DNA of 64,000 bases from Halomontanus rarus (GTDB taxonomy: Archaea; Halobacteriota; Halobacteria; Halobacteriales; Natrialbaceae), in assembly GCF_017357405.1 (NCBI RefSeq), contig NZ_CP071597.1:1860001-1924000 (forward strand), written 5' to 3'. A model generated the notes under the pieces. The model ran no database searches. It saw only the letters and a program-made list of their open reading frames with translations, and had not been told where the DNA came from. Shown piece after piece: positions 1-64,000 of this stretch; positions within the stretch are counted from its first letter, which is position 1, and each line of letters opens with the position of its first letter. A program made the translations under genes and the position numbers.

Positions 1-744
1 CAACGCCTCCTGGACCTCCCGGAGGGCGTCGGCTTCACCTTCGGCGCGAATCCGTTCGGCGTCCGCCTCACCTTCGGCTCGCGTTCGTTCCGCATCGGCC
101 TCTTGCTGGGCGATTTGGACGTCCTCGAGCGCCTGAGCGAACGTCGGATCGAAGTGGATGTCTCGGACCTGAATCGACTCGATGTCCACGTACGAGGGAG
201 ATTCCGAGCGCAACTGCTCGGCGATGATCGTGCTCAGAATCTCGCGACCTTCGTCCGAGTTCGCCTCCGTGGCGTTGAGCGCGGAGGCCTCCCGGGCGAC
301 CGTGTCGATCGTCTCGGGGCGGAGCAACCGCTGTTCGTACTGGTCGATCGTGTTCCACTCGCGGTGGAACTCGTCGACCTCGTCGTCGACGATGCTGTAG
401 CGGACGGTGATGTCCGCGCCGACGTGCTGTTGGTCCGCCGAGCGGAAGTCGACCGCGTCCTCTTCGTTGACGTCGCCTTCGTGGACGTTTCCGGTCATCG
501 TGTACGTCTGCGGACGAACCTCGACGTATTCGACCGAGTGGTAGAACGGGACGAGCGGGAAGTGCCACCCCGGCTCGAGAATGTCGCCGGTTACCGCACC
601 CTGTTGTTTCAGGACGCCCCGGTCTCCCTCGTCGACGTTCGCAACCATCAGGAGATAGCCGATACCACCCACCAGCAACAGGATCGCGCCGATCACCGCG
701 ACCGTCTGGAGCTGTGTTTCGCTCACGATTGGTTCGTCTGCCAT
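1..744 (-). CDS. SPFH/prohibitin-like membrane protein, N-terminal part (runs off the window)
   Basis: This reads open from an ATG at 744 to the window edge (248 codons, no stop). Residues 12-33 form a single hydrophobic N-terminal anchor, followed by a band-7/prohibitin-type SPFH domain. Near the edge there is an Ala/Glu-rich helix with repeats of the type AERTRAEGEADAERIRAEGE, typical of SPFH proteins just after the domain. Such proteins form large rings at the membrane and are linked to quality control and lipid microdomains. The N-terminal anchor orientation is inferred. A TATA-like box lies about 75 bases upstream of the start, so a 5' UTR of about 50 bases is expected. The family is clear; the specific role is not. 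Confidence 0.85.
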   Translation of the reverse strand, partial: MADEPIVSETQLQTVAVIGAILLLVGGIGYLLMVANVDEGDRGVLKQQGAVTGDILEPGWHFPLVPFYHSVEYVEVRPQTYTMTGNVHEGDVNEEDAVDFRSADQQHVGADITVRYSIVDDEVDEFHREWNTIDQYEQRLLRPETIDTVAREASALNATEANSDEGREILSTIIAEQLRSESPSYVDIESIQVRDIHFDPTFAQALEDVQIAQQEADAERTRAEGEADAERIRAEGEADALREVQEAL

Positions 745-811
745 TATTTCACTTACTGTCACTCACCTTTCGAATACGACATGTTTAGTGTAACGATATC
801 CGGGAGGGTGT

Positions 812-826
812 TACCATATTTATACG
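812..826 (-). promoter_or_regulatory. TATA-like box for the SPFH gene
   Basis: On the minus strand this reads CGTATAAATATGG, a good archaeal TATA box. Transcription would start near 790-795, leaving an untranslated leader of roughly 50 bases before the ATG at 744. Confidence 0.5.
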
Positions 827-1142
827 ATCGGACGCGCTGTCAACCGCCTCGGGGTTGAGCCCCGTGGCATCCGCCTCGCAATTCTGTGAAGACACGCGAC
901 GAAATTCCGGCGGGAGAACCGAATACGGACGCGTACTCACAGTGATCCGAGACTGTACCGGCTCGAGAACCATCACCCTCGAGGGCTACCGCAACGGCGA
1001 TCGCTGCCTGTGCCGTGTGTACAGTGCGAGTTCCACCGGTCACCCGACCCGTGATCACTCGCGGACAGTTCGAGGCGGAGAGCCCTTCCTCGAGGGGGTG
1101 AGCGAACGGAGCGCCGGATCGACCTCCGAACGGTCTCGGTCG
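827..1142. other. Intergenic stretch without a recognisable gene
   Basis: No reading frame here looks coding on either strand. The only structure seen is a short inverted repeat, CGGGG TTGAG CCCCG, near 850-865. It lies downstream of the receiver gene that ends at 1143, so part of this stretch could be that gene's 3' region. Confidence 0.4.
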
Positions 1143-1610
1143 TCAATCGTCCGGATCCGATGCCCAGACGACCGAGAGCCACGCCGATTCGAACGTGCGG
1201 ACGGTCTCGAGAAAGTCGTCGGGATCGACCGGCTTCGTGAGATAGGCGTCGGCGTCGGGGGCGGCCGATTCGACGAAATCCCGTTGTGCTTCCGAGCCCG
1301 TCAGTACGATAACCGAGAGCTGCTCGAACTCGGGATCGGAGCGGAGCTCTCGTAGGATCTCGTCGCCGTTCTTCCTCGGGAGATCCAGATCGAGGACGAC
1401 GATGCGGGGACGCGGCGCGTCCGCGTAGTCACCGCGCCGATAGAGAAAGTCGAGCGCAGCACCGCCGTCGGTCACGACGTAGAGCGTGTTCGCGATTCGG
1501 CCGTCCTTGAACGCTTCTTCCGTGAGACGAACGTCTCCGGCGTTGTCTTCGACGAGCAAAATGGGCGCCGGATCTCGATCGGAAGGCGTCTGATTGTTCA
1601 CAATTTTCAT
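1143..1610 (-). CDS. Stand-alone response-regulator receiver protein (Rcp1/CheY-like)
   Basis: This is a 155-residue protein made only of a receiver domain. The acidic pocket is at residues 21-22 (VEDN), the phospho-acceptor is Asp74 in VVLDLDLPRKNG, the switch Thr is 104 (VLTG) and the conserved Lys is 127 (YLTKPVD). The LDLPRKNG form is typical of Rcp1-like receivers, which take phosphate from PAS/GAF histidine kinases. There is no output domain, so it probably acts by protein contact. Several hybrid-free kinases in this window could be partners, but none is adjacent in an operon. Confidence 0.9.
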   Translation of the reverse strand: MKIVNNQTPSDRDPAPILLVEDNAGDVRLTEEAFKDGRIANTLYVVTDGGAALDFLYRRGDYADAPRPRIVVLDLDLPRKNGDEILRELRSDPEFEQLSVIVLTGSEAQRDFVESAAPDADAYLTKPVDPDDFLETVRTFESAWLSVVWASDPDD

Positions 1611-1725
1611 CGAAATACCGCACGTGTCTCGATGTTCAGATCCGTTCGATAAGTGCGTTCTGACCAGATCCTCGTAATTATCAAATGAATTATTACCGGA
1701 CGGGGTCGCGGTGATACGCCGTTCC

Positions 1726-2445
1726 TCACGGGTCCGCCGAATCCTCGAGCGATTCGAGTTCGGTACGAACGTCCGACGCTAACCGCGAGAGGACGGTCGT
1801 GCTGCGACGTTCCTGTTCGATCACCCCTTCGTACTCGAGGCGTTCCAGATGGTACGATACCGTGCTGGGGGATCGCTCCACTTCGCTCGCGAGCTCCGTC
1901 ACGCTGACGGGTTCGAGGAGGGCGATACTGTCGACGATCTCCCCGATCGTGTCGTTGGTGAGCGCGGCGCGTAACTCGTTCCCGTCGCTTCCGACTGGAG
2001 CGTACCAGAGCTGCCCGAAGATCGTATCGGAGGAGACCAGTCCCCGTCGTTCGAGGACGTCGAGGTGATACCGGAGCGTCGATCGGTGGATATCGTAGGT
2101 CTCTCGGAGATCACTGACGTAGGTTCCCGAGGTCTGGTGAATGTCGTCGTGAAGCTCCTTTCGAAGGTCGTGCTCGAGCGGGTCCGGACCGTCCGAACGG
2201 CTGTGACCGGCGAGAAAGACGATGGACGTGACCGTCGAGTTCGCGAGCGAGAGGGAAGCGCCGGACGAAAACGGGCAGTCGAACGAGTCGCCGGGCGAGT
2301 CGACCGCGCCCGTACTGTGATGGGCGTGCGTGTCGCGTTCGCCCGTCGGTTCCGCGGACGCGATGCCGGCCGCTGCGAAACTGTTCAAGATGAGGGCGAT
2401 ACCGACGATCAGGATCAGGAGCGTCCGCGTCGATAGGGTAAACAT
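1726..2445 (-). CDS. Membrane-tethered double winged-helix transcriptional regulator
   Basis: The ATG at 2445 is preferred because it opens a clear hydrophobic signal or anchor segment (residues about 7-30), followed by a His/Asp-rich stretch. Two tandem winged-helix domains follow, at about residues 110-165 and 175-225. Both carry recognition helices ending in LRYHLDVLERRGLV and VSYHLERLEYEGVI. This layout matches haloarchaeal predicted regulators with one N-terminal membrane segment and a C-terminal HTH pair. The N-terminus is predicted to anchor the DNA-binding part to the membrane. Its targets are unknown. Confidence 0.75.
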   Translation of the reverse strand: MFTLSTRTLLILIVGIALILNSFAAAGIASAEPTGERDTHAHHSTGAVDSPGDSFDCPFSSGASLSLANSTVTSIVFLAGHSRSDGPDPLEHDLRKELHDDIHQTSGTYVSDLRETYDIHRSTLRYHLDVLERRGLVSSDTIFGQLWYAPVGSDGNELRAALTNDTIGEIVDSIALLEPVSVTELASEVERSPSTVSYHLERLEYEGVIEQERRSTTVLSRLASDVRTELESLEDSADP

Positions 2446-2690
2446 TGGCGATGAAGTTCGATCTCCGTAATGTGGATTGATCGCTCGAATCACCGGAGAA
2501 ATTCGGATTCGAGGGGAATCGTCACCCGAGTTCTCCGATAGCGACCTCCACGCGAATTGAAATGAAAATGTGCGGTGAATTTGCAAGCTTCTAGTTCGAA
2601 ACCGCGCCGTACGTGCGACCCCATCGAGAACCTCGGAGACGAACTGAACGTGAGGTGAGAATCGGTTTCGAAGTTGTCGTAAAAGGAATT

Positions 2691-2724
2691 TGACATCCTC
2701 CCCGCCCTTCAGGGCGAGGCTTCC
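2691..2724 (-). mobile_element. Orphan IS1341/IS605-type right-end hairpin
   Basis: On the minus strand this reads GGAAGCCTCGCCCTGAAGG followed by GCGGGGAGGATGTCA. It contains a GCCC/GGGC stem with a 4-base loop and the terminal GGATGTCA. The same end follows the tnpB genes at 32256 and 57810. No tnpB reading frame is present upstream of it (minus sense, 2725-2830), so it is a solo end. It sits in the divergent space between the HTH gene and the kinase at 2825. Confidence 0.6.
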
Positions 2725-2824
2725 GCTTGCTATCCGTCAGTACAGCAATTCGAGACGACAACGCCGCTGACGTTCGCAATCAGGTTCCCAAATCGTTATC
2801 CCAATTCACTGGCATTCAGAAGAC

Positions 2825-4768
2825 GTGTCTCCATCGATCCGGGTACTCTACGTCGACGACGAACCGGATTTCGCCGACCGGACTGCGAACGCGCTGGAAC
2901 GTCTCGACGAGCGGATAGCGGTCACCACGGCGACGAGTGTCGAGTGCGGACTGGATCGACTCGAGGCCGCCGAGTACGGAGGCGAGTTCGACTGCGTGGT
3001 TTCTGCCCACGACGTGCCCGGACTGGACGGCCTCGAGTTCCTCGAGTGCATCCGCGAGGCGTCTCGGGACCTGCCCGTGATCCTGTTCACCAGAGCGGGC
3101 AGCGAAGCGGTCGCCAGCGAAGCGATCGCCGCCGGTGTCACCGACTATCTTCGGAAGGACCCCGAGACGGACCAGTTTCGGCTGCTGGCCGGCCGCATCC
3201 GAGACCACGTCGAGCGCGTCCGCACGCGCCGCGAGCTCGATCGACGGCGAGAGCTGCTTCGACACACCGAAGAACTCTCGAACACCGGGGGCTGGGAGGC
3301 CGACGTCGAGACCGGCGAACAACGATGGACGGACGGGACCTACCGAATACACGGACTGTCGCCCGATTCTGACTTCGACCCGACGATCGATTCGGGCGTG
3401 GCGTTTTACCACCCCGACGACCGGGAGCGGATCGAGGACCTCGTGCGCCGCTGTCTGGAAACCGGCGATCCCTACGACGAAGAATTGCGGCTCGTCACGG
3501 CCGACGGTCGGCTGCGCTGGGTCAGAACCACCGGGAAAGCGATCGTCGAAGACGACGAGGTCGTCAGGGTTCACGGTGCGATTCAGGATATCACCGAGCG
3601 GATGGAACACGAGCGGGAACTCGAGCGGTCCCGGGCGGAGTTTCAGGAACTGATCAACGGGATGAACGAAACGGCGTGGGTCATCGATTTCGACGAGAAC
3701 TTCCAAGCCGTCAACGACGCCGCCGTGGAAACGCTCGGCTACTCGCGAGCGCAACTGCACGCCATGACGCCCCACGATATCGACGCCGGGCTCGAGGCCG
3801 AGACGATCTCGACTCTCATCGGGAATATGCCGGCCGACGAGATTCAGGTCTTCGAGACCGTCCACGAGACCAGAGACGGCGAGCGGATCCCCGTCGAGAT
3901 CAGTTCCAGTTTGATCCACTATCGGGGCGAGACGGCGGTGTTGAGCATCGCACGGGACATCTCGAACCGCAAGAAACGCGAGCTGGAACTCGAGCGACAG
4001 AAGGACCGACTGGACGAGTTCGCGTCCGTCGTCAGTCACGACCTGCGCAATCCGTTGAACGTCGCCCAGGGGCGCCTCGAGTTGGCGCGGGAGGACGGTG
4101 ACGGTGATTCCGGCGAGCAGCTGGCCGACATTGCGTGGGCGCTGGACCGCATGGACGAGTTGATCGACGACCTCCTGACGCTCGCTCGCAAGGGCGAGCA
4201 GGTGAGCGAACTGGAAGCGGTCGAACTCGCGGCGCTCGTCGACGACTGCTGGCAGAACGTCGAAACGCCGGGTGCGACGCTCCGGGTCGAGGTCGACCGA
4301 ACGATCGTCGCCGACCGAAGCCGCCTGCAACAACTCCTCGAGAATCTGTTTCGAAACAGTGTCGAACACGGTTCAACACGCAGTCAGTGCGATTCTCGCA
4401 CTAACGACGCCGTGGAACACGGTTCCGCGGGTAGTGGGTCGGAGCCTCCCGACGACAGTGTAGAATACGGTTCCACAGGCAGTCGATCGCAGCCTCCCGA
4501 CGGCAGCGGAGAGGACGACGGCACCGTCACGATCACTGTCGGCCCGCTCGAGGACGGATTCTCCGTCGAAGACGACGGTGTCGGCATCCCCGAGGAGAAG
4601 CGCGGGGACGTGTTCGACGTCGGCTACTCGACGTCGACGACGGGGACCGGGTTCGGATTGCGGATCGTCGAGCAGGTGGTCGAGGCCCACGGCTGGGAGA
4701 TTTCGGTGACGGAAGGTGATGCAGGCGGCGCGCGGTTCGAGCTCACCGGCGTCGAAATCGTCAGGTGA
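2825..4768 (+). CDS. Receiver-PAS-PAS histidine kinase with an alanine at the phospho-acceptor site
   Basis: This 647-residue protein starts with GTG. Residues 5-125 form a receiver-like domain with the acidic pair (VDDEPD), Thr89 (LFTR) and Lys111. The phospho-acceptor position is Ala61 (VVSAHDVPGLDG instead of the usual SDYDMPGMDG), so it cannot be phosphorylated there. Two PAS domains follow (about 150-260 and 270-385), then HisKA with His405 (SHDLRNP) and an HATPase domain with its N box near 518. An insertion of about 48 residues containing three VEHGS-like copies lies inside the HATPase domain. There are no membrane segments. It probably autophosphorylates on His405 in response to a cytosolic signal, with the receiver as a passive interaction domain. 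Confidence 0.9.
   Translation: MSPSIRVLYVDDEPDFADRTANALERLDERIAVTTATSVECGLDRLEAAEYGGEFDCVVSAHDVPGLDGLEFLECIREASRDLPVILFTRAGSEAVASEAIAAGVTDYLRKDPETDQFRLLAGRIRDHVERVRTRRELDRRRELLRHTEELSNTGGWEADVETGEQRWTDGTYRIHGLSPDSDFDPTIDSGVAFYHPDDRERIEDLVRRCLETGDPYDEELRLVTADGRLRWVRTTGKAIVEDDEVVRVHGAIQDITERMEHERELERSRAEFQELINGMNETAWVIDFDENFQAVNDAAVETLGYSRAQLHAMTPHDIDAGLEAETISTLIGNMPADEIQVFETVHETRDGERIPVEISSSLIHYRGETAVLSIARDISNRKKRELELERQKDRLDEFASVVSHDLRNPLNVAQGRLELAREDGDGDSGEQLADIAWALDRMDELIDDLLTLARKGEQVSELEAVELAALVDDCWQNVETPGATLRVEVDRTIVADRSRLQQLLENLFRNSVEHGSTRSQCDSRTNDAVEHGSAGSGSEPPDDSVEYGSTGSRSQPPDGSGEDDGTVTITVGPLEDGFSVEDDGVGIPEEKRGDVFDVGYSTSTTGTGFGLRIVEQVVEAHGWEISVTEGDAGGARFELTGVEIVR
4358..4502 (+). repeat. 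Degenerate in-frame triplication of the kinase N-box segment
   Basis: Three related units encode NSVEHGST, DAVEHGSAGSGSEPPD and DSVEYGSTGSRSQPPD, starting near 4358, 4409 and 4457. The unit length is about 48-51 bases. Only the first copy is in the position of the ATP-binding N box; the others extend the loop after it. The first spacer holds a perfect stem-loop at 4386-4402 (AGTGCGA TTC TCGCACT). Confidence 0.75.
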
Positions 4769-4879
4769 CGGCCTCGCTCCTCTCGAGGCGGAACCGACAC
4801 CTCCGTCTCGGACGGATCGGCGCTCGCTTCGGGTGTACCGACAGCAGTCCTTTACCGACGGAGCGCGACGGTTCGGACG

Positions 4880-5536
4880 ATGGCTACTGAGGCGACGTTT
4901 ACGGTTCCGTCCGATCAGTTCCCACTGGGAACGGTGTTCGAGCGACTCCCGCGAGTGACGGTCGAACTGGAGCGAATCATCCCCGCACGAGACGTGGTGA
5001 TCCCGTACTTCTGGGTTCGGGGAACGGCGGTCGACGACATCGAGGGAGCGTTTTCCGACCATCCGGGCGTGAAGCGTATCCAGCTCATCGATTCCGTCGA
5101 AGACGAGTATCTGTTACGCGTCGAGTGGGCACTCGACTACGACGATGTCCTGACCACGCTGACGGAGACGAAAATCGCGCTCATCGAAGCCGTCGGGACG
5201 AACCAGCAGTGGACGTTCGACATCCGAGGAGACGATCGACAGGATATCGCAACCTTTCAACAACGCTGTCTGGAGTTGGATATTCCGATCACGCTTTCCA
5301 AGCTTCACGCGCTCACGCCGATCGAGTCGGAGACCGAGGCCGCGCTCACCGACTCACAGCAAGAGGCGCTACTGCTCGCCTACGAACGGGGATACTTCAA
5401 CTCTCCGCGCGACGTGACGATGGCAGACCTCGGCGACGAACTCGGCATCTCCCAGCAAGCAGTTGCGTCCCGACTCCGGCGCGGAATCGATTCGATCCTC
5501 GGAAGCACGCTGTCCGAATTACCTCCTTCTGAGTGA
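4880..5536 (+). CDS. Bat-type (HTH_10) transcriptional regulator
   Basis: This 218-residue protein has an N-terminal alpha/beta sensor-like domain that starts ATFTVPSDQFPLG and contains VIPYFWV. It ends in an HTH_10 domain (about residues 155-212: LTDSQQEALLLAYERGYF, then MADLGDELGISQQAVASRL). This is the form of bacterio-opsin-activator-like regulators that lack PAS/GAF domains. A CCTTTA element at 4849-4854 sits 28 bases before the ATG, implying a leaderless mRNA. It lies between two histidine kinases, which suggests a signalling output role, though no phosphorylation site is present. A close relative of the same layout lies at 15650. Confidence 0.85.
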   Translation: MATEATFTVPSDQFPLGTVFERLPRVTVELERIIPARDVVIPYFWVRGTAVDDIEGAFSDHPGVKRIQLIDSVEDEYLLRVEWALDYDDVLTTLTETKIALIEAVGTNQQWTFDIRGDDRQDIATFQQRCLELDIPITLSKLHALTPIESETEAALTDSQQEALLLAYERGYFNSPRDVTMADLGDELGISQQAVASRLRRGIDSILGSTLSELPPSE

Positions 5537-5648
5537 GCCCTACCGAAAAAGCCGAAAACACGGACCCTCCCGACCGATCCGGTAACCCGTCTCGTTGCCA
5601 CGCGATGTCCGGCGGGTAATTTATTCGACTCGGCGGCTTTTGGGCTAT

Positions 5649-8363
5649 ATGAGCAACCGAGTCGGGGATACCGACCGGACATTCTGGGACGACGGAGACG
5701 GTCCCGACCCACACCGGCGCTGTCGAACGCTGGTTAACGCGATCGACGACGGGGTCACCGTCGTCGACGCCGACGGTGAGCTGACGTTCGCGAACGAGCG
5801 TGCCGAGGAACTCCTCGGGCGGTCTCGCGAAGCGCTCGCTGGGACCACCCACGACGATCCGCGCTGGGACCTCGTCGACGAAACCGGCGAGCGACTCGAG
5901 GCGGACGAGTCGCCGTTCACCCGCGTCGTCGACAGCGAAGTGGCGGTCTCCGACCGGACCGTCGGTCTTCGCCGTCACGACGGTAACCGCGTCTGGCTGT
6001 CGGTCAGCGGTGCGCCGGAGTGGAACGAGAACGACGACCTCGAGGGTGCCGTCTTCGTGTTCGAAGACGTCACCGAGCAGCGGGACGTGGAGAGCGAGCT
6101 CGAGGAAATCCTCGGGCGCGTGACCGACGCCTTCTACGCGGTCGACGAGGACTTTCGGTTCACCCACGTCAACGAGCGCGCCGAGGAACTCCTCCAGCAC
6201 GCGGAGGAGGACCTACTCGGCGAAACCCTCTGGGAGGTGTTTCCCTCTGCCGCCGAAATCGACGAGGTCTGGGACGCCTTCCAGACGGCGCTAGAAACGC
6301 AGGAGTCGACCAGCTACGAACTCTACTACGACGCGCTCGACTTCTGGGTCGAGGCGAATCTCTACCCGTCCGAGTCCGGCATCTCGGTGTACTTCCGCGA
6401 CGTCACCGAACGCAAGGAACGGGAATCCGAGCGCGACGAGATGATTCGAGAGTTACAAGAGAGTGAAGAGCGGTTGCGTCTCGCACTCGAGGCCGGAGAG
6501 ATGGGGACGTGGGAACTCGACCTGCAGACCGAAGAGTCACCCGCCCGTTCACCGCAGCACGACCGGATCTTCGGCTACGAGGAACCCCTCGAGGACTGGG
6601 ACCTCGCGACCTTTCTCGATCACGTCCACCCGGACGACCGAAAGGGAGTCACGCAGCGCTTCGAGGAAGCCTTCGAGACGGGCAGTTGGGACTTCGAGTG
6701 CCGAATCGTACGAGCCGACGGCGAGCGACGGGAGATTTCGGGCCGGGGGGAGTTCTCGTTCGACAGCGATGGAGAGCCGGTTCGTGCAGTGGGAGTGGTC
6801 CAGGACATCACCGAGCGCAAGGAACGCGAGCGACGCCTCGAGGAAGCCAACGAACGGTTCGAGGCCGCGACTGAGGCCGGTGCGGTCGGCACCTGGGAGT
6901 GGCGCATTCCCGAGGATACGTTCGTCTCCGGAACCACCTTCGCTCGAACGTTCGGGATCGATCCGGAGAACGCCCGGAAGGGCGTTCCGCTCGAGCGATA
7001 CCTGTCGTCGATCCATGAAGACGACCGGGACCGTATCGTCGAACGGATCGAGGAGGCAGTCGAAGCGTGCGGCGAGTACGAGGAGGAGTATCGGGTCTGG
7101 AACGCCGACGACGAACTCCGGTGGATCGTCGCCCGTGGCCACGTCGAGTGCGACGAGGACGGGAACCCAGAGCGGTTCCCCGGTGCACTCACCGACATCA
7201 CCGAACGCAAACGGGCCGAACTCGAGGTCGAAGAGCATACGAAGCAACTCGAGACGTTGTTTCGAGTCCTGCCCGTCGGTGTCGTGGTCGCCAACGGGGA
7301 CGGCTCACTGCGCAGAGCGAACGACACGGCCAAGGAGATCTGGGGCGGCGACGTCTTCGAGGCGGAGTCCGTCGACGAGTACGAGAAGTTCATCGCGGAG
7401 TGGGCGGATACGGGTGAGTCGGTCGGACCCGAAGACTGGACGATGTCTCGGGTGCTCCAGGGCGAAGCGGTCATGGAGCCGAACACCTACGAGATCAGCG
7501 CGTTCGACGGCGAGCGCCGGATTATCATGGAACACGGGATGCCGGTCACGGACGAGCACGGTACCGTGAGCCGTGCCGTCGTGACGCTGACCGACATCAC
7601 CGAACGCAAGGAGTACCAACGCAAACTCGAGGAGTCGAACGAACGCTTAGAACAGTTCGCCTACGCGGCGTCCCACGACCTGCAGGAACCCTTGCGGATG
7701 ATCACGAGCTACCTCCAGCTCATCGAGAGCCGCTACGCCGACGAACTCGGCGACGACGGCCAGGAGTTCCTCGAGTTCGCGGTCGACGGTGCCGAGCGCA
7801 TGCGCGAGATGATCGACGGTCTACTCGAGTACTCCCGCGTCGAGACGCGCGGCGACCCGTTCGAACCGGTCGATCTCGATTCGGTGCTCGAAGAGACGAT
7901 GACGGACCTGCAACTCCAGATCGAGGAGACTGACGCCGAAATCGAGACCGAATCGCTCCCGTGCGTACACGGCGATCGAGGGCAGCTCCGTCAGGTGTTC
8001 CAGAACCTGATAGACAACGCCCTCGAGTACAGCGGCGACGAACCGCCCCGCGTCCACGTGAGCGCCGAGCGACGCGAGGCGTCGCGCGACTCGGAACGAA
8101 GCGGTGAAGTCGCAGGGAACGACGGATCGGAGTGGATCGTGTCCGTAAGCGACGAGGGGAGCGGGATCGACCCCGACGATCGAGAGCGGGTCTTCGAGGT
8201 GTTCCAGCGCCTGCACACCTCCGACGAACACGACGGGACGGGGATCGGGCTCGCGCTGTGCAAGCGGATCGTCGAGCGCCACGAGGGAGACATCTGGGTC
8301 GAATCGAACTCCGGAGATGGATCGACGTTCTCGTTCACCCTCCCAGCAGCGGCCGAACGGTAA
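5649..8363 (+). CDS. Soluble histidine kinase with five PAS domains
   Basis: The protein has 904 residues. The ATG at 5649 is chosen over one 54 bases upstream because TAATTTATT at 5617-5625 lies about 27 bases before it (leaderless). Five PAS domains run in series to about residue 655, each ending in a DVTE/DITER signature. HisKA follows with His676 (AYAASHDLQEPLRM), and then HATPase with N box DNALEYSGDEPP and G boxes DEGSGID and GTGIGLAL. No membrane segments are seen, so it should sense a cytosolic signal or redox/light through PAS. An insertion in the HATPase domain (SAERREASRDSERSGEVAG) carries a small perfect palindrome at DNA level. Confidence 0.92.
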   Translation: MSNRVGDTDRTFWDDGDGPDPHRRCRTLVNAIDDGVTVVDADGELTFANERAEELLGRSREALAGTTHDDPRWDLVDETGERLEADESPFTRVVDSEVAVSDRTVGLRRHDGNRVWLSVSGAPEWNENDDLEGAVFVFEDVTEQRDVESELEEILGRVTDAFYAVDEDFRFTHVNERAEELLQHAEEDLLGETLWEVFPSAAEIDEVWDAFQTALETQESTSYELYYDALDFWVEANLYPSESGISVYFRDVTERKERESERDEMIRELQESEERLRLALEAGEMGTWELDLQTEESPARSPQHDRIFGYEEPLEDWDLATFLDHVHPDDRKGVTQRFEEAFETGSWDFECRIVRADGERREISGRGEFSFDSDGEPVRAVGVVQDITERKERERRLEEANERFEAATEAGAVGTWEWRIPEDTFVSGTTFARTFGIDPENARKGVPLERYLSSIHEDDRDRIVERIEEAVEACGEYEEEYRVWNADDELRWIVARGHVECDEDGNPERFPGALTDITERKRAELEVEEHTKQLETLFRVLPVGVVVANGDGSLRRANDTAKEIWGGDVFEAESVDEYEKFIAEWADTGESVGPEDWTMSRVLQGEAVMEPNTYEISAFDGERRIIMEHGMPVTDEHGTVSRAVVTLTDITERKEYQRKLEESNERLEQFAYAASHDLQEPLRMITSYLQLIESRYADELGDDGQEFLEFAVDGAERMREMIDGLLEYSRVETRGDPFEPVDLDSVLEETMTDLQLQIEETDAEIETESLPCVHGDRGQLRQVFQNLIDNALEYSGDEPPRVHVSAERREASRDSERSGEVAGNDGSEWIVSVSDEGSGIDPDDRERVFEVFQRLHTSDEHDGTGIGLALCKRIVERHEGDIWVESNSGDGSTFSFTLPAAAER
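8070..8084 (+). repeat. Stem-loop with 3-base loop inside the kinase gene
   Basis: CGACGC GAG GCGTCG forms a perfect 6-bp stem with a 3-base loop. It encodes part of an insertion between HATPase strands (AERREASR). Similar short stem-loops with 3-base loops occur in frame at 4386 and 47580. Confidence 0.5.
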
Positions 8364-8385
8364 CGTCCGCGGCGAGAGCGTGAGT

Positions 8386-9561
8386 TCACTCGTGTGGACG
8401 CTTCGACAGCTCTGACCGTTCCGACAGCTCTGACCGTTCCGAATACGCGAATTCGCTCGAGCGATCGTCGACGACGCGGAAGCCGCCGGCCTCCGTCCGT
8501 CCCGTAAGTTCGCGCTGCGGAAACGGAATTTTGACGCCCTCGGCTTCGAACTCGGCTTTGACCCCGTGGATGACGGCCTGAACGGCTCGCCACTTTCGCT
8601 GGGGAGTCGGGTTCCCGATCCAGAAACGAAGCTCGAGTATCACCGACGAATCGTCGAAGCGAACCGGAAAGACCTGCGGAGCGGGCTGTGACAGAATCTC
8701 GTCGAGTTCCTCGATCGCCTCGAGCGCGACGGATTCGGCGTGGGCCGGGTCCACCTCGTAGTCGACGCCGACTTCGACGCGGTGGCGTAGTTTTCCTTCG
8801 ACGCTCCGGTTGATGATCGTCCGGTTCCCGACGGTCTCGTTCGGGAGCACGACGTGTTCGCCGTCAAGGTTGCGAAGTCGGACGTGGTTGATCGTAATCT
8901 CGGTGATGAATCCTTCGTGATCGCCGATTCGAACCCAATGGCCGACTTCGAACGGTCGCGACAGCATGAGAACGAACCCCGCGAGGATCGACCCGAGCGT
9001 GTTCTGGAACGCGAGACCGAGGATGATGCCGAGGACGCCGGCCCCGAACAGCAGGTTGCTCAGTTGGATTCCCCACAGCGAAAACGTCCCGAAGACGGCG
9101 ACGATGTAGATCGCGACCTGACTGACGTAGAAGGTGACGCGACGCTGGTGTTCGGACGTCGTCCGACTCGCAGAGCGTTTCCCGCCGAGAAGCAATCGCT
9201 TCAAGACGCGGGTAACGGTGTACGCGGCGGCGAAGAGAACGGCCGTAAGCAGGACGCGAACGCCCGCGTCGACGCCGTACTGAATGATGCCGACGATCGA
9301 GAGCATCTCGTTCGTCGCGTTCCACCTCGCCAGCAGGACGGTGGCGACGACGCTCGTGAGGACGAGCATCAGCCCCGCCCGCACGACCTCCGCGTCCTCG
9401 GTTTGAAACTGGGTCTGCAGACGCTTTCCGAAGTGCCAGATCATCGCGCCGATCACGATGGCGACGGCGACGATCGCTACGGTTTCGTCGAAGGGGCTGT
9501 CGGACTGGAGCGGTCTCCAAAGTATCGATACGCTGAGTGGGACTCCTGTCACCGGACCCAC
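8386..9561 (-). CDS. MscS-family mechanosensitive channel
   Basis: This is about 391 residues from a GTG at 9561. A second GTG at 9552 may be the true start, because TTTATAG (9576-9582) would place transcription near 9553-9556. Three hydrophobic segments lie at the N-terminus (about 28-45, 65-85, 95-118), then a segment near 148-170. The pore-lining helix of the family follows (NLLFGAGVLGIILGLAFQ), and then the MscS beta domain (LMLSRPFEVGHWVRIGDHEG). The C-terminal alpha/beta vestibule region is present, while the tail is a short Ser/Glu/Arg repeat (SERSELSERSEL). The protein would release solutes on hypo-osmotic shock. Confidence 0.9.
   Translation of the reverse strand: MGPVTGVPLSVSILWRPLQSDSPFDETVAIVAVAIVIGAMIWHFGKRLQTQFQTEDAEVVRAGLMLVLTSVVATVLLARWNATNEMLSIVGIIQYGVDAGVRVLLTAVLFAAAYTVTRVLKRLLLGGKRSASRTTSEHQRRVTFYVSQVAIYIVAVFGTFSLWGIQLSNLLFGAGVLGIILGLAFQNTLGSILAGFVLMLSRPFEVGHWVRIGDHEGFITEITINHVRLRNLDGEHVVLPNETVGNRTIINRSVEGKLRHRVEVGVDYEVDPAHAESVALEAIEELDEILSQPAPQVFPVRFDDSSVILELRFWIGNPTPQRKWRAVQAVIHGVKAEFEAEGVKIPFPQRELTGRTEAGGFRVVDDRSSEFAYSERSELSERSELSKRPHE
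8404..8439. repeat. Perfect 18-bp tandem duplication in the MscS C-terminus
   Basis: CGACAGCTCTGACCGTTC occurs twice back to back, encoding the repeated SERSEL tail just before the stop codon. It is in frame (18 = 6 codons). Confidence 0.85.
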
Positions 9562-9635
9562 CGACGGACCCTTACCCTATAAATTCAGGTCGTATCGCGA
9601 TCGACCGCGAGCGACCGCGAGCGACCTCGACGGTC

Positions 9636-10196
9636 TCACGCACCGTCTCTGACGGCGACGACGTCGGTTTCGACCGGGACCGCGTTCGTGATGGTGTCCA
9701 TCAGCGGCGACGTGGTTTCGACCCGGTCCCGAAGTTCGGCGAGTTCCGCCTCTGACGCGTCCGCGTCGACGTACGCGGTGCAGGTCACGGAGTTGTACCC
9801 GGCACGGACGTCCTCGGAGATGCCGAGGAACCCTCGGAGGTCGACGTCACCCTCGAGTTCGAACCGGAGGTCCTCGAGTTCGATACCCATGGCGGCGGCG
9901 TTGGCCGCGTAACCGACGCTCAGACACGATCCGAGGGCGGCGAGGAGGAGTTCGACCGCGTTCGGAGCCGTCCGCTTCCCGAGGATCTGTTCGGGTTCGT
10001 CGCCCTCGATCCTGAACTCCTGGGTGTGGATTCGCTCGCCCGCCTGATCGAAGTCGTCGATCGCCGTCACGCACTGGAGGCCGTCGGTCCACTCTGTTTC
10101 CGCTCGGAACCGAAACTGGCCGATCGTCTCGTCGCCCGTAATTGCTTCGACCGCCTGGCCGAGTTGCGCTACGTCTACGCCGTTTGTAGTTGACAT
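9636..10196 (-). CDS. OsmC-family protein
   Basis: The protein has 186 residues from the ATG at 10196. It shows the OsmC fold signature: an N-terminal beta region (FRFRAETEWTDGLQ), GKRTAPNAVELLLAALGSCL with the resolving-type Cys on the central helix, and a C-terminal VETTSPLMDTITN helix. OsmC/Ohr proteins reduce organic hydroperoxides with two cysteines. Only the ALGSCLS cysteine is obvious here; the first catalytic Cys near the N-terminus is not, apart from Cys in GLQCV (about residue 44), so activity is uncertain. It is 64 bases downstream of the AhpD-like gene, with no cassette of its own in the gap, so the two are probably cotranscribed. Confidence 0.85.
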   Translation of the reverse strand: MSTTNGVDVAQLGQAVEAITGDETIGQFRFRAETEWTDGLQCVTAIDDFDQAGERIHTQEFRIEGDEPEQILGKRTAPNAVELLLAALGSCLSVGYAANAAAMGIELEDLRFELEGDVDLRGFLGISEDVRAGYNSVTCTAYVDADASEAELAELRDRVETTSPLMDTITNAVPVETDVVAVRDGA

Positions 10197-10260
10197 GATC
10201 TCGTCTCTTTCTTGTGACTGTTTGCTGGTGAAACCGGTCTGTACTGGTCGACCGGACGAT

Positions 10261-10665
10261 TCAGTCGGCACCCGCCTGTGCGGCCTCCTGCTTCTCGAGG
10301 TACTCGACGATCTCCGACGTTTCGGAGACGAAGTCGTCCAGATCGACCTGGTTTCCGTGAAGGATCGTCGAGAAGTACTGAGTCGAGCCCGCGAGGGTGA
10401 CGGTCTCCTCGAGTTCCGCCTCCGTGACGTCCGCCAGTCGCGCCTCTTCCTTGTGGAAGTGCACGCAGTAGGGGCACTTCGTCGCGGCCGCGACCCCGAC
10501 CCCGATGAGGGCTTTCTCCCGCGGGGAGAGTTCTGTTTCCCCGAACGTGAGATCCCGAAAGATCCCCCAACTGTGGTCGCTGGCCGGCTCTGCGAGGTCT
10601 TCCATCCAGCTCGGAACCTGTCCGAGCGACGCTTCGATTTCCGTCCGTGTTTCGGTTGACACCAT
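10261..10665 (-). CDS. AhpD/carboxymuconolactone-decarboxylase-like protein
   Basis: This 134-residue CMD domain carries the redox motif CPYCVHFH at about residues 64-71. The CxxC with a following His is the catalytic core of AhpD-like disulfide reductases that regenerate peroxiredoxins. The preceding helix KALIGVGVAAATK is also typical. It is the first gene after cassette copy E1 and is followed by OsmC. An antioxidant role is inferred from the motif and from the neighbour. Confidence 0.88.
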   Translation of the reverse strand: MVSTETRTEIEASLGQVPSWMEDLAEPASDHSWGIFRDLTFGETELSPREKALIGVGVAAATKCPYCVHFHKEEARLADVTEAELEETVTLAGSTQYFSTILHGNQVDLDDFVSETSEIVEYLEKQEAAQAGAD

Positions 10666-10700
10666 TGTGGCTCACCGGATAGAGCTACGAGTGAAACGAG

Positions 10701-10775
10701 TATGTAGGCATCTAGTGATATTCGGCCGGTCACTGACCGCTTTGCAGACGGTGAGCGGCGGTCATCAACTGCAAG
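10701..10775 (-). promoter_or_regulatory. Operator/promoter cassette copy E1 (before the AhpD-like gene)
   Basis: On the plus strand it begins TATGTAGGCATCTAGTGATA, continues with GGTCACTGACCGC, and ends with an imperfect inverted repeat, TTGCAGACGGTGA (742-754 of 10 kb) facing GTCATCAACTGCAA (761-774). It ends 35 bases upstream of the AhpD ATG. Three further copies lie at 11421, 11797 and 12221, each before a minus-strand gene. Confidence 0.7.
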
Positions 10776-10845
10776 CGCGTGCCCTGTCCGCTGTACAGAT
10801 CGAGCCGCTCGGCCGACGATCTGACACGATTGAAAAAAACGGGTA

Positions 10846-11391
10846 CTAGGTGCCAGTACTCTCGCCGGTGTCCGCTGGCCGGGGTTCGGATCGGATTCCC
10901 CGGTACGCGAGTCCGGCACCCACCACGAAGACGATCGTCGCGAGGTAGACGGGGCCGAGGTGCGACACCCAATCGTGAGTGAAGAGATCCATGTAGTGCA
11001 TCGGAAGGGCGAGAGCCAGTCCGACGACGGCGGCGACAACCGCGGTCGCCCACGCCCACAGTAGCCCACTCTGCACCCCGTACCACGCGAGCGCCGTGAT
11101 CGCGACCCCGGTGGCGATGATGAACGCCGCGGTGGCGACGTGGAGGTGGTCGATGTAGTGCACGACGGCCGGGTCGAGCGCGTCGAGCTCCGCTCGAGTG
11201 ACTCCGTTCAGGGTTGCGACGCCGAGTTCGAAGCCGCTACCGAAGAACGTCCTGATGAGGAAGACGACTCCGTAGGCGATGAAGGCCACACCCGCGAGTG
11301 CCATCAGAAGCGAGCCGGTCCGTACGCCGCGTCCGAGTTCGTGGTCGGTGTCTGTCCCGTGTCCGTCAATCGTTGGTTGTTCTACACTCAT
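10846..11391 (-). CDS. Four-TM membrane protein of unknown function
   Basis: The protein has 181 residues from the ATG at 11391 (a TTG two codons upstream is unlikely). Four hydrophobic segments lie at about residues 27-50, 83-103, 108-130 and 146-165. Several His residues flank or enter the membrane region (VVHYIDHLHVATAAF, LPMHYMDLFTHDWVSH), which could bind metal or heme, although that is speculative. I do not recognise the family. It has its own cassette copy (E2) 30 bases upstream, which groups it with the AhpD, DUF1059 and zinc-ribbon genes. Confidence 0.75.
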   Translation of the reverse strand: MSVEQPTIDGHGTDTDHELGRGVRTGSLLMALAGVAFIAYGVVFLIRTFFGSGFELGVATLNGVTRAELDALDPAVVHYIDHLHVATAAFIIATGVAITALAWYGVQSGLLWAWATAVVAAVVGLALALPMHYMDLFTHDWVSHLGPVYLATIVFVVGAGLAYRGIRSEPRPADTGESTGT

Positions 11392-11420
11392 TGTCAACGA
11401 GAGAGGTTACGATTCGGGTG

Positions 11421-11479
11421 AGTATGTAGGCATTTGGTGATATTCCAGCAGCCACTGGCCGCCTTGCAGCCGATGCAAG
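11421..11479 (-). promoter_or_regulatory. Operator/promoter cassette copy E2 (before the 4-TM gene)
   Basis: It matches E1 at AGTATGTAGGCATTTGGTGA and in the later CACTGGCCGCCTTGCAG, but the inverted-repeat centre is shortened (TTGCAGCCGATGCAAG). This is the most compact copy and may show the minimal site. It lies 29 bases upstream of the ATG. Confidence 0.65.
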
Positions 11480-11584
11480 AGAATCGAAACCCGCAAACAG
11501 TGAACTCCGTACTACTCGTACGATTCGACGGTCGAAAATTCACCGTCAAAATGGAGTGAAACGGTGCCAGAGCCATCCACGTCG

Positions 11585-11758
11585 CTAGACGACCTGTAGA
11601 TGCTCCTCCCTGAGTTCCTCGTCCGTGAATTCTTTCCCGTGGACGTCTTTCATGTGTTTCCTGGCCAGTTCGACCGCTTCGTCTTCGTCTTCCGACTGGA
11701 TGATGAATCGGCAATCGGCCGCTGCCGATTCACAGTCGAGTTTGCGTGCTTGTGCCAT
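11585..11758 (-). CDS. DUF1059 small protein
   Basis: This 57-residue protein starts MAQARKLDCESAAADCRF and ends with the DUF1059 signature AVELARKHMKDVHGKEFTDE. The family is annotated as a predicted small metal-binding protein with conserved Cys and His, and no reaction is known. Cassette E3 lies 38 bases upstream. It belongs to the same small-gene group as its neighbours. Confidence 0.8.
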   Translation of the reverse strand: MAQARKLDCESAAADCRFIIQSEDEDEAVELARKHMKDVHGKEFTDEELREEHLQVV

Positions 11759-11796
11759 GTGGGTTCGCCCCGAGTAGACGGTACGAAGGCGCGGAT

Positions 11797-11870
11797 TAGG
11801 TAGGCACCGCGTGACAGTTCGCCACTCGCTGCACGCCGTGCAGCCGGTGCACGGCGGTCACCGGTTGCAA
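11797..11870 (-). promoter_or_regulatory. Operator/promoter cassette copy E3 (before the DUF1059 gene)
   Basis: It aligns with the others as GGTAGGCACCGCGTGACAG, CGCCACTCGCTGCACGC and the dyad TGCAGCCGGTG / CACCGGTTGCA (840-866 of 11 kb). It is followed directly by a CGA trinucleotide run at 11871-11890. Confidence 0.65.
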
Positions 11871-11890
11871 CGACGACGACGACGACGACG
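11871..11890. repeat. CGA trinucleotide run
   Basis: Almost seven perfect CGA units abut the outer edge of cassette E3. The run lies outside any convincing gene and could vary in length between strains. Confidence 0.8.
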
Positions 11891-11990
11891 TGCGCTCGAG
11901 TCGAGTGCGACCGCTCTCGTCCTCGTCGAACGTCCGCCGTTCGCGTCGGGAAAAGCGACCCCTCGTGAGCCGATGTCGCGCGGACACCGA

Positions 11991-12173
11991 TCAGCAGAAG
12001 TACACCCAGAATTCGTGATCGGCCGGGCAGACGACGGTCGTGTGGTCGCCGTAGAGTGCGACCGAGCGTCTGATCTCGAGATCGACGTCGTCGTCGGGAA
12101 TCGAAATGGTCGTTTCTCGCTCGCAGTGCGGACACGATACGGTCGCCGTCTCCTGTCTCGGGATCGTCGCCAT
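11991..12173 (-). CDS. Small zinc-ribbon-like protein
   Basis: This 60-residue protein has two cysteine pairs: CPHC at residues 14-17 (VSCPHCERETTI), and Cys49 with the C-terminal Cys60 (VVCPADHEFWVYFC). The second pair is widely spaced and includes a His, so zinc binding is likely but not certain. A very acidic linker (IPDDDVDLEIRR) lies between them. Cassette E4 is 47 bases upstream, and the HTH regulator ends just before that cassette. Confidence 0.7.
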   Translation of the reverse strand: MATIPRQETATVSCPHCERETTISIPDDDVDLEIRRSVALYGDHTTVVCPADHEFWVYFC

Positions 12174-12220
12174 TGGAATATTCGCCTCGAGTTCGGTGCG
12201 TCAAACAACGAGCGGGAAAC

Positions 12221-12295
12221 GGATGTAGGCATCTCGTGAGCATCGACCACTCACTGACCGTCTCGCAACCGGTGACCGGAAGTCACCAGTTGCAA
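12221..12295 (-). promoter_or_regulatory. Operator/promoter cassette copy E4 (before the zinc-ribbon gene)
   Basis: This is the clearest copy. It reads GGATGTAGGCATCTCGTGAG, then CACTCACTGACCG, then GCAACCGGTGAC (265-276) facing GTCACCAGTTGC (282-293), an 11-of-12 inverted repeat with a 5-base spacer. It starts 6 bases after the stop codon of the HTH regulator gene. Confidence 0.75.
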
Positions 12296-12300
12296 TCCGG

Positions 12301-13110
12301 TCACTCGATGGCCGTCTCGAGCGCGAGCGGCCGCGCCTCGCGTCGATAGCTGTCGTAGGTCGATTCCGCCCACTCGCGTGCGTCCGGAGCGTCGGTGTCG
12401 AGAAATACCTGCACCGTTCCGCTGTTGGCGTTGTAGCCGCTGATTCCGATCCGATCGTCGAAGAGACTGACTCCGTAGGCCGGCAAGTCGTCGTGCAATC
12501 GGACCGTCAGGTGGCCGCTCTCGAGGGGCTCGGCGCAGTGTTCCGAGTACGTCGAGATGATGTACCGGGCGACGCTCGGCGGATCGATGATCTCCGTATC
12601 CATGCCATCGACGATTCGCCGGGACAGTTCGTCCTTACACGGCTCGAGCAAGGCGACGTCGAACCCGACGAACCGAAATCGGTCCGTCTCCCGGAGGAGC
12701 GAGGCGAATCGGTTCACCGGACCGTAGGGATCGTCGATCGAGGCCTCGGTCACGACCGCATCGGTCCCCATCTCGAGGGTGAACCCGCTCGCCTCGGGCG
12801 GGAGCCACTGCCAGACGTCCCGAAGCGTCTGCTCGGTTTCGATCAGTTCGATCAGGTCCTGCATCCCCGACGCGACGAACGCACCCAGTTGCGTCGCCTC
12901 GAACTGGTGTCCGTCCCGCCTGATCCACCGTCGATGTTCGAACTCGCGTAACGTCCGTCCGATCGTGGACGTCGACGCTTCGGTCAGTTCCTGGAGGTCG
13001 GCCCGACTCCGTGGACGTTCAGCTAAGGCGACGAGCGCAGTGACGCGGTGGTCCGACCGCGCGAGGAACTCGATATCGTCGATAGGGGATCGAGTGTTTC
13101 TTGATAACAT
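12301..13110 (-). CDS. HTH transcriptional regulator with C-terminal DUF1724-type domain
   Basis: The protein has 269 residues from the ATG at 13110. An N-terminal winged helix (about 15-75: ALAERPRSRADLQELTEAS, STIGRTLREFEHRRW) is followed by a long alpha/beta domain that includes RYIISTYSEHCAEPLESGHL and YGVSLFDDRIGISGY. This form matches archaeal HTH regulators with a DUF1724 effector domain. It lies directly upstream of the four cassette-controlled genes in the same orientation and is the best candidate for the factor that binds them. A perfect 12-bp palindrome three bases before its own start suggests autoregulation by it or by another factor. Confidence 0.85.
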   Translation of the reverse strand: MLSRNTRSPIDDIEFLARSDHRVTALVALAERPRSRADLQELTEASTSTIGRTLREFEHRRWIRRDGHQFEATQLGAFVASGMQDLIELIETEQTLRDVWQWLPPEASGFTLEMGTDAVVTEASIDDPYGPVNRFASLLRETDRFRFVGFDVALLEPCKDELSRRIVDGMDTEIIDPPSVARYIISTYSEHCAEPLESGHLTVRLHDDLPAYGVSLFDDRIGISGYNANSGTVQVFLDTDAPDAREWAESTYDSYRREARPLALETAIE

Positions 13111-13113
13111 ATG

Positions 13114-13125
13114 ACACGTACGTGT
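13114..13125. promoter_or_regulatory. Perfect palindrome ACACGTACGTGT before the HTH regulator
   Basis: A 12-bp perfect dyad lies only 3 bases upstream of the start codon, overlapping where transcription should begin. A repressor site is the simplest reading. Confidence 0.45.
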
Positions 13126-13350
13126 GCCAGTAGCATAGCTATTCGCACCTATCGAGTCGATGAGAACAGACGAGAATCGAGACGGGCGGCAGAACAGTAC
13201 ATATACACCCCTGGATCGACCAGACACTCTCATGACGGGCGGTCGATGCGACGGGGTGAGTGACGGAGCGATCGACCGCCGGAGTGACCTCGAGGCCGAC
13301 TGGAACGGCGTTTTCGTCGGAGCGAGAATCGCCTTCGCCGTCGCCAGTCC

Positions 13351-14340
13351 ATGAGAGCCGCGATCACCGGAATGCTACCCGGGTTCGTCGTCCTCTGTCT
13401 CGGGGCCGTGCTGGCTCGAGGCCTGTCGGCGGTCGTGGGGGTCAACGAGTTGCTGCTCGCGATCGGGCTCGGCGTCCTCCTGACGAACAGCGTCGGCGTT
13501 CCCGAACGACTCCGTCCCGGGCTGGCGACGCACAAGAGCTGGCTCGCCGCGGGGATCGTCTTACTCGGCGCGTCGCTGACGATCGATTCGATCCTCGAAA
13601 CCGGCGCTTCCGTGCTCCTTTTGATGGTCGCCACGGTGGCGGTGACGATGATCACCGTCGAGGGGATCGCCCGAAACGTCGCCGGACTTCCAGAGCGATT
13701 GGGCTCGTTGCTCGCCGCCGGTGCCGGGATCTGCGGGGTCTCTGCGGTCGTCGCCGTCGGCGGCGGGATCCAGGCCCGAGAAACGCAGATCGCCTACGCT
13801 GCGGGCGTCGTGTTGGTGGTAGACGCGATCACGATCGTCGTCTACCCGATCGTCGGCGCCCAGCTCGAGCTCTCCGGGATCGTCTTCGGCGTCTGGGCCG
13901 GCGTGAGCATGCTCTCGACCGGACCGGTGGTGGCGGTCGGGTTCGCCCACTCGGAGGTCGCCGGCCAGTGGGCGACGATGACGAAACTCGCCCGCAACGC
14001 CCTGATCGGGGCCGTGGCGCTCGGATACGCGAGCTACTACGCGCGCCGCGGATCCGGTGGGTCGACCTCGTGGAAACTGCTGTGGGCGAACTTCCCGACG
14101 TTCGTCCTGGGATTTCTCGCGGTCGTCGTGCTCGCGAGTGCCGGCGCCTTCTCGCCGGACCAGCAGGCCTCGATCGCGAAGGCGGTCGACTGGCTGTTCC
14201 TGCTCGCGTTCGTCGGACTCGGGACCGAAATTCGGATCGGAGATCTCAGGCGGATCGGTATCGGCCCCGCGCTCGTCGTGTTCGCCGCGATGGTGCTCGC
14301 GAGCGTCCTCTCGCTGGCGGTCGCACTGGCGGTGCTATGA
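13351..14340 (+). CDS. YeiH-family (UPF0324) putative sulfate/anion permease
   Basis: This 329-residue integral membrane protein has about ten hydrophobic segments. Family marks are LLLAIGLGVLLTN near residue 35, the re-entrant-like GAGICGVSAVVAVGG near 123-137, and WLFLLAFVGLGTEIRI near the C-terminus. Family members are annotated as putative sulfate exporters, and the substrate is not established here. It is divergent from the HTH regulator at 12301. A short frame upstream stops inside its ATG (ATGA), which I do not consider a gene. Confidence 0.85.
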   Translation: MRAAITGMLPGFVVLCLGAVLARGLSAVVGVNELLLAIGLGVLLTNSVGVPERLRPGLATHKSWLAAGIVLLGASLTIDSILETGASVLLLMVATVAVTMITVEGIARNVAGLPERLGSLLAAGAGICGVSAVVAVGGGIQARETQIAYAAGVVLVVDAITIVVYPIVGAQLELSGIVFGVWAGVSMLSTGPVVAVGFAHSEVAGQWATMTKLARNALIGAVALGYASYYARRGSGGSTSWKLLWANFPTFVLGFLAVVVLASAGAFSPDQQASIAKAVDWLFLLAFVGLGTEIRIGDLRRIGIGPALVVFAAMVLASVLSLAVALAVL

Positions 14341-14450
14341 ATCGAACAACGCAGGTTCAGAGCGTCACTCGAGGGACGAGTTCACTCGCAAAATGACAGT
14401 CACTTGCGAGCGACAACACCGTTTTGTCGCTTACGAGCGTACTATCGTGG

Positions 14451-14792
14451 ATGGCAGACGACAAAAAGGGCCGAAACAAGCAAGCCGACGACGAAGAGCG
14501 CCGACAGCGAAAACGGGAACTCGAGGAGGCGCGCGATCGAGGCGACGAAGCCGAACCCGAACCGGTCGACGGCGCCGCCGGCGAACGACTCGGCGACCTC
14601 GACGAGGCGCTCGAGGAACAGGAGTATCCGACGACTACCGAGGAAGTGATCGAGGCCCACGGCGATCACGAGGTCGAAGCACAGGAAGGGTGGAAATCCG
14701 TCGACGAGGTGCTCACTCCGGTCGACGACGAAACGTACGAGTCCGCCGACGACGTCCGAAGCCGAATTCAGGGCCTGATTCGTCGCGGGTGA
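14451..14792 (+). CDS. DUF5789-type small acidic protein
   Basis: This is 113 residues from the ATG at 14451. The N-terminal 45 residues are highly charged and probably disordered (KKGRNKQADDEERRQRKREL). The C-terminal part, EYPTTTEEVIEAHGDHEVEA to DDVRSRIQGLIRRG, resembles haloarchaeal DUF5789 proteins as I recall them. The function is unknown. Confidence 0.7.
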   Translation: MADDKKGRNKQADDEERRQRKRELEEARDRGDEAEPEPVDGAAGERLGDLDEALEEQEYPTTTEEVIEAHGDHEVEAQEGWKSVDEVLTPVDDETYESADDVRSRIQGLIRRG

Positions 14793-14929
14793 GGGTCGTC
14801 CACAGCAGCGCCGTCTCTCGAGTGAGCCCCCTCGGTCGATAGCTGTCGTCTTCGCGCTTTCAGGTGTCTACGGAGTTCGAGCGGCTGCTCTCGAGTACCT
14901 GTCGTCTCTCCCGATCCGTCCTCGAGCGG

Positions 14930-15091
14930 CTACTCCTCGGGGAGATCGACCGCGCGGTAGACCTCCGACCGCAATTCGGCCGCCCGCTCGTCGTCGATCA
15001 CGTCGTTCTCCTCGAGGTCGTCGACGATCCCGATCACCGCGTTGCACAGTCGCTCCGGATGGTCGATCCTGGGAGCAGCGTCGTCATCCAT
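14930..15091 (-). CDS. Small acidic hypothetical protein
   Basis: A 53-residue protein starts MDDDAAPRIDHPERLCNAV. Two helices are likely (ERLCNAVIGIVDDLEEN and DERAAELRSEVYRAV). No family was recognised. The ATG at 15091 is preferred to a longer frame starting at 15157. Confidence 0.55.
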   Translation of the reverse strand: MDDDAAPRIDHPERLCNAVIGIVDDLEENDVIDDERAAELRSEVYRAVDLPEE

Positions 15092-15649
15092 ACGGCCTTG
15101 TCCACGCCGAGCGTATTCATGGAACGGGGTTCTCGATGGAACTAGTTGTACTGACACGGACCCCCTAGGTCTGCGTAAATATCTAAAGAACTACCCCGGG
15201 ACCCCCCATGTCCGGATGAATTCTCACTAGTAAGGGGGTCCCCCCGCTGACAGTCACTTCGGTATTATTCCGCTTTACAGCACCTCACACGAGGAGATTA
15301 CGCGGACGATGGGGGCCGGGGGTAACACATTCTGCTACTCAAGACGGACACAGTGAACCGGCGACGACACCCCTCCACTCGATCAGGACTCCCGACGAGC
15401 AGTCCCGACGCCCCGTCACGGACGACCGGAGACGCGACTCGAGTCGCGTGTCCGAACCGGCAGTAACGACTGAAACGATCTACACACCCATCGCACAGTC
15501 CGCGGGTCTCGCTCCCAGTCTTCGTTCCGAACCACACTCCTGCCGTGCGATCAGGTGTAAGTGACGTTCTGTGGCGACTACAACCCCAGAAGACTGGCGG
15601 CGATCACGTCGAGCCACGACCTTATCACCGCAAACGCCGAACCCTCGCT
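15092..15649. other. Gene-poor divergent region with C/G-tract repeats
   Basis: No convincing gene is seen in 558 bases. Three related tracts occur: GGACCCCCT at 15159, GGGACCCCCC at 15199 and GGGGGTCCCCCC at 15234, the last a palindrome. AT-rich promoter-like sequence lies between them (GTAAATATCTAAAG). CTTATC at 15621-15626 is correctly placed as the TATA box of the regulator starting at 15650. A minus-strand frame at 15298-15537 with three Cys is not credible. Confidence 0.45.
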
Positions 15650-16312
15650 ATGAGCATCATCGCGGAGTTCACCGTCGATTCGGACGACTTCGCCCTGTAC
15701 CACGCGTTGACGGGCGCGCCGGACATGATCGTCGAGATCGAGCGCGTCGTCGCGACGCTCGAGGACAAGGTCATGCCGTACTTCTGGGTCAGCGGCGGCG
15801 ATCAGGCGGACTTCGAAGACGCGTTTCGCGACGACGAGTCCGTCCAGAATATCGCGGCGATCGACGAAATCGAGGGTGCCAGACTCTACCGGGCCGAGTG
15901 GACCGAAAACATCGAGTCGATCGTCTACGCGTACGTCGAGATCGGGGCGACGATCCTGCAGGCGATCGGCCGAGCCGAGTACTGGGAACTGCGGATGCGA
16001 TTCGACGATCGGGACAAGCTCTCCGAGTTTCGGGAGTACTGCAAGGAAAACGACATCGCGTTCGAACTCAACAGCCTCCAGGATCAGGAACAGCCGATGG
16101 CGAGCGCCCAGTACGATCTGACGACGAAACAACGGGAGACGCTCGTTTCCGCACTCGAGGCGGGCTACTACGACGTGCCCCAAGCGGTGACGATGAGCGA
16201 ACTAGCCGAGGAACTGGGGGTCAGCCAGCAGGCGCTCTCGAAGCGGTTTCATGCCGGGCACCGAAATCTCATCACGAGCACCTTGACGATCAGTCATCCG
16301 GACGACGAGTGA
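15650..16312 (+). CDS. Bat-type (HTH_10) transcriptional regulator
   Basis: A 220-residue protein with the same layout as the regulator at 4880. The N-terminal sensor-like domain begins MSIIAEFTVDSDDFALYHAL and contains VMPYFWVSGGD. The C-terminal HTH_10 domain spans about residues 160-210 (LTTKQRETLVSALEAGYY, MSELAEELGVSQQALSKRF). CTTATC 27 bases upstream indicates a leaderless mRNA. The ligand and targets are unknown. Confidence 0.87.
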   Translation: MSIIAEFTVDSDDFALYHALTGAPDMIVEIERVVATLEDKVMPYFWVSGGDQADFEDAFRDDESVQNIAAIDEIEGARLYRAEWTENIESIVYAYVEIGATILQAIGRAEYWELRMRFDDRDKLSEFREYCKENDIAFELNSLQDQEQPMASAQYDLTTKQRETLVSALEAGYYDVPQAVTMSELAEELGVSQQALSKRFHAGHRNLITSTLTISHPDDE

Positions 16313-16448
16313 TCGCGCCTACCGTGAACGGCGAGGCTGTGCACCCGCTTCTCGCGGAACCAGTCGAGAATATCCGTGTCCGACACTTAATCGAGTGGTG
16401 GATACAACCCCCTTTCCCATTGGGGACGGACGACTAGAACGGAGTATA

Positions 16449-16784
16449 ATGGACCTCCAACAGGCCCAACGAGACATCGACGCGATTTTCGAGATGTTCG
16501 CCCATCATCGCCGTCGATACGCACTCCGCGGATTGCGGATGCACGACAATCCGATGGCGCTCGCCGATTTGGCCGACGAAGTGGCAATTCGGGAGAACGA
16601 AGCGCCCATTACCGAAATCTCACCGGAGGCGGTCAAGCGCATCTATCTGTCGCTCTATCACACGCACATTCCGAAACTCGAGGATGCAGGCTTCGTTCAG
16701 TACGATCAGGATCGGGATTCGGTCGTGCTTTCGGGACGCGTCGAACAGGTCGAGCAGTATCAGGAACTGCTCACAGTGGAGTAA
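16449..16784 (+). CDS. DUF7344-type winged-helix protein
   Basis: A 111-residue winged-helix protein: FEMFAHHRRRYALRGLRM, then MALADLADEVAIRE, then a long helix ending YLSLYHTHIPKLEDAGFV and a DSVVLSG wing. It resembles the haloarchaeal DUF7344 family of single-domain DNA-binding proteins. The zinc-ribbon gene starts one base after its stop, so the pair is an operon. Confidence 0.8.
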   Translation: MDLQQAQRDIDAIFEMFAHHRRRYALRGLRMHDNPMALADLADEVAIRENEAPITEISPEAVKRIYLSLYHTHIPKLEDAGFVQYDQDRDSVVLSGRVEQVEQYQELLTVE

Positions 16785-16785
16785 T

Positions 16786-16986
16786 ATGTCGAAGTCAGAC
16801 GAGCGACTGAAAGCGGCTGCGAGGTGTCGTGAGTGTGGGACCGTGTATTCGGCGTGGATCCATCCCGATAGCTCGATTCACATCATCGGCCGAAAAGACG
16901 GCTGTCGATGCGGTGCAACGGCGTTCCAAGACATTTCGGGAGCGGTCACCGGAGATGCGTCGACGCCGTCTGCAGACCGCACGTGA
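16786..16986 (+). CDS. Small zinc-ribbon protein
   Basis: A 66-residue protein with CRECGTVYSAW and GCRCGATAF, giving a four-Cys zinc site (CxxC...CxC). The ATG is one base after the preceding stop, so it is probably translated from the same message as the winged-helix gene. Role unknown; it may assist the partner regulator. Confidence 0.72.
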   Translation: MSKSDERLKAAARCRECGTVYSAWIHPDSSIHIIGRKDGCRCGATAFQDISGAVTGDASTPSADRT

Positions 16987-17071
16987 TCGGGACGGCGCGG
17001 CTGGACGAGTCGATGCGCATCGATTGTCCGCGTCTCCCCATCTCGTCTCTGCTCACGTCCTCGAGAGAAAG

Positions 17072-17425
17072 TCAATCGGTCGGGTGTTTCAACAGATCAG
17101 TCGGGGGCCAGCCGTCTAATTCTTCGGCGGCTTCGAACAGTCTATCCAGACACTCGTCGTCGCTAAGCGCGACCGTCCTGTCACTCCAATCGATCTCGAG
17201 AACGTTCCTGTCCACCAGTCGTGGAAAATGCGTGTGGACCAATCGGACCTGAGCCCGTTCGACCTCCCGGTCGTCGATCTTTTCGGGAGGGACGCGATGT
17301 CTTCGGGCGGCCACCTGCTGGGAAAGCTCCTCCACACTCGCCTCTCGATCACGTTCAACTAGCGTATGGAGCACGAGCTGACGGTCGGCGCTGGCGAGAA
17401 TTCGAAACGCCTCCGTCTGTTCCAT
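17072..17425 (-). CDS. DUF7344-type winged-helix protein, second copy
   Basis: This is 117 residues from the ATG at 17425 (FRILASADRQLVLHTLVERD, then EELSQQVAARRHRVPPEK, then RLVHTHFPRLVDRNVLEID and DRTVALSD). It has the same fold and length as the protein at 16449, with the conserved HTHxPxL core, but is convergent to it. It is probably a transcription factor and its targets are unknown. Confidence 0.78.
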   Translation of the reverse strand: MEQTEAFRILASADRQLVLHTLVERDREASVEELSQQVAARRHRVPPEKIDDREVERAQVRLVHTHFPRLVDRNVLEIDWSDRTVALSDDECLDRLFEAAEELDGWPPTDLLKHPTD

Positions 17426-17771
17426 AAGAACTCTACTCGAACCGTACGCTTCGAGGGGGAAATTGACTCCGCCTAAAGGTATTGGATATGGGCCTCGACG
17501 GGTGACCGTGGACGCCGCCGGCGAGATCGTCGCCTCACACGTGTTCGGAAATCCGATCCTCACTCACGATCGACACCCTCCAATCCGAGGTCCACGACCC
17601 CCCGTTCGCGACGACTTCGGAACCCGTCCAAACGGCCCGGTCCAATACGAATCGACTCGAAACGTGGCGATCTAACAGTAATACGGACGACGGTGACAGG
17701 CATTCGAAAAATGCGCCTCAGAAGAACGAAACGGGAGAACCTTCTTATCGACAGGCACCGACTTGCCCTCA
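17426..17771. other. Divergent intergenic region
   Basis: There is no gene in 346 bases. CTTCTTATC at 17741 lies 27 bases before the ATG of the kinase at 17772 and is a good TATA box. Nothing else stands out. Confidence 0.5.
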
Positions 17772-19253
17772 ATGAGCCAGGAAACAGAGTATCCTCCACA
17801 ATCCGAACCGTCCGAGGAACGTGTCGACGACTCTGAACCCCTGAGCGTGGAGAGCGGACTCGAGGCGCTGCGCTCGAGTCCGGAGTTTTGCGGCCCCGTC
17901 GAACCGCTCGACGACGTGGTAGCCAACGAACACATCGCGCTGTTCTACGAGTCCGAGGAGGAACAGTTCGCGGCCGTCGTTCCGTTCGTCCGGCAAGGGT
18001 TAGAGCGGGGCGAACGGATCATGTACGTCCTCGAGGAGCACGACGAGGACGAGGTGCTCGCCGCGCTGGACGACGCGGGAATCGACGTCGACACCGCCGT
18101 CGACTCCGGCGCGCTGACCTTCCACGGCATCGACGAGACGTACCTTCGCAACGGAACGTTCGATCCGGACGAGATGCTCGAGTTCTACGGCGAGGCGCTC
18201 GAGAAGGCGACGGCGGAGTATCCGGGGCTTCGCATCACCGCGGACACGCGATGGATCCTCGACGAGGAGACTTCGATCGAGGACTTTATGGAATACGAGA
18301 GCCGGGTAAACGACCTCTTCGAGGGTGAAGACTGTATCGCGCTCTGCCAGTACGACCGCGACGCGTTTTCGCCCGAGGTCCTCACGGACATCGTTCGGAC
18401 GCACCCGCACCTCGTCTACGACGGGACGCTCTGTCACAACTTCTACTACACCCCGCCGCAGGAATACTTCGAACCCGACGAGCCGGCTCGCGACGTCGAT
18501 CGGATGCTGGGGACGCTCGTCGACCGAACGGAAGCGAAGGTCGAACTCAACGATACGATCGACGAACTGGCGGAATCGAACGAGCGGCTCAAACGGTTCG
18601 CGTACATCGCCAGCCACGACTTACAGGAACCCCTGCGGATGATCTCGAGTTACCTCCAGTTGCTCGAGAATCGTTACGCCGACGACCTCGACGACGACGC
18701 GCGAGAGTACATCGACTTCGCCGTCGACGGCTCCGATCGGATGCGGGAGATGGTCGACGGATTACTCGAGTACTCGCGAATCGATATGCAGGATGCGGAC
18801 TTCGAACCGGTCGATTGCGACGCCGTCCTCGACGACGTCGTGGCAGATCTGCAGCTCCAGATCGACGAGAGCGACGCCGCAGTCGTCGTCGACGAGCTTC
18901 CCACAGTCGCCGGCGACGCCAACCAGCTCGAGCAGTTGTTCTCGAATCTCGTCTCGAACGCGATCAAGTACAGCGGCGAGGAGCCGCCCCGCGTGGAGGT
19001 CGCCGCCGACCGGCAGGGCGACCGTGCGGTGTTCTCGGTCGCGGACAACGGGATCGGCATCGAGTCGGAGTACGTCGACCAGATCTTCGAAGTCTTCACC
19101 CGACTTCACTCGAACGACGAGTATCGAGGAACCGGGATCGGTCTCGCGCTGTGTCGAAAGATCGTCAACCATCACGGCGGCGATATCTGGGTCGACTCCG
19201 AACTCGGGGAGGGGACGACGTTTCACTTTACGCTTCCTCGAGCCACGACGTGA
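17772..19253 (+). CDS. MEDS-domain histidine kinase
   Basis: This is 493 residues from the ATG at 17772 (a TTG 9 bases upstream is less likely). Residues about 50-235 form a MEDS sensory domain (HIALFYESEEEQFAAVVPFV, YGEALEKATAEYPGLRITAD), the type found in methanogen and DcmR proteins. HisKA with His282 (YIASHDLQEPLRM) and a complete HATPase domain follow (N box SNAIKYSGEEPP, G boxes DNGIGIE and GTGIGLAL). It is soluble and has no receiver domain. The MEDS ligand is thought to be a hydrocarbon or one-carbon compound in some relatives, and nothing here shows it. Confidence 0.9.
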   Translation: MSQETEYPPQSEPSEERVDDSEPLSVESGLEALRSSPEFCGPVEPLDDVVANEHIALFYESEEEQFAAVVPFVRQGLERGERIMYVLEEHDEDEVLAALDDAGIDVDTAVDSGALTFHGIDETYLRNGTFDPDEMLEFYGEALEKATAEYPGLRITADTRWILDEETSIEDFMEYESRVNDLFEGEDCIALCQYDRDAFSPEVLTDIVRTHPHLVYDGTLCHNFYYTPPQEYFEPDEPARDVDRMLGTLVDRTEAKVELNDTIDELAESNERLKRFAYIASHDLQEPLRMISSYLQLLENRYADDLDDDAREYIDFAVDGSDRMREMVDGLLEYSRIDMQDADFEPVDCDAVLDDVVADLQLQIDESDAAVVVDELPTVAGDANQLEQLFSNLVSNAIKYSGEEPPRVEVAADRQGDRAVFSVADNGIGIESEYVDQIFEVFTRLHSNDEYRGTGIGLALCRKIVNHHGGDIWVDSELGEGTTFHFTLPRATT

Positions 19254-19382
19254 ATTCGTTCCCCCGTCGTGCCCGAGGGAGTTGCCGTGGAGAAGATCGA
19301 GGCGGCCTCGAGCGAATAGAGCTCAGTTCCATCGCGTCTCGCGACGGCGAACTCATCCCGACAGGGGTCGTACCGATAGTAG

Positions 19383-20255
19383 ATGCCAACCGTTCAGACC
19401 GACGATATCGAGACGTACTACGTCAGTCGTGGTGACGGCCCACCGATCGTCTTCGTCCACGGTATGATCATGAGTACCACCATGTGGGAACCCCAGATGG
19501 ACGCGCTCAGTGACGCGTTCACGACCATCGCCTACGATGTCCGGGGCCACGGGCACACCGGCGGCTCTGACACGACGCCGTACTCTATGGACCTCTTCGC
19601 GTCGGATCTCGACGCGCTACTGGACGCGCTCGATATCAAACGAGCGATCATCTGTGGCCTCTCGATGGGTGGCGCCATCGCGCAGGCGTTCGCCGCCGCC
19701 CACCCCGAGAAGATCGCTGGACTCGTGCTCGCCGATACGTTCCCCGCGGGCCCGTTACCCGCGACCGGGCGACTCGCCATGGCGAACATCCGGTTCCTCG
19801 CCCGACTGGACCGCTTCGTCGACTACAAGACCCTGAACCGGTGGCAGCTCCGGGTCGGTCACCGGCTCCTCCCCGGGATCTCGGGCGACCGAGAGACCGT
19901 CCAGCAACTCGTCGACGACGCACCGACGATACCCCACGCCGAGTTCGTCAAGGTCGCCGACGCGACCGCGCGGTTCCCGAAGGCCGATATCGACCTCTCT
20001 ACTGTCACCGCACCGACGCTCGTTCTGCACGGCGAGCACCTCCCGACGGCCAACGAGGAAACCACCGAGCGACTGATCGGCCAGCTTTCGAACACTGACC
20101 CCACCGTCCTCGTCGTTCCCGCGAGCGGTCACGCCTCCAACCTCGACAATCCCGAGTTCTTCACGACGGCACTGCAGGAGTTCCTCACCGAGCGCGTCTA
20201 CAAGAGTACGGCCGAGAGTATCGGCGATCCGGAGGACGGCGGGAACGCGACCTGA
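19383..20255 (+). CDS. Alpha/beta-hydrolase-fold protein
   Basis: A 290-residue hydrolase: VFVHGMIMSTTMWEPQ (oxyanion region), nucleophile elbow GLSMGG (Ser about 93) and a C-terminal His in PASGHASNLDNPE. The usual acidic residue after strand 6 is not in its normal place (VLHGEHLPTAN, where GExD is expected), so the acid may be supplied elsewhere. It resembles haloperoxidase or lactonase-like enzymes, and the substrate is unknown. Confidence 0.85.
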   Translation: MPTVQTDDIETYYVSRGDGPPIVFVHGMIMSTTMWEPQMDALSDAFTTIAYDVRGHGHTGGSDTTPYSMDLFASDLDALLDALDIKRAIICGLSMGGAIAQAFAAAHPEKIAGLVLADTFPAGPLPATGRLAMANIRFLARLDRFVDYKTLNRWQLRVGHRLLPGISGDRETVQQLVDDAPTIPHAEFVKVADATARFPKADIDLSTVTAPTLVLHGEHLPTANEETTERLIGQLSNTDPTVLVVPASGHASNLDNPEFFTTALQEFLTERVYKSTAESIGDPEDGGNAT

Positions 20256-20284
20256 CTGGATCGTCCCCTATCGGTGTCGCCGGA

Positions 20285-21235
20285 TCAAAACTGCGGGAGG
20301 ACTTCGTCGACGAACAGTTCGGCCGTCCGTCGGTCGTTTTTCGGCACCTCGATCTGGAACATCTCGACGCCGAGATCGCCGAACGTCTCGACGACCGCCG
20401 CGACCTCGGCGGGCGTCCCCACAGCCGCCGGAACGTCGTCCGGCGCGGGCGGTCCGTCGGGCGTTTCCTCGAGGTGGCTTCGATAGGCGGATCTCGCCGC
20501 CGCCGAGTCCTCCCGCAGAAGTGCGTTCACCGTCACGGTCTTCTCGATGTCGTCGTAGTCGCGGCCGAGATCCTCGCAGTGGTCTGCGAGCACCTCGAGT
20601 TTGTGCTCGTAAGTGTCGGGACCGACGCCCGGGATGTTCCAGCGATCCGCGTACTCGGCCGTGACACGGAGCGTGAGCTGTTCACCGCCCCCGCCGATCA
20701 TGACCGGTACGTCGGCGGAGGGTTCACAGTAGAACCCGTCGAGATCGTAGTACTCCCCGTCGTAGTCCACAGGCGAGTCCTGCGTGAGTGCAGCGTCGAC
20801 GAGCCTGACCGCGTCGCGAAGCTGTCGCACGCGGGTCGCCGGATCCGGAAACTCGATACCCGCAGCCTCGTACTCGTCGTCGAACCAGCCGGCGCCGATC
20901 GAGAGCAGTGCTCGTCCGCCCGAGAGTGCGTCGAGGGATGCGATCTCCTTCGCCAGCAGTGCCGGGTTACGGTAGTGGACGCACGTAACGAGCCCCGATA
21001 ATTCCATCTCGTCGGTCTCCCGTGCGAGCGCGGAGAGGCCCGCGTAGCACTCGAGCGTCGGCTCCTCGGGGTGACCGATGCCCGGAAGCTGCCAGAAGTG
21101 GTCCATCAACGTGAACCAGGAGAAGCCACCCGCTTCGAGCAACTGCGCGTGACCGACGAGCTTCTCGGCGACGGGCTGCTCAGGCGCCGGGGCGCCCTCG
21201 TAAACGTACGACGTAGTGTGGTAGCCGAACTCCAT
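20285..21235 (-). CDS. Luciferase-like F420-dependent oxidoreductase
   Basis: This is 316 residues from the ATG at 21235. It is a TIM-barrel LLM family member: GFSWFTLMDHFWQLPG near the N-terminus, LSGLVTCVHYRNPALLAKEIASLD, LSIGAGWFDDEYEAAGIEFP, and VPVMIGGGGEQLTLRVTAEYAD. These segments match F420-binding LLM oxidoreductases. The substrate is unknown. It is not in an obvious operon with the hydrolase at 19383, which is convergent. Confidence 0.88.
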   Translation of the reverse strand: MEFGYHTTSYVYEGAPAPEQPVAEKLVGHAQLLEAGGFSWFTLMDHFWQLPGIGHPEEPTLECYAGLSALARETDEMELSGLVTCVHYRNPALLAKEIASLDALSGGRALLSIGAGWFDDEYEAAGIEFPDPATRVRQLRDAVRLVDAALTQDSPVDYDGEYYDLDGFYCEPSADVPVMIGGGGEQLTLRVTAEYADRWNIPGVGPDTYEHKLEVLADHCEDLGRDYDDIEKTVTVNALLREDSAAARSAYRSHLEETPDGPPAPDDVPAAVGTPAEVAAVVETFGDLGVEMFQIEVPKNDRRTAELFVDEVLPQF

Positions 21236-21278
21236 GGAGACAGGTGCCCGACGAGCGAGTATGAAGGTTCGGGGGGTC

Positions 21279-21311
21279 GAGTTCCTCCCCGCCCTGAAGG
21301 GCGAGGCTTCC
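21279..21311 (-). mobile_element. Orphan IS1341/IS605-type right-end hairpin
   Basis: On the minus strand it reads GGAAGCCTCGCCCTTCAGG then GCGGGGAGGAACTC, differing from the copy at 2691 in the loop and in the last bases (AACTC for ATGTC). The sequence before it on that strand (CTGACGGGATACGAGTGG) also resembles the 2691 copy (CTGACGGATAGCAAGCGG). It sits between the kinase stop at 21324 and the oxidoreductase start at 21235, inside a same-strand gene pair. Confidence 0.6.
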
Positions 21312-21323
21312 ACTCGTATCCCG

Positions 21324-24300
21324 TCAGCGGTTACGATCCCGATCGTCGGCCGCGAGGAGCCGCACGTAAAACGTCGCTCCCTCGCCTGGCTCAGAGTCGA
21401 CCCAGATGTCCCCCTCGTGGCGCTCGACGATCCGCTTGCACAGCGCGAGCCCGATCCCCGTTCCGTCGTGTTCGTCGGGAGTGTGTAGGCGCTGGAACAC
21501 CTCGAAGACCCGCTCTCGATCGTCGGGGTCGATCCCGATCCCCTCGTCGCGAACCGAGAGCTCCCACCAGTCGCCGTCGCGGTCGGCGTCGATGTGAACC
21601 CGCGGCGGCTCGTCGCCGCTGTACTCGAGGGCGTTGTCTATCAGATTCTGGAACACCTGTCGCAACTGTTCGCTGTCACCCTCGACGCGGGGGAGCGATG
21701 CGGCCGTGACCTCGGCGTCGTGTTCCCGGATCTTCACCTGCAGGTCCTCGCGGACGTCCGCGATAACGCCGGCCAGATCGACCGGTTCGAACGGATCGCC
21801 GCGCGCATCGACCCGCGAGTACTCGAGCAGGCCGTCGATCATCTCGCGCATTCGGTCGGCCCCGTCGACGGCGTATCCGAGGAATTCGCGACCGTCTTCG
21901 TCGAGTTCGTCCTCGTACCGTCGTTCGATGAGTTGGAGATACGACGAGACCATCCGCAGGGGCTCTTGCAGGTCGTGACTGGCCGCGTAGGCGAACTGCT
22001 CCAAGCGCTTGTTGGACTCCTCGAGCTTTCGCTGGCGCTCTTTTCGCTCCGTGATATCCCGGACGACACCGACGTGGTTGTCTTCGCCGTCATCGGCCGG
22101 GATCGTCGCGATGGTTCCCTCCGTCGGCACGAGATCGCCGTCCGCGGTCTGGATCATCGCCTCCAGCGTCGAGTCGGGGCCGTCCCCGTCGGTCAGGGCC
22201 GCTTCCATCGCCGACGACTGTTGGATCGTGTCCTCGTCGACGACGAGGGAGGCGTGTTCGCCGACCAGTTCCTCCCGGTCGTAACCGGTCAACTCGGCGT
22301 AGGCGTCGTTGACCATGGTGAACCGCCCGTCGTCGTCTTTGACGTAGATCCCGTCGTCGATCGTCTCGACGATCGTCTCGTACTTGGCGAGTTCTCGCTC
22401 GCGTTCCTTCCGATCGGTGATGTCCTGGACCATCGTCATCCCGGCGAAGACGGTGCCCCGATCGTCGGTCACGGGGACGGCGTGGGAAACCCACTCGCGG
22501 TCCGCGTACGAGATTTCGACCGATCGTTCCTCGCCCGCGAGTGCGGCCCGGTAGGTCGGTTCGAGGCGGTCGGCGACCGCCTCGTCCCAGACCGCACGGA
22601 GGGACCGTCCTTCGAGTTCCTCCGGATCCACGGGGACGTCGTCGAACCCCTGCCCGGCCGCCAGGGTGTACACCATCTCGTCGTCGAACAACGCCACGGC
22701 ACCGTTCGGGAAGTACTCCGCGAACGTCCGGTAACGCCGTTCGGACGCCTCGAGTTCGGTCTCCAGACGCTTGCGGTCGGTGATGTCGGCGACGATGCCC
22801 TCGAGGCTCACGAGAGTACCCTCGTCGTCGAAGATCCCGCGCCCGTACGACCGGACCCACCGGCGATCGCCGTCTGCGGTCTCGATACGGTAGGTCACCG
22901 AGAACAGGTCTTGTTCGTCGATCATCCGTCGAATCTCCTCCCAGACCTCCTCACGATCGGCCTCGACCATGATATCCTCGCCGTAGCTCACCGCCCCGGT
23001 CTCGAGGGCCTCGGGTTCGTAGCCGGTGATCTCTCGGCAGGCGTCGCTGACGAACTCCATCGGCCAGCCCCGCTCGTTGCGACACCGGTAGACCATTCCG
23101 GGGACGTTGTCTACGAGCGTCGAGAGCTGTCGCTCACGTTCCTCGAGGGCCCGCTCGTACTCGCGGCGCTCGGTGACGTCCCGGTCGGAGACGATGATCG
23201 AGACGACCTCGCCGTCGTCGTCCGTGACGGGTCTGAAGTGCCCACTGATCGTGTATCGGGTTCCGTCCGGCCGCGTGAGGTCCGCCTCGAAGTCGACGTA
23301 CTCGCCGGTCGCCGCGCGCTCGACCCACGATTCGACGTCGGCGTCTCCCTCCCCCCACCACGGCGTCTCCCAGAACGGCTCGCCGGTCACCGCCTCGAGG
23401 TCGGCGTCGACGTACTCCATCGCCGTCCCGTTGATGTCCAGCACCGTCCCGTCGGGCTCGAGCAGACCGACGAGGATGTTCGGGTCTTCGAAGATCGCTT
23501 CGAAGCGCCGTTCGGTCCGCCGGAGGTCCCGTTCGCGCTCGATGCGCTCGGTCACGTCGTGGAAGTAGATCGAGAGCCCCGATTCGGACGGATACACGTT
23601 GAACTCGAGCCAGGAGTCGGCCGGGTCGTCGTATACCTCGAAACTGACCGGCTCCTGCGTCTCCATCGCCGACCGGAACCGTTCCCAGTAGACGCCCGAT
23701 TTCATCTCGGGGAAGACGTCCCAGATCTCCCGGCCCAGCAACTCCTCTTCGGAGAACTGGAGAACGTCGGCGGCGGACTCGTTGAGGTGGGTGAACCGCC
23801 ACTCGTCGTCGAGCGCGTAGAACGCGTCGGAGACCCGGTCGAGGATCTCGCTCAGTTCGGTCTCGAGTTCCGTCTTCCGTCGCTCGAGTTGCCGTTCGCG
23901 CTCTTTGAGCGCCGTGATCTCCTCCCCCGTCGTGACGACGCGCTCGAGGGCGCCGTCCGGGCCGAAAATCGGGGTGGCGTTTATACGGAACACGATCCGG
24001 TCGCCCTCGGACGGTTCGATGCTGACCTCTTCGTTGTACACCGGTTCCTCGGTCGCCAAAACGCGTGCGGACGGCGTCTCCGCCGGCTCGAGTGGGTCCC
24101 CGTTCACATCGTAGATCGTCCAGCCGTCCGTCCGGTCGTCCGCGATGATCTCCGTCTCGGAGAGGCCGAGCGCCTCCTGTGCCCGACGGTTCGCCATCAC
24201 GGTCTCGCCCGCGGCGTTCGTGACCGAAATCGCGATCGGCGCCGTCTGAAGCAGTTTTTCCGTCTGGTCGTACTCGCGGTGGAGTTTTCGCTCACGTTCT

Positions 24301-25397
24301 TTACGCTCCGTGACGTCGTCGATGGACACGACGATCCGGTCGGTCGCCTGATCCACGTCGCCGTCCGTGATCGGTGCCGCGTCGATCGAGAACCACCGGC
24401 GGCCGAGCTCCGGGAGGTCGATCTGACACTCGAAATCGTGGACGGGCGCTCCGGATTCGCCGACCTGCGACCACGGCAATTCGTCCGTCGGTATCGGCTC
24501 TCCATCGGCGTCGTAGACCTCCCAGTCCAGATCCTGGGGATCGACGCTATCACCGTCCTCCGCGAGCGCACTCTCCTCGAGACCGATCTGCTCGAGCAGC
24601 CGCCGGTTCGCTCTGACGAACGCCCCGTCGGACGTGAGCAGACCGATCCCGACCGGGACGGTCTCGAGGATCTGCTCGGTGAGGTCGCGTTCCCGCTGGA
24701 GCCGTTGTTCGTACTCGCGCCGTTCGGTCATGTCGCGGGTGACCTTCGTAAACCCCTGTAGCCTGCCGTCGTCGTCTCGAATGGCCGTGATCGTCACGTT
24801 CGCCCAGAAGCGAGAGCCGTCCGCGCGGACTCGCCACCCCTCGTCCTCGACGCGACCCTCCGTTATCGCAATCTCGAGGTTGTTCTCGGGAACTCCCGTA
24901 TCGACGTCGGCGTCCGTGTAGAAGGTCGAGACGTGTTCGCCGACGATTTCGTCTTCCGCGTACCCTTTGATCCGTTCTGCACCGTCGTTCCAACTGGCGA
25001 CGACACCGCTCGGCTCGAGCCTGAAGATCGCGTAGTCTTCGACCGCGTTTACGAAATCGCTCAACGCCCTCTGATCGGATTGCTGGCCGCTATTGGGGCC
25101 AGATTCACCGGCCCCCCGTCCGGACGCTCCGACCTCCTGACCCGATTCCTCTTCGTCCGGTCCGGACGCCCCCGGCCACCACCAGACCCGAGTTTCGTCG
25201 GGGAGCTGTCGGGACCGGAGCGCGCCGCGTTCGGCGAGTTCCTCGAGACGCTGCCGCGTCGTTTCACGAGTCCACTCCCACTCCAGTTCGTCGGCGACTT
25301 CGCCGGTCGTCAGCGGCGTCGACGGCTGGTTTAGACCTGCAAAAATAGTCCGAATGGCCCCCTCGGTTCCATTCGGAGATGCCCCTGGAGTTTCCAT
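21324..25397 (-). CDS. Giant histidine kinase: winged helix, eight PAS domains, HisKA-HATPase
   Basis: 1357 residues from the ATG at 25397. Residues about 12-70 form a winged helix (LTTGEVADELEWEWTRETTR, RQRLEELAERGALRSR), rare in a kinase. An acidic, Gly-rich linker leads to eight consecutive PAS domains between about residues 110 and 1125, each ended by a D(I/M/V)TER/DITDRK-type coil. HisKA has His1141 (AYAASHDLQEPLRM) and the HATPase is complete (DNALEYSGDEPP, DEGIGID, GTGIGLAL). No membrane segments. TTTATGG about 27 bases upstream fits a leaderless start. The C-terminal kinase core is nearly the same as that of the kinase at 5649. Confidence 0.9.
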   Translation of the reverse strand: METPGASPNGTEGAIRTIFAGLNQPSTPLTTGEVADELEWEWTRETTRQRLEELAERGALRSRQLPDETRVWWWPGASGPDEEESGQEVGASGRGAGESGPNSGQQSDQRALSDFVNAVEDYAIFRLEPSGVVASWNDGAERIKGYAEDEIVGEHVSTFYTDADVDTGVPENNLEIAITEGRVEDEGWRVRADGSRFWANVTITAIRDDDGRLQGFTKVTRDMTERREYEQRLQRERDLTEQILETVPVGIGLLTSDGAFVRANRRLLEQIGLEESALAEDGDSVDPQDLDWEVYDADGEPIPTDELPWSQVGESGAPVHDFECQIDLPELGRRWFSIDAAPITDGDVDQATDRIVVSIDDVTERKERERKLHREYDQTEKLLQTAPIAISVTNAAGETVMANRRAQEALGLSETEIIADDRTDGWTIYDVNGDPLEPAETPSARVLATEEPVYNEEVSIEPSEGDRIVFRINATPIFGPDGALERVVTTGEEITALKERERQLERRKTELETELSEILDRVSDAFYALDDEWRFTHLNESAADVLQFSEEELLGREIWDVFPEMKSGVYWERFRSAMETQEPVSFEVYDDPADSWLEFNVYPSESGLSIYFHDVTERIERERDLRRTERRFEAIFEDPNILVGLLEPDGTVLDINGTAMEYVDADLEAVTGEPFWETPWWGEGDADVESWVERAATGEYVDFEADLTRPDGTRYTISGHFRPVTDDDGEVVSIIVSDRDVTERREYERALEERERQLSTLVDNVPGMVYRCRNERGWPMEFVSDACREITGYEPEALETGAVSYGEDIMVEADREEVWEEIRRMIDEQDLFSVTYRIETADGDRRWVRSYGRGIFDDEGTLVSLEGIVADITDRKRLETELEASERRYRTFAEYFPNGAVALFDDEMVYTLAAGQGFDDVPVDPEELEGRSLRAVWDEAVADRLEPTYRAALAGEERSVEISYADREWVSHAVPVTDDRGTVFAGMTMVQDITDRKERERELAKYETIVETIDDGIYVKDDDGRFTMVNDAYAELTGYDREELVGEHASLVVDEDTIQQSSAMEAALTDGDGPDSTLEAMIQTADGDLVPTEGTIATIPADDGEDNHVGVVRDITERKERQRKLEESNKRLEQFAYAASHDLQEPLRMVSSYLQLIERRYEDELDEDGREFLGYAVDGADRMREMIDGLLEYSRVDARGDPFEPVDLAGVIADVREDLQVKIREHDAEVTAASLPRVEGDSEQLRQVFQNLIDNALEYSGDEPPRVHIDADRDGDWWELSVRDEGIGIDPDDRERVFEVFQRLHTPDEHDGTGIGLALCKRIVERHEGDIWVDSEPGEGATFYVRLLAADDRDRNR

Positions 25398-25509
25398 AGG
25401 TTCACCTGTTGTCAGGGGCCCATAAACGCTTGCCTCGGAGGATCGCACAGAGCGTGCTGTCTTGTGCGGCCGTGTACTGCCTCCTACTACGGCGGGGACG
25501 CTGAGGAAA

Positions 25510-26115
25510 CTACTGTTCGCCCCTCTCGAGCCACTCGCTGCGAAGCAACCCGTACTCGACGCTGTCGCGGTGTTCGCCGTCGATGAACCGAAACTTGCGG
25601 AGTCGCCCCTCCTCCGTGAAACCGAGTGACTCGAGCAATCCGCGGGAGGCCTCGTTGTAGGCGTACGCACCCGCACCGACGGCGGGCGTGTCGTACACAC
25701 GAAAGATGTAGTCGATGACGAGCGAGACCGCCTCCTTCGCGTAGCCCCGACCCTGGACCTCCGGAGCGAGCCAGAACGCGAGTTCGGGGCGGTGCCAGTC
25801 GGTCCCCGCGACGGAGACGACGCCGATCGGTCGCACGTCGTCCGCCGGTTCATCCTCGTCCACCCTCTCGTCTCCACTCGAACGCTCCTCGAGACCGCTC
25901 TCCTCGATTTCGTCCCCCTCGAGACAGACGAGAAACCGCACCCTGTCTTCCTCCTCGAATCGCTCCTCGAGTTGCGCCCGACTCTTGTGTCGCTGGTTGC
26001 CGATCGGATAGCGGATCTCGGGATTGGCGTAGCCCCGCTGGAGAAACGGAACGTCCTCGCGCTCAAGCGTTCGTAGCGTCACCCGGTCGCCGCTCTCGAT
26101 GCGTGCGCCTGGCAT
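25510..26115 (-). CDS. GNAT N-acetyltransferase (RimJ/RimL-like)
   Basis: A 201-residue protein: VTLRTLEREDVPFLQRGY at the start, acetyl-CoA pyrophosphate loop EVQGRGYAKEAVSLVIDYIF and NEASRGLLESLGFTEEGRLR. This fits RimJ/RimL-type acetyltransferases acting on protein N-termini or small amines. An acidic insertion (EESGLEERSSGDERVDEDEP) separates the first strands. The substrate is unknown. Confidence 0.88.
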   Translation of the reverse strand: MPGARIESGDRVTLRTLEREDVPFLQRGYANPEIRYPIGNQRHKSRAQLEERFEEEDRVRFLVCLEGDEIEESGLEERSSGDERVDEDEPADDVRPIGVVSVAGTDWHRPELAFWLAPEVQGRGYAKEAVSLVIDYIFRVYDTPAVGAGAYAYNEASRGLLESLGFTEEGRLRKFRFIDGEHRDSVEYGLLRSEWLERGEQ

Positions 26116-26345
26116 GCGTACGTCGTCGCCCGCGCTCGAAAAATACGTTGTGTCCGAGAGCACGGTCGAGGTTCGATTGCGTCCTCGATAGTGAAGGGAA
26201 CTCGATCGCTGTCTTCGGTAGCGAAGGGGACTCGAGCGACGGCCATCACAGCCGTCGAATTTCGGATCTGAGTCGAGTCGCCGTGGACCGAGAGCCAAAT
26301 CCTTTTGGGGAATGGCTCAAACGGAGAGTCGTCGACTACTGTGAT

Positions 26346-26534
26346 ATGGATACCAGAGAGCACCCTGCCGACCCGGGGCAGACGAAACAGTTCCTCGTGA
26401 AGTGCAACGCCTGCTCGTTCGAACAGACGACCGCCGGCCGCGAGGAAGTAACGCAGGTCGGAAACGACCACCGCCGGGAGACCGGCCACGAACTCGTCGC
26501 TCTCGAGGTGCCGCCGTCGATCGGCTCTTCGTGA
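26346..26534 (+). CDS. Small zinc-finger-like protein
   Basis: A 62-residue protein with CNACSF and HRRETGH, that is CxxC followed about 22 residues later by HxxxxxH. This gives a C2H2-like metal site. It begins with ATG at 26346 and resembles other haloarchaeal micro-proteins of this type. Function unknown. Confidence 0.7.
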   Translation: MDTREHPADPGQTKQFLVKCNACSFEQTTAGREEVTQVGNDHRRETGHELVALEVPPSIGSS

Positions 26535-26599
26535 TTCTTACCTCCTCTTCCTCTTCCTCCTCCCGTTCTCCGTTTCGACGGTCGGCTCACGACCGTCGA

Positions 26600-27484
26600 T
26601 CACTCCGACTCCCGTTCGAGTTCGACCGTCTGCTCTCGGAGCCGCCGGATTCGCCTGTGCGTCGGCGGGTGCGTCGCGATCAGCGAGAACATCGAGTCGG
26701 TCGGAACGATACAGAAGGCGTTGAATCCGGCGACGCGCCGGAGGTCGGTGTCCGGAGGCGCAGGTTCCGTGTGGAGCGTCGCGAGCGCACTGGCGAGGGC
26801 GAACGGCTTCCCCGTGATCGCGACGGCGCCGCGGTCGGCGGCGTACTCGCGGTATCGCGACAGCACCAGCGTCCCCGGGAGACTGGCGAGATAGACCGGG
26901 AGGCCGACGAACAGCAGGTACAGGCCAATCCAGAGCGGCCATCCGAGGAAAAACGACACCGTGGTGAACGACCGTCCGGCCATTGACAGAACGATCGCGG
27001 AGACGGTCATCGGAAACCCGGCGACGGTCATCACGGTGGAATCGTCGTTCTTGAGGTGGGCGAGTTCGTGGGCGAGGACCGCCTCGAGTTCGTCGTCCTC
27101 GAGCGTCCGCAGGAGACCGGTCGTCACGCAGATGACCGTCCGCTGGCCCGTCCCCGCCGAGAGCGCGTTCGCCTCGTCGGAGGGAATCACGGCGATCGGC
27201 GGCGTCGGTATGTCCGCCTGTTGAGCCAGTCGCTCGGTGGTATCGAACACCAGCGGATACTGTTCGCGATCGATGGCGATCGCCTTCGTCACCCAGTAGG
27301 CGATGAGGTCGGCGTAGGAGATGCACCCGACCAACGCGAGTGCTAACAGGCCACATATCACGATCGCAACGGAGGCGGGAACCAGCGAGAACACGATTCC
27401 GATGAGGGCAGCGTAGCCAACGAGCGTGAGCGCGAGCGCGAGGAGCATTCGTCGCTGGAGACGGCGGTCGGAGGGCCAATCCAT
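26600..27484 (-). CDS. M48-family (HtpX-like) membrane metalloprotease
   Basis: 294 residues from the ATG at 27484. Two N-terminal membrane segments (about 13-35 and 38-60) are followed by the zinc motif HELAH (AVLAHELAHLKNDD). Two more hydrophobic segments (GFPMTVSAIVLSM, WIGLYLLFVGLPVYL) precede the third ligand Glu in SRYREYAADRGAV. HPPTHRRIRRL near the end is conserved in HtpX. It should degrade damaged membrane proteins with its site facing the cytosol. Confidence 0.92.
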   Translation of the reverse strand: MDWPSDRRLQRRMLLALALTLVGYAALIGIVFSLVPASVAIVICGLLALALVGCISYADLIAYWVTKAIAIDREQYPLVFDTTERLAQQADIPTPPIAVIPSDEANALSAGTGQRTVICVTTGLLRTLEDDELEAVLAHELAHLKNDDSTVMTVAGFPMTVSAIVLSMAGRSFTTVSFFLGWPLWIGLYLLFVGLPVYLASLPGTLVLSRYREYAADRGAVAITGKPFALASALATLHTEPAPPDTDLRRVAGFNAFCIVPTDSMFSLIATHPPTHRRIRRLREQTVELERESE

Positions 27485-27699
27485 ACGAAGTGCATCGTCG
27501 GGTATCGTCAAGAATGTAACTATTGGTCGGATTCGTCGGTATCCTCGTCGGTGGCACCGAACAATTACGGGTCGCCCTCTCGGACGGTGACGACGAATAG
27601 CGCACACGATCCGGAGGCGTGACCGGGAGCGGAGATCACGCGTTACGGAACGGGTTGTGTCCATCAGCCTAGAAACCCGAGCGCAGAGAGTTGCCAACC

Positions 27700-27811
27700 G
27701 AATCCGATTCCGAGTAGTGCGAGGTGAGAATACGGCCGCGAGGAGAACCAACCGTGGACTCCGCTATTCGAGCGATTCCCACCGCGTCGTATCGGGAGTT
27801 GTCTCAGCCAT
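27700..27811 (-). pseudogene. Remnant N-terminus of a third copy of the tandem membrane-protein family
   Basis: From an ATG at 27811 the minus strand reads MAETTPDTTRWESLE, then a TAG, then RSPRLVLLAAVF. This aligns with MAETATRAMRWESLERWSP and the first membrane segment of the gene at 27804-28451. Its ATG overlaps the stop of that gene in the same ATGGCTGA arrangement that joins the two intact copies. The frame decays afterwards. Confidence 0.7.
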
Positions 27812-28451
27812 GGCGCACCTCGGTCGGTGTCGGTTCCGCGCGGTCAGTCGGCTTGCCCTCGGTACGGAGTGTGGCCCAGAGAGCCAGGTGAACCAGGGCC
27901 TGTCCACTGCCGAGGGCGAAGGCGGACCACGCAGGTGTGTACCCGATGGCCCCGCCTGTGAGCATCACGGCAAAGATAGTGGGCGGCCCGAGCAGGAGGA
28001 GACTGGCAGTCCTCGAATGACCGTCGACGCCAAGACTGGCGACGCCACACGAGATGTACGCGAGGACCATAGCCACACCCACCACCAAGATGATGGTTAG
28101 TCCGAGTACGCCAACGTCTTCGAGTGGGGGGAGAACCCCGATGGCCTCGACGATACTCAACGCGGTGATTACGGACCATCCGACGGCAGCGACTGCTGCG
28201 AAGACGGCAGTAACACGGGCCAACGCGGGCGTCCGATCGGCAAGTGTGGGACATATCCCGAGCACTCCGACCATCGCGACGAGAAATCCGGCGGGACCGA
28301 ATATGTCCTCGGGCGCGGCCCGATCCATGAACGCCTCGACGCCGAGAAGCGCCCCGAAGAGGGCCAACAACACGCCAGCGACGAGGAACGCCGTTGGACT
28401 CCAGCGTTCGAGCGACTCCCACCGCATCGCACGGGTGGCTGTTTCAGCCAT
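27804..28451 (-). CDS. Tandem multi-TM membrane protein, copy 2
   Basis: A 215-residue protein with six hydrophobic segments (about 19-40, 51-68, 79-98, 118-138, 149-168, 175-195). The N-terminal MAETATRAMRWESLERW and C-terminal PTDRAEPTPTEVRHG match copy 1, so the two are paralogues. Translation is probably coupled to copy 1 through an 8-base overlap. No family is recognised and no catalytic motif is visible. Confidence 0.75.
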   Translation of the reverse strand: MAETATRAMRWESLERWSPTAFLVAGVLLALFGALLGVEAFMDRAAPEDIFGPAGFLVAMVGVLGICPTLADRTPALARVTAVFAAVAAVGWSVITALSIVEAIGVLPPLEDVGVLGLTIILVVGVAMVLAYISCGVASLGVDGHSRTASLLLLGPPTIFAVMLTGGAIGYTPAWSAFALGSGQALVHLALWATLRTEGKPTDRAEPTPTEVRHG

Positions 28452-29103
28452 GGCGGGACTCCGTTAGCGTTGGCTCCGTACGGTCCGCCGGTTCAGATTC
28501 TGCTCGGAGGACGTACCCGATGGCCAGCATCGCCAGCGCGTCTCCGACGACGATGCCAAGGGTTATCGTCGCGGCTTCCATCCCGGCGACGAATCTGAGG
28601 ATATTCGTGACGACGAGGATGGGCGGTACCAAGAGGAGAACACCGAGAGTCCGCGAGTGGATCGTCGTTCGAAGGCTGGCGATGCCGAACGCGACGAATC
28701 CAAGGACGCTCCCGATGAACACGCCCGGGATGAAGAACACGCTAACAGCATCGTATTCGCCGGCTGGGATTCCGGCGTAGTAAACCAGCACCGTCACGGT
28801 CATGACGGCGAAGATTACCACGCCGATTATGGCGAACACGGCACCAGCGCGAGCCAACCACCGACTCCGGTCGGCGAGTCCGGGATACAACCCGAGCAAT
28901 CCGAGGAGGGCGACGGTCCACGCAGCACCGACGAACGCCTGACCCACTAATAAAAAGCCTTCAGTAGCCGTTACGATGCTCGCCGCCACGAAGCTCGCAT
29001 CGACGATCATCAGGAGGCCGCCGACCACGAACGCCGTCCGACTCCATTGTTCGAGCGACCTCCATCGACCGGACCGAACACGATCTGTGGTAACTTCTGC
29101 CAT
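28444..29103 (-). CDS. Tandem multi-TM membrane protein, copy 1
   Basis: 219 residues from the ATG at 29103 with the same six-segment plan as the downstream copy. Shared features are the start MAEVTTDRVRSGRWRSLEQWS, a LLGLYPGLADRSRWLARAGAVFA loop and the end RTEPTLTESRHG. It is the first gene of the tandem set. Its stop lies inside ATGGCTGA, which contains the start of copy 2. Role unknown. Confidence 0.75.
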   Translation of the reverse strand: MAEVTTDRVRSGRWRSLEQWSRTAFVVGGLLMIVDASFVAASIVTATEGFLLVGQAFVGAAWTVALLGLLGLYPGLADRSRWLARAGAVFAIIGVVIFAVMTVTVLVYYAGIPAGEYDAVSVFFIPGVFIGSVLGFVAFGIASLRTTIHSRTLGVLLLVPPILVVTNILRFVAGMEAATITLGIVVGDALAMLAIGYVLRAESEPADRTEPTLTESRHG

Positions 29104-29184
29104 ATGGTGGAGTGTGCGGCTCTTCTCCTTCAAAACCGTCTCTAGATAGCACTAGGTGCCACGTAGCGGGAAGAGATCGCGCAG

Positions 29185-31533
29185 TTATCGCTGTCCGATA
29201 TCGATGAGCGTCGCAGAGAGCGCATCGAGGGCATTGCGCAGGTGATAGTGGAAGGTCGTTTCTGCAATGTCCATCGAATCGGCGATATCGCCAGCAGTGC
29301 TCTGGCGCGGCCAGTTAAAATATCCGGCGTGATAAGCGCGCGTGAGCGCCTCCTGTTGCCGATCGGTCAGGCGGTCGTCGATCGATTGGCGCACCTCACC
29401 AGCTTGCTGGACGGGGCGGTCGAATTCACGTTGTGCTACCAGCGTGGATTCCGGATACACGGCCTGGAGTCTCCCAGCCAATTGACGAACGTTGGTGGTC
29501 TGCGGAACTTCGATGCAAAATCGACCTCGGCCGTCCGCAACGTGACCTGATGTAAGGACGGCCCCGTGTTCCGTGAGTTCCGTCAGAGCTGCCCCATCGA
29601 CGACGAGCTCGAGCAATCCATTTGTATCCTCGTCTGCGATGACCTGCGCTCGAGTGACATCTTGGTCGTCCACGGCCACGTCACGAACAGCGAGTGGGGC
29701 CGCTCCTTCGACGGCGAGGTACACGCTCCACGTTTCGGACGTCGATTCGACGTAGCCAGTAATCGTGAGCTCGCACTGAAGGCGCTCGGACAGCCGGACG
29801 AACACCAGTTCGGAATCCGCAACCTCGAACTCGAGTTCGACCACCGTATCGGCGAACAAGAGCTTGCGATTCTCGATCGCATTGATGGCGAATCCGACGG
29901 CTTTGCCGAGCGTTTCGAATCCTGCTTGTTCGCGTCGACTGAACGCGAGCGGCCGAGTCGCGTAGACGGCGAGGATGCCGTACGTCGTGTCGCCGCGAAC
30001 CAGCGGGACGGCAGCAGCCGCTTCGACGCCACGGTTCAGCGCCTCCTCGCGCCACGGCTCGAACGTTGGATCAGATCGAACGTCCTGACTGACCTGCAAC
30101 TCCCCAGTTCGGAAGGCTCGGCCACCGGGTCCTCGCCCGGTTTCCGTTTCCGTCGTCGTGATCGTTGCTGCTTCGATGTACCCATCGTCGATTCCGGCGC
30201 TGGTTCGCGGGACGATTCGATCCCCGTCCGCGTCGGGAGCACCGATCCAAGCGAACTGGTACAACTCGGATGCGGCCAACCGATCACAGACGGTTTGTTC
30301 GATCTCGTTTCGAGTCGGTGATTCGAACAAGTTGCGGGTTATCTCGAGGAGGAGTTCGTTGATCCGAGCCAGCGTCGCCAGTTCGTCACGCTGGCGTTCC
30401 AAGTTCCGCTCGTGTCGTCTGTGCTCCGAAATGTCGATCGCCATCAGAACCGCACCGTCGAACTCCCCGTCTCGATAGAGCGGGACGCCACGTCCAGTGA
30501 AGTACGCCTCCTTCCCGTAGATCGATTCGAACGGAAATTCGAACTCGATGGTCTCGCCGTCTTGCAGGCGCGTGAACAGGTCCGCTCGGCCGGTCTCGAC
30601 GATCGATGGGAGGTCGCGGATGTCGACCCCGATCGCAGCTGAAGCATCCTCGTCATCGGGAAGGCCGATGATCTCCTCCGCCCGCCGGTTCTCGTACGTG
30701 ATCTCGAGGTCTTCGTCGAGGCGGAACATTCCGAACGGGGCGTTTTCGACCAGTTCCTCGTTGAACTGGCGGGCGTTACGGAGTTCCTGTTCACGATCCG
30801 TACGGTCCGTAATATTGCGGGCGATACCACACCGGTAGACACGCCCGGTCTCGGGGTCTTCGAACGTCGCCCCGCGGAACTCGTGAGGAATGCGCTTCCC
30901 GTCCTTGGTGACGAGGTCGAGGTCGACACGTCGATCGCCGAGCTGGTCGATGGCTTCGGCTGTGCCCGGCACGTAGTCGCGCTGTTCCGGTGGAACGAGG
31001 TCCTTCGGATCGAGCGCTTCGATCTCTGCATCCGTATAGCCGGTCACCTCGCGGAGTGTCGCGTTCCAGAGGACGGCATCACCGTCTCCGTCTATCACGT
31101 ACACGATGTCGTCGATCGCATCGAAGACGCGTTTTATCAACCGGGGTTGGTTCGTCTCGCGGTCACTCGCCGTTCGTTTCCCGTGACCGGCCTCCCGGCT
31201 AATCCAGATGAATCGCTCGTCCTCCAACTGGCTGAGTGACAGATCCTGTACGAAAGTACTACCATCGCGTCGCCGGCCCGCGATCGTGCCTCGCCACTGT
31301 CCGTCTTCGCGGCACGCCGAAAGAATGTCTCGTTTGAATCGCAGTCGTTCGTGATCCGCAAGGCGGCGTTCCCATAACTCGCCGGCGAGGTCGTCCGGTC
31401 GCGTAAAGCCGTGCAGATCGGCGTACGCCTGGTTGACCAATACGTACTGGTCGCCATCGACGACGGCCATCGCATCCATCGACGCAGCCATCACTTTCGT
31501 TCTATCCCACGCGGTCCTGGCTGCGTTCCCCAT
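29185..31533 (-). CDS. PAS/GAF/Bat-type (HTH_10) transcriptional regulator
   Basis: 782 residues from the ATG at 31533, chosen because AATATTAATG (31557-31570, minus strand) lies about 28 bases upstream. Three PAS domains (about 15-125, 130-260, 265-385) are followed by a GAF domain (about 400-545, EITRNLFESPTRNEIEQTVC to FETLGKAVGFAINAIE), a bacterio-opsin-activator-type beta domain and a C-terminal HTH_10 (LTDRQQEALTRAYHAGYF, GDIADSMDIAETTFHYHL). This is the full Bat architecture. It would sense redox or light and activate genes. No opsin or carotenoid gene is nearby. Confidence 0.9.
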   Translation of the reverse strand: MGNAARTAWDRTKVMAASMDAMAVVDGDQYVLVNQAYADLHGFTRPDDLAGELWERRLADHERLRFKRDILSACREDGQWRGTIAGRRRDGSTFVQDLSLSQLEDERFIWISREAGHGKRTASDRETNQPRLIKRVFDAIDDIVYVIDGDGDAVLWNATLREVTGYTDAEIEALDPKDLVPPEQRDYVPGTAEAIDQLGDRRVDLDLVTKDGKRIPHEFRGATFEDPETGRVYRCGIARNITDRTDREQELRNARQFNEELVENAPFGMFRLDEDLEITYENRRAEEIIGLPDDEDASAAIGVDIRDLPSIVETGRADLFTRLQDGETIEFEFPFESIYGKEAYFTGRGVPLYRDGEFDGAVLMAIDISEHRRHERNLERQRDELATLARINELLLEITRNLFESPTRNEIEQTVCDRLAASELYQFAWIGAPDADGDRIVPRTSAGIDDGYIEAATITTTETETGRGPGGRAFRTGELQVSQDVRSDPTFEPWREEALNRGVEAAAAVPLVRGDTTYGILAVYATRPLAFSRREQAGFETLGKAVGFAINAIENRKLLFADTVVELEFEVADSELVFVRLSERLQCELTITGYVESTSETWSVYLAVEGAAPLAVRDVAVDDQDVTRAQVIADEDTNGLLELVVDGAALTELTEHGAVLTSGHVADGRGRFCIEVPQTTNVRQLAGRLQAVYPESTLVAQREFDRPVQQAGEVRQSIDDRLTDRQQEALTRAYHAGYFNWPRQSTAGDIADSMDIAETTFHYHLRNALDALSATLIDIGQR

Positions 31534-31936
31534 AGTGTGCCAATCGCTAGCACAGGCATTAATATTCGGGGGCTTCACCGAGGGTGCCCAGATCCTAACC
31601 GGTAGCCTCGTGGAGAGAACGGGCCGAGAGCCCGTTACGTTCCCGGGAAACGGCCGTTTGAACTACTCGAGTGCTCGCCGGACGTGAGTTCGGACGACTT
31701 TCGGATGGTGTCAAAGGTATAACTGCTACAAATGAATAAGGCGAGTGCCTCGGGATCGTTCGAAAGTCTCCGATTTTCGTGATGATGAGTCACTCGGTCT
31801 GCTTTTCTCTGTAGAAAACGATCGCCGGGATTACGGTACGGGTCCACCGCGAAACGGAAATCCGAGACCGTGGGCTGAAACCGCCCGCTCGAGGGAAGAA
31901 GAACCCAGTCGCTGACGATTTTGAACAGATGAAAGA
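31534..31936. other. Intergenic region between the Bat-type gene and tRNA-Thr
   Basis: 403 bases without a clear gene. It holds the TATA box of the Bat-type gene and an inverted repeat AACGGGC CGAGA GCCCGTT near 31619-31637. Nothing else was recognised. Confidence 0.45.
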
Positions 31937-32008
31937 AGCCTAGGCCGGGATTTGAACCCGGGCTCTCGTCCTTACCAAGGACGCGCTTTACCGCTAAGCT
32001 ACCCAGGC
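31937..32008 (-). tRNA. tRNA-Thr (anticodon GGT)
   Basis: On the minus strand the acceptor stem is GCCTGGG / CCTAGGC and the D arm is TAGCTTAGCGGTAAAGC. The anticodon arm is CGTCC TTGGTAA GGACG, giving anticodon GGT, and the T arm has GGTTCAAATCC. The length is 72 nt with no intron and no encoded CCA (3' side TTC). Confidence 0.93.
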
Positions 32009-32255
32009 GCATTTGGGCATGTACACCCTGTTTGCTGCCTTCGGCGGTCGATTCTACTGCATGGCCGTATAAGTATGTGATGAAACTCCTCTGGGTGTGT
32101 CGCATCGTGACGCAGTGAACTACGGAAACTTTGCTTACGCTTCCCCACTCAACGCAGCAAAGCCGAGTGTAGCAACTGCGGAAATGTAAGTAGACGAGCC
32201 CTATTTGAATACACGGGGTTTAATAGGCGGACGATCGTGGTGAATATTACGGAGA

Positions 32256-33599
32256 ATGAAGCGTACCAACGAGTTCGAAGTTGTGCCTCAGTCCGACGCA
32301 GACGAGGAACTACTTCGCCGACTCTTGGACGCTTCAGCCGCTCTCTGGAACGAAATTAACTATCAGCGCCGAACGAACTTCGACGACTCGGATGGAGATG
32401 TCTGGAAAATCGACGAGTACCGTGGTCGATACGGCGGTACCCTCGGCGCTTCGACCGTTCAACAGATCGAACGCAAGAATCGAGAAGCATGGCACTCGTT
32501 CTTCGCACTCCGGGAGAAAGGCGAAGCCAACGGCAAGCCTGGCTTCTGGGGGAGTGGAGACGATCGCGAACTCCGGATGTACATCCGAAACACGTCGTAC
32601 TCGGTCGAATGGGGCAAATACTCTCGTCTCGAGATTCTCGTTGGCCAAGATTTGAAAGAGGAGTACGGTCTCGGAGACCGAGAACGCCTTCGACTCGAGG
32701 TTCGAGGCGATCCGAACTGGAAAGAGTACGACAAACAGGGCCGATTGGAACTGTATTACGACGACGTGAGCGAGACGTTCAGGGCCTTTCAGCCAGTCAC
32801 AATCAACGAAGACAATTCCCGACTGGCACAACCACTGGCGGACGAAACCGCCGCTCTGGACATCGGCGCAAACAACATCGTCGCCTGTACGGTTTCGACC
32901 GGCGAGCAGTACCTATACGACGGCCGAAATCTATTCGAACGGTTCCGCGAGACGACCCACCGAATCGCTGAACTTCGGTCAAAACTTGAGGACGGTCAGT
33001 ACACGTCGAACCGGATCGAATTGCTGCACCGGCGTCGAACGCGACGCCGTGATCACGCTCAAGACGCGCTTGCTCGCAACCTGATCGAACGACTGTACGA
33101 CGATGGTGTCTCGACAGTGCACGTTGGCGATCTCACTGACATCCTCGAAACGCACTGATCGGTTCGGACGAATTCGAAACTGCACAACTTCTGGGCGTTT
33201 CGGCGGTTCATCAACCGGCTTGTCTGTACCGCCGAAGAGTACGGTGTGACGGTTGAAGTGCGAACAGAAGCGTGGACCTCGCAGACGTGCCCGAACTGCG
33301 GTTCAACCGAGGACACGACACGTCACCAAGACACGCTCACCTGTCACTGTGGCTTCGAGGGTCACGCGGACCTCACAGCATCCGAGACGTTCCTGAGACG
33401 TCATCAGAAATTGGAGATTTCTGATTGGCGAACGAGACAGGAAGTGTCTCATCAACAGCACGAATCGGTAGCACGGCCGATGGCACGGCCCGTGTGCCTC
33501 AAGTGGGACGACCATTCATGGTCGGAGTCATCACACTCTTCCCGTCCCAACGAGGAGCGCACGAACCCGCAAGTTGCCTCCGTGGGTCGGCATAGCTGA
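32256..33599 (+). pseudogene. tnpB: IS1341-type TnpB with one internal stop codon
   Basis: A 447-codon frame is continuous from the ATG at 32256 except for TGA at 33156-33158 (codon 301). In the intact copy at 57810 the same place is TGG (THW). The rest is full length: LDIGANN (first RuvC Asp), [10 protein letters not shown], zinc ribbon CPNC / CHC, and [10 protein letters not shown] (last RuvC Asp). A single-base change can explain the loss. There is no tnpA nearby. The right end follows at 33613. Confidence 0.88.
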
Positions 33600-33612
33600 G
33601 ACTCCCAACGCG

Positions 33613-33647
33613 AGGAAACCCCGGCGTTCACACCGGGGAGGATGTCA
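33613..33647 (+). mobile_element. Right end of the broken IS1341-type element
   Basis: GGAAACCCCGGCGTTCACAC then CGGGGAGGATGTCA. It has a CCCCGG/CCGGGG stem and the terminal GGATGTCA, 14 bases after the tnpB stop. The left end is not obvious; AT-rich sequence upstream of 32256 has no matching hairpin. Confidence 0.7.
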
Positions 33648-33810
33648 TCCAGGCAGGCATGCTTTCGTCGTTCGGAGCCATCTTTATCAGGGGTACAGGA
33701 AAATATCTCGAAGCATGACCTTGAAGACGAATATGATACGAGAGCGATTTGCGGGTTTCGATTCCGCGTAGGGCGTGCGGATGGTTGTCATCGGGACGTG
33801 AGACCGGGAC

Positions 33811-34623
33811 TCAGGGATCGGTCGCCGACGTCGCACGATCGGTCTGTATACCGTCGTCGGGCGCTGTTCCCGTGTCTGTGTCTGTGTCAGTGTCGCCCTC
33901 CGCCTCAGTTTCCGTTTTCGACTCCCCCTCCGCCTCGAGCGCGGGCTCCGACTCGCCGTCACCGGAATCACCGGCGTTCCCGGTGGCGGTCCCGCCGTCG
34001 GCCTCCACTGGTCCGATCACGGGGAGACACGCCGACGCTGGCGGGAACTCCGTTCCGACCGCATCCGCGACGTCGTTGGCCACGGCGATCAACGCGGCCG
34101 TCGGCGTCGCGTCGACCGCTGCAGCACCCGCGAGGACCGCGAGCTCGAGGACGTCGCGCTCGAGGTTCGCGTCGAGTGTCGCCGATTCGGCGTCCGAATC
34201 GACGTCGTCTCGCAGGGTCTGATCGCGACCGAAGGCCTGGACCGTACGGACGGCCTTGCCGGCAGCGTCGGTGCGAGCGAGCAGGTAGAATCCGCGGGCG
34301 ACGAGGATGTCGGCGGCGAGGATCTCGAGGTCGCCGTCGGCTTCGGTCTCGGGATCGCCGCTCGTCCAGGGTTCGTCGTGTGCCAGTCGTCTGGTCAATC
34401 GGAGTCCCTCGTAGATGAGCTGAACGCCCGCCGCCTGGTTGGCGATCGAGTCGAGCTCTAAGTCGGCGGTCGGATCGATCGCGGCGGCGCTCTCGAGGGT
34501 CAATACGCCGGGAGTCATCGAAGCGCCGTCGAGAGTGCCAACAATGACGTCGTGCAAGCGAGGCGGCTCGACGTCCGCGACGGCGTCGCGGGCGGCTCGC
34601 CGACAGCTGGCGGCCCTATCCAT
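33811..34623 (-). CDS. DUF7114-type polyprenyl-synthetase-like protein
   Basis: 270 residues from the ATG at 34623. The helical core (LELDSIANQAAGVQLIYEGL, ILAADILVARGFYLLARTD) resembles the polyprenyl synthetase fold but has no DDxxD metal motif, so prenyl transfer is unlikely. The C-terminal 60 residues are low complexity and very acidic (TETEAEGDTDTDTDTG). I recall this family as DUF7114 in haloarchaea, near an enoyl-CoA hydratase, as here. It is divergent from that gene, and AAAGACCTTTGG between them could serve both promoters. Confidence 0.7.
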   Translation of the reverse strand: MDRAASCRRAARDAVADVEPPRLHDVIVGTLDGASMTPGVLTLESAAAIDPTADLELDSIANQAAGVQLIYEGLRLTRRLAHDEPWTSGDPETEADGDLEILAADILVARGFYLLARTDAAGKAVRTVQAFGRDQTLRDDVDSDAESATLDANLERDVLELAVLAGAAAVDATPTAALIAVANDVADAVGTEFPPASACLPVIGPVEADGGTATGNAGDSGDGESEPALEAEGESKTETEAEGDTDTDTDTGTAPDDGIQTDRATSATDP

Positions 34624-34683
34624 CGCCGCATGGTTACGGCGGGGGAGGCAAAGACCTTTGGAAACGCCGGTCGACGCCGGATC

Positions 34684-35382
34684 GTGATCCGAAGTTATCG
34701 CGACGGTCGAGTTCGCGTCCTCGAACTCGATCGGCCGGCGACCCGAAACGCGCTCACCGGAGCGGGACTGGACGAACTCGAGGCGGCCGTTCACGACGTC
34801 GAAGAACCGGTCGTCTACCTCCACGGGGCCGGCGCGGCGTTCTGTGCGGGTGCCGACCTCGACGAGGTTGCGGCGCTCGACCGGACGGGCGCCGAAGCGT
34901 TCGCGAGACGGGGCCAGCGGGTCGCCCGCACGCTCGAGGACTCGAACGCGGTCGTCGTCGCCGGAATCGACGGGGCGGCCCGCGGCGGCGGCCTCGAGCT
35001 CGCGCTGGCGTGTGACGTCCGCGTGGCGACCCCCGACGCGACGGTGGGCGAGCCGGGGGTCACGTTCGGCCTCTTCGGTGCGTGGGGTGGCACCGTCCGC
35101 CTCCCGCGGATTCTCGGCGAGGGGGACGCCCTCGAGTTCGCGCTCTCGGGTCGTGTGGTCGACGCCGAGACCGCCCTGCGGATGGGGCTGATCTCGCGGA
35201 TCGAAGCGGAGCCGCGGGCGGTCGCCGAGGAGATCGCCGCGAATCCGGCGGATACGCTAGCCGTCCTCAAGCGGCGGCTTCGGGACGGGAGCGACCGGGA
35301 GACGAAAGAGCGCCTCGAGGCCGAGGCGTTCGCCGAGTTGGTCGACGCCCACGGCGACGAGATCGCGGCCTCGCGAGAGTAG
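34684..35382 (+). CDS. Enoyl-CoA hydratase/isomerase family protein
   Basis: 232 residues from a GTG at 34684, chosen because ACCTTTGGA lies about 27 bases upstream; an ATG at 34630 would crowd the divergent promoter. Crotonase marks: AAFCAGADLDEVAAL (first oxyanion NH) and GAARGGGLELALACDVRVAT (second). GEPGVTFGLFGAWGGT sits where family members have the catalytic Glu region, but the usual Glu is not in the standard position, so it may be an isomerase or another crotonase-fold enzyme. It would act on CoA thioesters in the cytosol. Confidence 0.87.
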   Translation: MIRSYRDGRVRVLELDRPATRNALTGAGLDELEAAVHDVEEPVVYLHGAGAAFCAGADLDEVAALDRTGAEAFARRGQRVARTLEDSNAVVVAGIDGAARGGGLELALACDVRVATPDATVGEPGVTFGLFGAWGGTVRLPRILGEGDALEFALSGRVVDAETALRMGLISRIEAEPRAVAEEIAANPADTLAVLKRRLRDGSDRETKERLEAEAFAELVDAHGDEIAASRE

Positions 35383-35534
35383 GAGCGGGAGTCGAATCAG
35401 AATGATCAGCAGTGGCTCTGTCGAAATCCACTTCTTTAGACACCCACTGTCGTGAGATTACTGACACTACACCTGCGAACGTGTCGGCGGTTGTCGAGCA
35501 GAAGACATTTGCTCACATCCAATCACGAAATCAT

Positions 35535-36104
35535 ATGAACCGACGGCAGTATCTCGCTACAGGTGGATTGATTGCTGTACCCTTAGCTGGGTGTACCACG
35601 GTGGGGGGTGAGACACGACTCACAGCCGGAGACGTAATCGAGGACGGTGGAAGTGTCGTACTGCCGTTTAGCGAGAACGGCGAAGACGTGTTGAGGATTC
35701 AGTTTCAAAAACAGTTCACCGGCGACGAGAAGCGTGAGTACTATCCGTTCTTTGTGGCTTCGTGGCAACCAGACGGGGTGCGACTCGACTCACTCCAACT
35801 CGAGTTTCGCTCTCCACCTCACACCGCGGGCTTCTCACCGGCTGGAATCTCCCTTCGAGAAGATGCTCACGCACACAAGGCGACACTCTCTCAGGATGGT
35901 GACAACCCATCGACGACCATCCTCGACATGCCCGATACCACCGACATCGGACACGGAAGCGTGAAGGTAGATCTTCTCCTTACTACCGATCGCGAACAGG
36001 ACCCTCAAGAACTGTGGATCGGAACCGAGGCCACGCTTTCGACTGATTCTTTTTGGGGAACGGACTATAGTGCAACTGGAGACTTTACTGTCGAGTTTCC
36101 CTAA
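35535..36104 (+). CDS. Tat-exported lipoprotein of unknown function
   Basis: 189 residues starting MNRRQYLATGGLIAVPLAGC. It has a twin-arginine motif, a short hydrophobic stretch and a lipobox ending at Cys20, the usual haloarchaeal route for surface lipoproteins. The mature part is beta-rich (SVVLPFSENGEDVLRIQFQK, HGSVKVDLLLTTD). No family recognised. Confidence 0.72.
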   Translation: MNRRQYLATGGLIAVPLAGCTTVGGETRLTAGDVIEDGGSVVLPFSENGEDVLRIQFQKQFTGDEKREYYPFFVASWQPDGVRLDSLQLEFRSPPHTAGFSPAGISLREDAHAHKATLSQDGDNPSTTILDMPDTTDIGHGSVKVDLLLTTDREQDPQELWIGTEATLSTDSFWGTDYSATGDFTVEFP

Positions 36105-36131
36105 GGGTTTACGGAAACAGTCCGTTCACTC

Positions 36132-37136
36132 TCAACCTTCGAGGCGCGCTCTCCGTCCGTCACTCGCCGCTCCCCACCCTCGTCGCTGTATCCGCCGGAG
36201 TAAAGCGGAGACGACCGAGAGCAACGGGAGTTCCAGCAGCGGCCCGATCACGAGCGCGAGCGCGATCAGCGGCTCGTTCGGAAACGCGACCACCGCGATC
36301 GCCAGCGCCGTCGGCGAGTTCCGCGAGAGGATCGTACACTCGAGGCAGGCCACTTCCTCGTAAGAGAACTCGAGGAGTCGCCCGACGGCCAGTCCGACGA
36401 GGAAGTTGATCGCGTAGAACGCCAGAACCGGGAGCGCGAGCAGCGCCAGAAGGTCGGGTCGCTCGACGATCACCGCGCCCTGGGAGGCGAACATCGCCGC
36501 GACGGCCAGCGCGAGGAAGACGATCTGAATCGGTCCCAGCGCCGGGAGCACGCGCCGCTCGAACCACCGGGACCGAGACCCCGTGAACCGACGGACGCCG
36601 CGTCGAACGATCACGGCGAAGGCAAGCGGGACGACGAGAACGAGGACGATGCTCTCGAGGAGCACGTCCAGCGGGAGGTCGACGGTCGTTCCCGCGAACG
36701 CGTAGAGGTAGACCGGAAGCAAGAGAAGCTGCAGGACGAGGTTGTACGGCAACAGCGAGGTCGCCAACGGGACGTCGCCGTTCGCGATGTCGGTGAAGAC
36801 CAGGTACCAGTCGGTACAGGGGGTTACAAGCAACATGAGCAGGCCGATCCAGAGCGCCGGCTGGTCGCGCAGAAAGACCGCGCCGAGGACGACGGCCAAC
36901 AGGGGATTCCAGACGAAGTTGATCCCGAGACTCGTGCCAACGACGCGGCGATTGCGAAGGGCGTGACGAAACCCCCCGAGCGGAATCGCCGTGAACGCGG
37001 CGAACAGCATCACCATCAGGAACGGCAGGACGAGCGCGTCGGCCAGCGCCGCCACGCCGGACACCTGCGCGGCGACGAGGCCGGCACCGACGCCGGCCAT
37101 CACGAGAACCGGCTGGAATCGCTCGAGAACGTTCAC
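36132..37136 (-). CDS. ACR3/BASS-type transporter (putative arsenite efflux)
   Basis: 334 residues from a GTG at 37136. About ten membrane segments. LLVTPCTDWYLVFTDIANGD contains the Cys in the TPC motif conserved in ACR3 arsenite exporters, and EVACLECTILSRNSPTALAIAVVAFP matches the second core motif. An arsenite or related anion exporter is likely, but bile-acid-symporter-like transport cannot be excluded. No arsR or arsC gene is adjacent. Confidence 0.82.
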   Translation of the reverse strand: MNVLERFQPVLVMAGVGAGLVAAQVSGVAALADALVLPFLMVMLFAAFTAIPLGGFRHALRNRRVVGTSLGINFVWNPLLAVVLGAVFLRDQPALWIGLLMLLVTPCTDWYLVFTDIANGDVPLATSLLPYNLVLQLLLLPVYLYAFAGTTVDLPLDVLLESIVLVLVVPLAFAVIVRRGVRRFTGSRSRWFERRVLPALGPIQIVFLALAVAAMFASQGAVIVERPDLLALLALPVLAFYAINFLVGLAVGRLLEFSYEEVACLECTILSRNSPTALAIAVVAFPNEPLIALALVIGPLLELPLLSVVSALLRRIQRRGWGAASDGRRARLEG

Positions 37137-37237
37137 GACGGTGACGAAGGGGTATCGGCGGGAAGGGCTTTCGGTGGTGTGTAGCGATTCGAGGACTCGA
37201 GGACTCGAGACGAATCGAGGCGAAAATCGACCGCCGT

Positions 37238-37633
37238 CTACGACTCGCTCGCGATCTCTTTCAGGACGGGTTTGAGTGCGGCGGCGACTTCTTCGAACCG
37301 TTCCATCGAGAGGGAATCGGTCGTCACCCACACGCCGCGTTCGTGTTCGTCGTCGACGACGCGCGTCAGGTAGCCGTATTCGAACATCCGAACGGTCGCC
37401 CGGTACTCGCCGAGTTGGGAATTTCGGTACGCATCCTGCGCGTGGAATCCCGCCCGCTCGAGTTCGGCGAACCCGACGAGGTCGGCCGTCCGGTCGAGAT
37501 CGGATCTGAGATAGAGCTGTTCGACGCCGTCGTCGGTGAAGTAGGTGATACTTCGAAGTTCGTCACCGACCGCCGTCCGACAGACGCTCCGGAGTTCGTC
37601 CGCGAACGTCGCCTCGAGGAGAGAGCCATCCAT
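37238..37633 (-). CDS. Haloarchaeal small protein (DUF7522-like)
   Basis: 131 residues from the ATG at 37633. Alpha/beta protein with DELRSITYFTDDGVEQLYLRSDL and VWVTTDSLSMERFEEVAAAL. It resembles haloarchaeal DUF7522 proteins as I recall them, and the function is unknown. It shows no membrane or Cys motifs. Confidence 0.6.
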   Translation of the reverse strand: MDGSLLEATFADELRSVCRTAVGDELRSITYFTDDGVEQLYLRSDLDRTADLVGFAELERAGFHAQDAYRNSQLGEYRATVRMFEYGYLTRVVDDEHERGVWVTTDSLSMERFEEVAAALKPVLKEIASES

Positions 37634-37705
37634 GCGGTGTGATAGCACACGATTTGTAAAGAGAATATCGGTACCGGTGAGCGGCCGCCGACTCTGGGAG
37701 CGGAT

Positions 37706-38500
37706 TTAGGATAGCGGTTCGGGAGCCGGCGGTGCGTTGCGCTTGTGCTCGCTGGTCTCGTAGAGCGCGGCGACTTTCAGCACCGTCTCCTCGTCGACCG
37801 AGAGGACGCGACACGTCGCCGCCACGGAGAGCGGTCCGTCGACGTGGAGCGCGAGGATCGAATCCAGCGTGTCGTACTCGAGGCCGAGTTCCTCCTCGTC
37901 GGTCTGGTCGGCCCACAGCTCCGCGGTCGCGGTTTTGGCCGCCAGTTCCTCGGGGACGCCAACGTGGCGGGCCAGCTGCCGAACCTGCTGTTTGTAGAGG
38001 TTGCCGATCGGGTGACAGTCCACGGCGCCGTCGCCGTACTTCGTGAAGTAGCCGACGGCGGCCTCGCTCCGGTTGCCCGTTCCGAGCACGAGTCGGTTCT
38101 CGTGATTGGCGACCAGGTAGTTCAGGACGCCTCGGACGCGAGCTCGAGCGTTGCCCACCGCCTCGCGGTCGCCCTCGGCTTCGGGATAGGTCGACAGGAT
38201 CGAGTCGACGATCGGTTCGATCTCGATCACGTCGTAGGAGATCTCGAGGTCCTGGGCGACGCGTTCGGCGTCGCTCATGTTCCCCTCGCTGCTGACCGTG
38301 GCGGGGAGGACGAGTCCGTGGACGTTGTCGGTTCCGAGCGCCTCGACGGCCAGATAGGCGGTGAGCGTACTGTCGATGCCGCCCGACAGACCGAGCACGG
38401 CGCCCTCGGCACCCGCGGCGTCTACTGTTTCGCCGATGAACGAGACGATGTGCTCGCGGTGCACCTCGAGTTCCTCTTCGGAGAAGCGAAGATCCAGCAT
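37706..38500 (-). CDS. nadE: NAD+ synthetase (ammonia-dependent)
   Basis: 264 residues from the ATG at 38500. P-loop LGLSGGIDSTLTAY (SGGIDS about 39-44), ENRLVLGTGNRSEAAVGYFTKYGDG and LYKQQVRQLARHVGVP are the NadE family core. It makes NAD+ from deamido-NAD, ATP and ammonia. There is no glutaminase domain, the usual archaeal form. CTATTTG centred at 38528 places transcription at the start codon (leaderless). Confidence 0.94.
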   Translation of the reverse strand: MLDLRFSEEELEVHREHIVSFIGETVDAAGAEGAVLGLSGGIDSTLTAYLAVEALGTDNVHGLVLPATVSSEGNMSDAERVAQDLEISYDVIEIEPIVDSILSTYPEAEGDREAVGNARARVRGVLNYLVANHENRLVLGTGNRSEAAVGYFTKYGDGAVDCHPIGNLYKQQVRQLARHVGVPEELAAKTATAELWADQTDEEELGLEYDTLDSILALHVDGPLSVAATCRVLSVDEETVLKVAALYETSEHKRNAPPAPEPLS

Positions 38501-38650
38501 CGGGCGTCTGTTGGGCGGCGGGGAGCAAATAGCCTCGCCTCTCTGCGAAAAAGTGGACGTGTGTCTTTTTTGTGGGTATCGGTGAACATGGACTCGAGGT
38601 GGAGTTTGAAGCGCTACGTTCAAGTGGCATCGACGGGAAGAATGAGTGCG

Positions 38651-38738
38651 AACGCGGTGACCGAGCACCGGTGGTGAGCAGTTCAGGCGGAACTGCGAAC
38701 GACGGTGCGAGTAAACGCAATGAACGAGCACCGGTGGT
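38651..38738 (+). repeat. Direct repeat including the 5' end of tRNA-Gly
   Basis: AACGCGGTGACCGAGCACCG plus GTGGT at 38651-38675 recurs as AACGCAATGAACGAGCACCG plus GTGGT at 38714-38738, with 3 mismatches in 25. The second copy contains the first 11 bases of the tRNA gene. Confidence 0.7.
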
Positions 38739-38798
38739 CTAGTGGCAGGACATGAGCTTCCCAAGCTCATAGCCCGGGTTCAACTCCCGGTCGGTGCA
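38728..38798 (+). tRNA. tRNA-Gly (anticodon CCC)
   Basis: Acceptor stem GCACCGG / TCGGTGC, D arm TGGTCTAGTGGCAGGACA, anticodon arm TGAGC TTCCCAA GCTCA with anticodon CCC, T arm CCGGGTTCAACTCCCGG, discriminator A. 71 nt, no intron, no CCA. Confidence 0.94.
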
Positions 38799-39062
38799 TA
38801 CGAAACTCCGTTGTGGCCCCAATTTTCTGCTCATCCGGAGATGAACGAAAGTGATTCCGGAAGCTCGTTACGTGGGTCCCATCCGGACACCAGTACCAGC
38901 CCGTACGCAAGATCACGGACCGCCCGTGAGCTGCAAGGGACGGTAGCCACCGACTCGGCTGCACCACGACGCGATCAGTAACGGCGAGCAGCTACGAACA
39001 CGTGTCCAGACCCGAATCCCGACGATCACAATTCTTATTGAGTGACCGGCGGATTCCCCGGT

Positions 39063-40775
39063 ATGCATTTATTCGACTACACTCGCGAGACTGTCTCTCT
39101 CGACGGCGAGTGGGAAGCGATTCCGGATCAGTACGAGGTGTTCGAGGAACACCCGATCGCGAACTCGTTCGCCCTCCCGCAGGCGCCGGAGGACGACCTA
39201 CTCAACTTCGACGTCGACGACGGATACTCGATTCAGGTGCCCTCGTGCTTGGGCGAGGCGGTGCCCGAATTCCGCCACTACGAAGGGTGGGTGTGGTACA
39301 CCAGGCGGTTCACCTGGTCCGGACCCCGAGACGCCGATCGAACGTTCCTCCGGTTCGGCGCGGTTAACTACGAGGCCACGGTCTGGTTGAACGGCGAACG
39401 CCTCGGCAGTCACGAAGGGGGCTATACGCCGTTTGCCTTCGAGGTGACCGACTACCTCGAGGAGGGTGACAACGTCCTCGTCGTTCGGGCCGACAACGAA
39501 CGCCGCGAAGACGGGGTTCCGGACGAGCAGACCGACTGGTTCAACTTCGGTGGTATTCAGCGGTCGGTCGAGTTAGTTCCCGTGCCCGAAACGTTCATCC
39601 GGAATTACAAGGTGGAGACGACGCTCGCGGACGGCCAGGTCGACGTTCGAGTCTCCGCGTGGACTGACGGCCCTGACGCGGGAGACTCCGTCTCGGTTCG
39701 CCTCCCGGAACTGGACCGGGAAGCGGAACTCTCCTCGGTTGGCGACGGACGGTACAGTACCGAGCTGTCCCTGCAAACGGACGCCGTCACGCTCTGGAGC
39801 CCGACGTCGCCCCGGCTGTACAGGATCGTACTCGAGTGCGGCGCGGACGCGATCGAGGATCGGATCGGACTTCGAGACGTTCGGGTCCGCGACGGCGAGG
39901 TACTCCTCAACGGGGAGCGCCTCTGGCTGCGCGGGGTTTCGCTCCACGAGGAGGCGGCCGGGAAGGGACGAGCCCTCGACGCCACCGACGTTGAGACCCG
40001 CTTCCAATGGCTCAACGAACTCGACTGCAACTTCGCACGGCTCGCACACTACCCCCACACTCGGGAGATGGCCCGCACGGCTGACGAGGAGGGAATCCTC
40101 CTCTGGGAAGAGGTCCCTGCCTACTGGGACGTCGACTTCGGCGACGACGACGTTCAGGAGCTGTACCGTCAGCAGCTGCGCGAACTGGTCCAGCGAGACT
40201 GGAACCGACCGTCAGTACTGCTGTGGTCTATCGCGAACGAGACGGACCACGAGGACGCCACCAGGAATCGTGTGTTGCCCGAGATCGCGGAGTTCGTTCG
40301 AAAGTTAGACGACAGCAGGCTCGTGACCGCCGCGTGCTTCGCCGACGAGATCGACGACGGAGTGGTCGTTCAAGATTCCCTGGTGGACTCCCTCGACGTG
40401 ATCGGTATCAACGAGTATTACGGGTGGTACCACGGCGACGCGGCCGACATAGCGGCGTTTCGGGGGCACCCCGACGGAATCCCGGTGATCGTCTCCGAGG
40501 TGGGTGCTGGTGCCAAGTGGGGACACCACGGTCCGGAGGACCAGCGATGGACCGAGGAGTTTCAGGCCGCCGTCTACCGGGACCAGATCGATGCGATCGA
40601 AGACAACGAGCAAATCTCCGGAATGACCCCCTGGGTTCTGTTCGACTTCCGGTCACCGTCCCGGCAGAACCCCTACCAGCGGGGGTACAACCGAAAGGGT
40701 CTCCTCGATCAACGGGGACGGAAGAAGAAGGCCTTCTACCTCCTCGAGGAATTCTACCGAGACGAGAACGAGTGA
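39063..40775 (+). CDS. Glycoside hydrolase family 2, beta-glucuronidase-like
   Basis: 570 residues from the ATG at 39063, with ATTCTTATTG about 27 bases upstream (leaderless). An N-terminal jelly-roll sugar-binding domain (WYTRRFTW, YEATVWLNGERLGSHEGGYT) precedes an immunoglobulin-like domain and a TIM barrel starting near GEVLLNGERLWLRGVSLHEE. The acid/base Glu is in LWSIANETDHED and the nucleophile Glu in IPVIVSEVGAGAKWGHH. The position and YQRGYNRKGLLDQRGRKKKAF end fit beta-glucuronidases. No signal peptide, so it probably acts inside the cell. Confidence 0.88.
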   Translation: MHLFDYTRETVSLDGEWEAIPDQYEVFEEHPIANSFALPQAPEDDLLNFDVDDGYSIQVPSCLGEAVPEFRHYEGWVWYTRRFTWSGPRDADRTFLRFGAVNYEATVWLNGERLGSHEGGYTPFAFEVTDYLEEGDNVLVVRADNERREDGVPDEQTDWFNFGGIQRSVELVPVPETFIRNYKVETTLADGQVDVRVSAWTDGPDAGDSVSVRLPELDREAELSSVGDGRYSTELSLQTDAVTLWSPTSPRLYRIVLECGADAIEDRIGLRDVRVRDGEVLLNGERLWLRGVSLHEEAAGKGRALDATDVETRFQWLNELDCNFARLAHYPHTREMARTADEEGILLWEEVPAYWDVDFGDDDVQELYRQQLRELVQRDWNRPSVLLWSIANETDHEDATRNRVLPEIAEFVRKLDDSRLVTAACFADEIDDGVVVQDSLVDSLDVIGINEYYGWYHGDAADIAAFRGHPDGIPVIVSEVGAGAKWGHHGPEDQRWTEEFQAAVYRDQIDAIEDNEQISGMTPWVLFDFRSPSRQNPYQRGYNRKGLLDQRGRKKKAFYLLEEFYRDENE

Positions 40776-40883
40776 GTTCCTGTTGGTCTGTCTCGTTGAG
40801 TATAGGTACCGTGGATTGCGAGGACGGCTGTAACGCACCAGATTCCGAGTTCTGACCACACGTACATACGTCGAGTCCCGACG

Positions 40884-42176
40884 TCACGCCCCGGACTTGT
40901 GCACCCGGTACCACTCGCCGTCCCAGCTGAGACAGTACTCGAGCAGTGACTTGAGCGTGAGCACGCCGAAGCCGGGATAGAACACCGGGACCAGCACGAC
41001 GGTCCACGAGAGTCCGTCGATGCGACCGTCTCGAGCGTCCTTGATCGCGACGGCACCGATCGTCGCCAGTAGAATCGTCGCCGGCACGAGAAACGTCGAT
41101 TCGACGTTGAGCACCAACAGAAGGACGATCTTGGAGACGATCGCGAGGATGAGCAGACATCCCAAGAGACTCGAGCACATGCGGCCGATAGAGACGAGTC
41201 CGCGGCGGCCGAGTCGGCCGCGGAGCAAGTCGCCGATCGTGGCGTGGAGGAGTTCGACCTGGCCGACGCGCCACCGTTTGCGCTGGCCCCAGAGGTCACC
41301 GAGTGTGTGTGGCGCTTCCATCGTGTTCGTACACCCTCTGGCCTGGGTGACGGCCAGCCCTTCGCGATAACACGCGTGGGCGAAGTCCAGATCCTCGGTC
41401 AGCAGATCCCGGTAACCGCCGACGCGGTCGAACGCCTCGCGCGTGAAGGCCGTCGACGAACTCCGGCAGTTGGAGAACCCGAACAGTTCGACCATCTTGT
41501 AACTGGCGTGGAAGACGACCCGCTCACAGTAGGCGAGCGTCTCGACAGGACCGGTGGGTCGGGGCACTCGCCGACCCTGAAACACGTCGGATCCCGACTG
41601 CAGTTCTCCCATCGCTCGCGGGAGGAATTCGGGAGCGATCCACTCGTCGGCGTCGAAGACGGCGAAGTACTCGGCGTCGGAGACGTCGACGGCGTGATTG
41701 ATCGCCCCGGCTTTCGAGCCGGGGGTTCCGTTGATCAGACATTCGACGCGGTCGTATCGTGCTGCCAGCTCGCGAGCGACCGCGAGCGTCTCTTCGTCGT
41801 TGGGTTCGGTGACGACCGTCACCGTGAGATTCTCGTACTCGCTTTCGAGCAGGCTCTCGACGCTGATCACCAGCACGTCGTGATCGCGGTAGACCGGCAC
41901 GATCGCCGACAGCGACGGCCCCGTCGTGAGACGAGCGTCCGGGTCTCTCGTCGTCCACACCTCGTGAACGAGCAAGGCACCCGTCACGAGCAAGAAGAGC
42001 GTGAACACGAGGACCGCCGAGAGCGCCTCGAGGAAGACGAACCGAACGGTCACCAGAAACAGGTCGAGCGTGAGTGTCTCCGTCTTGGCACCCTGATAGA
42101 GGCCGATACCGAACAAAACGACGACGCCGAGGGTGGTACCGGTGTGCTCGAGAAGTCGCGAAAGCGACGGGCACAT
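40884..42176 (-). CDS. Membrane-bound GT2 glycosyltransferase (hyaluronan/cellulose-synthase-like)
   Basis: 430 residues from the ATG at 42176, leaderless by a GAAATATT box at 42197-42204. Two N-terminal membrane segments, then the GT-A domain with FDADEW (DxD), LTEDLDFAHACYREG (ED base) and QRKRWRVGQ (QxxRW), then four C-terminal membrane segments. The full D,D,D,QxxRW set marks a processive synthase of an extracellular or membrane polysaccharide. It converges on the GH2 gene, and a shared pathway is possible but not shown. Confidence 0.9.
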   Translation of the reverse strand: MCPSLSRLLEHTGTTLGVVVLFGIGLYQGAKTETLTLDLFLVTVRFVFLEALSAVLVFTLFLLVTGALLVHEVWTTRDPDARLTTGPSLSAIVPVYRDHDVLVISVESLLESEYENLTVTVVTEPNDEETLAVARELAARYDRVECLINGTPGSKAGAINHAVDVSDAEYFAVFDADEWIAPEFLPRAMGELQSGSDVFQGRRVPRPTGPVETLAYCERVVFHASYKMVELFGFSNCRSSSTAFTREAFDRVGGYRDLLTEDLDFAHACYREGLAVTQARGCTNTMEAPHTLGDLWGQRKRWRVGQVELLHATIGDLLRGRLGRRGLVSIGRMCSSLLGCLLILAIVSKIVLLLVLNVESTFLVPATILLATIGAVAIKDARDGRIDGLSWTVVLVPVFYPGFGVLTLKSLLEYCLSWDGEWYRVHKSGA

Positions 42177-42401
42177 ATGTGTGTGACCGAACTCGAGAAA
42201 TATTATTGTTATTGTTCTGGGGAGAGTAGGCGCAAACACTCGCCCTCGTAGCGGTGGATACGCGCCGTCGCTCGATTACGCGAACGACAGAGCGTTCGAT
42301 ACCTCTCGAGATCGCCCCCCGTTCGGAAGCGTCTGGGATCTTTCGAGGCTGGCGAATGTCGATCGAGCGTGTCACAAAAGTCGAGGCGTCGGAATCGGCG
42401 G

Positions 42402-42656
42402 TCACGGAATGCGGCTTCGCCTTCGCAGTCGAATCGCGTCTCTGGAAACGGTTTCGACGTTGTCGTCGTGAAGCGGGTGGGCGGTGTCAGTGACGTCGCT
42501 CCATCCGAGTCTCGCCTTGATCGTGTCGGTGACGCACGGATCGGGATCGACGTAGCCGAGACCGTCTTCGACGGTGATGAGACGGCCGATCGTGAGGCCG
42601 TCCGCGTTCAGTACTCGCTTCCCCTCGTCTTCGGGCGTGATGCAGTTTCTAGTCAT
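42402..42656 (-). CDS. PRC-barrel-like small protein
   Basis: 84 residues. The N-terminal half (ITPEDEGKRVLNADGLTIGR, LITVEDGLGYVDPDP) is a PRC-barrel beta domain of the haloarchaeal short type, followed by a polar tail ending RLRRRSRIP. Such proteins are linked to RNA processing or to photosynthesis-like complexes elsewhere, and the role here is unknown. Confidence 0.72.
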   Translation of the reverse strand: MTRNCITPEDEGKRVLNADGLTIGRLITVEDGLGYVDPDPCVTDTIKARLGWSDVTDTAHPLHDDNVETVSRDAIRLRRRSRIP

Positions 42657-43110
42657 CGTGGTGGATCGAATCCGCGTCTCGAGTCGTGTCAGGGGACGTT
42701 CGCGGTCGAATTTCGGTCGCGTTGGTCGAGGATCCCGAGCGGACAGCGGCGGAATCGAGCTCTGTAACCCGGGTTTCGAGGACGGAACCGACCGTTACGC
42801 GCCGGGTCGGTCGACCGCGCGGTCGAAACCGACGGGATCGCGGTCGGGTCGCCCCCTGCCGGCGGTCACGATGGACAGTTCGATCATAAAGCGAGGATAT
42901 CGTTCGTATCATGCGACGCCACTTCAATCGGGAACAATGGGTAACAGGGAATTACCCGTCGATCCTCACTGGCTGTGGGTATCGCGATCGGATATTGACG
43001 ACTCCGACCGTCACGGCACGGTTCAGTTCGCATCGGACTGGACAGTCAATGAACACTTGTCGGCGACAACACAAGGGTTATACTCGTAGTCACGTATTAC
43101 CACTCGATTC
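42657..43110. other. Intergenic region without a recognised gene
   Basis: 454 bases with no credible frame. Noted features: GGTAACAGGGAATTACC, an inverted repeat near 42941, and GGGTTATACTC at about 43075, which is placed as a TATA box for the gene at 43111. Confidence 0.45.
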
Positions 43111-43863
43111 ATGGCACAGCCCTCCTCGTTCGCGGACTCCGTCGACGATCCGCGAATAACCGCCCAGTTCCTCCGTCAGGTCCACACTGAGGGCGCGGGC
43201 GACGTCACGCTCGTCGGCGTCGTCCACGACCACCCGGCGAGCGTCGCTCGCGTCCGAACCGTCCTCGAGACGCTCGAGCACGATCGCCTCGCCCTCGAGT
43301 TGCCGCCGGCCGCCCTCCCCCTCTACCGGTGTTACGCACGCGAAGACGCCTCGCCACCGCGGTTCGGCGGGGAGATGAGCGCGGCGCTCCAGACCAGCGA
43401 CGCGGACCCCGTCGGTATCGACGCCCCGAACTGGTCGTTCCTGCGCCGGCTCTGTACGCGGCTGGTCGCCGACCGCGCCTCGCCGTCGATCGCCCGTCGA
43501 GTCGTCTCGAGTCTCGGCGGTGCGACGCGAGAAGCGTTGACCTGCCGCGTCGCGGCGACGCTGACGAACGCGACCTCGATGACGATCGCCTACGAGGACC
43601 CGATCGAGTACGAGTGCGGCCACGACGACACCCCGGAACGCCAGGCCAAGCACGAACGCGGCCACGTCGCCGGCGTCCAGGCGCTGCTGGGCGCGACCGC
43701 GGGGACCGCCAGCGCGCTCGATTATCGCGACGAGACCCGCGAGCAGTGTATGATCGACCGTCTCGAGTCCTGTCGCGCCGAGGGTGACGTCGTCGCCGTC
43801 GTCGGTGTCGACCACCTCGAGGCGCTCGAGGACGGGCTGACGGCGTCGGCGACCCGCGACTAA
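43111..43863 (+). CDS. TraB/TIKI-type domain protein
   Basis: 250 residues. VTLVGVVHDHPASVARVRTVL and LALELPPAALPLY match the TraB/GumN-like fold, whose N-terminal GxxH and ELP motifs come from a predicted membrane metalloprotease superfamily. DVVAVVGVDHLEALEDGL carries the second VGxxH motif. Unlike many TraB proteins it has no clear C-terminal membrane helices, so it may be soluble. Function unknown. Confidence 0.7.
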   Translation: MAQPSSFADSVDDPRITAQFLRQVHTEGAGDVTLVGVVHDHPASVARVRTVLETLEHDRLALELPPAALPLYRCYAREDASPPRFGGEMSAALQTSDADPVGIDAPNWSFLRRLCTRLVADRASPSIARRVVSSLGGATREALTCRVAATLTNATSMTIAYEDPIEYECGHDDTPERQAKHERGHVAGVQALLGATAGTASALDYRDETREQCMIDRLESCRAEGDVVAVVGVDHLEALEDGLTASATRD

Positions 43864-44072
43864 CGTCGCGGACGTCTGCCGGACGAACCCGTGAGCCCAC
43901 GACGACCGCGTGGTGTGAGTTTTCTAGCGTTACAACCGAGTTCGAGCGGAGCGATCGCCGAACTCGAGCGTGAACGTGGACCAGCAAATCCAGGAGGAGA
44001 GCGGGCTTTCGTTCCGAGTCGGTGTCCGTACACAGCGTCGTCGGAGATGGTCGAAGAGAAAGAGTCCGTTCG

Positions 44073-44411
44073 CTATCTCCGTCCGGGTCCCGTCGGCGGT
44101 TCGATCACGATTTCGCCGTCGCTGAAGACGGTGACGCAGTAGTCGTGGACGTGAAAGACGAGCGAGCCGCCGGTACGCGGGGCGCCGTCGTGACGCGGGC
44201 GAAAGAGGGCGTCGAGTGCGTCGGGATCGACGCTGTCGTGAACGTACGCGGCGCTTTCGGTCACGTCGATACCGAGACAGTCGGCGAGGGCGTGTGCGAC
44301 GGTCGTACTGAGAGTCGCAGTCCCATCGGGATCGTGATAGACGCGGTATACTGGCGGGCTCGAGGGCGGGGTCGATACGGAGGATGCAGGATCGGTATTC
44401 TGTCCGTGCAT
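44073..44411 (-). CDS. HalOD1 output-domain protein
   Basis: 112 residues from the ATG at 44411. The C-terminal 80 residues (LSTTVAHALADCLGIDVTES to LVFHVHDYCVTVFSDGEIVI) are a HalOD1 domain, an output module of haloarchaeal two-component systems that here stands alone. A 17-bp palindrome lies about 100 bases upstream. Confidence 0.82.
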   Translation of the reverse strand: MHGQNTDPASSVSTPPSSPPVYRVYHDPDGTATLSTTVAHALADCLGIDVTESAAYVHDSVDPDALDALFRPRHDGAPRTGGSLVFHVHDYCVTVFSDGEIVIEPPTGPGRR

Positions 44412-44509
44412 AGAGTTGACGTCGATCAAGGGTCTGCATTTCGAGGGTAAAAACGTATTCGTTGCGTACAGTAATATCTCGTTGTACAGAAACGGTCCGC
44501 CGATTGATT

Positions 44510-44526
44510 GGTAATAGTGTATTACC
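44510..44526. promoter_or_regulatory. Inverted repeat GGTAATA GTG TATTACC upstream of the HalOD1 gene
   Basis: A perfect 7-bp dyad with a 3-base spacer in AT-rich sequence about 100 bases before the HalOD1 start. A DNA-binding site is plausible. Confidence 0.45.
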
Positions 44527-44635
44527 GGCCACGAACGGCCTCGAATAGCGCTCGACAGGTCCGATCGGAGGCAGCCACACCGCAGCGGTGAGAGACGCGG
44601 GGCCCGAAAGAGTACACACGACGGAGCCAGTCCGC

Positions 44636-44941
44636 TCACGTTCGGAGCGTGGAGATGCAGTTCCAGCAGTACGTGTACGTTTGATCGGCTTCGTTTTCCG
44701 CCCCGCAGTGTGGACAGTCGACGGTCTCACCGTCGATTTCCGGCGACACCTCGGAATCGTCCGTCGCTCGAGGGGACGCGTCGGAACTCGATGAGTAACG
44801 GACTCCCGACCGATTGCCGTCGGCGAACGAGGGCGACGCGGGCGTCCGGTCGTCGTCGCGGCGAACGTAGTAGTAGTACAGTAGCAGGTGGAGAACGGCG
44901 AACAGGACCAGATAGCCGGCGAGCCAGCCCCAGAGCTCCAT
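44636..44941 (-). CDS. Single-TM zinc-ribbon protein
   Basis: 101 residues from the ATG at 44941. One N-terminal membrane helix (WGWLAGYLVLFAVLHLLLYY), a polar linker, then a C-terminal zinc ribbon CPHCGAENEAD...CWNC. The pattern is common in haloarchaeal proteins of the DUF7577-like type. Function unknown. Confidence 0.75.
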   Translation of the reverse strand: MELWGWLAGYLVLFAVLHLLLYYYYVRRDDDRTPASPSFADGNRSGVRYSSSSDASPRATDDSEVSPEIDGETVDCPHCGAENEADQTYTYCWNCISTLRT

Positions 44942-45022
44942 CGGTATGAGATACGTTCTCAACCCACTTGGATATTGTGCGCTCACCTGCCGCTCGGGGC
45001 TAAACGAGTCGAAAAGCGACGA

Positions 45023-45922
45023 TCAGCGTGGCGGAGTCAGGTCGCGCTGGAACTCGTCGAACTGCTCGAGGTCGTCGGGCAGGTCGTACTCGAGGCGGCG
45101 GTCGTCCTGACGGGTGACGCCGGCGTCCTCGAGCGGGGTGGCGGTCGACTCCCAGCCGGGTTTGATCTTGACGCTCTGGGCGGGCATCCCGACGGCGATG
45201 TGGTGGGCCGGGATGTCGTGCTGGACGATGGCGCGGGCGCCGACGATGGCGTTCTCGCCGACCTTGTTTCCCGCCCGGACCATCGAATCGTAGGTGAGCC
45301 GAACGTCGTCTTCCACGACGGTGTGGTAGTTGCGGACCTCGGTCTGGTCGACGACGTCGTGGTCGTGGCTGTAGATGTGGACGCCGTCGGAGATCGAGAC
45401 CCGATCACCGATAGTCAGCTTTCCGCGGTCGTCCAGGTGGACCTCGTCGTGGACGACGGCGTTGTCACCGATGGTGATGTTGTGTCCGTAGGTGAACGTA
45501 ATCCCCTTGAAGAATCGGCAGTCCTCCCCGCAGTCCTCAAAGAGGTGGTCGGCGAGCATCCGACGGAATCGCAGTGCGAACTCGACGTTGTCCGCGATCG
45601 GGAGGCTGTCGAACTGTCGCCAGAGCCACTGCAAGTGCTTGGACCGACGGAACTTCTCCTCGTCTTTCTCGGCGTAGTACTCGCTCTCGAGGGTCGTGTT
45701 GCAGGGATCGTAACTCTGCAGACGGACGCGTTCGGCAGCCGAAACGTCCGCGCCCGATTGCCAGCGCTCGTAGGCGTCCCGATCGCCCGAGAGATCGATG
45801 AGAACGTCTTCGACGACCGAACAGGTATCCTCGTCGCCAGCCAGCCGCTGATCGACCTCCTCGACGAAGGCGTGCATACCGGCTTCAGCCTCGTCCGGGA
45901 GCGAGACGTGCCGCTTTGTCAT
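45023..45922 (-). CDS. Left-handed beta-helix acyltransferase (maltose O-acetyltransferase-like)
   Basis: 299 residues. An N-terminal helical part is followed by hexapeptide repeats (ITIGDNAVVHDEVHL, LTIGDRVSISDGVHI, VGENAIVGARAIV) with HIYSHDHD carrying the catalytic His of the LacA/maltose acetyltransferase class. The C-terminal 55 residues are an acidic extension. Likely an acetyl-CoA dependent O-acetylation of a sugar; the acceptor is unknown. Confidence 0.85.
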   Translation of the reverse strand: MTKRHVSLPDEAEAGMHAFVEEVDQRLAGDEDTCSVVEDVLIDLSGDRDAYERWQSGADVSAAERVRLQSYDPCNTTLESEYYAEKDEEKFRRSKHLQWLWRQFDSLPIADNVEFALRFRRMLADHLFEDCGEDCRFFKGITFTYGHNITIGDNAVVHDEVHLDDRGKLTIGDRVSISDGVHIYSHDHDVVDQTEVRNYHTVVEDDVRLTYDSMVRAGNKVGENAIVGARAIVQHDIPAHHIAVGMPAQSVKIKPGWESTATPLEDAGVTRQDDRRLEYDLPDDLEQFDEFQRDLTPPR

Positions 45923-46405
45923 ACCGTGCCCGTACTGCCGCGGGCTTGATAGGCATTCGGTTGTGCGTTCGCCTTTGCCGACTGCTTCCGAAACGAGATT
46001 GGGGCGTCCGGCGTCGGTGGAACCGGCGTCTGCGTCGCCGCTGGTTCAACGGATAGTAGGCAGGATTCCACGGATCACCCGGCCCGTGGTCGTTGACTCG
46101 ACACTAGAAGTGTGCTGAAGAGCGAAACGGGAACAGTGCCCGTGCCGCTCGGGGTTAGGGGGTTGATAGCCAGTTAATCGTCTCTACGCCGGTACTCGAG
46201 GGGTACGGGCTCGAGGTGGCGCGTCGAACGTCCTCGAACCAGGCATCGCCACCATTCGATGTTCGGTCGGCAGTGCCCATTCCCATGGGCATTACCAATG
46301 GATATAATACTTACTGTCGGTTCCATCGGTACCGAAGTGTTCCATCGGCTCGGGTCGGGGAAACGGATCGAGCTCGAGATTAGGGTGACCTGCTGTCCCA
46401 CGGAA
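45923..46405. other. Intergenic region with a possible promoter for a short RNA
   Basis: 483 bases without a convincing gene. GATATAATAC at 46303-46312 is a good TATA box in the plus direction, and transcription from it would start near 46335 and run through the orphan hairpin at 46406. A GCCCA/TGGGC stem lies near 46246. Confidence 0.4.
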
Positions 46406-46439
46406 GGAATCCCACGCCTTCGGTCGTGGGTGGATGTCA
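46406..46439 (+). mobile_element. Orphan IS1341/IS605-type right-end hairpin
   Basis: GGAATCCCACGCCTTCGGTC then GTGGGTGGATGTCA, closely matching the end of the intact element at 57810 (GGAATCCCACGACTGAAATC). No tnpB frame precedes it. An upstream TATA box could make it a stand-alone short transcript. Confidence 0.62.
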
Positions 46440-46476
46440 CTATTGGAATGACGGCTTTCGAGCGACCAGTACGCGG

Positions 46477-46593
46477 ATGCACGGCGTCGTCCTCCTGTTG
46501 AGCCGCGGTATTCTCTATACAGCCGGCGTTGCGCTGCTCGTGTACGGGGGCTGGAGTGCTCGAGCCCTCGCCGAACGACAGAACATCGGATGA
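46477..46593 (+). CDS. Possible 38-residue single-TM micro-protein
   Basis: MHGVVLLLSRGILYTAGVAL then LVYGGWSARALAERQNIG. The hydrophobic part is about residues 4-24, with Arg after it. No homologue is recalled. The composition is gene-like, but the short length makes it uncertain. Confidence 0.35.
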   Translation: MHGVVLLLSRGILYTAGVALLVYGGWSARALAERQNIG

Positions 46594-46803
46594 AAACGGT
46601 TGCAGTGGTCCGCCATACCAAGCGTTTGTTGGGTCACGGTGATCCCAGACACGACCTCGAATCGTGGGTCGACCGGAAACGATCGTCGAGCACGGACCGC
46701 GAGAGCCCGAGACCGACCGCAGGACCGACGTTCCCGAACCCGTTCGGATCGGCCGCGTGAGCGTTCCGCGTACCATAAGTTCCCCCGCTACGAAGGGGCG
46801 AAC

Positions 46804-47910
46804 ATGCACTACCGTGAACTCGGCGACTCCGACGTCGAGGTCAGTGAGATCGGCTTCGGCGCGTGGGTCGTCGGCACCGACTGGTGGGGCGACCGCTCGG
46901 AAGACGACGCCATCGAGATGGTCCAGTACGCCGTCGATCAGGGGATCACCTATATCGACACCGGCGACGTCTACGGCCACGGCCGCAGCGAGGAACTGCT
47001 CGGCGAGGCCCTCGCGGACGTCCGCGACGAGGTCACTCTCGCGACGAAGGTCGGCTACGACTTCTACAACAACCCTCAGGCCGGCCACGGCGAGTTACCG
47101 AAGGAGATGGATCCCGAGTACCTCCGGGAGGCCGTCGAGAAGAGTCTCGAGCGCCTCGACGTCGAGTACGTCGACGTGCTCCAGCTCCACAACGCCGACG
47201 TCGACGAGATCACGCCCGACGTGCTCGAACTGCTGGACGAACTCGAGGAGGAAGGGTTGATCCGCGCCACGGGGCTCGCGCTCGGCCCGTCGATCGGCTG
47301 GCTCGCCGAGGGCGACTTCGCCATCGAGCGGGAGTTCGACTCCGTCCAGCTGGTCTGGAACGTCTTGGAACAGGAGGTCGGCAACCACTTCCTCGAGACG
47401 ATCGAGCGCACGGGGTCGTCGACGAGTCTCATCCCCCGCGTGCCACACTCCTCGGGCATCCTCAACGAACAGGTCACCCCCGACACCGAACTCGGCGAGG
47501 GCGACCACCGCGGCTTCCGGCCCGACGCGTGGTACGAGACCGGCTGGGAGAAACTCGAGGCGCTGCGATTTTTGGAGCGCGCGGAACCACGTTCCGCGGA
47601 GAACTCGAGCGGGCGAAGCCCGCGAGAGAGAGACGGCGAACGGACGATGGGACAGGCATCGATCGCGTGGCTGCTCTCCCACGAGCCGGTCGCCAGCGTG
47701 ACGCCGACGTTCCGGACCAAGGCGGACATCGACGAGTGGGCGGCCGCCAGCGACGTCCCGAAACTCTCCCAGGACGAACTGGACCGGGTCGCCGAACTGT
47801 ACGCCGCGGACTTCGGGATCGACCGCGACGACGGCATGGACAGTCTGCGCTCGTCGGTCGACGGCGACGACATCGCCAACGCCGGGCTGGACAAGCTCGC
47901 CGCGGACTGA
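46804..47910 (+). CDS. Aldo/keto reductase with an inserted low-complexity segment
   Basis: 368 residues, leaderless by CCATAAGTT centred near 46777. AKR marks: SEIGFGAWVVG, YIDTGDVYGHGRSEELLG (Asp, Tyr of the active site), TLATKVGYDF (Lys), LQLHNADVDE (His). NADPH-dependent reduction of an aldehyde or ketone is expected. Residues about 258-280 (ERAEPRSAENSSGRSPRERD) are not part of the barrel and are encoded by two small DNA palindromes. Confidence 0.9.
   Translation: MHYRELGDSDVEVSEIGFGAWVVGTDWWGDRSEDDAIEMVQYAVDQGITYIDTGDVYGHGRSEELLGEALADVRDEVTLATKVGYDFYNNPQAGHGELPKEMDPEYLREAVEKSLERLDVEYVDVLQLHNADVDEITPDVLELLDELEEEGLIRATGLALGPSIGWLAEGDFAIEREFDSVQLVWNVLEQEVGNHFLETIERTGSSTSLIPRVPHSSGILNEQVTPDTELGEGDHRGFRPDAWYETGWEKLEALRFLERAEPRSAENSSGRSPRERDGERTMGQASIAWLLSHEPVASVTPTFRTKADIDEWAAASDVPKLSQDELDRVAELYAADFGIDRDDGMDSLRSSVDGDDIANAGLDKLAAD
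47580..47623 (+). repeat. Two short stem-loops inserted in frame in the aldo/keto reductase gene
   Basis: CGCGGAAC CAC GTTCCGCG at 47580-47598 (8-bp stem) and GCGGGC GAA GCCCGC at 47609-47623 (6-bp stem). Both have 3-base loops and encode a hydrophilic loop in the enzyme. Confidence 0.7.
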
Positions 47911-47960
47911 AGAGCGTCTCTTCTGATAGTCGAAGTCGCTTGCATTCGACGAGAACGGAG

Positions 47961-48740
47961 CTACGCGACGAACGGCCCGCGCTGATGGATCTCTTGCCCG
48001 TGTGGCTCGCCGGCGACCGCGACGACGCGACACTCGGTCTCCGTCGAGAGCGTCAGCGAATCTCCGCCCTCGAGCGTGACGAACTGGCCCGCTTCGAGTT
48101 TCGCTCCGTCCTCGTCCCCGTCGACCGTTCCCGACCCGGAGACGACGAAACAGAACCCGACCCACGTCGCGGGCGGTTCCCACGTCCACGAGCCTGCGTC
48201 CGAGCCCGATTCCGACCCGGTGACCGACACGTCCAGATACTCCATCGGCGTCTCGAGGTCGAGCGGCGACCCCTCGCCGACGACGGTCGTGACGGTCGCG
48301 CTCGCTCGCTCCTCGGTCGGCAGCTGGTCGCTCGAGGCCTCGGCGTACGAGGGGTCGAGTTCCTTGCGATCGGCGGGCAGGTTCACCCAGAGCTGGAGGC
48401 CGCTACAGGCGGCATCGTCGGCCGGAAACTCCGAGTGGCGGATTCCGTCGCCCGCAGTGATCCGCATCGCGTCACCCGCGCGGGGCGTCGACTCGTAGCC
48501 CAGCGAGTCGCCGTGGGCCATCCCGCCCTCGAGCATGTACGTCAGAATTTCGAACCCGGCGTGGGGATGGGTGTCGAACCCCTGGTCGGGTTCAATGTGA
48601 AAACGCTCGAAGAGGACGAACGGGTCGAGGTGGGAGTGGGTGTTCGTCGGGAACGCGCGAGTCGCCCGCATGCCGCCGGCGTGAGTGACGGCCGCCGCGT
48701 CGCGGATCGAGTGCTGGGTCGGTCGCTCGTCGGAACTCAT
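47961..48740 (-). CDS. Pirin-family protein
   Basis: 259 residues from the ATG at 48740, leaderless by CTTATC centred near 48767. Bicupin: FDTHPHAGFEILTYMLEGGM and GDGIRHSEFPADD hold the metal-binding His cluster, then ALQ-type LWVNLPADRKELDPSYAE. Pirins bind iron and some have quercetinase activity; the role here is open. Confidence 0.9.
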   Translation of the reverse strand: MSSDERPTQHSIRDAAAVTHAGGMRATRAFPTNTHSHLDPFVLFERFHIEPDQGFDTHPHAGFEILTYMLEGGMAHGDSLGYESTPRAGDAMRITAGDGIRHSEFPADDAACSGLQLWVNLPADRKELDPSYAEASSDQLPTEERASATVTTVVGEGSPLDLETPMEYLDVSVTGSESGSDAGSWTWEPPATWVGFCFVVSGSGTVDGDEDGAKLEAGQFVTLEGGDSLTLSTETECRVVAVAGEPHGQEIHQRGPFVA

Positions 48741-48891
48741 AGTCGAGAAGCGGGCTCGAGCAGGGATAAGAAACAGGGTCGAAACCGCACCGAAACCGAC
48801 AGCCTGAGGCCACTCGAGTCGCCGCACTCGCCACAAGAACTCTATCGATTTCCGAACGTCGCGATACGTAACCCGCCGCCGCTCGAGTTCG

Positions 48892-49146
48892 ACCGCCCTC
48901 CGCGTTACCGCGGACGCCCTCGCTCCCGGAGCCACCGTCCGCTACCACTACCGAGGCGGAAACTCCCTGGCGACCGTCGTCGAACGAACCGACCGCTACG
49001 TCGCGTTCGTCGGCGCGGAGTGCGACGGGACGTTCACCCACGACCGGATCGATCGCCTGATCGACGACGATCGATTCCAGATCGTCCTCGAGGACGAGAC
49101 GCACGTGCCCCTCGAACTCGAGGACGTTTCGAACGAACTGCGGTAA
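48892..49146 (+). pseudogene. Coding-like frame with no start codon
   Basis: A frame with good haloarchaeal character (VTADALAPGATVRYHYRGGN, VVERTDRYVAFVGAECDG, RIDRLIDDDRFQIVLEDE) runs to TAA at 49144. No ATG, GTG or TTG occurs in that frame back to the stop at 48805. Either the start is lost or a non-standard start is used. It is probably a decayed small gene. Confidence 0.55.
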
Positions 49147-49230
49147 ACTTCGAACGACCGGGTACGCCGCCGGAGACGGCGCAGAGAACCCAAAACGATT
49201 TTGTCGAATCCCCGAGTCGGGATCGAATCC

Positions 49231-49840
49231 ATGTCCACGACGCACATCAACCGCGAGGCCGTCGAACGGCGACTGTCGCGCCTGCGATCGGCGTACGGCG
49301 ACGTGCCGGTGCTCGAGAGGGAGGAGACGAACTCGACGGAACGGTTCGACGAACTCCAGTCCCGCGGGGAGGACGGATACACCGGCGGCGGGTACGCGTG
49401 GATCGTCCGCGATCCCGAGGACGCGCCGGAACTGAGCGGCTCGATGCCGACGGACGCCCGAGAGGAGGGGTCGCACGTCCTGCTGATCGTCGATCGGGGC
49501 GACGAGAGCGGAAATCGATGGAGTCTCCCGGGCGACCGTCCGCGAAGTCCGCGAAGAGACGGGCCTCGAGATCGGTCTGGAGTCGCCGTTTCTGATCTAT
49601 CGGGTTCGTCACGTCCCCGAGGACGGCCGCGACCGTTGCTTGCACACGCTCTGGGTCAGTTTCGACGCGACCTACGAGGGCGGGTCGGTTCGACTCCAGA
49701 CGGGCGAGCTCCGCGGCGCGGCGTGGTTCCCGACGCCGCCGCCGACGCTCGGGCCGTGGGCGCTGTACCGGGCGGTCGACTGGTGGGACGTCGATCCCGA
49801 CGATCCGTGGTGGAACGCTGCCGAGATTCGCGAACCGTGA
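49231..49840 (+). pseudogene. NUDIX hydrolase with an internal deletion/frameshift
   Basis: The first half is in one frame from the ATG at 49231 (EREETNSTERFDELQSRGED to RWSLPG). The second half continues in another frame from about 49532 (ATVREVREETGLEIGLE, then RHVPEDGRDRCLHTLWVSFD) to TGA at 49838. The join falls inside the NUDIX box: the leading Gx5E part is missing between LPG and ATVREV, so about 11-12 codons were lost with a frame change. The product would be inactive. Confidence 0.85.
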
Positions 49841-49889
49841 ATTCCGTCGACTCGACGGGAACTCCGGGAACGCTCGAGGACCGCCGACA

Positions 49890-51308
49890 CTACTTCGAGA
49901 GCGCCCGCTCGACCGCACTCGCGACGCTGCGTGCTTTCTCCGCCAGTTCGTCCGAAACCAGCCCGTCCGCGATGGCGTCCTCGAGTTCGTCCTCGTCGAC
50001 GATTTCGACGGTTCCGTCGGGCAGGCGAATCACGTCCACGTAGAGGTCAACGTACCGCGCGCAGTCCGGAAAGAGCTCCACGGGCGTACAGATGTTGACG
50101 TAGGTTCCCTTCGCCGAGCCCTCCGAATCCCGGTAGGTCGTCGGGTACCACCACCGCCCCTCCCGGAACTTCGTCACCGCGACGTCGCCGTCTTCTTTCG
50201 GCACGCCGAGCGCGTCGTAGCTGCCGCCGCCGCGCATCCGACGCTCGAGGGTGACCTTCCCCTCCGGATCCCACTCGGTCACGTCGCCGGTGCCGAGCGT
50301 GAGCAGTCGGCCGTCGGGCTTGCCGTGACCGATCGAGAGGCGATCGCCAGAGGTGGGGCCGAACTGGTCGGAGACGGCGCCGAAGGGGAACTCGCCGTCG
50401 GACGGATCGCAGACGGCTTCGACGAAGTCGACCGCCGCGCTCGCCGCCCGCGTCGCGGCCTTGGTCCGGTGGTGGCCCGGCATCGTCGTCTCGACCGCTC
50501 GGCGGGCCTCGTCCAGTGCCGTCCGGGACTCGCGGCCGAACCAGAGCCAGGTCGTGGCCTCGGGGGTCGCCAGTTCGGCCGGGGCGTCGGTGTCCCCGGG
50601 TTCCGGCAGCTCTTCCGCGAGCGTCTCGGCCCGCTCGACCGCCCGCTCGAGGGCCGTCCCCATCGTGTCCAGATCGGCCTCGAGAGCCGCCCGCTGCCAG
50701 CGCAGCCCCCACCCGTCCGGGAGGTCGATCGAGAGCAGGTCGGTCATCCCGACGAGTTCGGTCGCGCGCTCGCCGCTCGCCGCGACCGAGACGCCGCTTC
50801 GCGAGCGCGAGAGGGTGAGCAAGCCGCTCCGGATCTCGAGGGTGGGTTCGACGCGCGGACGGTCGTCGTCCCACGGCGGCGTCGGGTCGGTCACCTGGAC
50901 GCGGTACCGATCTCCGTCGTCGACGTAGCCGTCGGCGTCGTCGTAGGAGAGGTACCCCCGGCCCCCGTCGCCGAGGTCGACGACCGCGCCGCCGCCGAGC
51001 GTTTCGTCCACGTCAGCGTCGAAGACGGCGCTTCGGGGAGCCTCGGCGTCCCATCGGAAGGTGTCGATCGCGAGCGACTCGAGGACGGCGGCGACCTCGT
51101 CGACGCCTTCGGGCGTCCCCGAGATACCCACGCCCTGCCTGTCGCGAGTGGTCTCGATCGTCACGTCTGCGGGGTCGAACGCGAACTCGTATTCGCCGTC
51201 GAAGCGTTCCCGGATCGGCTCGGAGGCCTGGACGACCTCGATGCCGTTCTCGCCGAGGAGGTAGGTGATCGCCGTCGTGTAGATCCCGCGCACTCGAGCG
51301 GTGGTCAC
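49890..51308 (-). CDS. RNA-binding protein AU-1/FAU-1-like (DUF402)
   Basis: 472 residues from a GTG at 51308. An N-terminal part (ARVRGIYTTAITYLLGEN) is followed by an S1-like region (GRGYLSYDDADGYVDDGDRY), a helical middle and a C-terminal DUF402 domain (YVNICTPVELFPDCARYVDL, YVDVIRLPDGTVEIVDEDEL). The architecture matches archaeal FAU-1, which binds AU-rich RNA and is proposed to process rRNA. Confidence 0.87.
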   Translation of the reverse strand: MTTARVRGIYTTAITYLLGENGIEVVQASEPIRERFDGEYEFAFDPADVTIETTRDRQGVGISGTPEGVDEVAAVLESLAIDTFRWDAEAPRSAVFDADVDETLGGGAVVDLGDGGRGYLSYDDADGYVDDGDRYRVQVTDPTPPWDDDRPRVEPTLEIRSGLLTLSRSRSGVSVAASGERATELVGMTDLLSIDLPDGWGLRWQRAALEADLDTMGTALERAVERAETLAEELPEPGDTDAPAELATPEATTWLWFGRESRTALDEARRAVETTMPGHHRTKAATRAASAAVDFVEAVCDPSDGEFPFGAVSDQFGPTSGDRLSIGHGKPDGRLLTLGTGDVTEWDPEGKVTLERRMRGGGSYDALGVPKEDGDVAVTKFREGRWWYPTTYRDSEGSAKGTYVNICTPVELFPDCARYVDLYVDVIRLPDGTVEIVDEDELEDAIADGLVSDELAEKARSVASAVERALSK

Positions 51309-51357
51309 GACCGGGACACCTCCGTCGCGTCTCTCGACCCGAGTGTCGGGCCGCCGA

Positions 51358-51750
51358 TCATCGAAGGAGCTCCCGCTCCGGGGCGAACCGAACGCGACCG
51401 TCGATCGTCGGCCCAAGCGTCAGTTCGACGTGCACGGGCTCGCCGTCGTCCGTCTCGAGAATCCGTCCGTCCTCGACGTATACGCCCCACGTGTCGAATC
51501 GCAGCCAGCCGCGCATCTCCGCGGCGTGGGTCGTGACGTCCAGGTACTCCACCGTGTGTTCGGGAAATTCGGCCGTGCTGTGGGCCAGTTCCATGTCCGA
51601 GTAGACGGCTTCGTGTGCGTCGAAAAACGCCATCAGTTCGTCGGCGTCGGCCCGAACGGCGTCGACGACGGCCTCGGAGGCCGCTCGGAGGTCGTCGGTC
51701 TCGAGGCCGACCGACCGAAGCGCTCGTTGGGTCCGCTGATCGAAGTGCAT
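51358..51750 (-). CDS. Small haloarchaeal protein (DUF7532-like)
   Basis: 130 residues. MHFDQRTQRALRSVGLETDD, AHSTAEFPEHTVEYLDVTTH and LRFDTWGVYVEDGRIL. It resembles haloarchaeal DUF7532 proteins as I recall them. It lies upstream of the AU-1-like gene on the same strand and may be cotranscribed. Function unknown. Confidence 0.6.
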   Translation of the reverse strand: MHFDQRTQRALRSVGLETDDLRAASEAVVDAVRADADELMAFFDAHEAVYSDMELAHSTAEFPEHTVEYLDVTTHAAEMRGWLRFDTWGVYVEDGRILETDDGEPVHVELTLGPTIDGRVRFAPERELLR

Positions 51751-51995
51751 GGGAGGCGGTTGGGACGCGAGGGCTTTGTGCGTACCGAGTTCGGTCGCTC
51801 GAGGGAGCCGGTTGGGAGCCGAGTGTCCACGTGCTCGAGCGGTCGCCTCCTCGAACGTGTCCGTGTTCGCCGAGGCGTCGACTGCCCCACACTCGAGACG
51901 GCGATCGGAAATCCGGACCGGGGTTCGGCGCTCGGTCGGAGCAAACCCCCCAGGGAAGGTGAACTATTACCCGGAGAGAATCCGTATGTGGACGT

Positions 51996-53015
51996 ATGAC
52001 ACCACAGCGCGATCCGGTCGAACGGTCCGCCGACGACTCGGTGGACCTCTACGACGTCTCGACGTGGGAACCGCGGTCGGCCGTCGATCGACTCGCAGCC
52101 CTATTGTACGCGGGGATCAGCTACGGACTACGGACTGTCGTTCTCCTCGCGACGCTTGCGATCACGCTCTCACTGCTGGCGACGCCCGCCGTCCTCGTCG
52201 TCGACGAGCCGTTTCTGGGCGCGTTCTTCGGGCTCTCGGTCGTCCCCGCGCTGGCACTGGCCGCGTACATCTGGTACGCCGACATCACGACGAGTGAACC
52301 GCTGAAACTGCTCGTCGCCACGTTCTTCCTCGCGATCCTCTTCGCGACCTTCGCCGGCATCGTCAACGAGGTCGGCCGCTACCTCCTGTCGCCGCTCCCC
52401 GCCGCGATCGGGATGCTGCTCTTTTTCTACCTGATCGTCGGCCCCATCGAAGAGGGCGTCAAACTCCTCGCGGTGCGCGTGCTGGCGTTCCGGAGCGCGT
52501 CATTCGACGCCGTCATCGATGGTGCGGTCTACGGGGCCGTCGCCGGCCTCGGCTTCGCCGCGATCGAGAACGCGATCTACATCTCCGGGACACTCTCCGA
52601 ACTCGACTCCGGGATGGGACTGTTCACCGCCGCGACCGGGATCGCGACCGTCCGCGCGCTGGTCGGTCCCGGTCACGTCATCTACTCCGCGATCGCCGGC
52701 TACTACCTCGGTCTCGCGAAGTTCAACCCAGAATACGCTGGCCCGCTGGTCGTCAAGGGACTGCTCGTCGCCTCGATAATCCACGCCACGTACAACGCGA
52801 CCGTCCAGCTCGTCCCCAGCCTCGTCGCCGAATTCTACCCCGTCGGACCCGATATCGCCTTCGTCGGCTACGTGATACTCTACGACCTCCTCGCCGGCTT
52901 CTACCTCTACCGGAAGATTTCGCGCTATCGCCGGACCTATAGCGACGTCAGGATGACAGCCGACGTCGACGACATCAGGCCGGAGCGAACCGAGTTCGAC
53001 CCCTCGCAACGGTAG
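51996..53015 (+). CDS. PrsW-family glutamic intramembrane protease
   Basis: 339 residues, about eight membrane segments. The diagnostic motifs are VGPIEEGVKLLAVR (EExxK), GFAAIENAIY, GPGHVIYSAIAGYYLGLAK (H) and SIIHATYN (H). PrsW proteases cut membrane proteins such as anti-sigma factors in bacteria; the archaeal substrate is unknown. Confidence 0.9.
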   Translation: MTPQRDPVERSADDSVDLYDVSTWEPRSAVDRLAALLYAGISYGLRTVVLLATLAITLSLLATPAVLVVDEPFLGAFFGLSVVPALALAAYIWYADITTSEPLKLLVATFFLAILFATFAGIVNEVGRYLLSPLPAAIGMLLFFYLIVGPIEEGVKLLAVRVLAFRSASFDAVIDGAVYGAVAGLGFAAIENAIYISGTLSELDSGMGLFTAATGIATVRALVGPGHVIYSAIAGYYLGLAKFNPEYAGPLVVKGLLVASIIHATYNATVQLVPSLVAEFYPVGPDIAFVGYVILYDLLAGFYLYRKISRYRRTYSDVRMTADVDDIRPERTEFDPSQR

Positions 53016-53153
53016 CGGTCGATCCGATCGACCCGATCGACCCACTCACCGTCCGTCGCGACCTCGAGGACGCAGATCGCGTCACCCGTCGAAGGTCGAA
53101 GTCGAAGTCGACACGCGGAACGAACGGACCGACATCGGCCGTCCGACTCGAGA

Positions 53154-53780
53154 TCACTGTAAGAGCGCGGGACCGTCTCGAACGGAATCCGCATCCGACT
53201 CGAGCAGCCGCTCGACGTACTTCGCGAGCACGTCGACCTCGAGGTGGACCGGATCATCGGGTTCTTTCTCCGAGAGCGTCGTCAAGTCGTAGGTCGTGGG
53301 AATGATCGCGACGGAGACCCGGTCGCCGTCTCGCTCGGCGACCGTGAGGCTGATGCCGTCGAGCGTGATCGAGCCCTTCTCGACGACGTAGCGGTCGTAT
53401 CCCTCGGGGAGGTCGAACTCGAACGTCCAGTCTTCACCCACGGACTCCACTGCTGACACCGTCGCCACCGCGTCGACGTGTCCCTGGACGACGTGGCCGT
53501 CGAACCGACCCTCGGCGGCCATCGCCCGCTCGAGGTTGACGACATCTCCCGTCGCGAGGTCGCCGAGGTACGTTCTCGAGACGGTTTCGTCCGCGAGGAA
53601 GACCTCGAACCAGTCCGGGCCGTACTCTTCGACGGTGAGACATGCGCCGCTGACACTGATACTCTGGCCGTGGACGAGACCGTCCGCGACCTCGTCGGCA
53701 CCGATTCGCAGTCGAAGCCCCTCGTCGTCGCGCGTCCGCTCGAGGATCTCTCCCGTCTCCTCGACGATCCCAGTGAACAT
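53154..53780 (-). CDS. ribE: Riboflavin synthase
   Basis: 208 residues from the ATG at 53780. It starts MFTGIVEETG and has two lumazine-binding repeats (LTVEEYGPDWFEVFLADET; ISLTVAERDGDRVSVAIIP), each with the family's conserved Cys/Ser and Thr features (GACLTV; GISLTV). It converts two 6,7-dimethyl-8-ribityllumazine molecules to riboflavin. No other rib gene is seen nearby. Confidence 0.93.
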   Translation of the reverse strand: MFTGIVEETGEILERTRDDEGLRLRIGADEVADGLVHGQSISVSGACLTVEEYGPDWFEVFLADETVSRTYLGDLATGDVVNLERAMAAEGRFDGHVVQGHVDAVATVSAVESVGEDWTFEFDLPEGYDRYVVEKGSITLDGISLTVAERDGDRVSVAIIPTTYDLTTLSEKEPDDPVHLEVDVLAKYVERLLESDADSVRDGPALLQ

Positions 53781-53898
53781 ACTCGAGGGTGGTCGGCGAC
53801 GGGTGAAAGCCGTTGTGGGTCCCGACACTCGGGACTCGAGGAAGCGGAGGAGAGGGGGGTGCGGGAACGAGAACGGGAACGTGAACGAGAGCGAAGAA

Positions 53899-53972
53899 GT
53901 CCGGGTGCGAGAATCGAACTCAGCGTCTCAGCCTCCACGCGGCTGAAGGATAACCACTACCCCAACCCGGAC
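53899..53972 (-). tRNA. tRNA-His (anticodon GTG) with unusual loop and T stem
   Basis: On the minus strand: an encoded G at -1 pairing with C73 (the tRNA-His mark), acceptor TCCGGGT / ACCCGGA, and anticodon arm CAGCC GCGTGGA GGCTG with anticodon GTG. Position 33 is C, not the nearly universal T. The T stem is GCTGAG / CTCGC, which pairs as five base pairs only if one T is bulged. CCA is not encoded. It could be an odd but working gene or a damaged copy. Confidence 0.8.
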
Positions 53973-54133
53973 ACGGATGCTCTGCACTCGAAGGGACGGC
54001 GGTCACTATAGAAGGCGTTGTGACGTTCTGCACGGACTGAGAATGGTGCGGTCGTGTTGGTCGCGTTCCGAACACACTCTCGAGCGGGTGATCGTCGGCG
54101 CACTTTTGCCGGTCGCGACACTACGCCCCGGCA

Positions 54134-54430
54134 ATGGCAGGAATCATCGACACGATTAAACTCGCCGGGACGCTCGTTCTCGCGCTTCCCGCGGCGCTCA
54201 CGGGGCTCGATTTTCTCCTCATCAGCGGACAGCCCTTCTACGGCGCTGCCTTGCTCTTCTTCGCAGCCGCCCTCGTGATCGCCCAGCACTACATGACGCT
54301 CCCGTCGGACATTCCCGGTCTCCTCGCGAAACGAGCCATCGGCTCCGTCGTGAAGAGCGGAGAGTCGGACGGAGACGCGGACGACGCGGAGCGAGTCGAA
54401 GCGGTCCAGCACGAGTCCGACGCCAAGTGA
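54134..54430 (+). CDS. Small two-TM membrane protein (DUF7533-like)
   Basis: 98 residues. Two hydrophobic segments (about 10-32 and 36-53), a conserved-looking HYMTLPSDIPGLLAKRAIG and an acidic tail. CACTTTT at 54101 gives a leaderless start. It resembles haloarchaeal DUF7533 as I recall it. Function unknown. Confidence 0.68.
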   Translation: MAGIIDTIKLAGTLVLALPAALTGLDFLLISGQPFYGAALLFFAAALVIAQHYMTLPSDIPGLLAKRAIGSVVKSGESDGDADDAERVEAVQHESDAK

Positions 54431-54486
54431 AGAGTTGCTGTTTCAGGATCACTGACCGTCGACCATCGATCGCCGGACACCGACTC

Positions 54487-55704
54487 CTACTCGAGCACCG
54501 ACGCCTCGAGCGACTGCGACGGCCGCGGGAGCCACTCGACGGGTGGGCCCTCTTTCGACTCCAAATTCGATGCCGATCCTGACCTCGACCCGCTCCGCTC
54601 GAGACAGTCGGCCAGACGCACCTGCCCGCCGTCGGCCCCGACGACGGCGGCCTCGAGCCGGAGCACGCAGTCCTCGCCGATCTCGTCGCCCGGGAGCGGG
54701 CGCTCGCGAGGCTCGAGACCGACGCCGTGAACCGACGTCTCGATCCCGTCCTCGAAACCGAACGCGCGGACTTCGGCCGCGAGATCCGCCTCGACGGCGT
54801 GGACGGTCGGCCCGTCGGTTGAAAGCAGCGACGCCGCGGATTTGAACGCGTGCGTGACGGCGACGTGAGCCCGGCGCTCCCAGCCGCCGTCGCCGTCGAC
54901 GACGACGGTCCGGGCGAGCCCGCCGTAGTATTCGTCGGGGTCGCGTGGAGCCGCCTCGAGCGTGATCGGCTCGCCGGCTCGAAGTGCGTCCGACGGGGTT
55001 CGGCTCTCGGCCCCAACGTGCACGGCCGTATTTCCGGCGGGGAATCCACCCGCGCGGACGATCGCCTCGTCGATCGCGATCCGCAACCGGTCGGCTGTCA
55101 GGGGGCGGCCGTCGAAGGCGAGTTCGCGTTCCCGCGCTCGGTCGCCTCCGCCGACCGTCGCCTCGGCGAGGAGTTCCTGCGCCCGCTCGAGACCGGCGGT
55201 CGCCGCGGTCTGTGCGCGTTCGATTCGCTCGCGCTCTCGAGGCGTCTTCCGCTCGCGTGCCCGCTCGAGACAGTCGCTCGAGGACAGTTCGAAACCGGCC
55301 CCCTCGAGGTAGAGTGCGGCGTCGTGGGGGATCGTGCGGGGTGTCAGGAGCGTTCCCGGTTCGAGTTCGGGTTCGGACTCGGGTTCGAGTTCCGTAGAAT
55401 CGAGACCGAAGTCATCGGACTCCAGCAACCAACTCGCGAGTCGCTCGGCCGGATGACGGTCGTCGGTCGACGGTCCGCACTCGAGGACGGTCTCGCCGTC
55501 GAGTGCGACGGCGTAAGTGCCGTTGCGATCGAGGGCGAGATCGGTTCGATTAGGACTCGAGTTCGAGTCCGACTCGAGATCCGAGAGACAGTACCGAATC
55601 GCCGGCTCCGCTCCCGTGCCGACGAGGACGAACGCCCGTGCCCGTCCGGCACGCTCTGCGAGGGCGTCGCGAACGACTCCCTGAAGCTGTGCCTGCCGGC
55701 TCAC
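54487..55704 (-). CDS. M24 peptidase-fold protein with altered metal ligands
   Basis: 405 residues. The pita-bread fold is recognisable (FPAGNTAVHVGAESRTP, SVHGVGLEPRERPLPGDEIG). Of the five usual metal ligands, His is kept (VHGVGLE) and one Glu (LRLEAAV). The two Asp positions read EAA and GGLART (for DLG and SDLTRT), and the last Glu position reads VRLAD. It is probably not an active metallopeptidase. Its ATG overlaps the helicase stop by ATGA, so they are cotranscribed. Confidence 0.8.
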   Translation of the reverse strand: MSRQAQLQGVVRDALAERAGRARAFVLVGTGAEPAIRYCLSDLESDSNSSPNRTDLALDRNGTYAVALDGETVLECGPSTDDRHPAERLASWLLESDDFGLDSTELEPESEPELEPGTLLTPRTIPHDAALYLEGAGFELSSSDCLERARERKTPRERERIERAQTAATAGLERAQELLAEATVGGGDRARERELAFDGRPLTADRLRIAIDEAIVRAGGFPAGNTAVHVGAESRTPSDALRAGEPITLEAAPRDPDEYYGGLARTVVVDGDGGWERRAHVAVTHAFKSAASLLSTDGPTVHAVEADLAAEVRAFGFEDGIETSVHGVGLEPRERPLPGDEIGEDCVLRLEAAVVGADGGQVRLADCLERSGSRSGSASNLESKEGPPVEWLPRPSQSLEASVLE

Positions 55705-57599
55705 GGCGCTCCGGCTTCGACCTCGGGTTCGTCGGAGTCGGAGTCAGAGTCGGGGTCAGAGTCCGGATCTTGCGGCCGTTGGGCCTCTTCGATCAGTTCC
55801 TCGAGATCGGCGTCCGTGTGGCGGTTGTTCAACAGGACGTCGATCGAGAGCGTCGGCGCGCCGTCGACGAGGTTCTCGAGGAGGACGAGGCGCTCCCGGG
55901 CTCGAGACATCCCGACGTAGAAGACGCGGCGCTCGTTGTCGGTCAGGACGGGGACGGGCGAGGTGGTCTTGGTGAACTCCTCGACACCGGGGACGTCTTC
56001 GGGGTCGTCGACGGTCGCGACCATCTGTTCGACGACCTTCTCGGTGAGGTCGGTCCCCATGAAGACGTGGTCGGCCTCGCGACCCTTCGCGGAGTGGATG
56101 GTACCGACGCGGATGCGGTCGGTCTCCATGCCCTGGTACTCGCCGATGGCGAAGTAGGCCTGGATGCTCTTCTTCTGGAAGTTCGTCACCTTCCGAACCA
56201 TGTCCGAGGCGGAGGCCGGACCGGGCATGAACGGCGCGTGGTCGGTGATGACCGACGCGGGGATCGAGAGGTCGGTGAGGTCGTCGACGCCTTCCTCCTC
56301 CTCTCGCTCGTCGATGGTGTCGAAGAGGTCGTCGCGCTCGTTGGTGCCGAACGCCGACTCCATGAGCATGTCCGCGAGTCGGCGCGCCTCTAACCCGTCG
56401 ACGTCGTCGCCGCGGTCGACCGCCTCGACGGCGCGGACGTACTGGGTGAGCCGGTCGGTCCACATCCGCTGGTCGGTCAGGGCGGTGAACGGAACTCCCT
56501 CGGTGATGAACTCGTCGATGAACTGGAACATCTGGTAGCGCGCCCGGAACAGGATCATCATGGTCCCGTCGCCTTCGACGAGCGTTCGGCGAACCATCCG
56601 GACGACGTCGAGCATCGACGCGTTCTGGTAGGCCTCGACCGACCCGCCCTCTTTGCGGGGCTTGAGGTCTTTGTCCTGGCGCTGTTCGATGTGGCGGATC
56701 TCCTTGTTCACCGCGTTGAGCACGTTCGAGGGGAGGCGGTAGGAGTTCGGCAGGATGATGTCCTCGTCGACCTCCTCCTCGAGCAAGAGTGCGGGGTCGG
56801 CACCTTGCCAGGAGTAGACGACCTGGTCGTCGTCACCGGCGATGAGAACCCGGGTCATGTGGGGTTTCCACTCCTGGTAGACGTCGTACTGCAGCGTCGT
56901 GATGTCCTGGAACTCGTCGATCACCAGGTAGTCGACGCTTGGGAGCAGCGATCGCTGTCGGACCCGCTCTAACATGTCCGCGAAGCCGATCTTGCCCTCG
57001 CTCCCCTTGTAGGAGCGCCAGCCCCGGATCGCTTCCGGGACGTCGATGCGGTCGTCGTCGGATGGCCAGGTCGGCGTGTACTTGTTCCCCTCCTGGGCGT
57101 TGGGGTCGATCTCCGGTGGCAGCCGTACTTCCTCGACGTCCCACTGGAAGGGGACGTCGTACCAGTCGGCGACGTCGCGACGGGTTCGCTGGAGCCACTG
57201 GCTCGTCGCGATGATCTTGTTCCCGATCGTCGTCGACCGGGCCGTTCGCCGGCCGGCACCAGAATACTCGTCCTCGTACTCGAGACCGAACTCCTCGCAG
57301 AATTCCTCCTTGTCCGATTCGCCGATGACGTCGCCGCGAGAGAGATCCAGCAGATCGTAGGCCTTCGCGTGCATCGTACAGACGTTGCCTTGCAGCGCCC
57401 GCGGACTCTCGTCCAGACGGTCGGCGAGTCGCTCGCGAATTTCTTGTGCGGCAGCGCGCGTATATGAGACGACCAGAATGTCTCGGAACGTAACCCCGTC
57501 CTGTTCGAGGATTTCTTCGACGTGGTCGAGCAGCGCCGTCGTCTTCCCGCTGCCCGGCCCACCGAACAACCGAGTCACCTGCGTCTCCGTAGTAGCCAT
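55701..57599 (-). CDS. Superfamily I UvrD/Rep-like helicase
   Basis: 632 residues, leaderless by CTTATG centred near 57627. Walker A GGPGSGKTTALL (about 13-24), motif Ia SYTRAAAQEIRER, motif II LVIDEFQDITTLQ, motif III AGDDDQVVYSWQGADP, motif IV region NSYRLPSNV, motif V IHSAKGREADHVF and motif VI YVGMSRARERLVLL. The C-terminus is an acidic DPDSDPDSDSDS tail. A 3'-5' DNA helicase for repair or replication restart is likely. It forms an operon with the M24-fold gene. Confidence 0.92.
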   Translation of the reverse strand: MATTETQVTRLFGGPGSGKTTALLDHVEEILEQDGVTFRDILVVSYTRAAAQEIRERLADRLDESPRALQGNVCTMHAKAYDLLDLSRGDVIGESDKEEFCEEFGLEYEDEYSGAGRRTARSTTIGNKIIATSQWLQRTRRDVADWYDVPFQWDVEEVRLPPEIDPNAQEGNKYTPTWPSDDDRIDVPEAIRGWRSYKGSEGKIGFADMLERVRQRSLLPSVDYLVIDEFQDITTLQYDVYQEWKPHMTRVLIAGDDDQVVYSWQGADPALLLEEEVDEDIILPNSYRLPSNVLNAVNKEIRHIEQRQDKDLKPRKEGGSVEAYQNASMLDVVRMVRRTLVEGDGTMMILFRARYQMFQFIDEFITEGVPFTALTDQRMWTDRLTQYVRAVEAVDRGDDVDGLEARRLADMLMESAFGTNERDDLFDTIDEREEEEGVDDLTDLSIPASVITDHAPFMPGPASASDMVRKVTNFQKKSIQAYFAIGEYQGMETDRIRVGTIHSAKGREADHVFMGTDLTEKVVEQMVATVDDPEDVPGVEEFTKTTSPVPVLTDNERRVFYVGMSRARERLVLLENLVDGAPTLSIDVLLNNRHTDADLEELIEEAQRPQDPDSDPDSDSDSDEPEVEAGAP

Positions 57600-57809
57600 T
57601 ATCCCTGTTCAGGGCCCCGATACCCATAAGTCACGTGGGTTTCATTCGACGGAAAAACGGATCAGATTACATATACTCGAGGAGAAAGCCCACGACTGAA
57701 GTCGTGGGATGAATCCGACAACGTACTCCACAATCCACGTACGATCGCAGGTCCGAGTCTCCCACTCTATACAATAGTTTTACATATCTTTCTCCCGTAT
57801 CGATGATTA

Positions 57810-59141
57810 ATGAAGCGGTCCAACGAGTTTAGCGTCCGCCCTGCTTCACGCAAGAAGCATCGGGTGGTCGTGCGCTGGTTGGACGCTTCTGCAAGTCTCT
57901 GGAACGAGACGAACTACGCTCGCCGCCAAGCCTTCCTCAACGACGAATCAGTCTGGAGCGTGAACACAGGCACACTCGAAGGCCGGTACAAAGACGTTCT
58001 TAGCAGCAGTGTCGCCCAGCAAGTCATCCGTAAGAACAGCGAGGCGTGGCGGTCGTTCTTCTCCAGTAACGAGAAGTACCACGCAGGAAAACTCGATCAG
58101 AAACCGAGTCCACCCGGCTACTGGGGCAATAAAGAAGACGGACGCGTGCTTCGCACGTACGTCCGCAACGACCAGTACACCATCGAATACGGGGAGCGGT
58201 CCCGACTCGAACTTCCAATCGGAACAGAGCTCAAAGATGAACTCGGATTGAATCGGAACCAACGCCTTCGCGTTGAAGTTGCGGGCGACCCGAAGTGGAG
58301 CGGCGAGCAAGGCCGACTCGAACTCGTGTACGACCAACTCACCGACACGTTCAGGGCTTATCAACCAGTCACCATCGATGATTCTCGACTGGACTCACCA
58401 CTGGCCTCGGAAGAGGCCGCTCTGGACGTGGGCGCGAACAACCTCGTCGCCTGCACGACTACGACCGGCTCGCAATACCTGTACGAAGGACGTGACCTGT
58501 TCGAAGAGTTCCGTGAAGTCACGGAACGGATCGCGTCCTATCAGGCACTCCTCGAAGACCAGCGCAAGTCCAGCAACCGGATCGACCGACTGTACCGGAA
58601 ACGCACGAACCGGCGCAACCACGCGCAAGACAGCCTCGTCCGAGACATCGTCGACCGGTTGTACGACGAGGGCATCTCAACGTTGTATGTGGGCGATATC
58701 AAGGGAGTCTTATCGACACACTGGTCGGCGCGTGTGAACGAGAAGACACACAGCTTCTGGGCGTACCGCCGGTTCATCACCCGTCTCGAATGCGTCTGCG
58801 AGGAATACGGAATCAGCGTTGCGGAAGAATCCGAAGCGTGGACGAGTCAAACGTGTCCCGAGTGTGGCGAACGCGAGGAAACGGTTCGCCACGAGGATGC
58901 GCTGACGTGTTCCTGCGGGTTCGAAGGACACGCTGATCTCGTCGCGTCGGAATCGTTCCTGAGACGGCAGACGACCGAAGTAAGGTCGATGGCACGGCCC
59001 GTGTATCTCAAGTGGAACAATCACGAGTGGCGGGAACACCACAGCTCGCCCTCCACAGTGGAGACAACGGTCAACGAGGCGTACACAAACCAAAGTATCA
59101 CACCGAGTGAGAATATCGCTCCCGGGGACTCAGACGACTGA
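57810..59141 (+). CDS. tnpB: TnpB (IS1341-type), intact
   Basis: 443 residues. N-terminal HTH/WED-like part ([15 protein letters not shown]), RuvC I Asp206 in LDVGANN, zinc ribbon TCPECG / TCSCG (Cys349, 352, 367, 369) and the last RuvC Asp376 in FEGHAD. At the place of the usual second catalytic residue (VVED type) the sequence is [10 protein letters not shown], with Gly295 followed by Asp296. TnpB is an RNA-guided nuclease, and this variant may be altered or use Asp296. It is full length and undamaged. Confidence 0.9.
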
Positions 59142-59154
59142 GACTCCCGCGAGA

Positions 59155-59188
59155 GGAATCCCACGACTGAAATCGTGGGTGGATGTCA
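59155..59188 (+). ncRNA. Right-end/omega-RNA-like scaffold of the intact element
   Basis: GGAATCCCACGACTGAAATC then GTGGGTGGATGTCA. In TnpB systems the 3' end of the tnpB transcript plus the right end forms the guide scaffold, and the bases directly after it act as the guide. Here that would be AACAAGCGTTATCGCC from 59188. This is inferred from the family; no transcript is shown. Confidence 0.4.
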
Positions 59189-59210
59189 ACAAGCGTTATC
59201 GCCGGACGAA

Positions 59211-59369
59211 TCAGGTGTTTCGCGGTGATCGAGCCTGTCGGACGTCCGCACCGTCACGAATCTTGTCTTTACACTCGGGACAGACGCGCGGGTCCTCGAC
59301 GCCGCGGGGGGTGAACACTCGAGCGTACGCGTCGGTCACGAAAGCACCGCAGTTCTGGCATTCCGGCAT
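59211..59369 (-). CDS. DUF7563-type zinc-finger protein
   Basis: 52 residues from the ATG at 59369: MPECQNCGAFVTDAYARVF and PRVCPECKDKIRDGADV, giving two CxxC pairs. This is the common haloarchaeal DUF7563 form. Function unknown. Its 3' end lies just after the right end of the tnpB element. Confidence 0.82.
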   Translation of the reverse strand: MPECQNCGAFVTDAYARVFTPRGVEDPRVCPECKDKIRDGADVRQARSPRNT

Positions 59370-59562
59370 TTTGTCTCTCCAGTGAGTCCATGGGAAATAA
59401 GGGGTAATAATTGTATCGACAGGAGAGACAGAACCGAGAGTATCGGCGAAATCGGTCGATTCGGACGCGAACCGACCAGTTTAGTCGAACACGAAACGCA
59501 CGGCTCGACGAAACGAGTCTAAAAAACGAGGACGGTCGACGATTCGGGCTAATCGACGACTG

Positions 59563-59748
59563 CTACTTCCGAGGGTCCCACCCACAGACGGTACAGGATG
59601 TCGCGGCGGAGTCGTGCAACCCGCTGCACTCCGGACACTGTTTCTTGTTGTGATCGTACTCCCACCCAGCTCGCTCGACACTGTGGCCGCGGTCCGTCAG
59701 GAACTGGTCAAAAGCCTCGTCGCCGGCACCGTTGGGTGAGGATGCCAT
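59563..59748 (-). CDS. HVO_0416-type zinc-finger protein
   Basis: 61 residues from the ATG at 59748: GDEAFDQFLTDRGHSVERAG, NKKQCPECSGLHDSAATSC and TVCGW. It has two CxxC pairs as in the HVO_0416 family. GTTTTATTAC at 59771-59780 (minus strand) gives a leaderless start. Confidence 0.83.
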   Translation of the reverse strand: MASSPNGAGDEAFDQFLTDRGHSVERAGWEYDHNKKQCPECSGLHDSAATSCTVCGWDPRK

Positions 59749-59867
59749 AGTCATGGTATAGCACACCACAGTAATAAAACGTGGGGATGCTGTCACAGAC
59801 TGCCTCATCCGGACCGCGGTCAGAGAAGACCCGCGCACTTTTCTCGCGTTCCGCCCAAGGGACGTCC

Positions 59868-60728
59868 ATGACCGACCTGCGCCTCGATGCGACCCAACTC
59901 GAGCGCTACTCGAGACACGTCATCATGGACGAGGTCGGCCCCGAGGGCCAACAGCGGTTGCTCGAGGGAGCCGTGCTCGTCGTCGGTGCCGGCGGCCTCG
60001 GCTCGCCGGTGATCCAGTACCTCGCGGCGGCGGGCGTCGGTAGACTCGGAATCGTCGACGACGACGTCGTCGAGCGGTCGAACCTCCAGCGCCAGATCGT
60101 CCACGGTGACGACGACGTCGGCCGACCGAAAGTCGACAGCGCCGCCGACTACGTCCGACGGCTGAATCCCGACGTCGACGTCCGCGCACACGAAACGAGG
60201 GTGACCAGCGAGACGATCGACGACCTCGTCCGCGGGTCCCACAACGCTGGAGACGAACCCGCCGACGGCGGCTACGACGTCGTCGTCGACGCCAGCGACA
60301 ACTTCGCGACCCGCTACCTCTGCAACGACTACTGTACGCTCGAGGGAATCCCCCTCTCGCACGGCGCGATCTACCGCTTCGAGGGACAGGTCACGACGTT
60401 TCCCAACGACGGCGATGGGCCGTGTTACCGCTGTCTCTTCCCCGAGGCGCCGGAACCCGGCACCGTCCCGGACTGCGCGACCACGGGCGTGCTCGGCGTC
60501 CTTCCCGGCACGGTCGGCTGCATCCAGGCGACCGAGGTCGTCAAGTATCTGCTCGGCGAGGGCGACCTCCTCGAGGGGAGACTGCTCATCTACGACGCGA
60601 TGGGGCTGTCGTTCGAGACGGTCGACGTGCGGCGGAATCCGGACTGTCCCGTCTGCGGTGACGACCCCGAAATCGAGTCGATTCGCGACGTCGGTTACGA
60701 GGGTACCTGTACGATTTCGGCCGATTGA
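59868..60728 (+). CDS. ubaA: E1-like ThiF/MoeB protein, SAMPylation/thiolation activator
   Basis: 286 residues. Nucleotide motif LVVGAGGLGSPVIQYLAAAG, ERSNLQRQIVHGDDDVG, active Cys region in PDCATTGVLGVLPGTVG, and zinc Cys pairs (CYRC, CPVC). Haloarchaeal UbaA adenylates ubiquitin-like SAMP proteins for protein tagging, molybdopterin synthesis and tRNA thiolation. It stands alone here. Confidence 0.93.
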   Translation: MTDLRLDATQLERYSRHVIMDEVGPEGQQRLLEGAVLVVGAGGLGSPVIQYLAAAGVGRLGIVDDDVVERSNLQRQIVHGDDDVGRPKVDSAADYVRRLNPDVDVRAHETRVTSETIDDLVRGSHNAGDEPADGGYDVVVDASDNFATRYLCNDYCTLEGIPLSHGAIYRFEGQVTTFPNDGDGPCYRCLFPEAPEPGTVPDCATTGVLGVLPGTVGCIQATEVVKYLLGEGDLLEGRLLIYDAMGLSFETVDVRRNPDCPVCGDDPEIESIRDVGYEGTCTISAD

Positions 60729-60732
60729 GCGG

Positions 60733-60984
60733 TCAGAGTCGGTCGGGGTCCCCGCTCCCACCCTCGCTCTCGCCCTCACCCTCGTCGTTTTCCGCGGACA
60801 TCGCCGCGAGTTTCGGTGCCATACTGTACCGGAAGTAGGCCGTCCAGAACAGTCCCAGCACGAACGCCAGTCCGATCAGGACCGCCCGATCCGTGATCTG
60901 AAGTTCCATAACCAGAAATCCGCCCGTGATTAGCACGGCGACGTTGTACACGTACACGGTGACGTCCGACATCGAGAGTTCCAT
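60733..60984 (-). CDS. Small membrane protein of unknown function
   Basis: 83 residues from the ATG at 60984. Two hydrophobic segments (about 8-25, 33-51), then an acidic tail (DEGEGESEGGSGD). Convergent with ubaA, 4 bases apart. No family recognised. Confidence 0.65.
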   Translation of the reverse strand: MELSMSDVTVYVYNVAVLITGGFLVMELQITDRAVLIGLAFVLGLFWTAYFRYSMAPKLAAMSAENDEGEGESEGGSGDPDRL

Positions 60985-61144
60985 AGGCACCCTTCTCAGG
61001 GTCCGCTCCTAAATGGTCGGTATTCGAGCGCGTTCGTCTCTCGCGGCGCGACTCGGTAGCGTCCGCGGATCGCTCACGACGTTTTCGGCCGGGTAGCGCG
61101 AGCGAACGTGGCCGTTCCCGGTCGAATGCGCTGTCGAGTACGGA

Positions 61145-62146
61145 TCACGGCGACTCGAGCTCACTGTGACGGCCCTCGCTCTCGAGAGTACCGAGGTCGG
61201 CCAGCGGCCGGGCGACCGAGTCCGGCGGGGCGTCGAACAGATCCGGGTCCGGGTGGACGATCGGCGCGAGCGCCTCGAGGGTGTCCACGAGCCTCGGACC
61301 GGGACGGTTCACGTAGTGGTGGCCGTCCATCGCCCACACCCGGCCCTCCCGAACCGCGGCGAGGTCGTCCCACCCCTCGCGGTCGGTCAGGTCGGTCAGG
61401 TTCGCGGCCGTCTGCTCGAGGCCGAAGCCGCAGGGCGCGACGACGATCACCTCGGGGTCGTACTTGCGGACCGTCGCCCACTCGCGCGGTCGCGAGCGGT
61501 CGGCGGGCTCGGCCATGCCGTACTCGCCGCCCGCCGCGTCGACCAGTTCGGGCATCCAATGGCCCGCGACCATCGCCGGCTCGGTCCAGTCGAAGATGGC
61601 GACCCGTGGCCGGTCGTCGGCCGCGGCGACGCGCTCTCGGACCGCCTCGATTCGGCCCTCGAGGTCCTCGACAACCGACTCGGCGCGTTCCTCGCGGCCG
61701 GTCGCCCGACCGACGCGGCGGATATCCGCGAGGACGTCGCCGATCGTGTGCGGGTCCGTCGTGAGGATCTCGGGGGCGAAGCTGTTGGCTCGACCGCTCG
61801 AGGCGCCTCGCGCCTCGCCGATCTCGGAGACCGCCCGCTCGATCACGGCCTCGTCGACCGCACAGACGTCACAGATTCCCTGCGTGACGATCAGGTCCGG
61901 GTCGAGCGCCTCGAGCGTCTCGTGATCGACGTCGTAGACGCCGGGGTCGTCACCATCCGCGGCGGCCTCGAGAACCTGCCGATCGATCTCGGCGCTCGAG
62001 GCGTCGCTGTCGATACGGGAGCGAGTCACTTCGGGAACCGTCGTTACGTCCGGCGGATAGTCGCACTCGTGGGAGACCCCGACGGGCTCGATTCCGAGTG
62101 CGGCGACGACCTCCGTCGCTGACGGAAGCGTCGTGACGACGTTCAT
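61145..62146 (-). CDS. BtuF-like periplasmic-binding-fold protein without a signal peptide
   Basis: 333 residues. MNVVTTLPSATEVVAALG, PVGVSHECDYPPDV, LIVTQGICDVCAVD and APCGFGLEQTAANL mark the helical-backbone cobalamin/metal-receptor family. The start is cytosolic, with no signal or lipobox, as in a class of BtuF-like proteins that may bind corrinoid inside the cell. No ABC transporter gene is adjacent. Confidence 0.85.
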   Translation of the reverse strand: MNVVTTLPSATEVVAALGIEPVGVSHECDYPPDVTTVPEVTRSRIDSDASSAEIDRQVLEAAADGDDPGVYDVDHETLEALDPDLIVTQGICDVCAVDEAVIERAVSEIGEARGASSGRANSFAPEILTTDPHTIGDVLADIRRVGRATGREERAESVVEDLEGRIEAVRERVAAADDRPRVAIFDWTEPAMVAGHWMPELVDAAGGEYGMAEPADRSRPREWATVRKYDPEVIVVAPCGFGLEQTAANLTDLTDREGWDDLAAVREGRVWAMDGHHYVNRPGPRLVDTLEALAPIVHPDPDLFDAPPDSVARPLADLGTLESEGRHSELESP

Positions 62147-62184
62147 GCCGGTCGGTACGGACCGTGCGGACAAAAGGAGTGGCG

Positions 62185-62823
62185 CTATCGGTCGCGGTCG
62201 GAATCGAACGTGCTATCGTCGAGATCGGTTTTACCGTCCCCTTCCTCCCTCTCTCCACCCTCGTTTTCAGTCGGCGATTCGGACCCGTCGAACGGATCGT
62301 CGGTCCGGCCGAACCCGCCGTCGTCCTCGATGTCGGAGGCGGTGTCGGGACTGGAATCGTGATGGGCGTCGACGTCGAGCTCGTGTTCGCGTTCGCGTTC
62401 GCGCTCACGGTCGCGCTCGACGTTCACCAGCTCGCCGTCGCCCGCTTCGACTTCGATAACGATCTCCTCGCCGTCGTCCTCCCGACCGATGAGTTTCGAC
62501 ACAGCGGCTTCGGTCTCGTCGTTGACCGAGTTCACGAACTGCAGGGCGAAGTCGAGTTCGCGACCGAGTTCGGCCAGCCGGTCGTCGCGTGCCAGTTCGT
62601 CGAAGCTGTGTGCGCCCTCGGGGTGGAGGTACTGGAACGGGTGATCCGACGGCACCTCCCGCAGGTCGATATCGAACGACCAGAGGATCGGCAGCAACTG
62701 GGCGGCGTACCCGTACGGTTTCGGCGCGCGCCGACCTGCGAGCGTCATCGTCGCGGAAATCGCGGTCGACTCGGCGTTCGTATCGTAGTAGACGCCCGGT
62801 AATCCGGGAATTGAGACTTTCAT
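62185..62823 (-). CDS. Haloarchaeal protein with a charged low-complexity tail
   Basis: 212 residues from the ATG at 62823. The first 120 residues look folded (ISATMTLAGRRAPKPYGYAA, LLPILWSFDIDLREVP). The rest is highly charged (REREREREHELDVDAHH) and Asp/Glu/Gly-rich. No family recognised. Convergent with nothing obvious; it follows the BtuF-like gene by 38 bases on the same strand. Confidence 0.65.
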   Translation of the reverse strand: MKVSIPGLPGVYYDTNAESTAISATMTLAGRRAPKPYGYAAQLLPILWSFDIDLREVPSDHPFQYLHPEGAHSFDELARDDRLAELGRELDFALQFVNSVNDETEAAVSKLIGREDDGEEIVIEVEAGDGELVNVERDREREREREHELDVDAHHDSSPDTASDIEDDGGFGRTDDPFDGSESPTENEGGEREEGDGKTDLDDSTFDSDRDR

Positions 62824-62958
62824 GGATCGGTCGAGGGCCGCTCGAGCCCTGAGCACACCGCCGGCATACCCACCCCCGTTTTGTGGGGTCCGGTATCGGT
62901 CACGTTCGGAGACATGGTCTCGGTGTGTGACCGGCAATGACGACGAATACCGGCCGTC

Positions 62959-63702
62959 TCAGAATTCGCTGAACTTGTCCCGTCGGAAGAGGTCGAGTTC
63001 GCTCACCGAGGAGTGCTCTCGAGTCAGCGCGAACGTGATCGCGTCGGCGATCTCCTCGGGTTCGGACACCTCGCCCGCGTCGAAGCGGTCCTCGAACGCC
63101 TCGCCGTCGTCGCCGCCGAACTCCGAGCGGACCTCGGAGGGGTTCACGACGGTGACACCGATCCCGTCGTCGCCGACCTGTGCCGCGACGCTGTGGGCGA
63201 ACCCGCGGACCCACCACTTCGAGGCCGCGTACGCCGGGTTCGCCGGTCGGGGATACTGGCCAGCGAAGCTCCCGACGAACAGCAGGTGGCCGCCGCTCTC
63301 CCGGACGTGGGGGATCGCCGCCCGCGTCGCGTAGAAGACGCCGTCGACGTTCACCGACTGCATCGTCTCGAAGTCCTCGGTCGACAGCGACTCGACCTCG
63401 TCGCCGCGGGCCAGTCCCGCGTTGTTCACCAACCCGTAGAGCCCGCCGAAGGTGTCGACCGTCGTCTCGATCAGGTGATCGACCGCCTCGTCGTCGGTCA
63501 CGTCCGTCGACACGACGAGCGTCTCGATTCCGTACTCGGCCGCCACGTCGTCGGCGATATCCTCGAGTTGGCCCTCGCGTCGGGCAGCCAGAACCACGTT
63601 CGCCCCCTCGGCCGCCAGTGAGTGGACCGTCGCCTCGCCGATCCCCGAACTCGCGCCGGTGACGATGACCGCTCGACCGTCTAACCGCTCAGTCGCTCTC
63701 AT
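62959..63702 (-). CDS. Short-chain dehydrogenase/reductase
   Basis: 247 residues. TGASSGIGE (NAD(P) site), NNAGLARGDEVE, catalytic Ser in FVGSFAGQY and YxxxK as PAYAASKWW. Classical SDR; NADP preference is suggested by Arg after strand 2 (AARREGQ). The substrate is unknown. Confidence 0.9.
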   Translation of the reverse strand: MRATERLDGRAVIVTGASSGIGEATVHSLAAEGANVVLAARREGQLEDIADDVAAEYGIETLVVSTDVTDDEAVDHLIETTVDTFGGLYGLVNNAGLARGDEVESLSTEDFETMQSVNVDGVFYATRAAIPHVRESGGHLLFVGSFAGQYPRPANPAYAASKWWVRGFAHSVAAQVGDDGIGVTVVNPSEVRSEFGGDDGEAFEDRFDAGEVSEPEEIADAITFALTREHSSVSELDLFRRDKFSEF

Positions 63703-63875
63703 GGGAGTACATTGAAGGCTATCGAGTTGACTGTTTTCCCTCGAACGGGTGGTGGGTGTGGGTACTGCTCGAGGTGAGAGCCAGTGTAGCGAGGACGAAC
63801 TCGGTTCCATCGATCACACGGGTTCTTAAGTCGACCCGAAAACGTCGAAGTGGCTCGCGTGTATACATCAATGTT

Positions 63876-63909
63876 TGACGTCCTCCCCGCGCTGAAGCGC
63901 GAGGATTCC
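63876..63909 (-). mobile_element. Right-end hairpin of a minus-strand IS1341-type element
   Basis: On the minus strand: GGAATCCTCGCGCTTCAGCG then CGGGGAGGACGTCA. It lies just downstream of a reading frame that ends at 63935, in the same relation as the right ends after the two tnpB genes above. So it is probably attached to a third tnpB, not an orphan. Confidence 0.65.
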
Positions 63910-63934
63910 CGACCGCGGTTGGGGTATTTAAGGT

Positions 63935-64000
63935 CTACGAGCGGACTTGTTCTTGAGGCGCGAACGCGCCAGTTTCCTTGTCAAACAAGACCGTCGAAGG
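63935..64000 (-). CDS. C-terminal end of a protein entering from the right edge (probably a third TnpB)
   Basis: 21 codons and a TAG: PSTVLFDKETGAFAPQEQVR then S. The sequence itself is too short to identify. The call rests on the right-end hairpin 26 bases after the stop, as in the two tnpB loci of this window. Confidence 0.45.
   Translation of the reverse strand, partial: PSTVLFDKETGAFAPQEQVRS

Follow-up and report, generated by a model that had tools for sequence, protein, structure and literature searches.

Haloarchaeal core promoters carry a BRE with the consensus CGAAA (PMC4983044; statements from the literature, here and below, are drawn from excerpts of the cited papers). Lrp activators of archaea occupy sites immediately upstream of the BRE (PMC2995911), and both OxsR of Haloferax volcanii, a TrmB-family regulator of the hypochlorite response (PMC9426492), and TrmB itself (PMC10817205) activate from upstream of the BRE and TATA box. 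For TrmB of Haloarcula hispanica and Halobacterium salinarum, position relative to these elements goes with activation or repression, and in Haloarcula hispanica overlap with the BRE goes with repression (PMC10817205). FilR1 of Methanosaeta harundinacea belongs to a two-component system with methanogenesis targets (PMC3991700).

Here we describe a locus in the window (the whole 64-kb stretch of DNA that was analysed) in which a regulator of the FilR1/HVO_A0261 type adjoins four similar cassettes, E1-E4. We consider it likely, judging from sequence comparisons, that E1-E4 are the operator-promoters of one regulon run by this regulator and its close homologues. This points to an uncharacterised regulatory circuit that probably serves in chemical or oxidative stress.

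Results

Four copies of one cassette lie beside the regulator

A repeat search of the window returned a single ungapped family of 88-nt direct repeats with exactly four members, 67-72% identical to the first copy (Table 1); each full cassette spans 93 bp. Scored with a matrix built from 69 sites in genomes outside the window's genus, the four copies reached 94.3, 84.8, 73.2 and 72.2 bits, whereas the best place outside the array reached -24.7 when reverse-strand shadows of the array (-4.2, -17.5 and -24.6) were set aside; the best score in 30 first-order Markov resamples was -15.6. The first-pass annotation of this DNA had proposed such a four-copy cassette, with copies ending 29-47 bases before their genes and the regulator's stop abutting E4, and each of these points stands: by subtraction, the distances from the low ends of its copies to the start codons are 35, 29, 38 and 47 nt, and 5 bp separate the regulator's stop codon (12301-12303) from E4, whose near end reads TTGCAA. 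The motif parts that it listed (GTAGGCA, which is TGCCTAC in the gene-reading direction, GTGA, CACT/ACCG and a TTGCA...CGGTGAC dyad) are all present, but it overlooked their membership in one 18-bp lattice of CA-N5-TG dyads.

Table 1. Features of the locus (sub-coordinates of E1 derived by column arithmetic on the aligned sites; spacing is from the first base of the TATA-like box to the ATG)
Feature	Position	Strand	88-nt repeat member	TATA-like box	CGTA-type element	Spacing (nt)	Description
Regulator	12301..13110	minus					HVO_A0261_N (N-terminal) and FilR1_middle domains
E4 cassette	12205..12297	minus	12208-12295	12223-12228	CGTT 12207-12210	55	Upstream of Brz-like zinc-ribbon gene
Target 1	11991..12173	minus					Brz-type zinc ribbon, 60 aa; PF23454, 75.1 bits
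E3 cassette	11780..11872	minus	11783-11870	CTACCT 11798-11803	CGTA 11782-11785	45	Upstream of DUF1059 gene
Target 2	11585..11758	minus					DUF1059 protein, 57 aa; PF06348, 34.7 bits (cut-off 21.1)
E2 cassette	11406..11498	minus	11409-11496	11424-11429	CGTA 11408-11411	38	Upstream of 4-TM gene; first dyad degenerate
Target 3	10846..11391	minus					181 aa, four hydrophobic segments
E1 cassette	10684..10776	minus	10687-10774	10702-10707	CGTA 10686-10689	42	93 columns; candidate operator/promoter of the AhpD-OsmC pair
E1 dyads	10763-10771, 10745-10753, 10727-10735, 10709-10717						Third imperfect (CA-N5-CG)
Target 4	10261..10665	minus					AhpD/CMD family, 134 aa; PF02627, 49.6 bits
OsmC-family gene	9636..10196	minus					186 aa; PF02566, 69.8 bits (cut-off 27.5)

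The element is an 18-bp lattice joined to a putative core promoter

The element normally consists of four CA-N5-TG dyads at an 18-bp pitch, and in the window all are intact apart from one in E1 and one in E2. Across the 69 foreign sites, the autocorrelation of the column profile peaked at lag 18 (0.63) and lag 36 (0.46), and no other lag between 5 and 39 exceeded 0.24; the symmetry centres fall at columns 28, 37 and 46, and both halves of dyads 1-4 were intact in 43, 61, 52 and 59 of the 69, respectively. In the nearest relative, the E4 orthologue has 54 additional bp, exactly three 18-bp units. Inspection by eye suggested candidate 17-bp two-unit sites in L069/L070.

The last, promoter-proximal dyad encloses a BRE-like CNARA, a TATA-like CTACAT (columns 70-75) touches this dyad, and CGTA (columns 88-91) follows 18 bp downstream. 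We compared the order and spacing of these three putative elements with the haloarchaeal BRE CGAAA, TATA TTWT and -10 WW; the CTACAT box departs from TTWT and is strongly conserved in its CTACAT form. Conserved columns are confined to the dyads and the core promoter. The long inverted repeats could suggest a structured RNA leader in place of a DNA operator, but the dyads sit upstream of the TATA-like box, and window start codons 38-55 nt past the first base of that box would leave a short leader only, which makes this reading very improbable.

The sites were collected as follows. An initial scan gave 85 matches, of which roughly half were shadows that the quasi-palindromic array casts on the reverse strand, and columns 67-72 served as a filter that kept 44 sites in 32 of the 41 regions around regulator homologues (the remaining nine held none). 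Model R1, trained on 41 of these 44, found the 69-site set, to which the column filter was not applied; four members of the set coincide with training sites (L137, L140 twice and L147).

Sites precede a short list of gene families

The genes downstream of E1-E4 are those originally named: they encode an AhpD/CMD protein with OsmC next in line, a protein that has four hydrophobic segments, a DUF1059 protein and a zinc ribbon of Brz type. Brz is the bacteriorhodopsin-regulating zinc finger; against the Brz equivalog NF041795, target 1 scored 23.7 bits, under the curated cut-off of 100. Target 3 matched no family in Pfam or NCBIfam, and target 4 meets the AhpD core domain TIGR00778 (41.6 bits, cut-off 27.8). 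The OsmC gene starts 64 nt after AhpD with no site of its own and is probably the second gene of the E1 unit; its protein falls short of the cut-off for the SACOL1771 peroxiredoxin subfamily.

In other genomes, 67 of the 69 sites cleanly precede members of the same short family list (OsmC, AhpD, DUF1059/4-TM, Brz-like zinc ribbon, BBE-type FAD oxidase, ArsM-like methyltransferase and cupin); among 690 random points, 3 did so. The 67 include five loci that supplied the reference protein. Targets were defined as the best match within 320 nt, so that DUF1059-4TM pairs are counted as 4TM. This rule assigned 68 sites, from which we discounted one (L151), whose cupin match is by an internal piece alone with an extrapolated start before the box; the 69th site reads into an OsmC-like start at the end of its locus. 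One remote target (L117) scored 237.8 bits against ArsM NF008823, missing the cut-off of 263, and is therefore labelled 'ArsM-like'. A dispersed repeat, or a small mobile element lying between genes by chance, might also account for four copies inside 1.6 kb. Such an origin is hardly conceivable, however, given the restriction of conservation to dyad and core-promoter columns, the constant orientation of the element towards its gene, and the family list itself.

The window's own genome holds three further full sites outside the array. The designation 'mini-regulon' thus survives as to the regulon but not as to its small size. One of the three adjoins a paralogous regulator, and the other two have no regulator homologue within 8 kb around them. 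An own-genome paralogous regulator has a two-unit version of the site before a BBE oxidase, and inspection of six paralogue flanks by eye gave a clear two-unit site in one only. The two-unit pattern matched four times in this genome versus three for its backward control, so that the count proves nothing alone and it is the placement of the matches that carries weight; it misses E1 because the third dyad of E1 is imperfect. Searching the genome for TTCACNARRTAGNTA with one mismatch gave two matches versus five for the backward control, i.e. no enrichment.

Site and regulator occur together

The regulator matches PF25213 with 92.5 bits (cut-off 35) and PF08350 with 99.6 bits (cut-off 27); we take its FilR1 middle domain to be the former DUF1724. 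A Pfam search up to E 0.01 gave no match to the TrmB winged helix (PF01978) or to an Lrp-type HTH or RAM domain. Among solved structures, Crp/Fnr proteins alone were matched, weakly (best E 0.15), and AlphaFold2 on four sequences gave no usable model (mean pLDDT 37.5). A cysteine is conserved in 34 of 41 regulators (Cys158 in the window protein, counted from the ATG at 13110). The 69-site matrix placed no site in the regulator's own promoter.

The first-pass annotation had set as a test whether related genomes hold further copies, upstream of the same families and near DUF1724 regulators, and the profile scan found such copies beside orthologues of the regulator. In an order-wide sample of 293 genomes, 72 had site and regulator, none had the site only, 7 had the regulator only and 214 had neither; a close regulator homologue was therefore present in all 72 site-bearing genomes, and none of the 214 regulator-less genomes held a site. 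Outside the window's own family the regulator occurred in 30 of 30 site-bearing genomes, two of which had lent training sites. A family sample of 117 genomes, which overlaps the order sample, gave 75 with both, 1 with the site only (G013), 5 with the regulator only and 36 with neither; for the 82 that supplied no training site the corresponding counts were 54, 0, 4 and 24. Of the 79 regulator-bearing genomes in the order sample, 7 showed no site at the cut-off; for the family sample the figure was 5 of 80. Fisher tests on this co-occurrence ignore shared ancestry.

Two simpler accounts of the co-occurrence fail. Presence of targets does not explain it, since the BBE-oxidase family occurs in 75 genomes that lack the regulator, and no site was seen in these; nor does proximity alone, as 32 of the 103 strongest order-wide sites are more than 5 kb distant from every regulator row used. 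The subtype of a site goes with the clade of its regulator: of the 13 sites beside one clade, 11 have TAGCTA at their core, compared with 0 of the 16 beside the other clade, and the own-genome paralogues differ in subtype to match their clades (L053 versus the window). A co-oriented site starts at most 200 bp after the regulator in 29 of 41 regions. These three results, together with a regulator homologue in all 72 site-bearing genomes of the order sample and 75 of the 76 in the family sample, speak against a real operator bound by some other protein (a Brz-like zinc ribbon, itself among the targets, or an unlinked factor) with the FilR1-type gene as a mere neighbour, and we hold that arrangement to be unlikely.

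Sites of both TGCCTACAT and TAGCTACAA type occur. A candidate covariation between recognition helix and site, in which the residue (G or R) preceding the conserved R of STxxRT seemed to go with TGCC or TAGC, was dropped, because the tree places the R-type rows in one clade, so that this would be one event and provide no independent evidence.

A proposed circuit, its direction and its signal

In the regulon that we favour, a winged-helix dimer would sit on each dyad, neighbouring dimers would bind cooperatively along the array, and the last would act at or beside the BRE and TATA box, so that each gene could answer the same signal from its own promoter. As to direction, a regulator that activates a weak core promoter seems to us slightly likelier than one that excludes TFB. 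OxsR and TrmB activate from upstream of the core promoter, which is where three of the four dyads are placed, and a conserved non-TTWT CTACAT box would be odd in a strong promoter that needed only blockage. Against activation counts the overlap of the proximal dyad with the BRE-like CNARA (columns 62-66), the arrangement with which TrmB of Haloarcula hispanica represses (PMC10817205). The same regulon and regulator could then work by repression, with dimers covering the BRE and excluding TFB until a ligand releases them, a reading that we regard as quite possible if short of an even chance. Genes for detoxification are often held off by one-component repressors.

Under either direction, the likely signal is some reactive small molecule, whether peroxide, hypochlorite or a different electrophile, and Cys158 of the FilR1 domain may be its sensor. 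A peroxide or thiol signal is plausible from the OsmC and AhpD targets and the conserved cysteine; a wider role in small-molecule detoxification would fit the BBE-type FAD oxidase, methyltransferase and cupin targets equally well. The usual array has four units; natural variants have two (at the target of a paralogue) and seven (in a relative). We tentatively suggest, as a doubtful extension, a modular array code in which dimers stack at the 18-bp (~1.7-turn) pitch as a short helical filament, unit number sets the threshold of each gene, regulator and TFB meet on the BRE bases, and one electrophile-type signal governs a detoxification regulon throughout the haloarchaeal lineage, with a dose response particular to each gene.

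Discussion

A regulator family present in many haloarchaeal genomes gains a predicted base-level DNA code and a regulon. The predicted regulon links DUF1059, the 4-TM protein, Brz-like zinc ribbons and DUF1326, all families whose role is unknown, with OsmC, AhpD, BBE oxidases and ArsM-like methyltransferases, and this sharing makes function testable for all linked families at once. The arrays, which exist naturally with two, four and seven units, also lend themselves to the question of how TBP/TFB-dependent transcription is switched by phased dimers that lie upstream of an archaeal BRE and on it. The first-pass annotation knew of no description of this grouping, and we found none in open-licence PMC papers, among the matches listed.

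Several described systems share parts of this arrangement. The zinc-ribbon domain of Brz (PF23454) recurs in the 11991 product, which here is a target gene. FilR1 has the FilR1 middle domain in common with our regulator, by Pfam family name, and differs in its two-component organisation and targets; it offers no operator to compare, since the text of PMC3991700 contains neither 'palindrom' nor 'footprint'. TrmB resembles the present case in the importance of position relative to BRE/TATA and differs in sugar sensing, metabolic targets and protein family (PMC10817205). The Lrp activators and switches Ptr2 and Ss-LrpB place several regularly spaced dimers beside the BRE in cooperative complexes, as we infer here; their spacing is two or three helical turns (PMC2995911), in contrast to the 18-bp pitch of the arrays described here, and the regulator in the window gave no match to an Lrp or RAM domain up to E 0.01. 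OxsR differs in having a single TrmB winged helix (PF01978) and the motif CGGnCGnGCG (PMC9426492), as against HVO_A0261_N plus FilR1_middle, the dyad array and no PF01978 match. It is likewise a haloarchaeal one-component regulator with a motif upstream of BRE/TATA and targets of thiol/redox type (PMC9426492), and it requires a conserved cysteine; a cysteine is also conserved in 34 of the 41 regulators compared here.

A repeated candidate promoter element beside the regulator gene

A domain search of the window placed six minus-strand genes at 9636-13110, four of which are each preceded by one copy of a shared element (E1-E4). In a repeat search of the window the element emerged as a family of four 88-nt copies, the other three matching the first at 67-72% identity, confirming the four-copy cassette next to a regulator that the first-pass annotation had described. 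Read along the genes, its consensus is roughly TTGCAACCGGTGACCNCCGNTCACCGGCTGCAAGGCGGTCAGTGACTGGCCGAATATCACGAGATGCCTACATAC, followed by about 12 variable bases and CGTA. A divergent YeiH-family (Cons_hypoth698) transporter gene (13351-14340, plus strand) adjoins the regulator, a neighbourhood conserved in the nearest relative (locus L031); a matrix scan found no site upstream of this gene.

Genes, elements and sites discussed in the text (C, contig; G000, the H. rarus genome)
Feature	Location	Strand	Remarks
Regulator	12301-13110	minus	HVO_A0261_N and FilR1_middle, both well over cut-off
E4	12205-12297	minus	before zinc ribbon gene
Brz-type zinc ribbon	11991-12173	minus	
E3	11780-11872	minus	before DUF1059 gene
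DUF1059 protein	11585-11758	minus	
E2	11406-11498	minus	before membrane protein gene
Membrane protein	10846-11391	minus	four segments, without known family
E1	10684-10776	minus	before AhpD-OsmC pair
AhpD/CMD-family protein	10261-10665	minus	
OsmC	9636-10196	minus	
Full site, H. rarus	C2:373297		beside close regulator paralogue, before OsmC-like gene
Full site, H. rarus	C2:1134295		before Rv2258c-like methyltransferase
Full site, H. rarus	C1:1384581		before BBE oxidase
Paralogous regulator, H. rarus	C1:1792758-1793516		35% identical to window regulator
Two-unit site (L201)	G000:C1:1793737-1793767		18-bp pitch; between paralogous regulator and BBE-type FAD oxidase
E4 orthologue, nearest relative	L031:7807-7948		seven tandem 18-bp units, vs four in window
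Site L123	G013:C13:30373-30460		before apparent end of ArsM-like methyltransferase

Anatomy of the element

An iterated matrix was run over 41 windows, namely this one and 40 regions around regulator homologues (one from the H. rarus genome itself). The threshold was set one bit higher than the top score on reversed sequence, and columns 67-72 of the 93-column element served as a filter; 32 of the 41 windows yielded a total of 44 sites. A set of 69 sites, from other genomes only, was taken without that filter. Conserved bases in these 69 form a lattice of four CA-N5-TG dyads that repeat at exactly 18-bp intervals: CA at columns 6-7, 24-25, 42-43 and 60-61, and TG at 13-14, 31-32 and 49-50, with TG or TA at 67-68. 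Both halves of dyads 1 to 4 are intact at 43/69, 61/69, 52/69 and 59/69 sites, respectively, and the autocorrelation of the column profile is 0.63 at lag 18 and 0.46 at lag 36. Within the window, the third dyad of E1 is imperfect and the first of E2 degenerate.

Conservation of the inner five bases as C-N-A-R-A is confined to the last dyad (a conserved CG takes its place in the second); C-N-A-R-A is similar to the haloarchaeal BRE given as CGAAA in one report (PMC4983044). A TATA-like CTACAT comes after this dyad (T71 97%, A72 95%), with C-G-T-A downstream of it at columns 88-91. For E1-E4 the start codon lies 42, 38, 45 and 55 nt, respectively, downstream of the first position of the TATA-like box; assigned starts in other genomes fall at 30-59 nt (35/68), 60-199 nt (16/68) and 200-320 nt (16/68, largely second genes), and one value is odd. 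Together, the dyads, BRE-like and TATA-like boxes, CGTA and start distances indicate that the element is a predicted complete promoter, its BRE built into the last operator unit.

In the nearest relative, taken as Natronoglomus mannanivorans, the E4 orthologue carries an extra 54 bp, equal to precisely three additional 18-bp units. Judged by sequence, the 18-bp units are real units. The two-unit site L201 stands after its paralogous regulator and directly before the oxidase gene. Its pattern has four matches in the 5.17-Mb H. rarus genome (E2-E4 and L201) and the backward control has three, so the count is not evidence by itself and placement is what counts. Because L201 adjoins a regulator so distant from that of the window, it suggests that this code, in shorter arrays, may be shared across the wider HVO_A0261/FilR1 family. 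At loci L069 and L070, which follow regulators of 42-44% identity, inspection by eye showed two dyads spaced at 17 rather than 18 bp; a TAG-containing box comes next, and then FAD-linked oxidase-like and alpha/beta-hydrolase-like starts. This is possibly a sister code of different pitch.

Predicted target genes

By rule, 68 of the 69 sites match a short family list just downstream, 67 of them cleanly; random points in regulator regions gave 3/690 under the same rule. Genomes that trained nothing contributed 65 of the 69 sites, and five target loci themselves supplied reference proteins. The targets are 4-TM proteins (19/68, most of them following a second DUF1059 type), OsmC (15/68, two subfamilies), BBE-type FAD oxidases (11/68, three subfamilies), DUF1059 (5/68), ArsM-like methyltransferases (5/68), cupins (5/68, including one matched solely through an internal piece), Brz-like zinc ribbons (4/68), AhpD (3/68) and an Rv2258c-like methyltransferase (1/68). 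Weaker sites also precede DUF1326 and alpha/beta hydrolase genes. At L151 (genome G109) the cupin match begins only internally, and the gene is possibly a frame-broken target. Two second loci, L107 (G019:C2) and L153 (G068), have apparent DUF1059-4TM and BBE oxidase units, each with its own site, repeating the one-operator-per-unit layout elsewhere in the genome.

A matrix scan of the H. rarus genome yielded seven full sites, four of them in the window. The seventh scores 37 bits; next come reverse-strand shadows of the arrays, then scores of at most 16.9.

The profile scan of related genomes thus found further copies before the same families and alongside regulator homologues, supporting the regulon idea and extending it beyond the original four genes to a predicted regulon that spans the lineage and has a base-level operator code. 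A literature search returned no description of this regulon in titles or abstract starts among the matches listed, and no match for HVO_A0261; the sole match for DUF1059 with archaea and regulation concerns desert soils.

Site and regulator across genomes

R1, a sequence-only profile from 41 sites, was searched in the same genomes as the regulator (E cut-offs 1e-5 for the site, 1e-70 for the regulator). The family sample of 117 genomes contained 75 with both, 1 with the site only, 5 with the regulator only and 36 with neither; for the 82 that had supplied no training site the counts were 54, 0, 4 and 24. The order sample of 293 genomes, which overlaps the family sample, gave 72, 0, 7 and 214, and the regulator was present in all 30 of its site-bearing genomes outside the window's family. 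Fisher values were 1e-23 (family) and 6e-61 (order), a statistic that ignores ancestry; presence and absence of the two covary within single genera too. The target family BBE oxidase served as a control: in the order sample, 75 genomes lacking the regulator carry this family, and none of them has the site (0/75). Across the sampled genome sequences, regulator and site travel together. A regulator lies within 5 kb of 71 of the 103 strongest order-wide sites; the other 32 are elsewhere.

G013 is the sole family-sample genome with a site and without a close regulator. Its site, L123, is perhaps a relic after regulator loss.

Proposed mode of control

The TATA box is non-consensus and most of the array lies upstream of it, and we therefore lean slightly towards the regulator being an activator; reported Lrp-type, OxsR and TrmB activators act from upstream of the core promoter (PMC2995911, PMC9426492, PMC10817205). 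Repression would fit the position of the BRE inside the last array unit, and for TrmB of Haloarcula hispanica BRE overlap is reported to go with repression, with a noted exception (PMC10817205). Thiol sensing by the regulator is possible, since 34 of 41 regulators retain a cysteine in the FilR1 domain (LEPC; position 158, numbered from the ATG).

We propose that one winged-helix dimer would bind each dyad and that dimers would load cooperatively along the array. Because 18 bp is about 1.7 helical turns, neighbouring dimers would spiral around the helix, whereas archaeal Lrp proteins are described as using sites two or three turns apart (PMC2995911).
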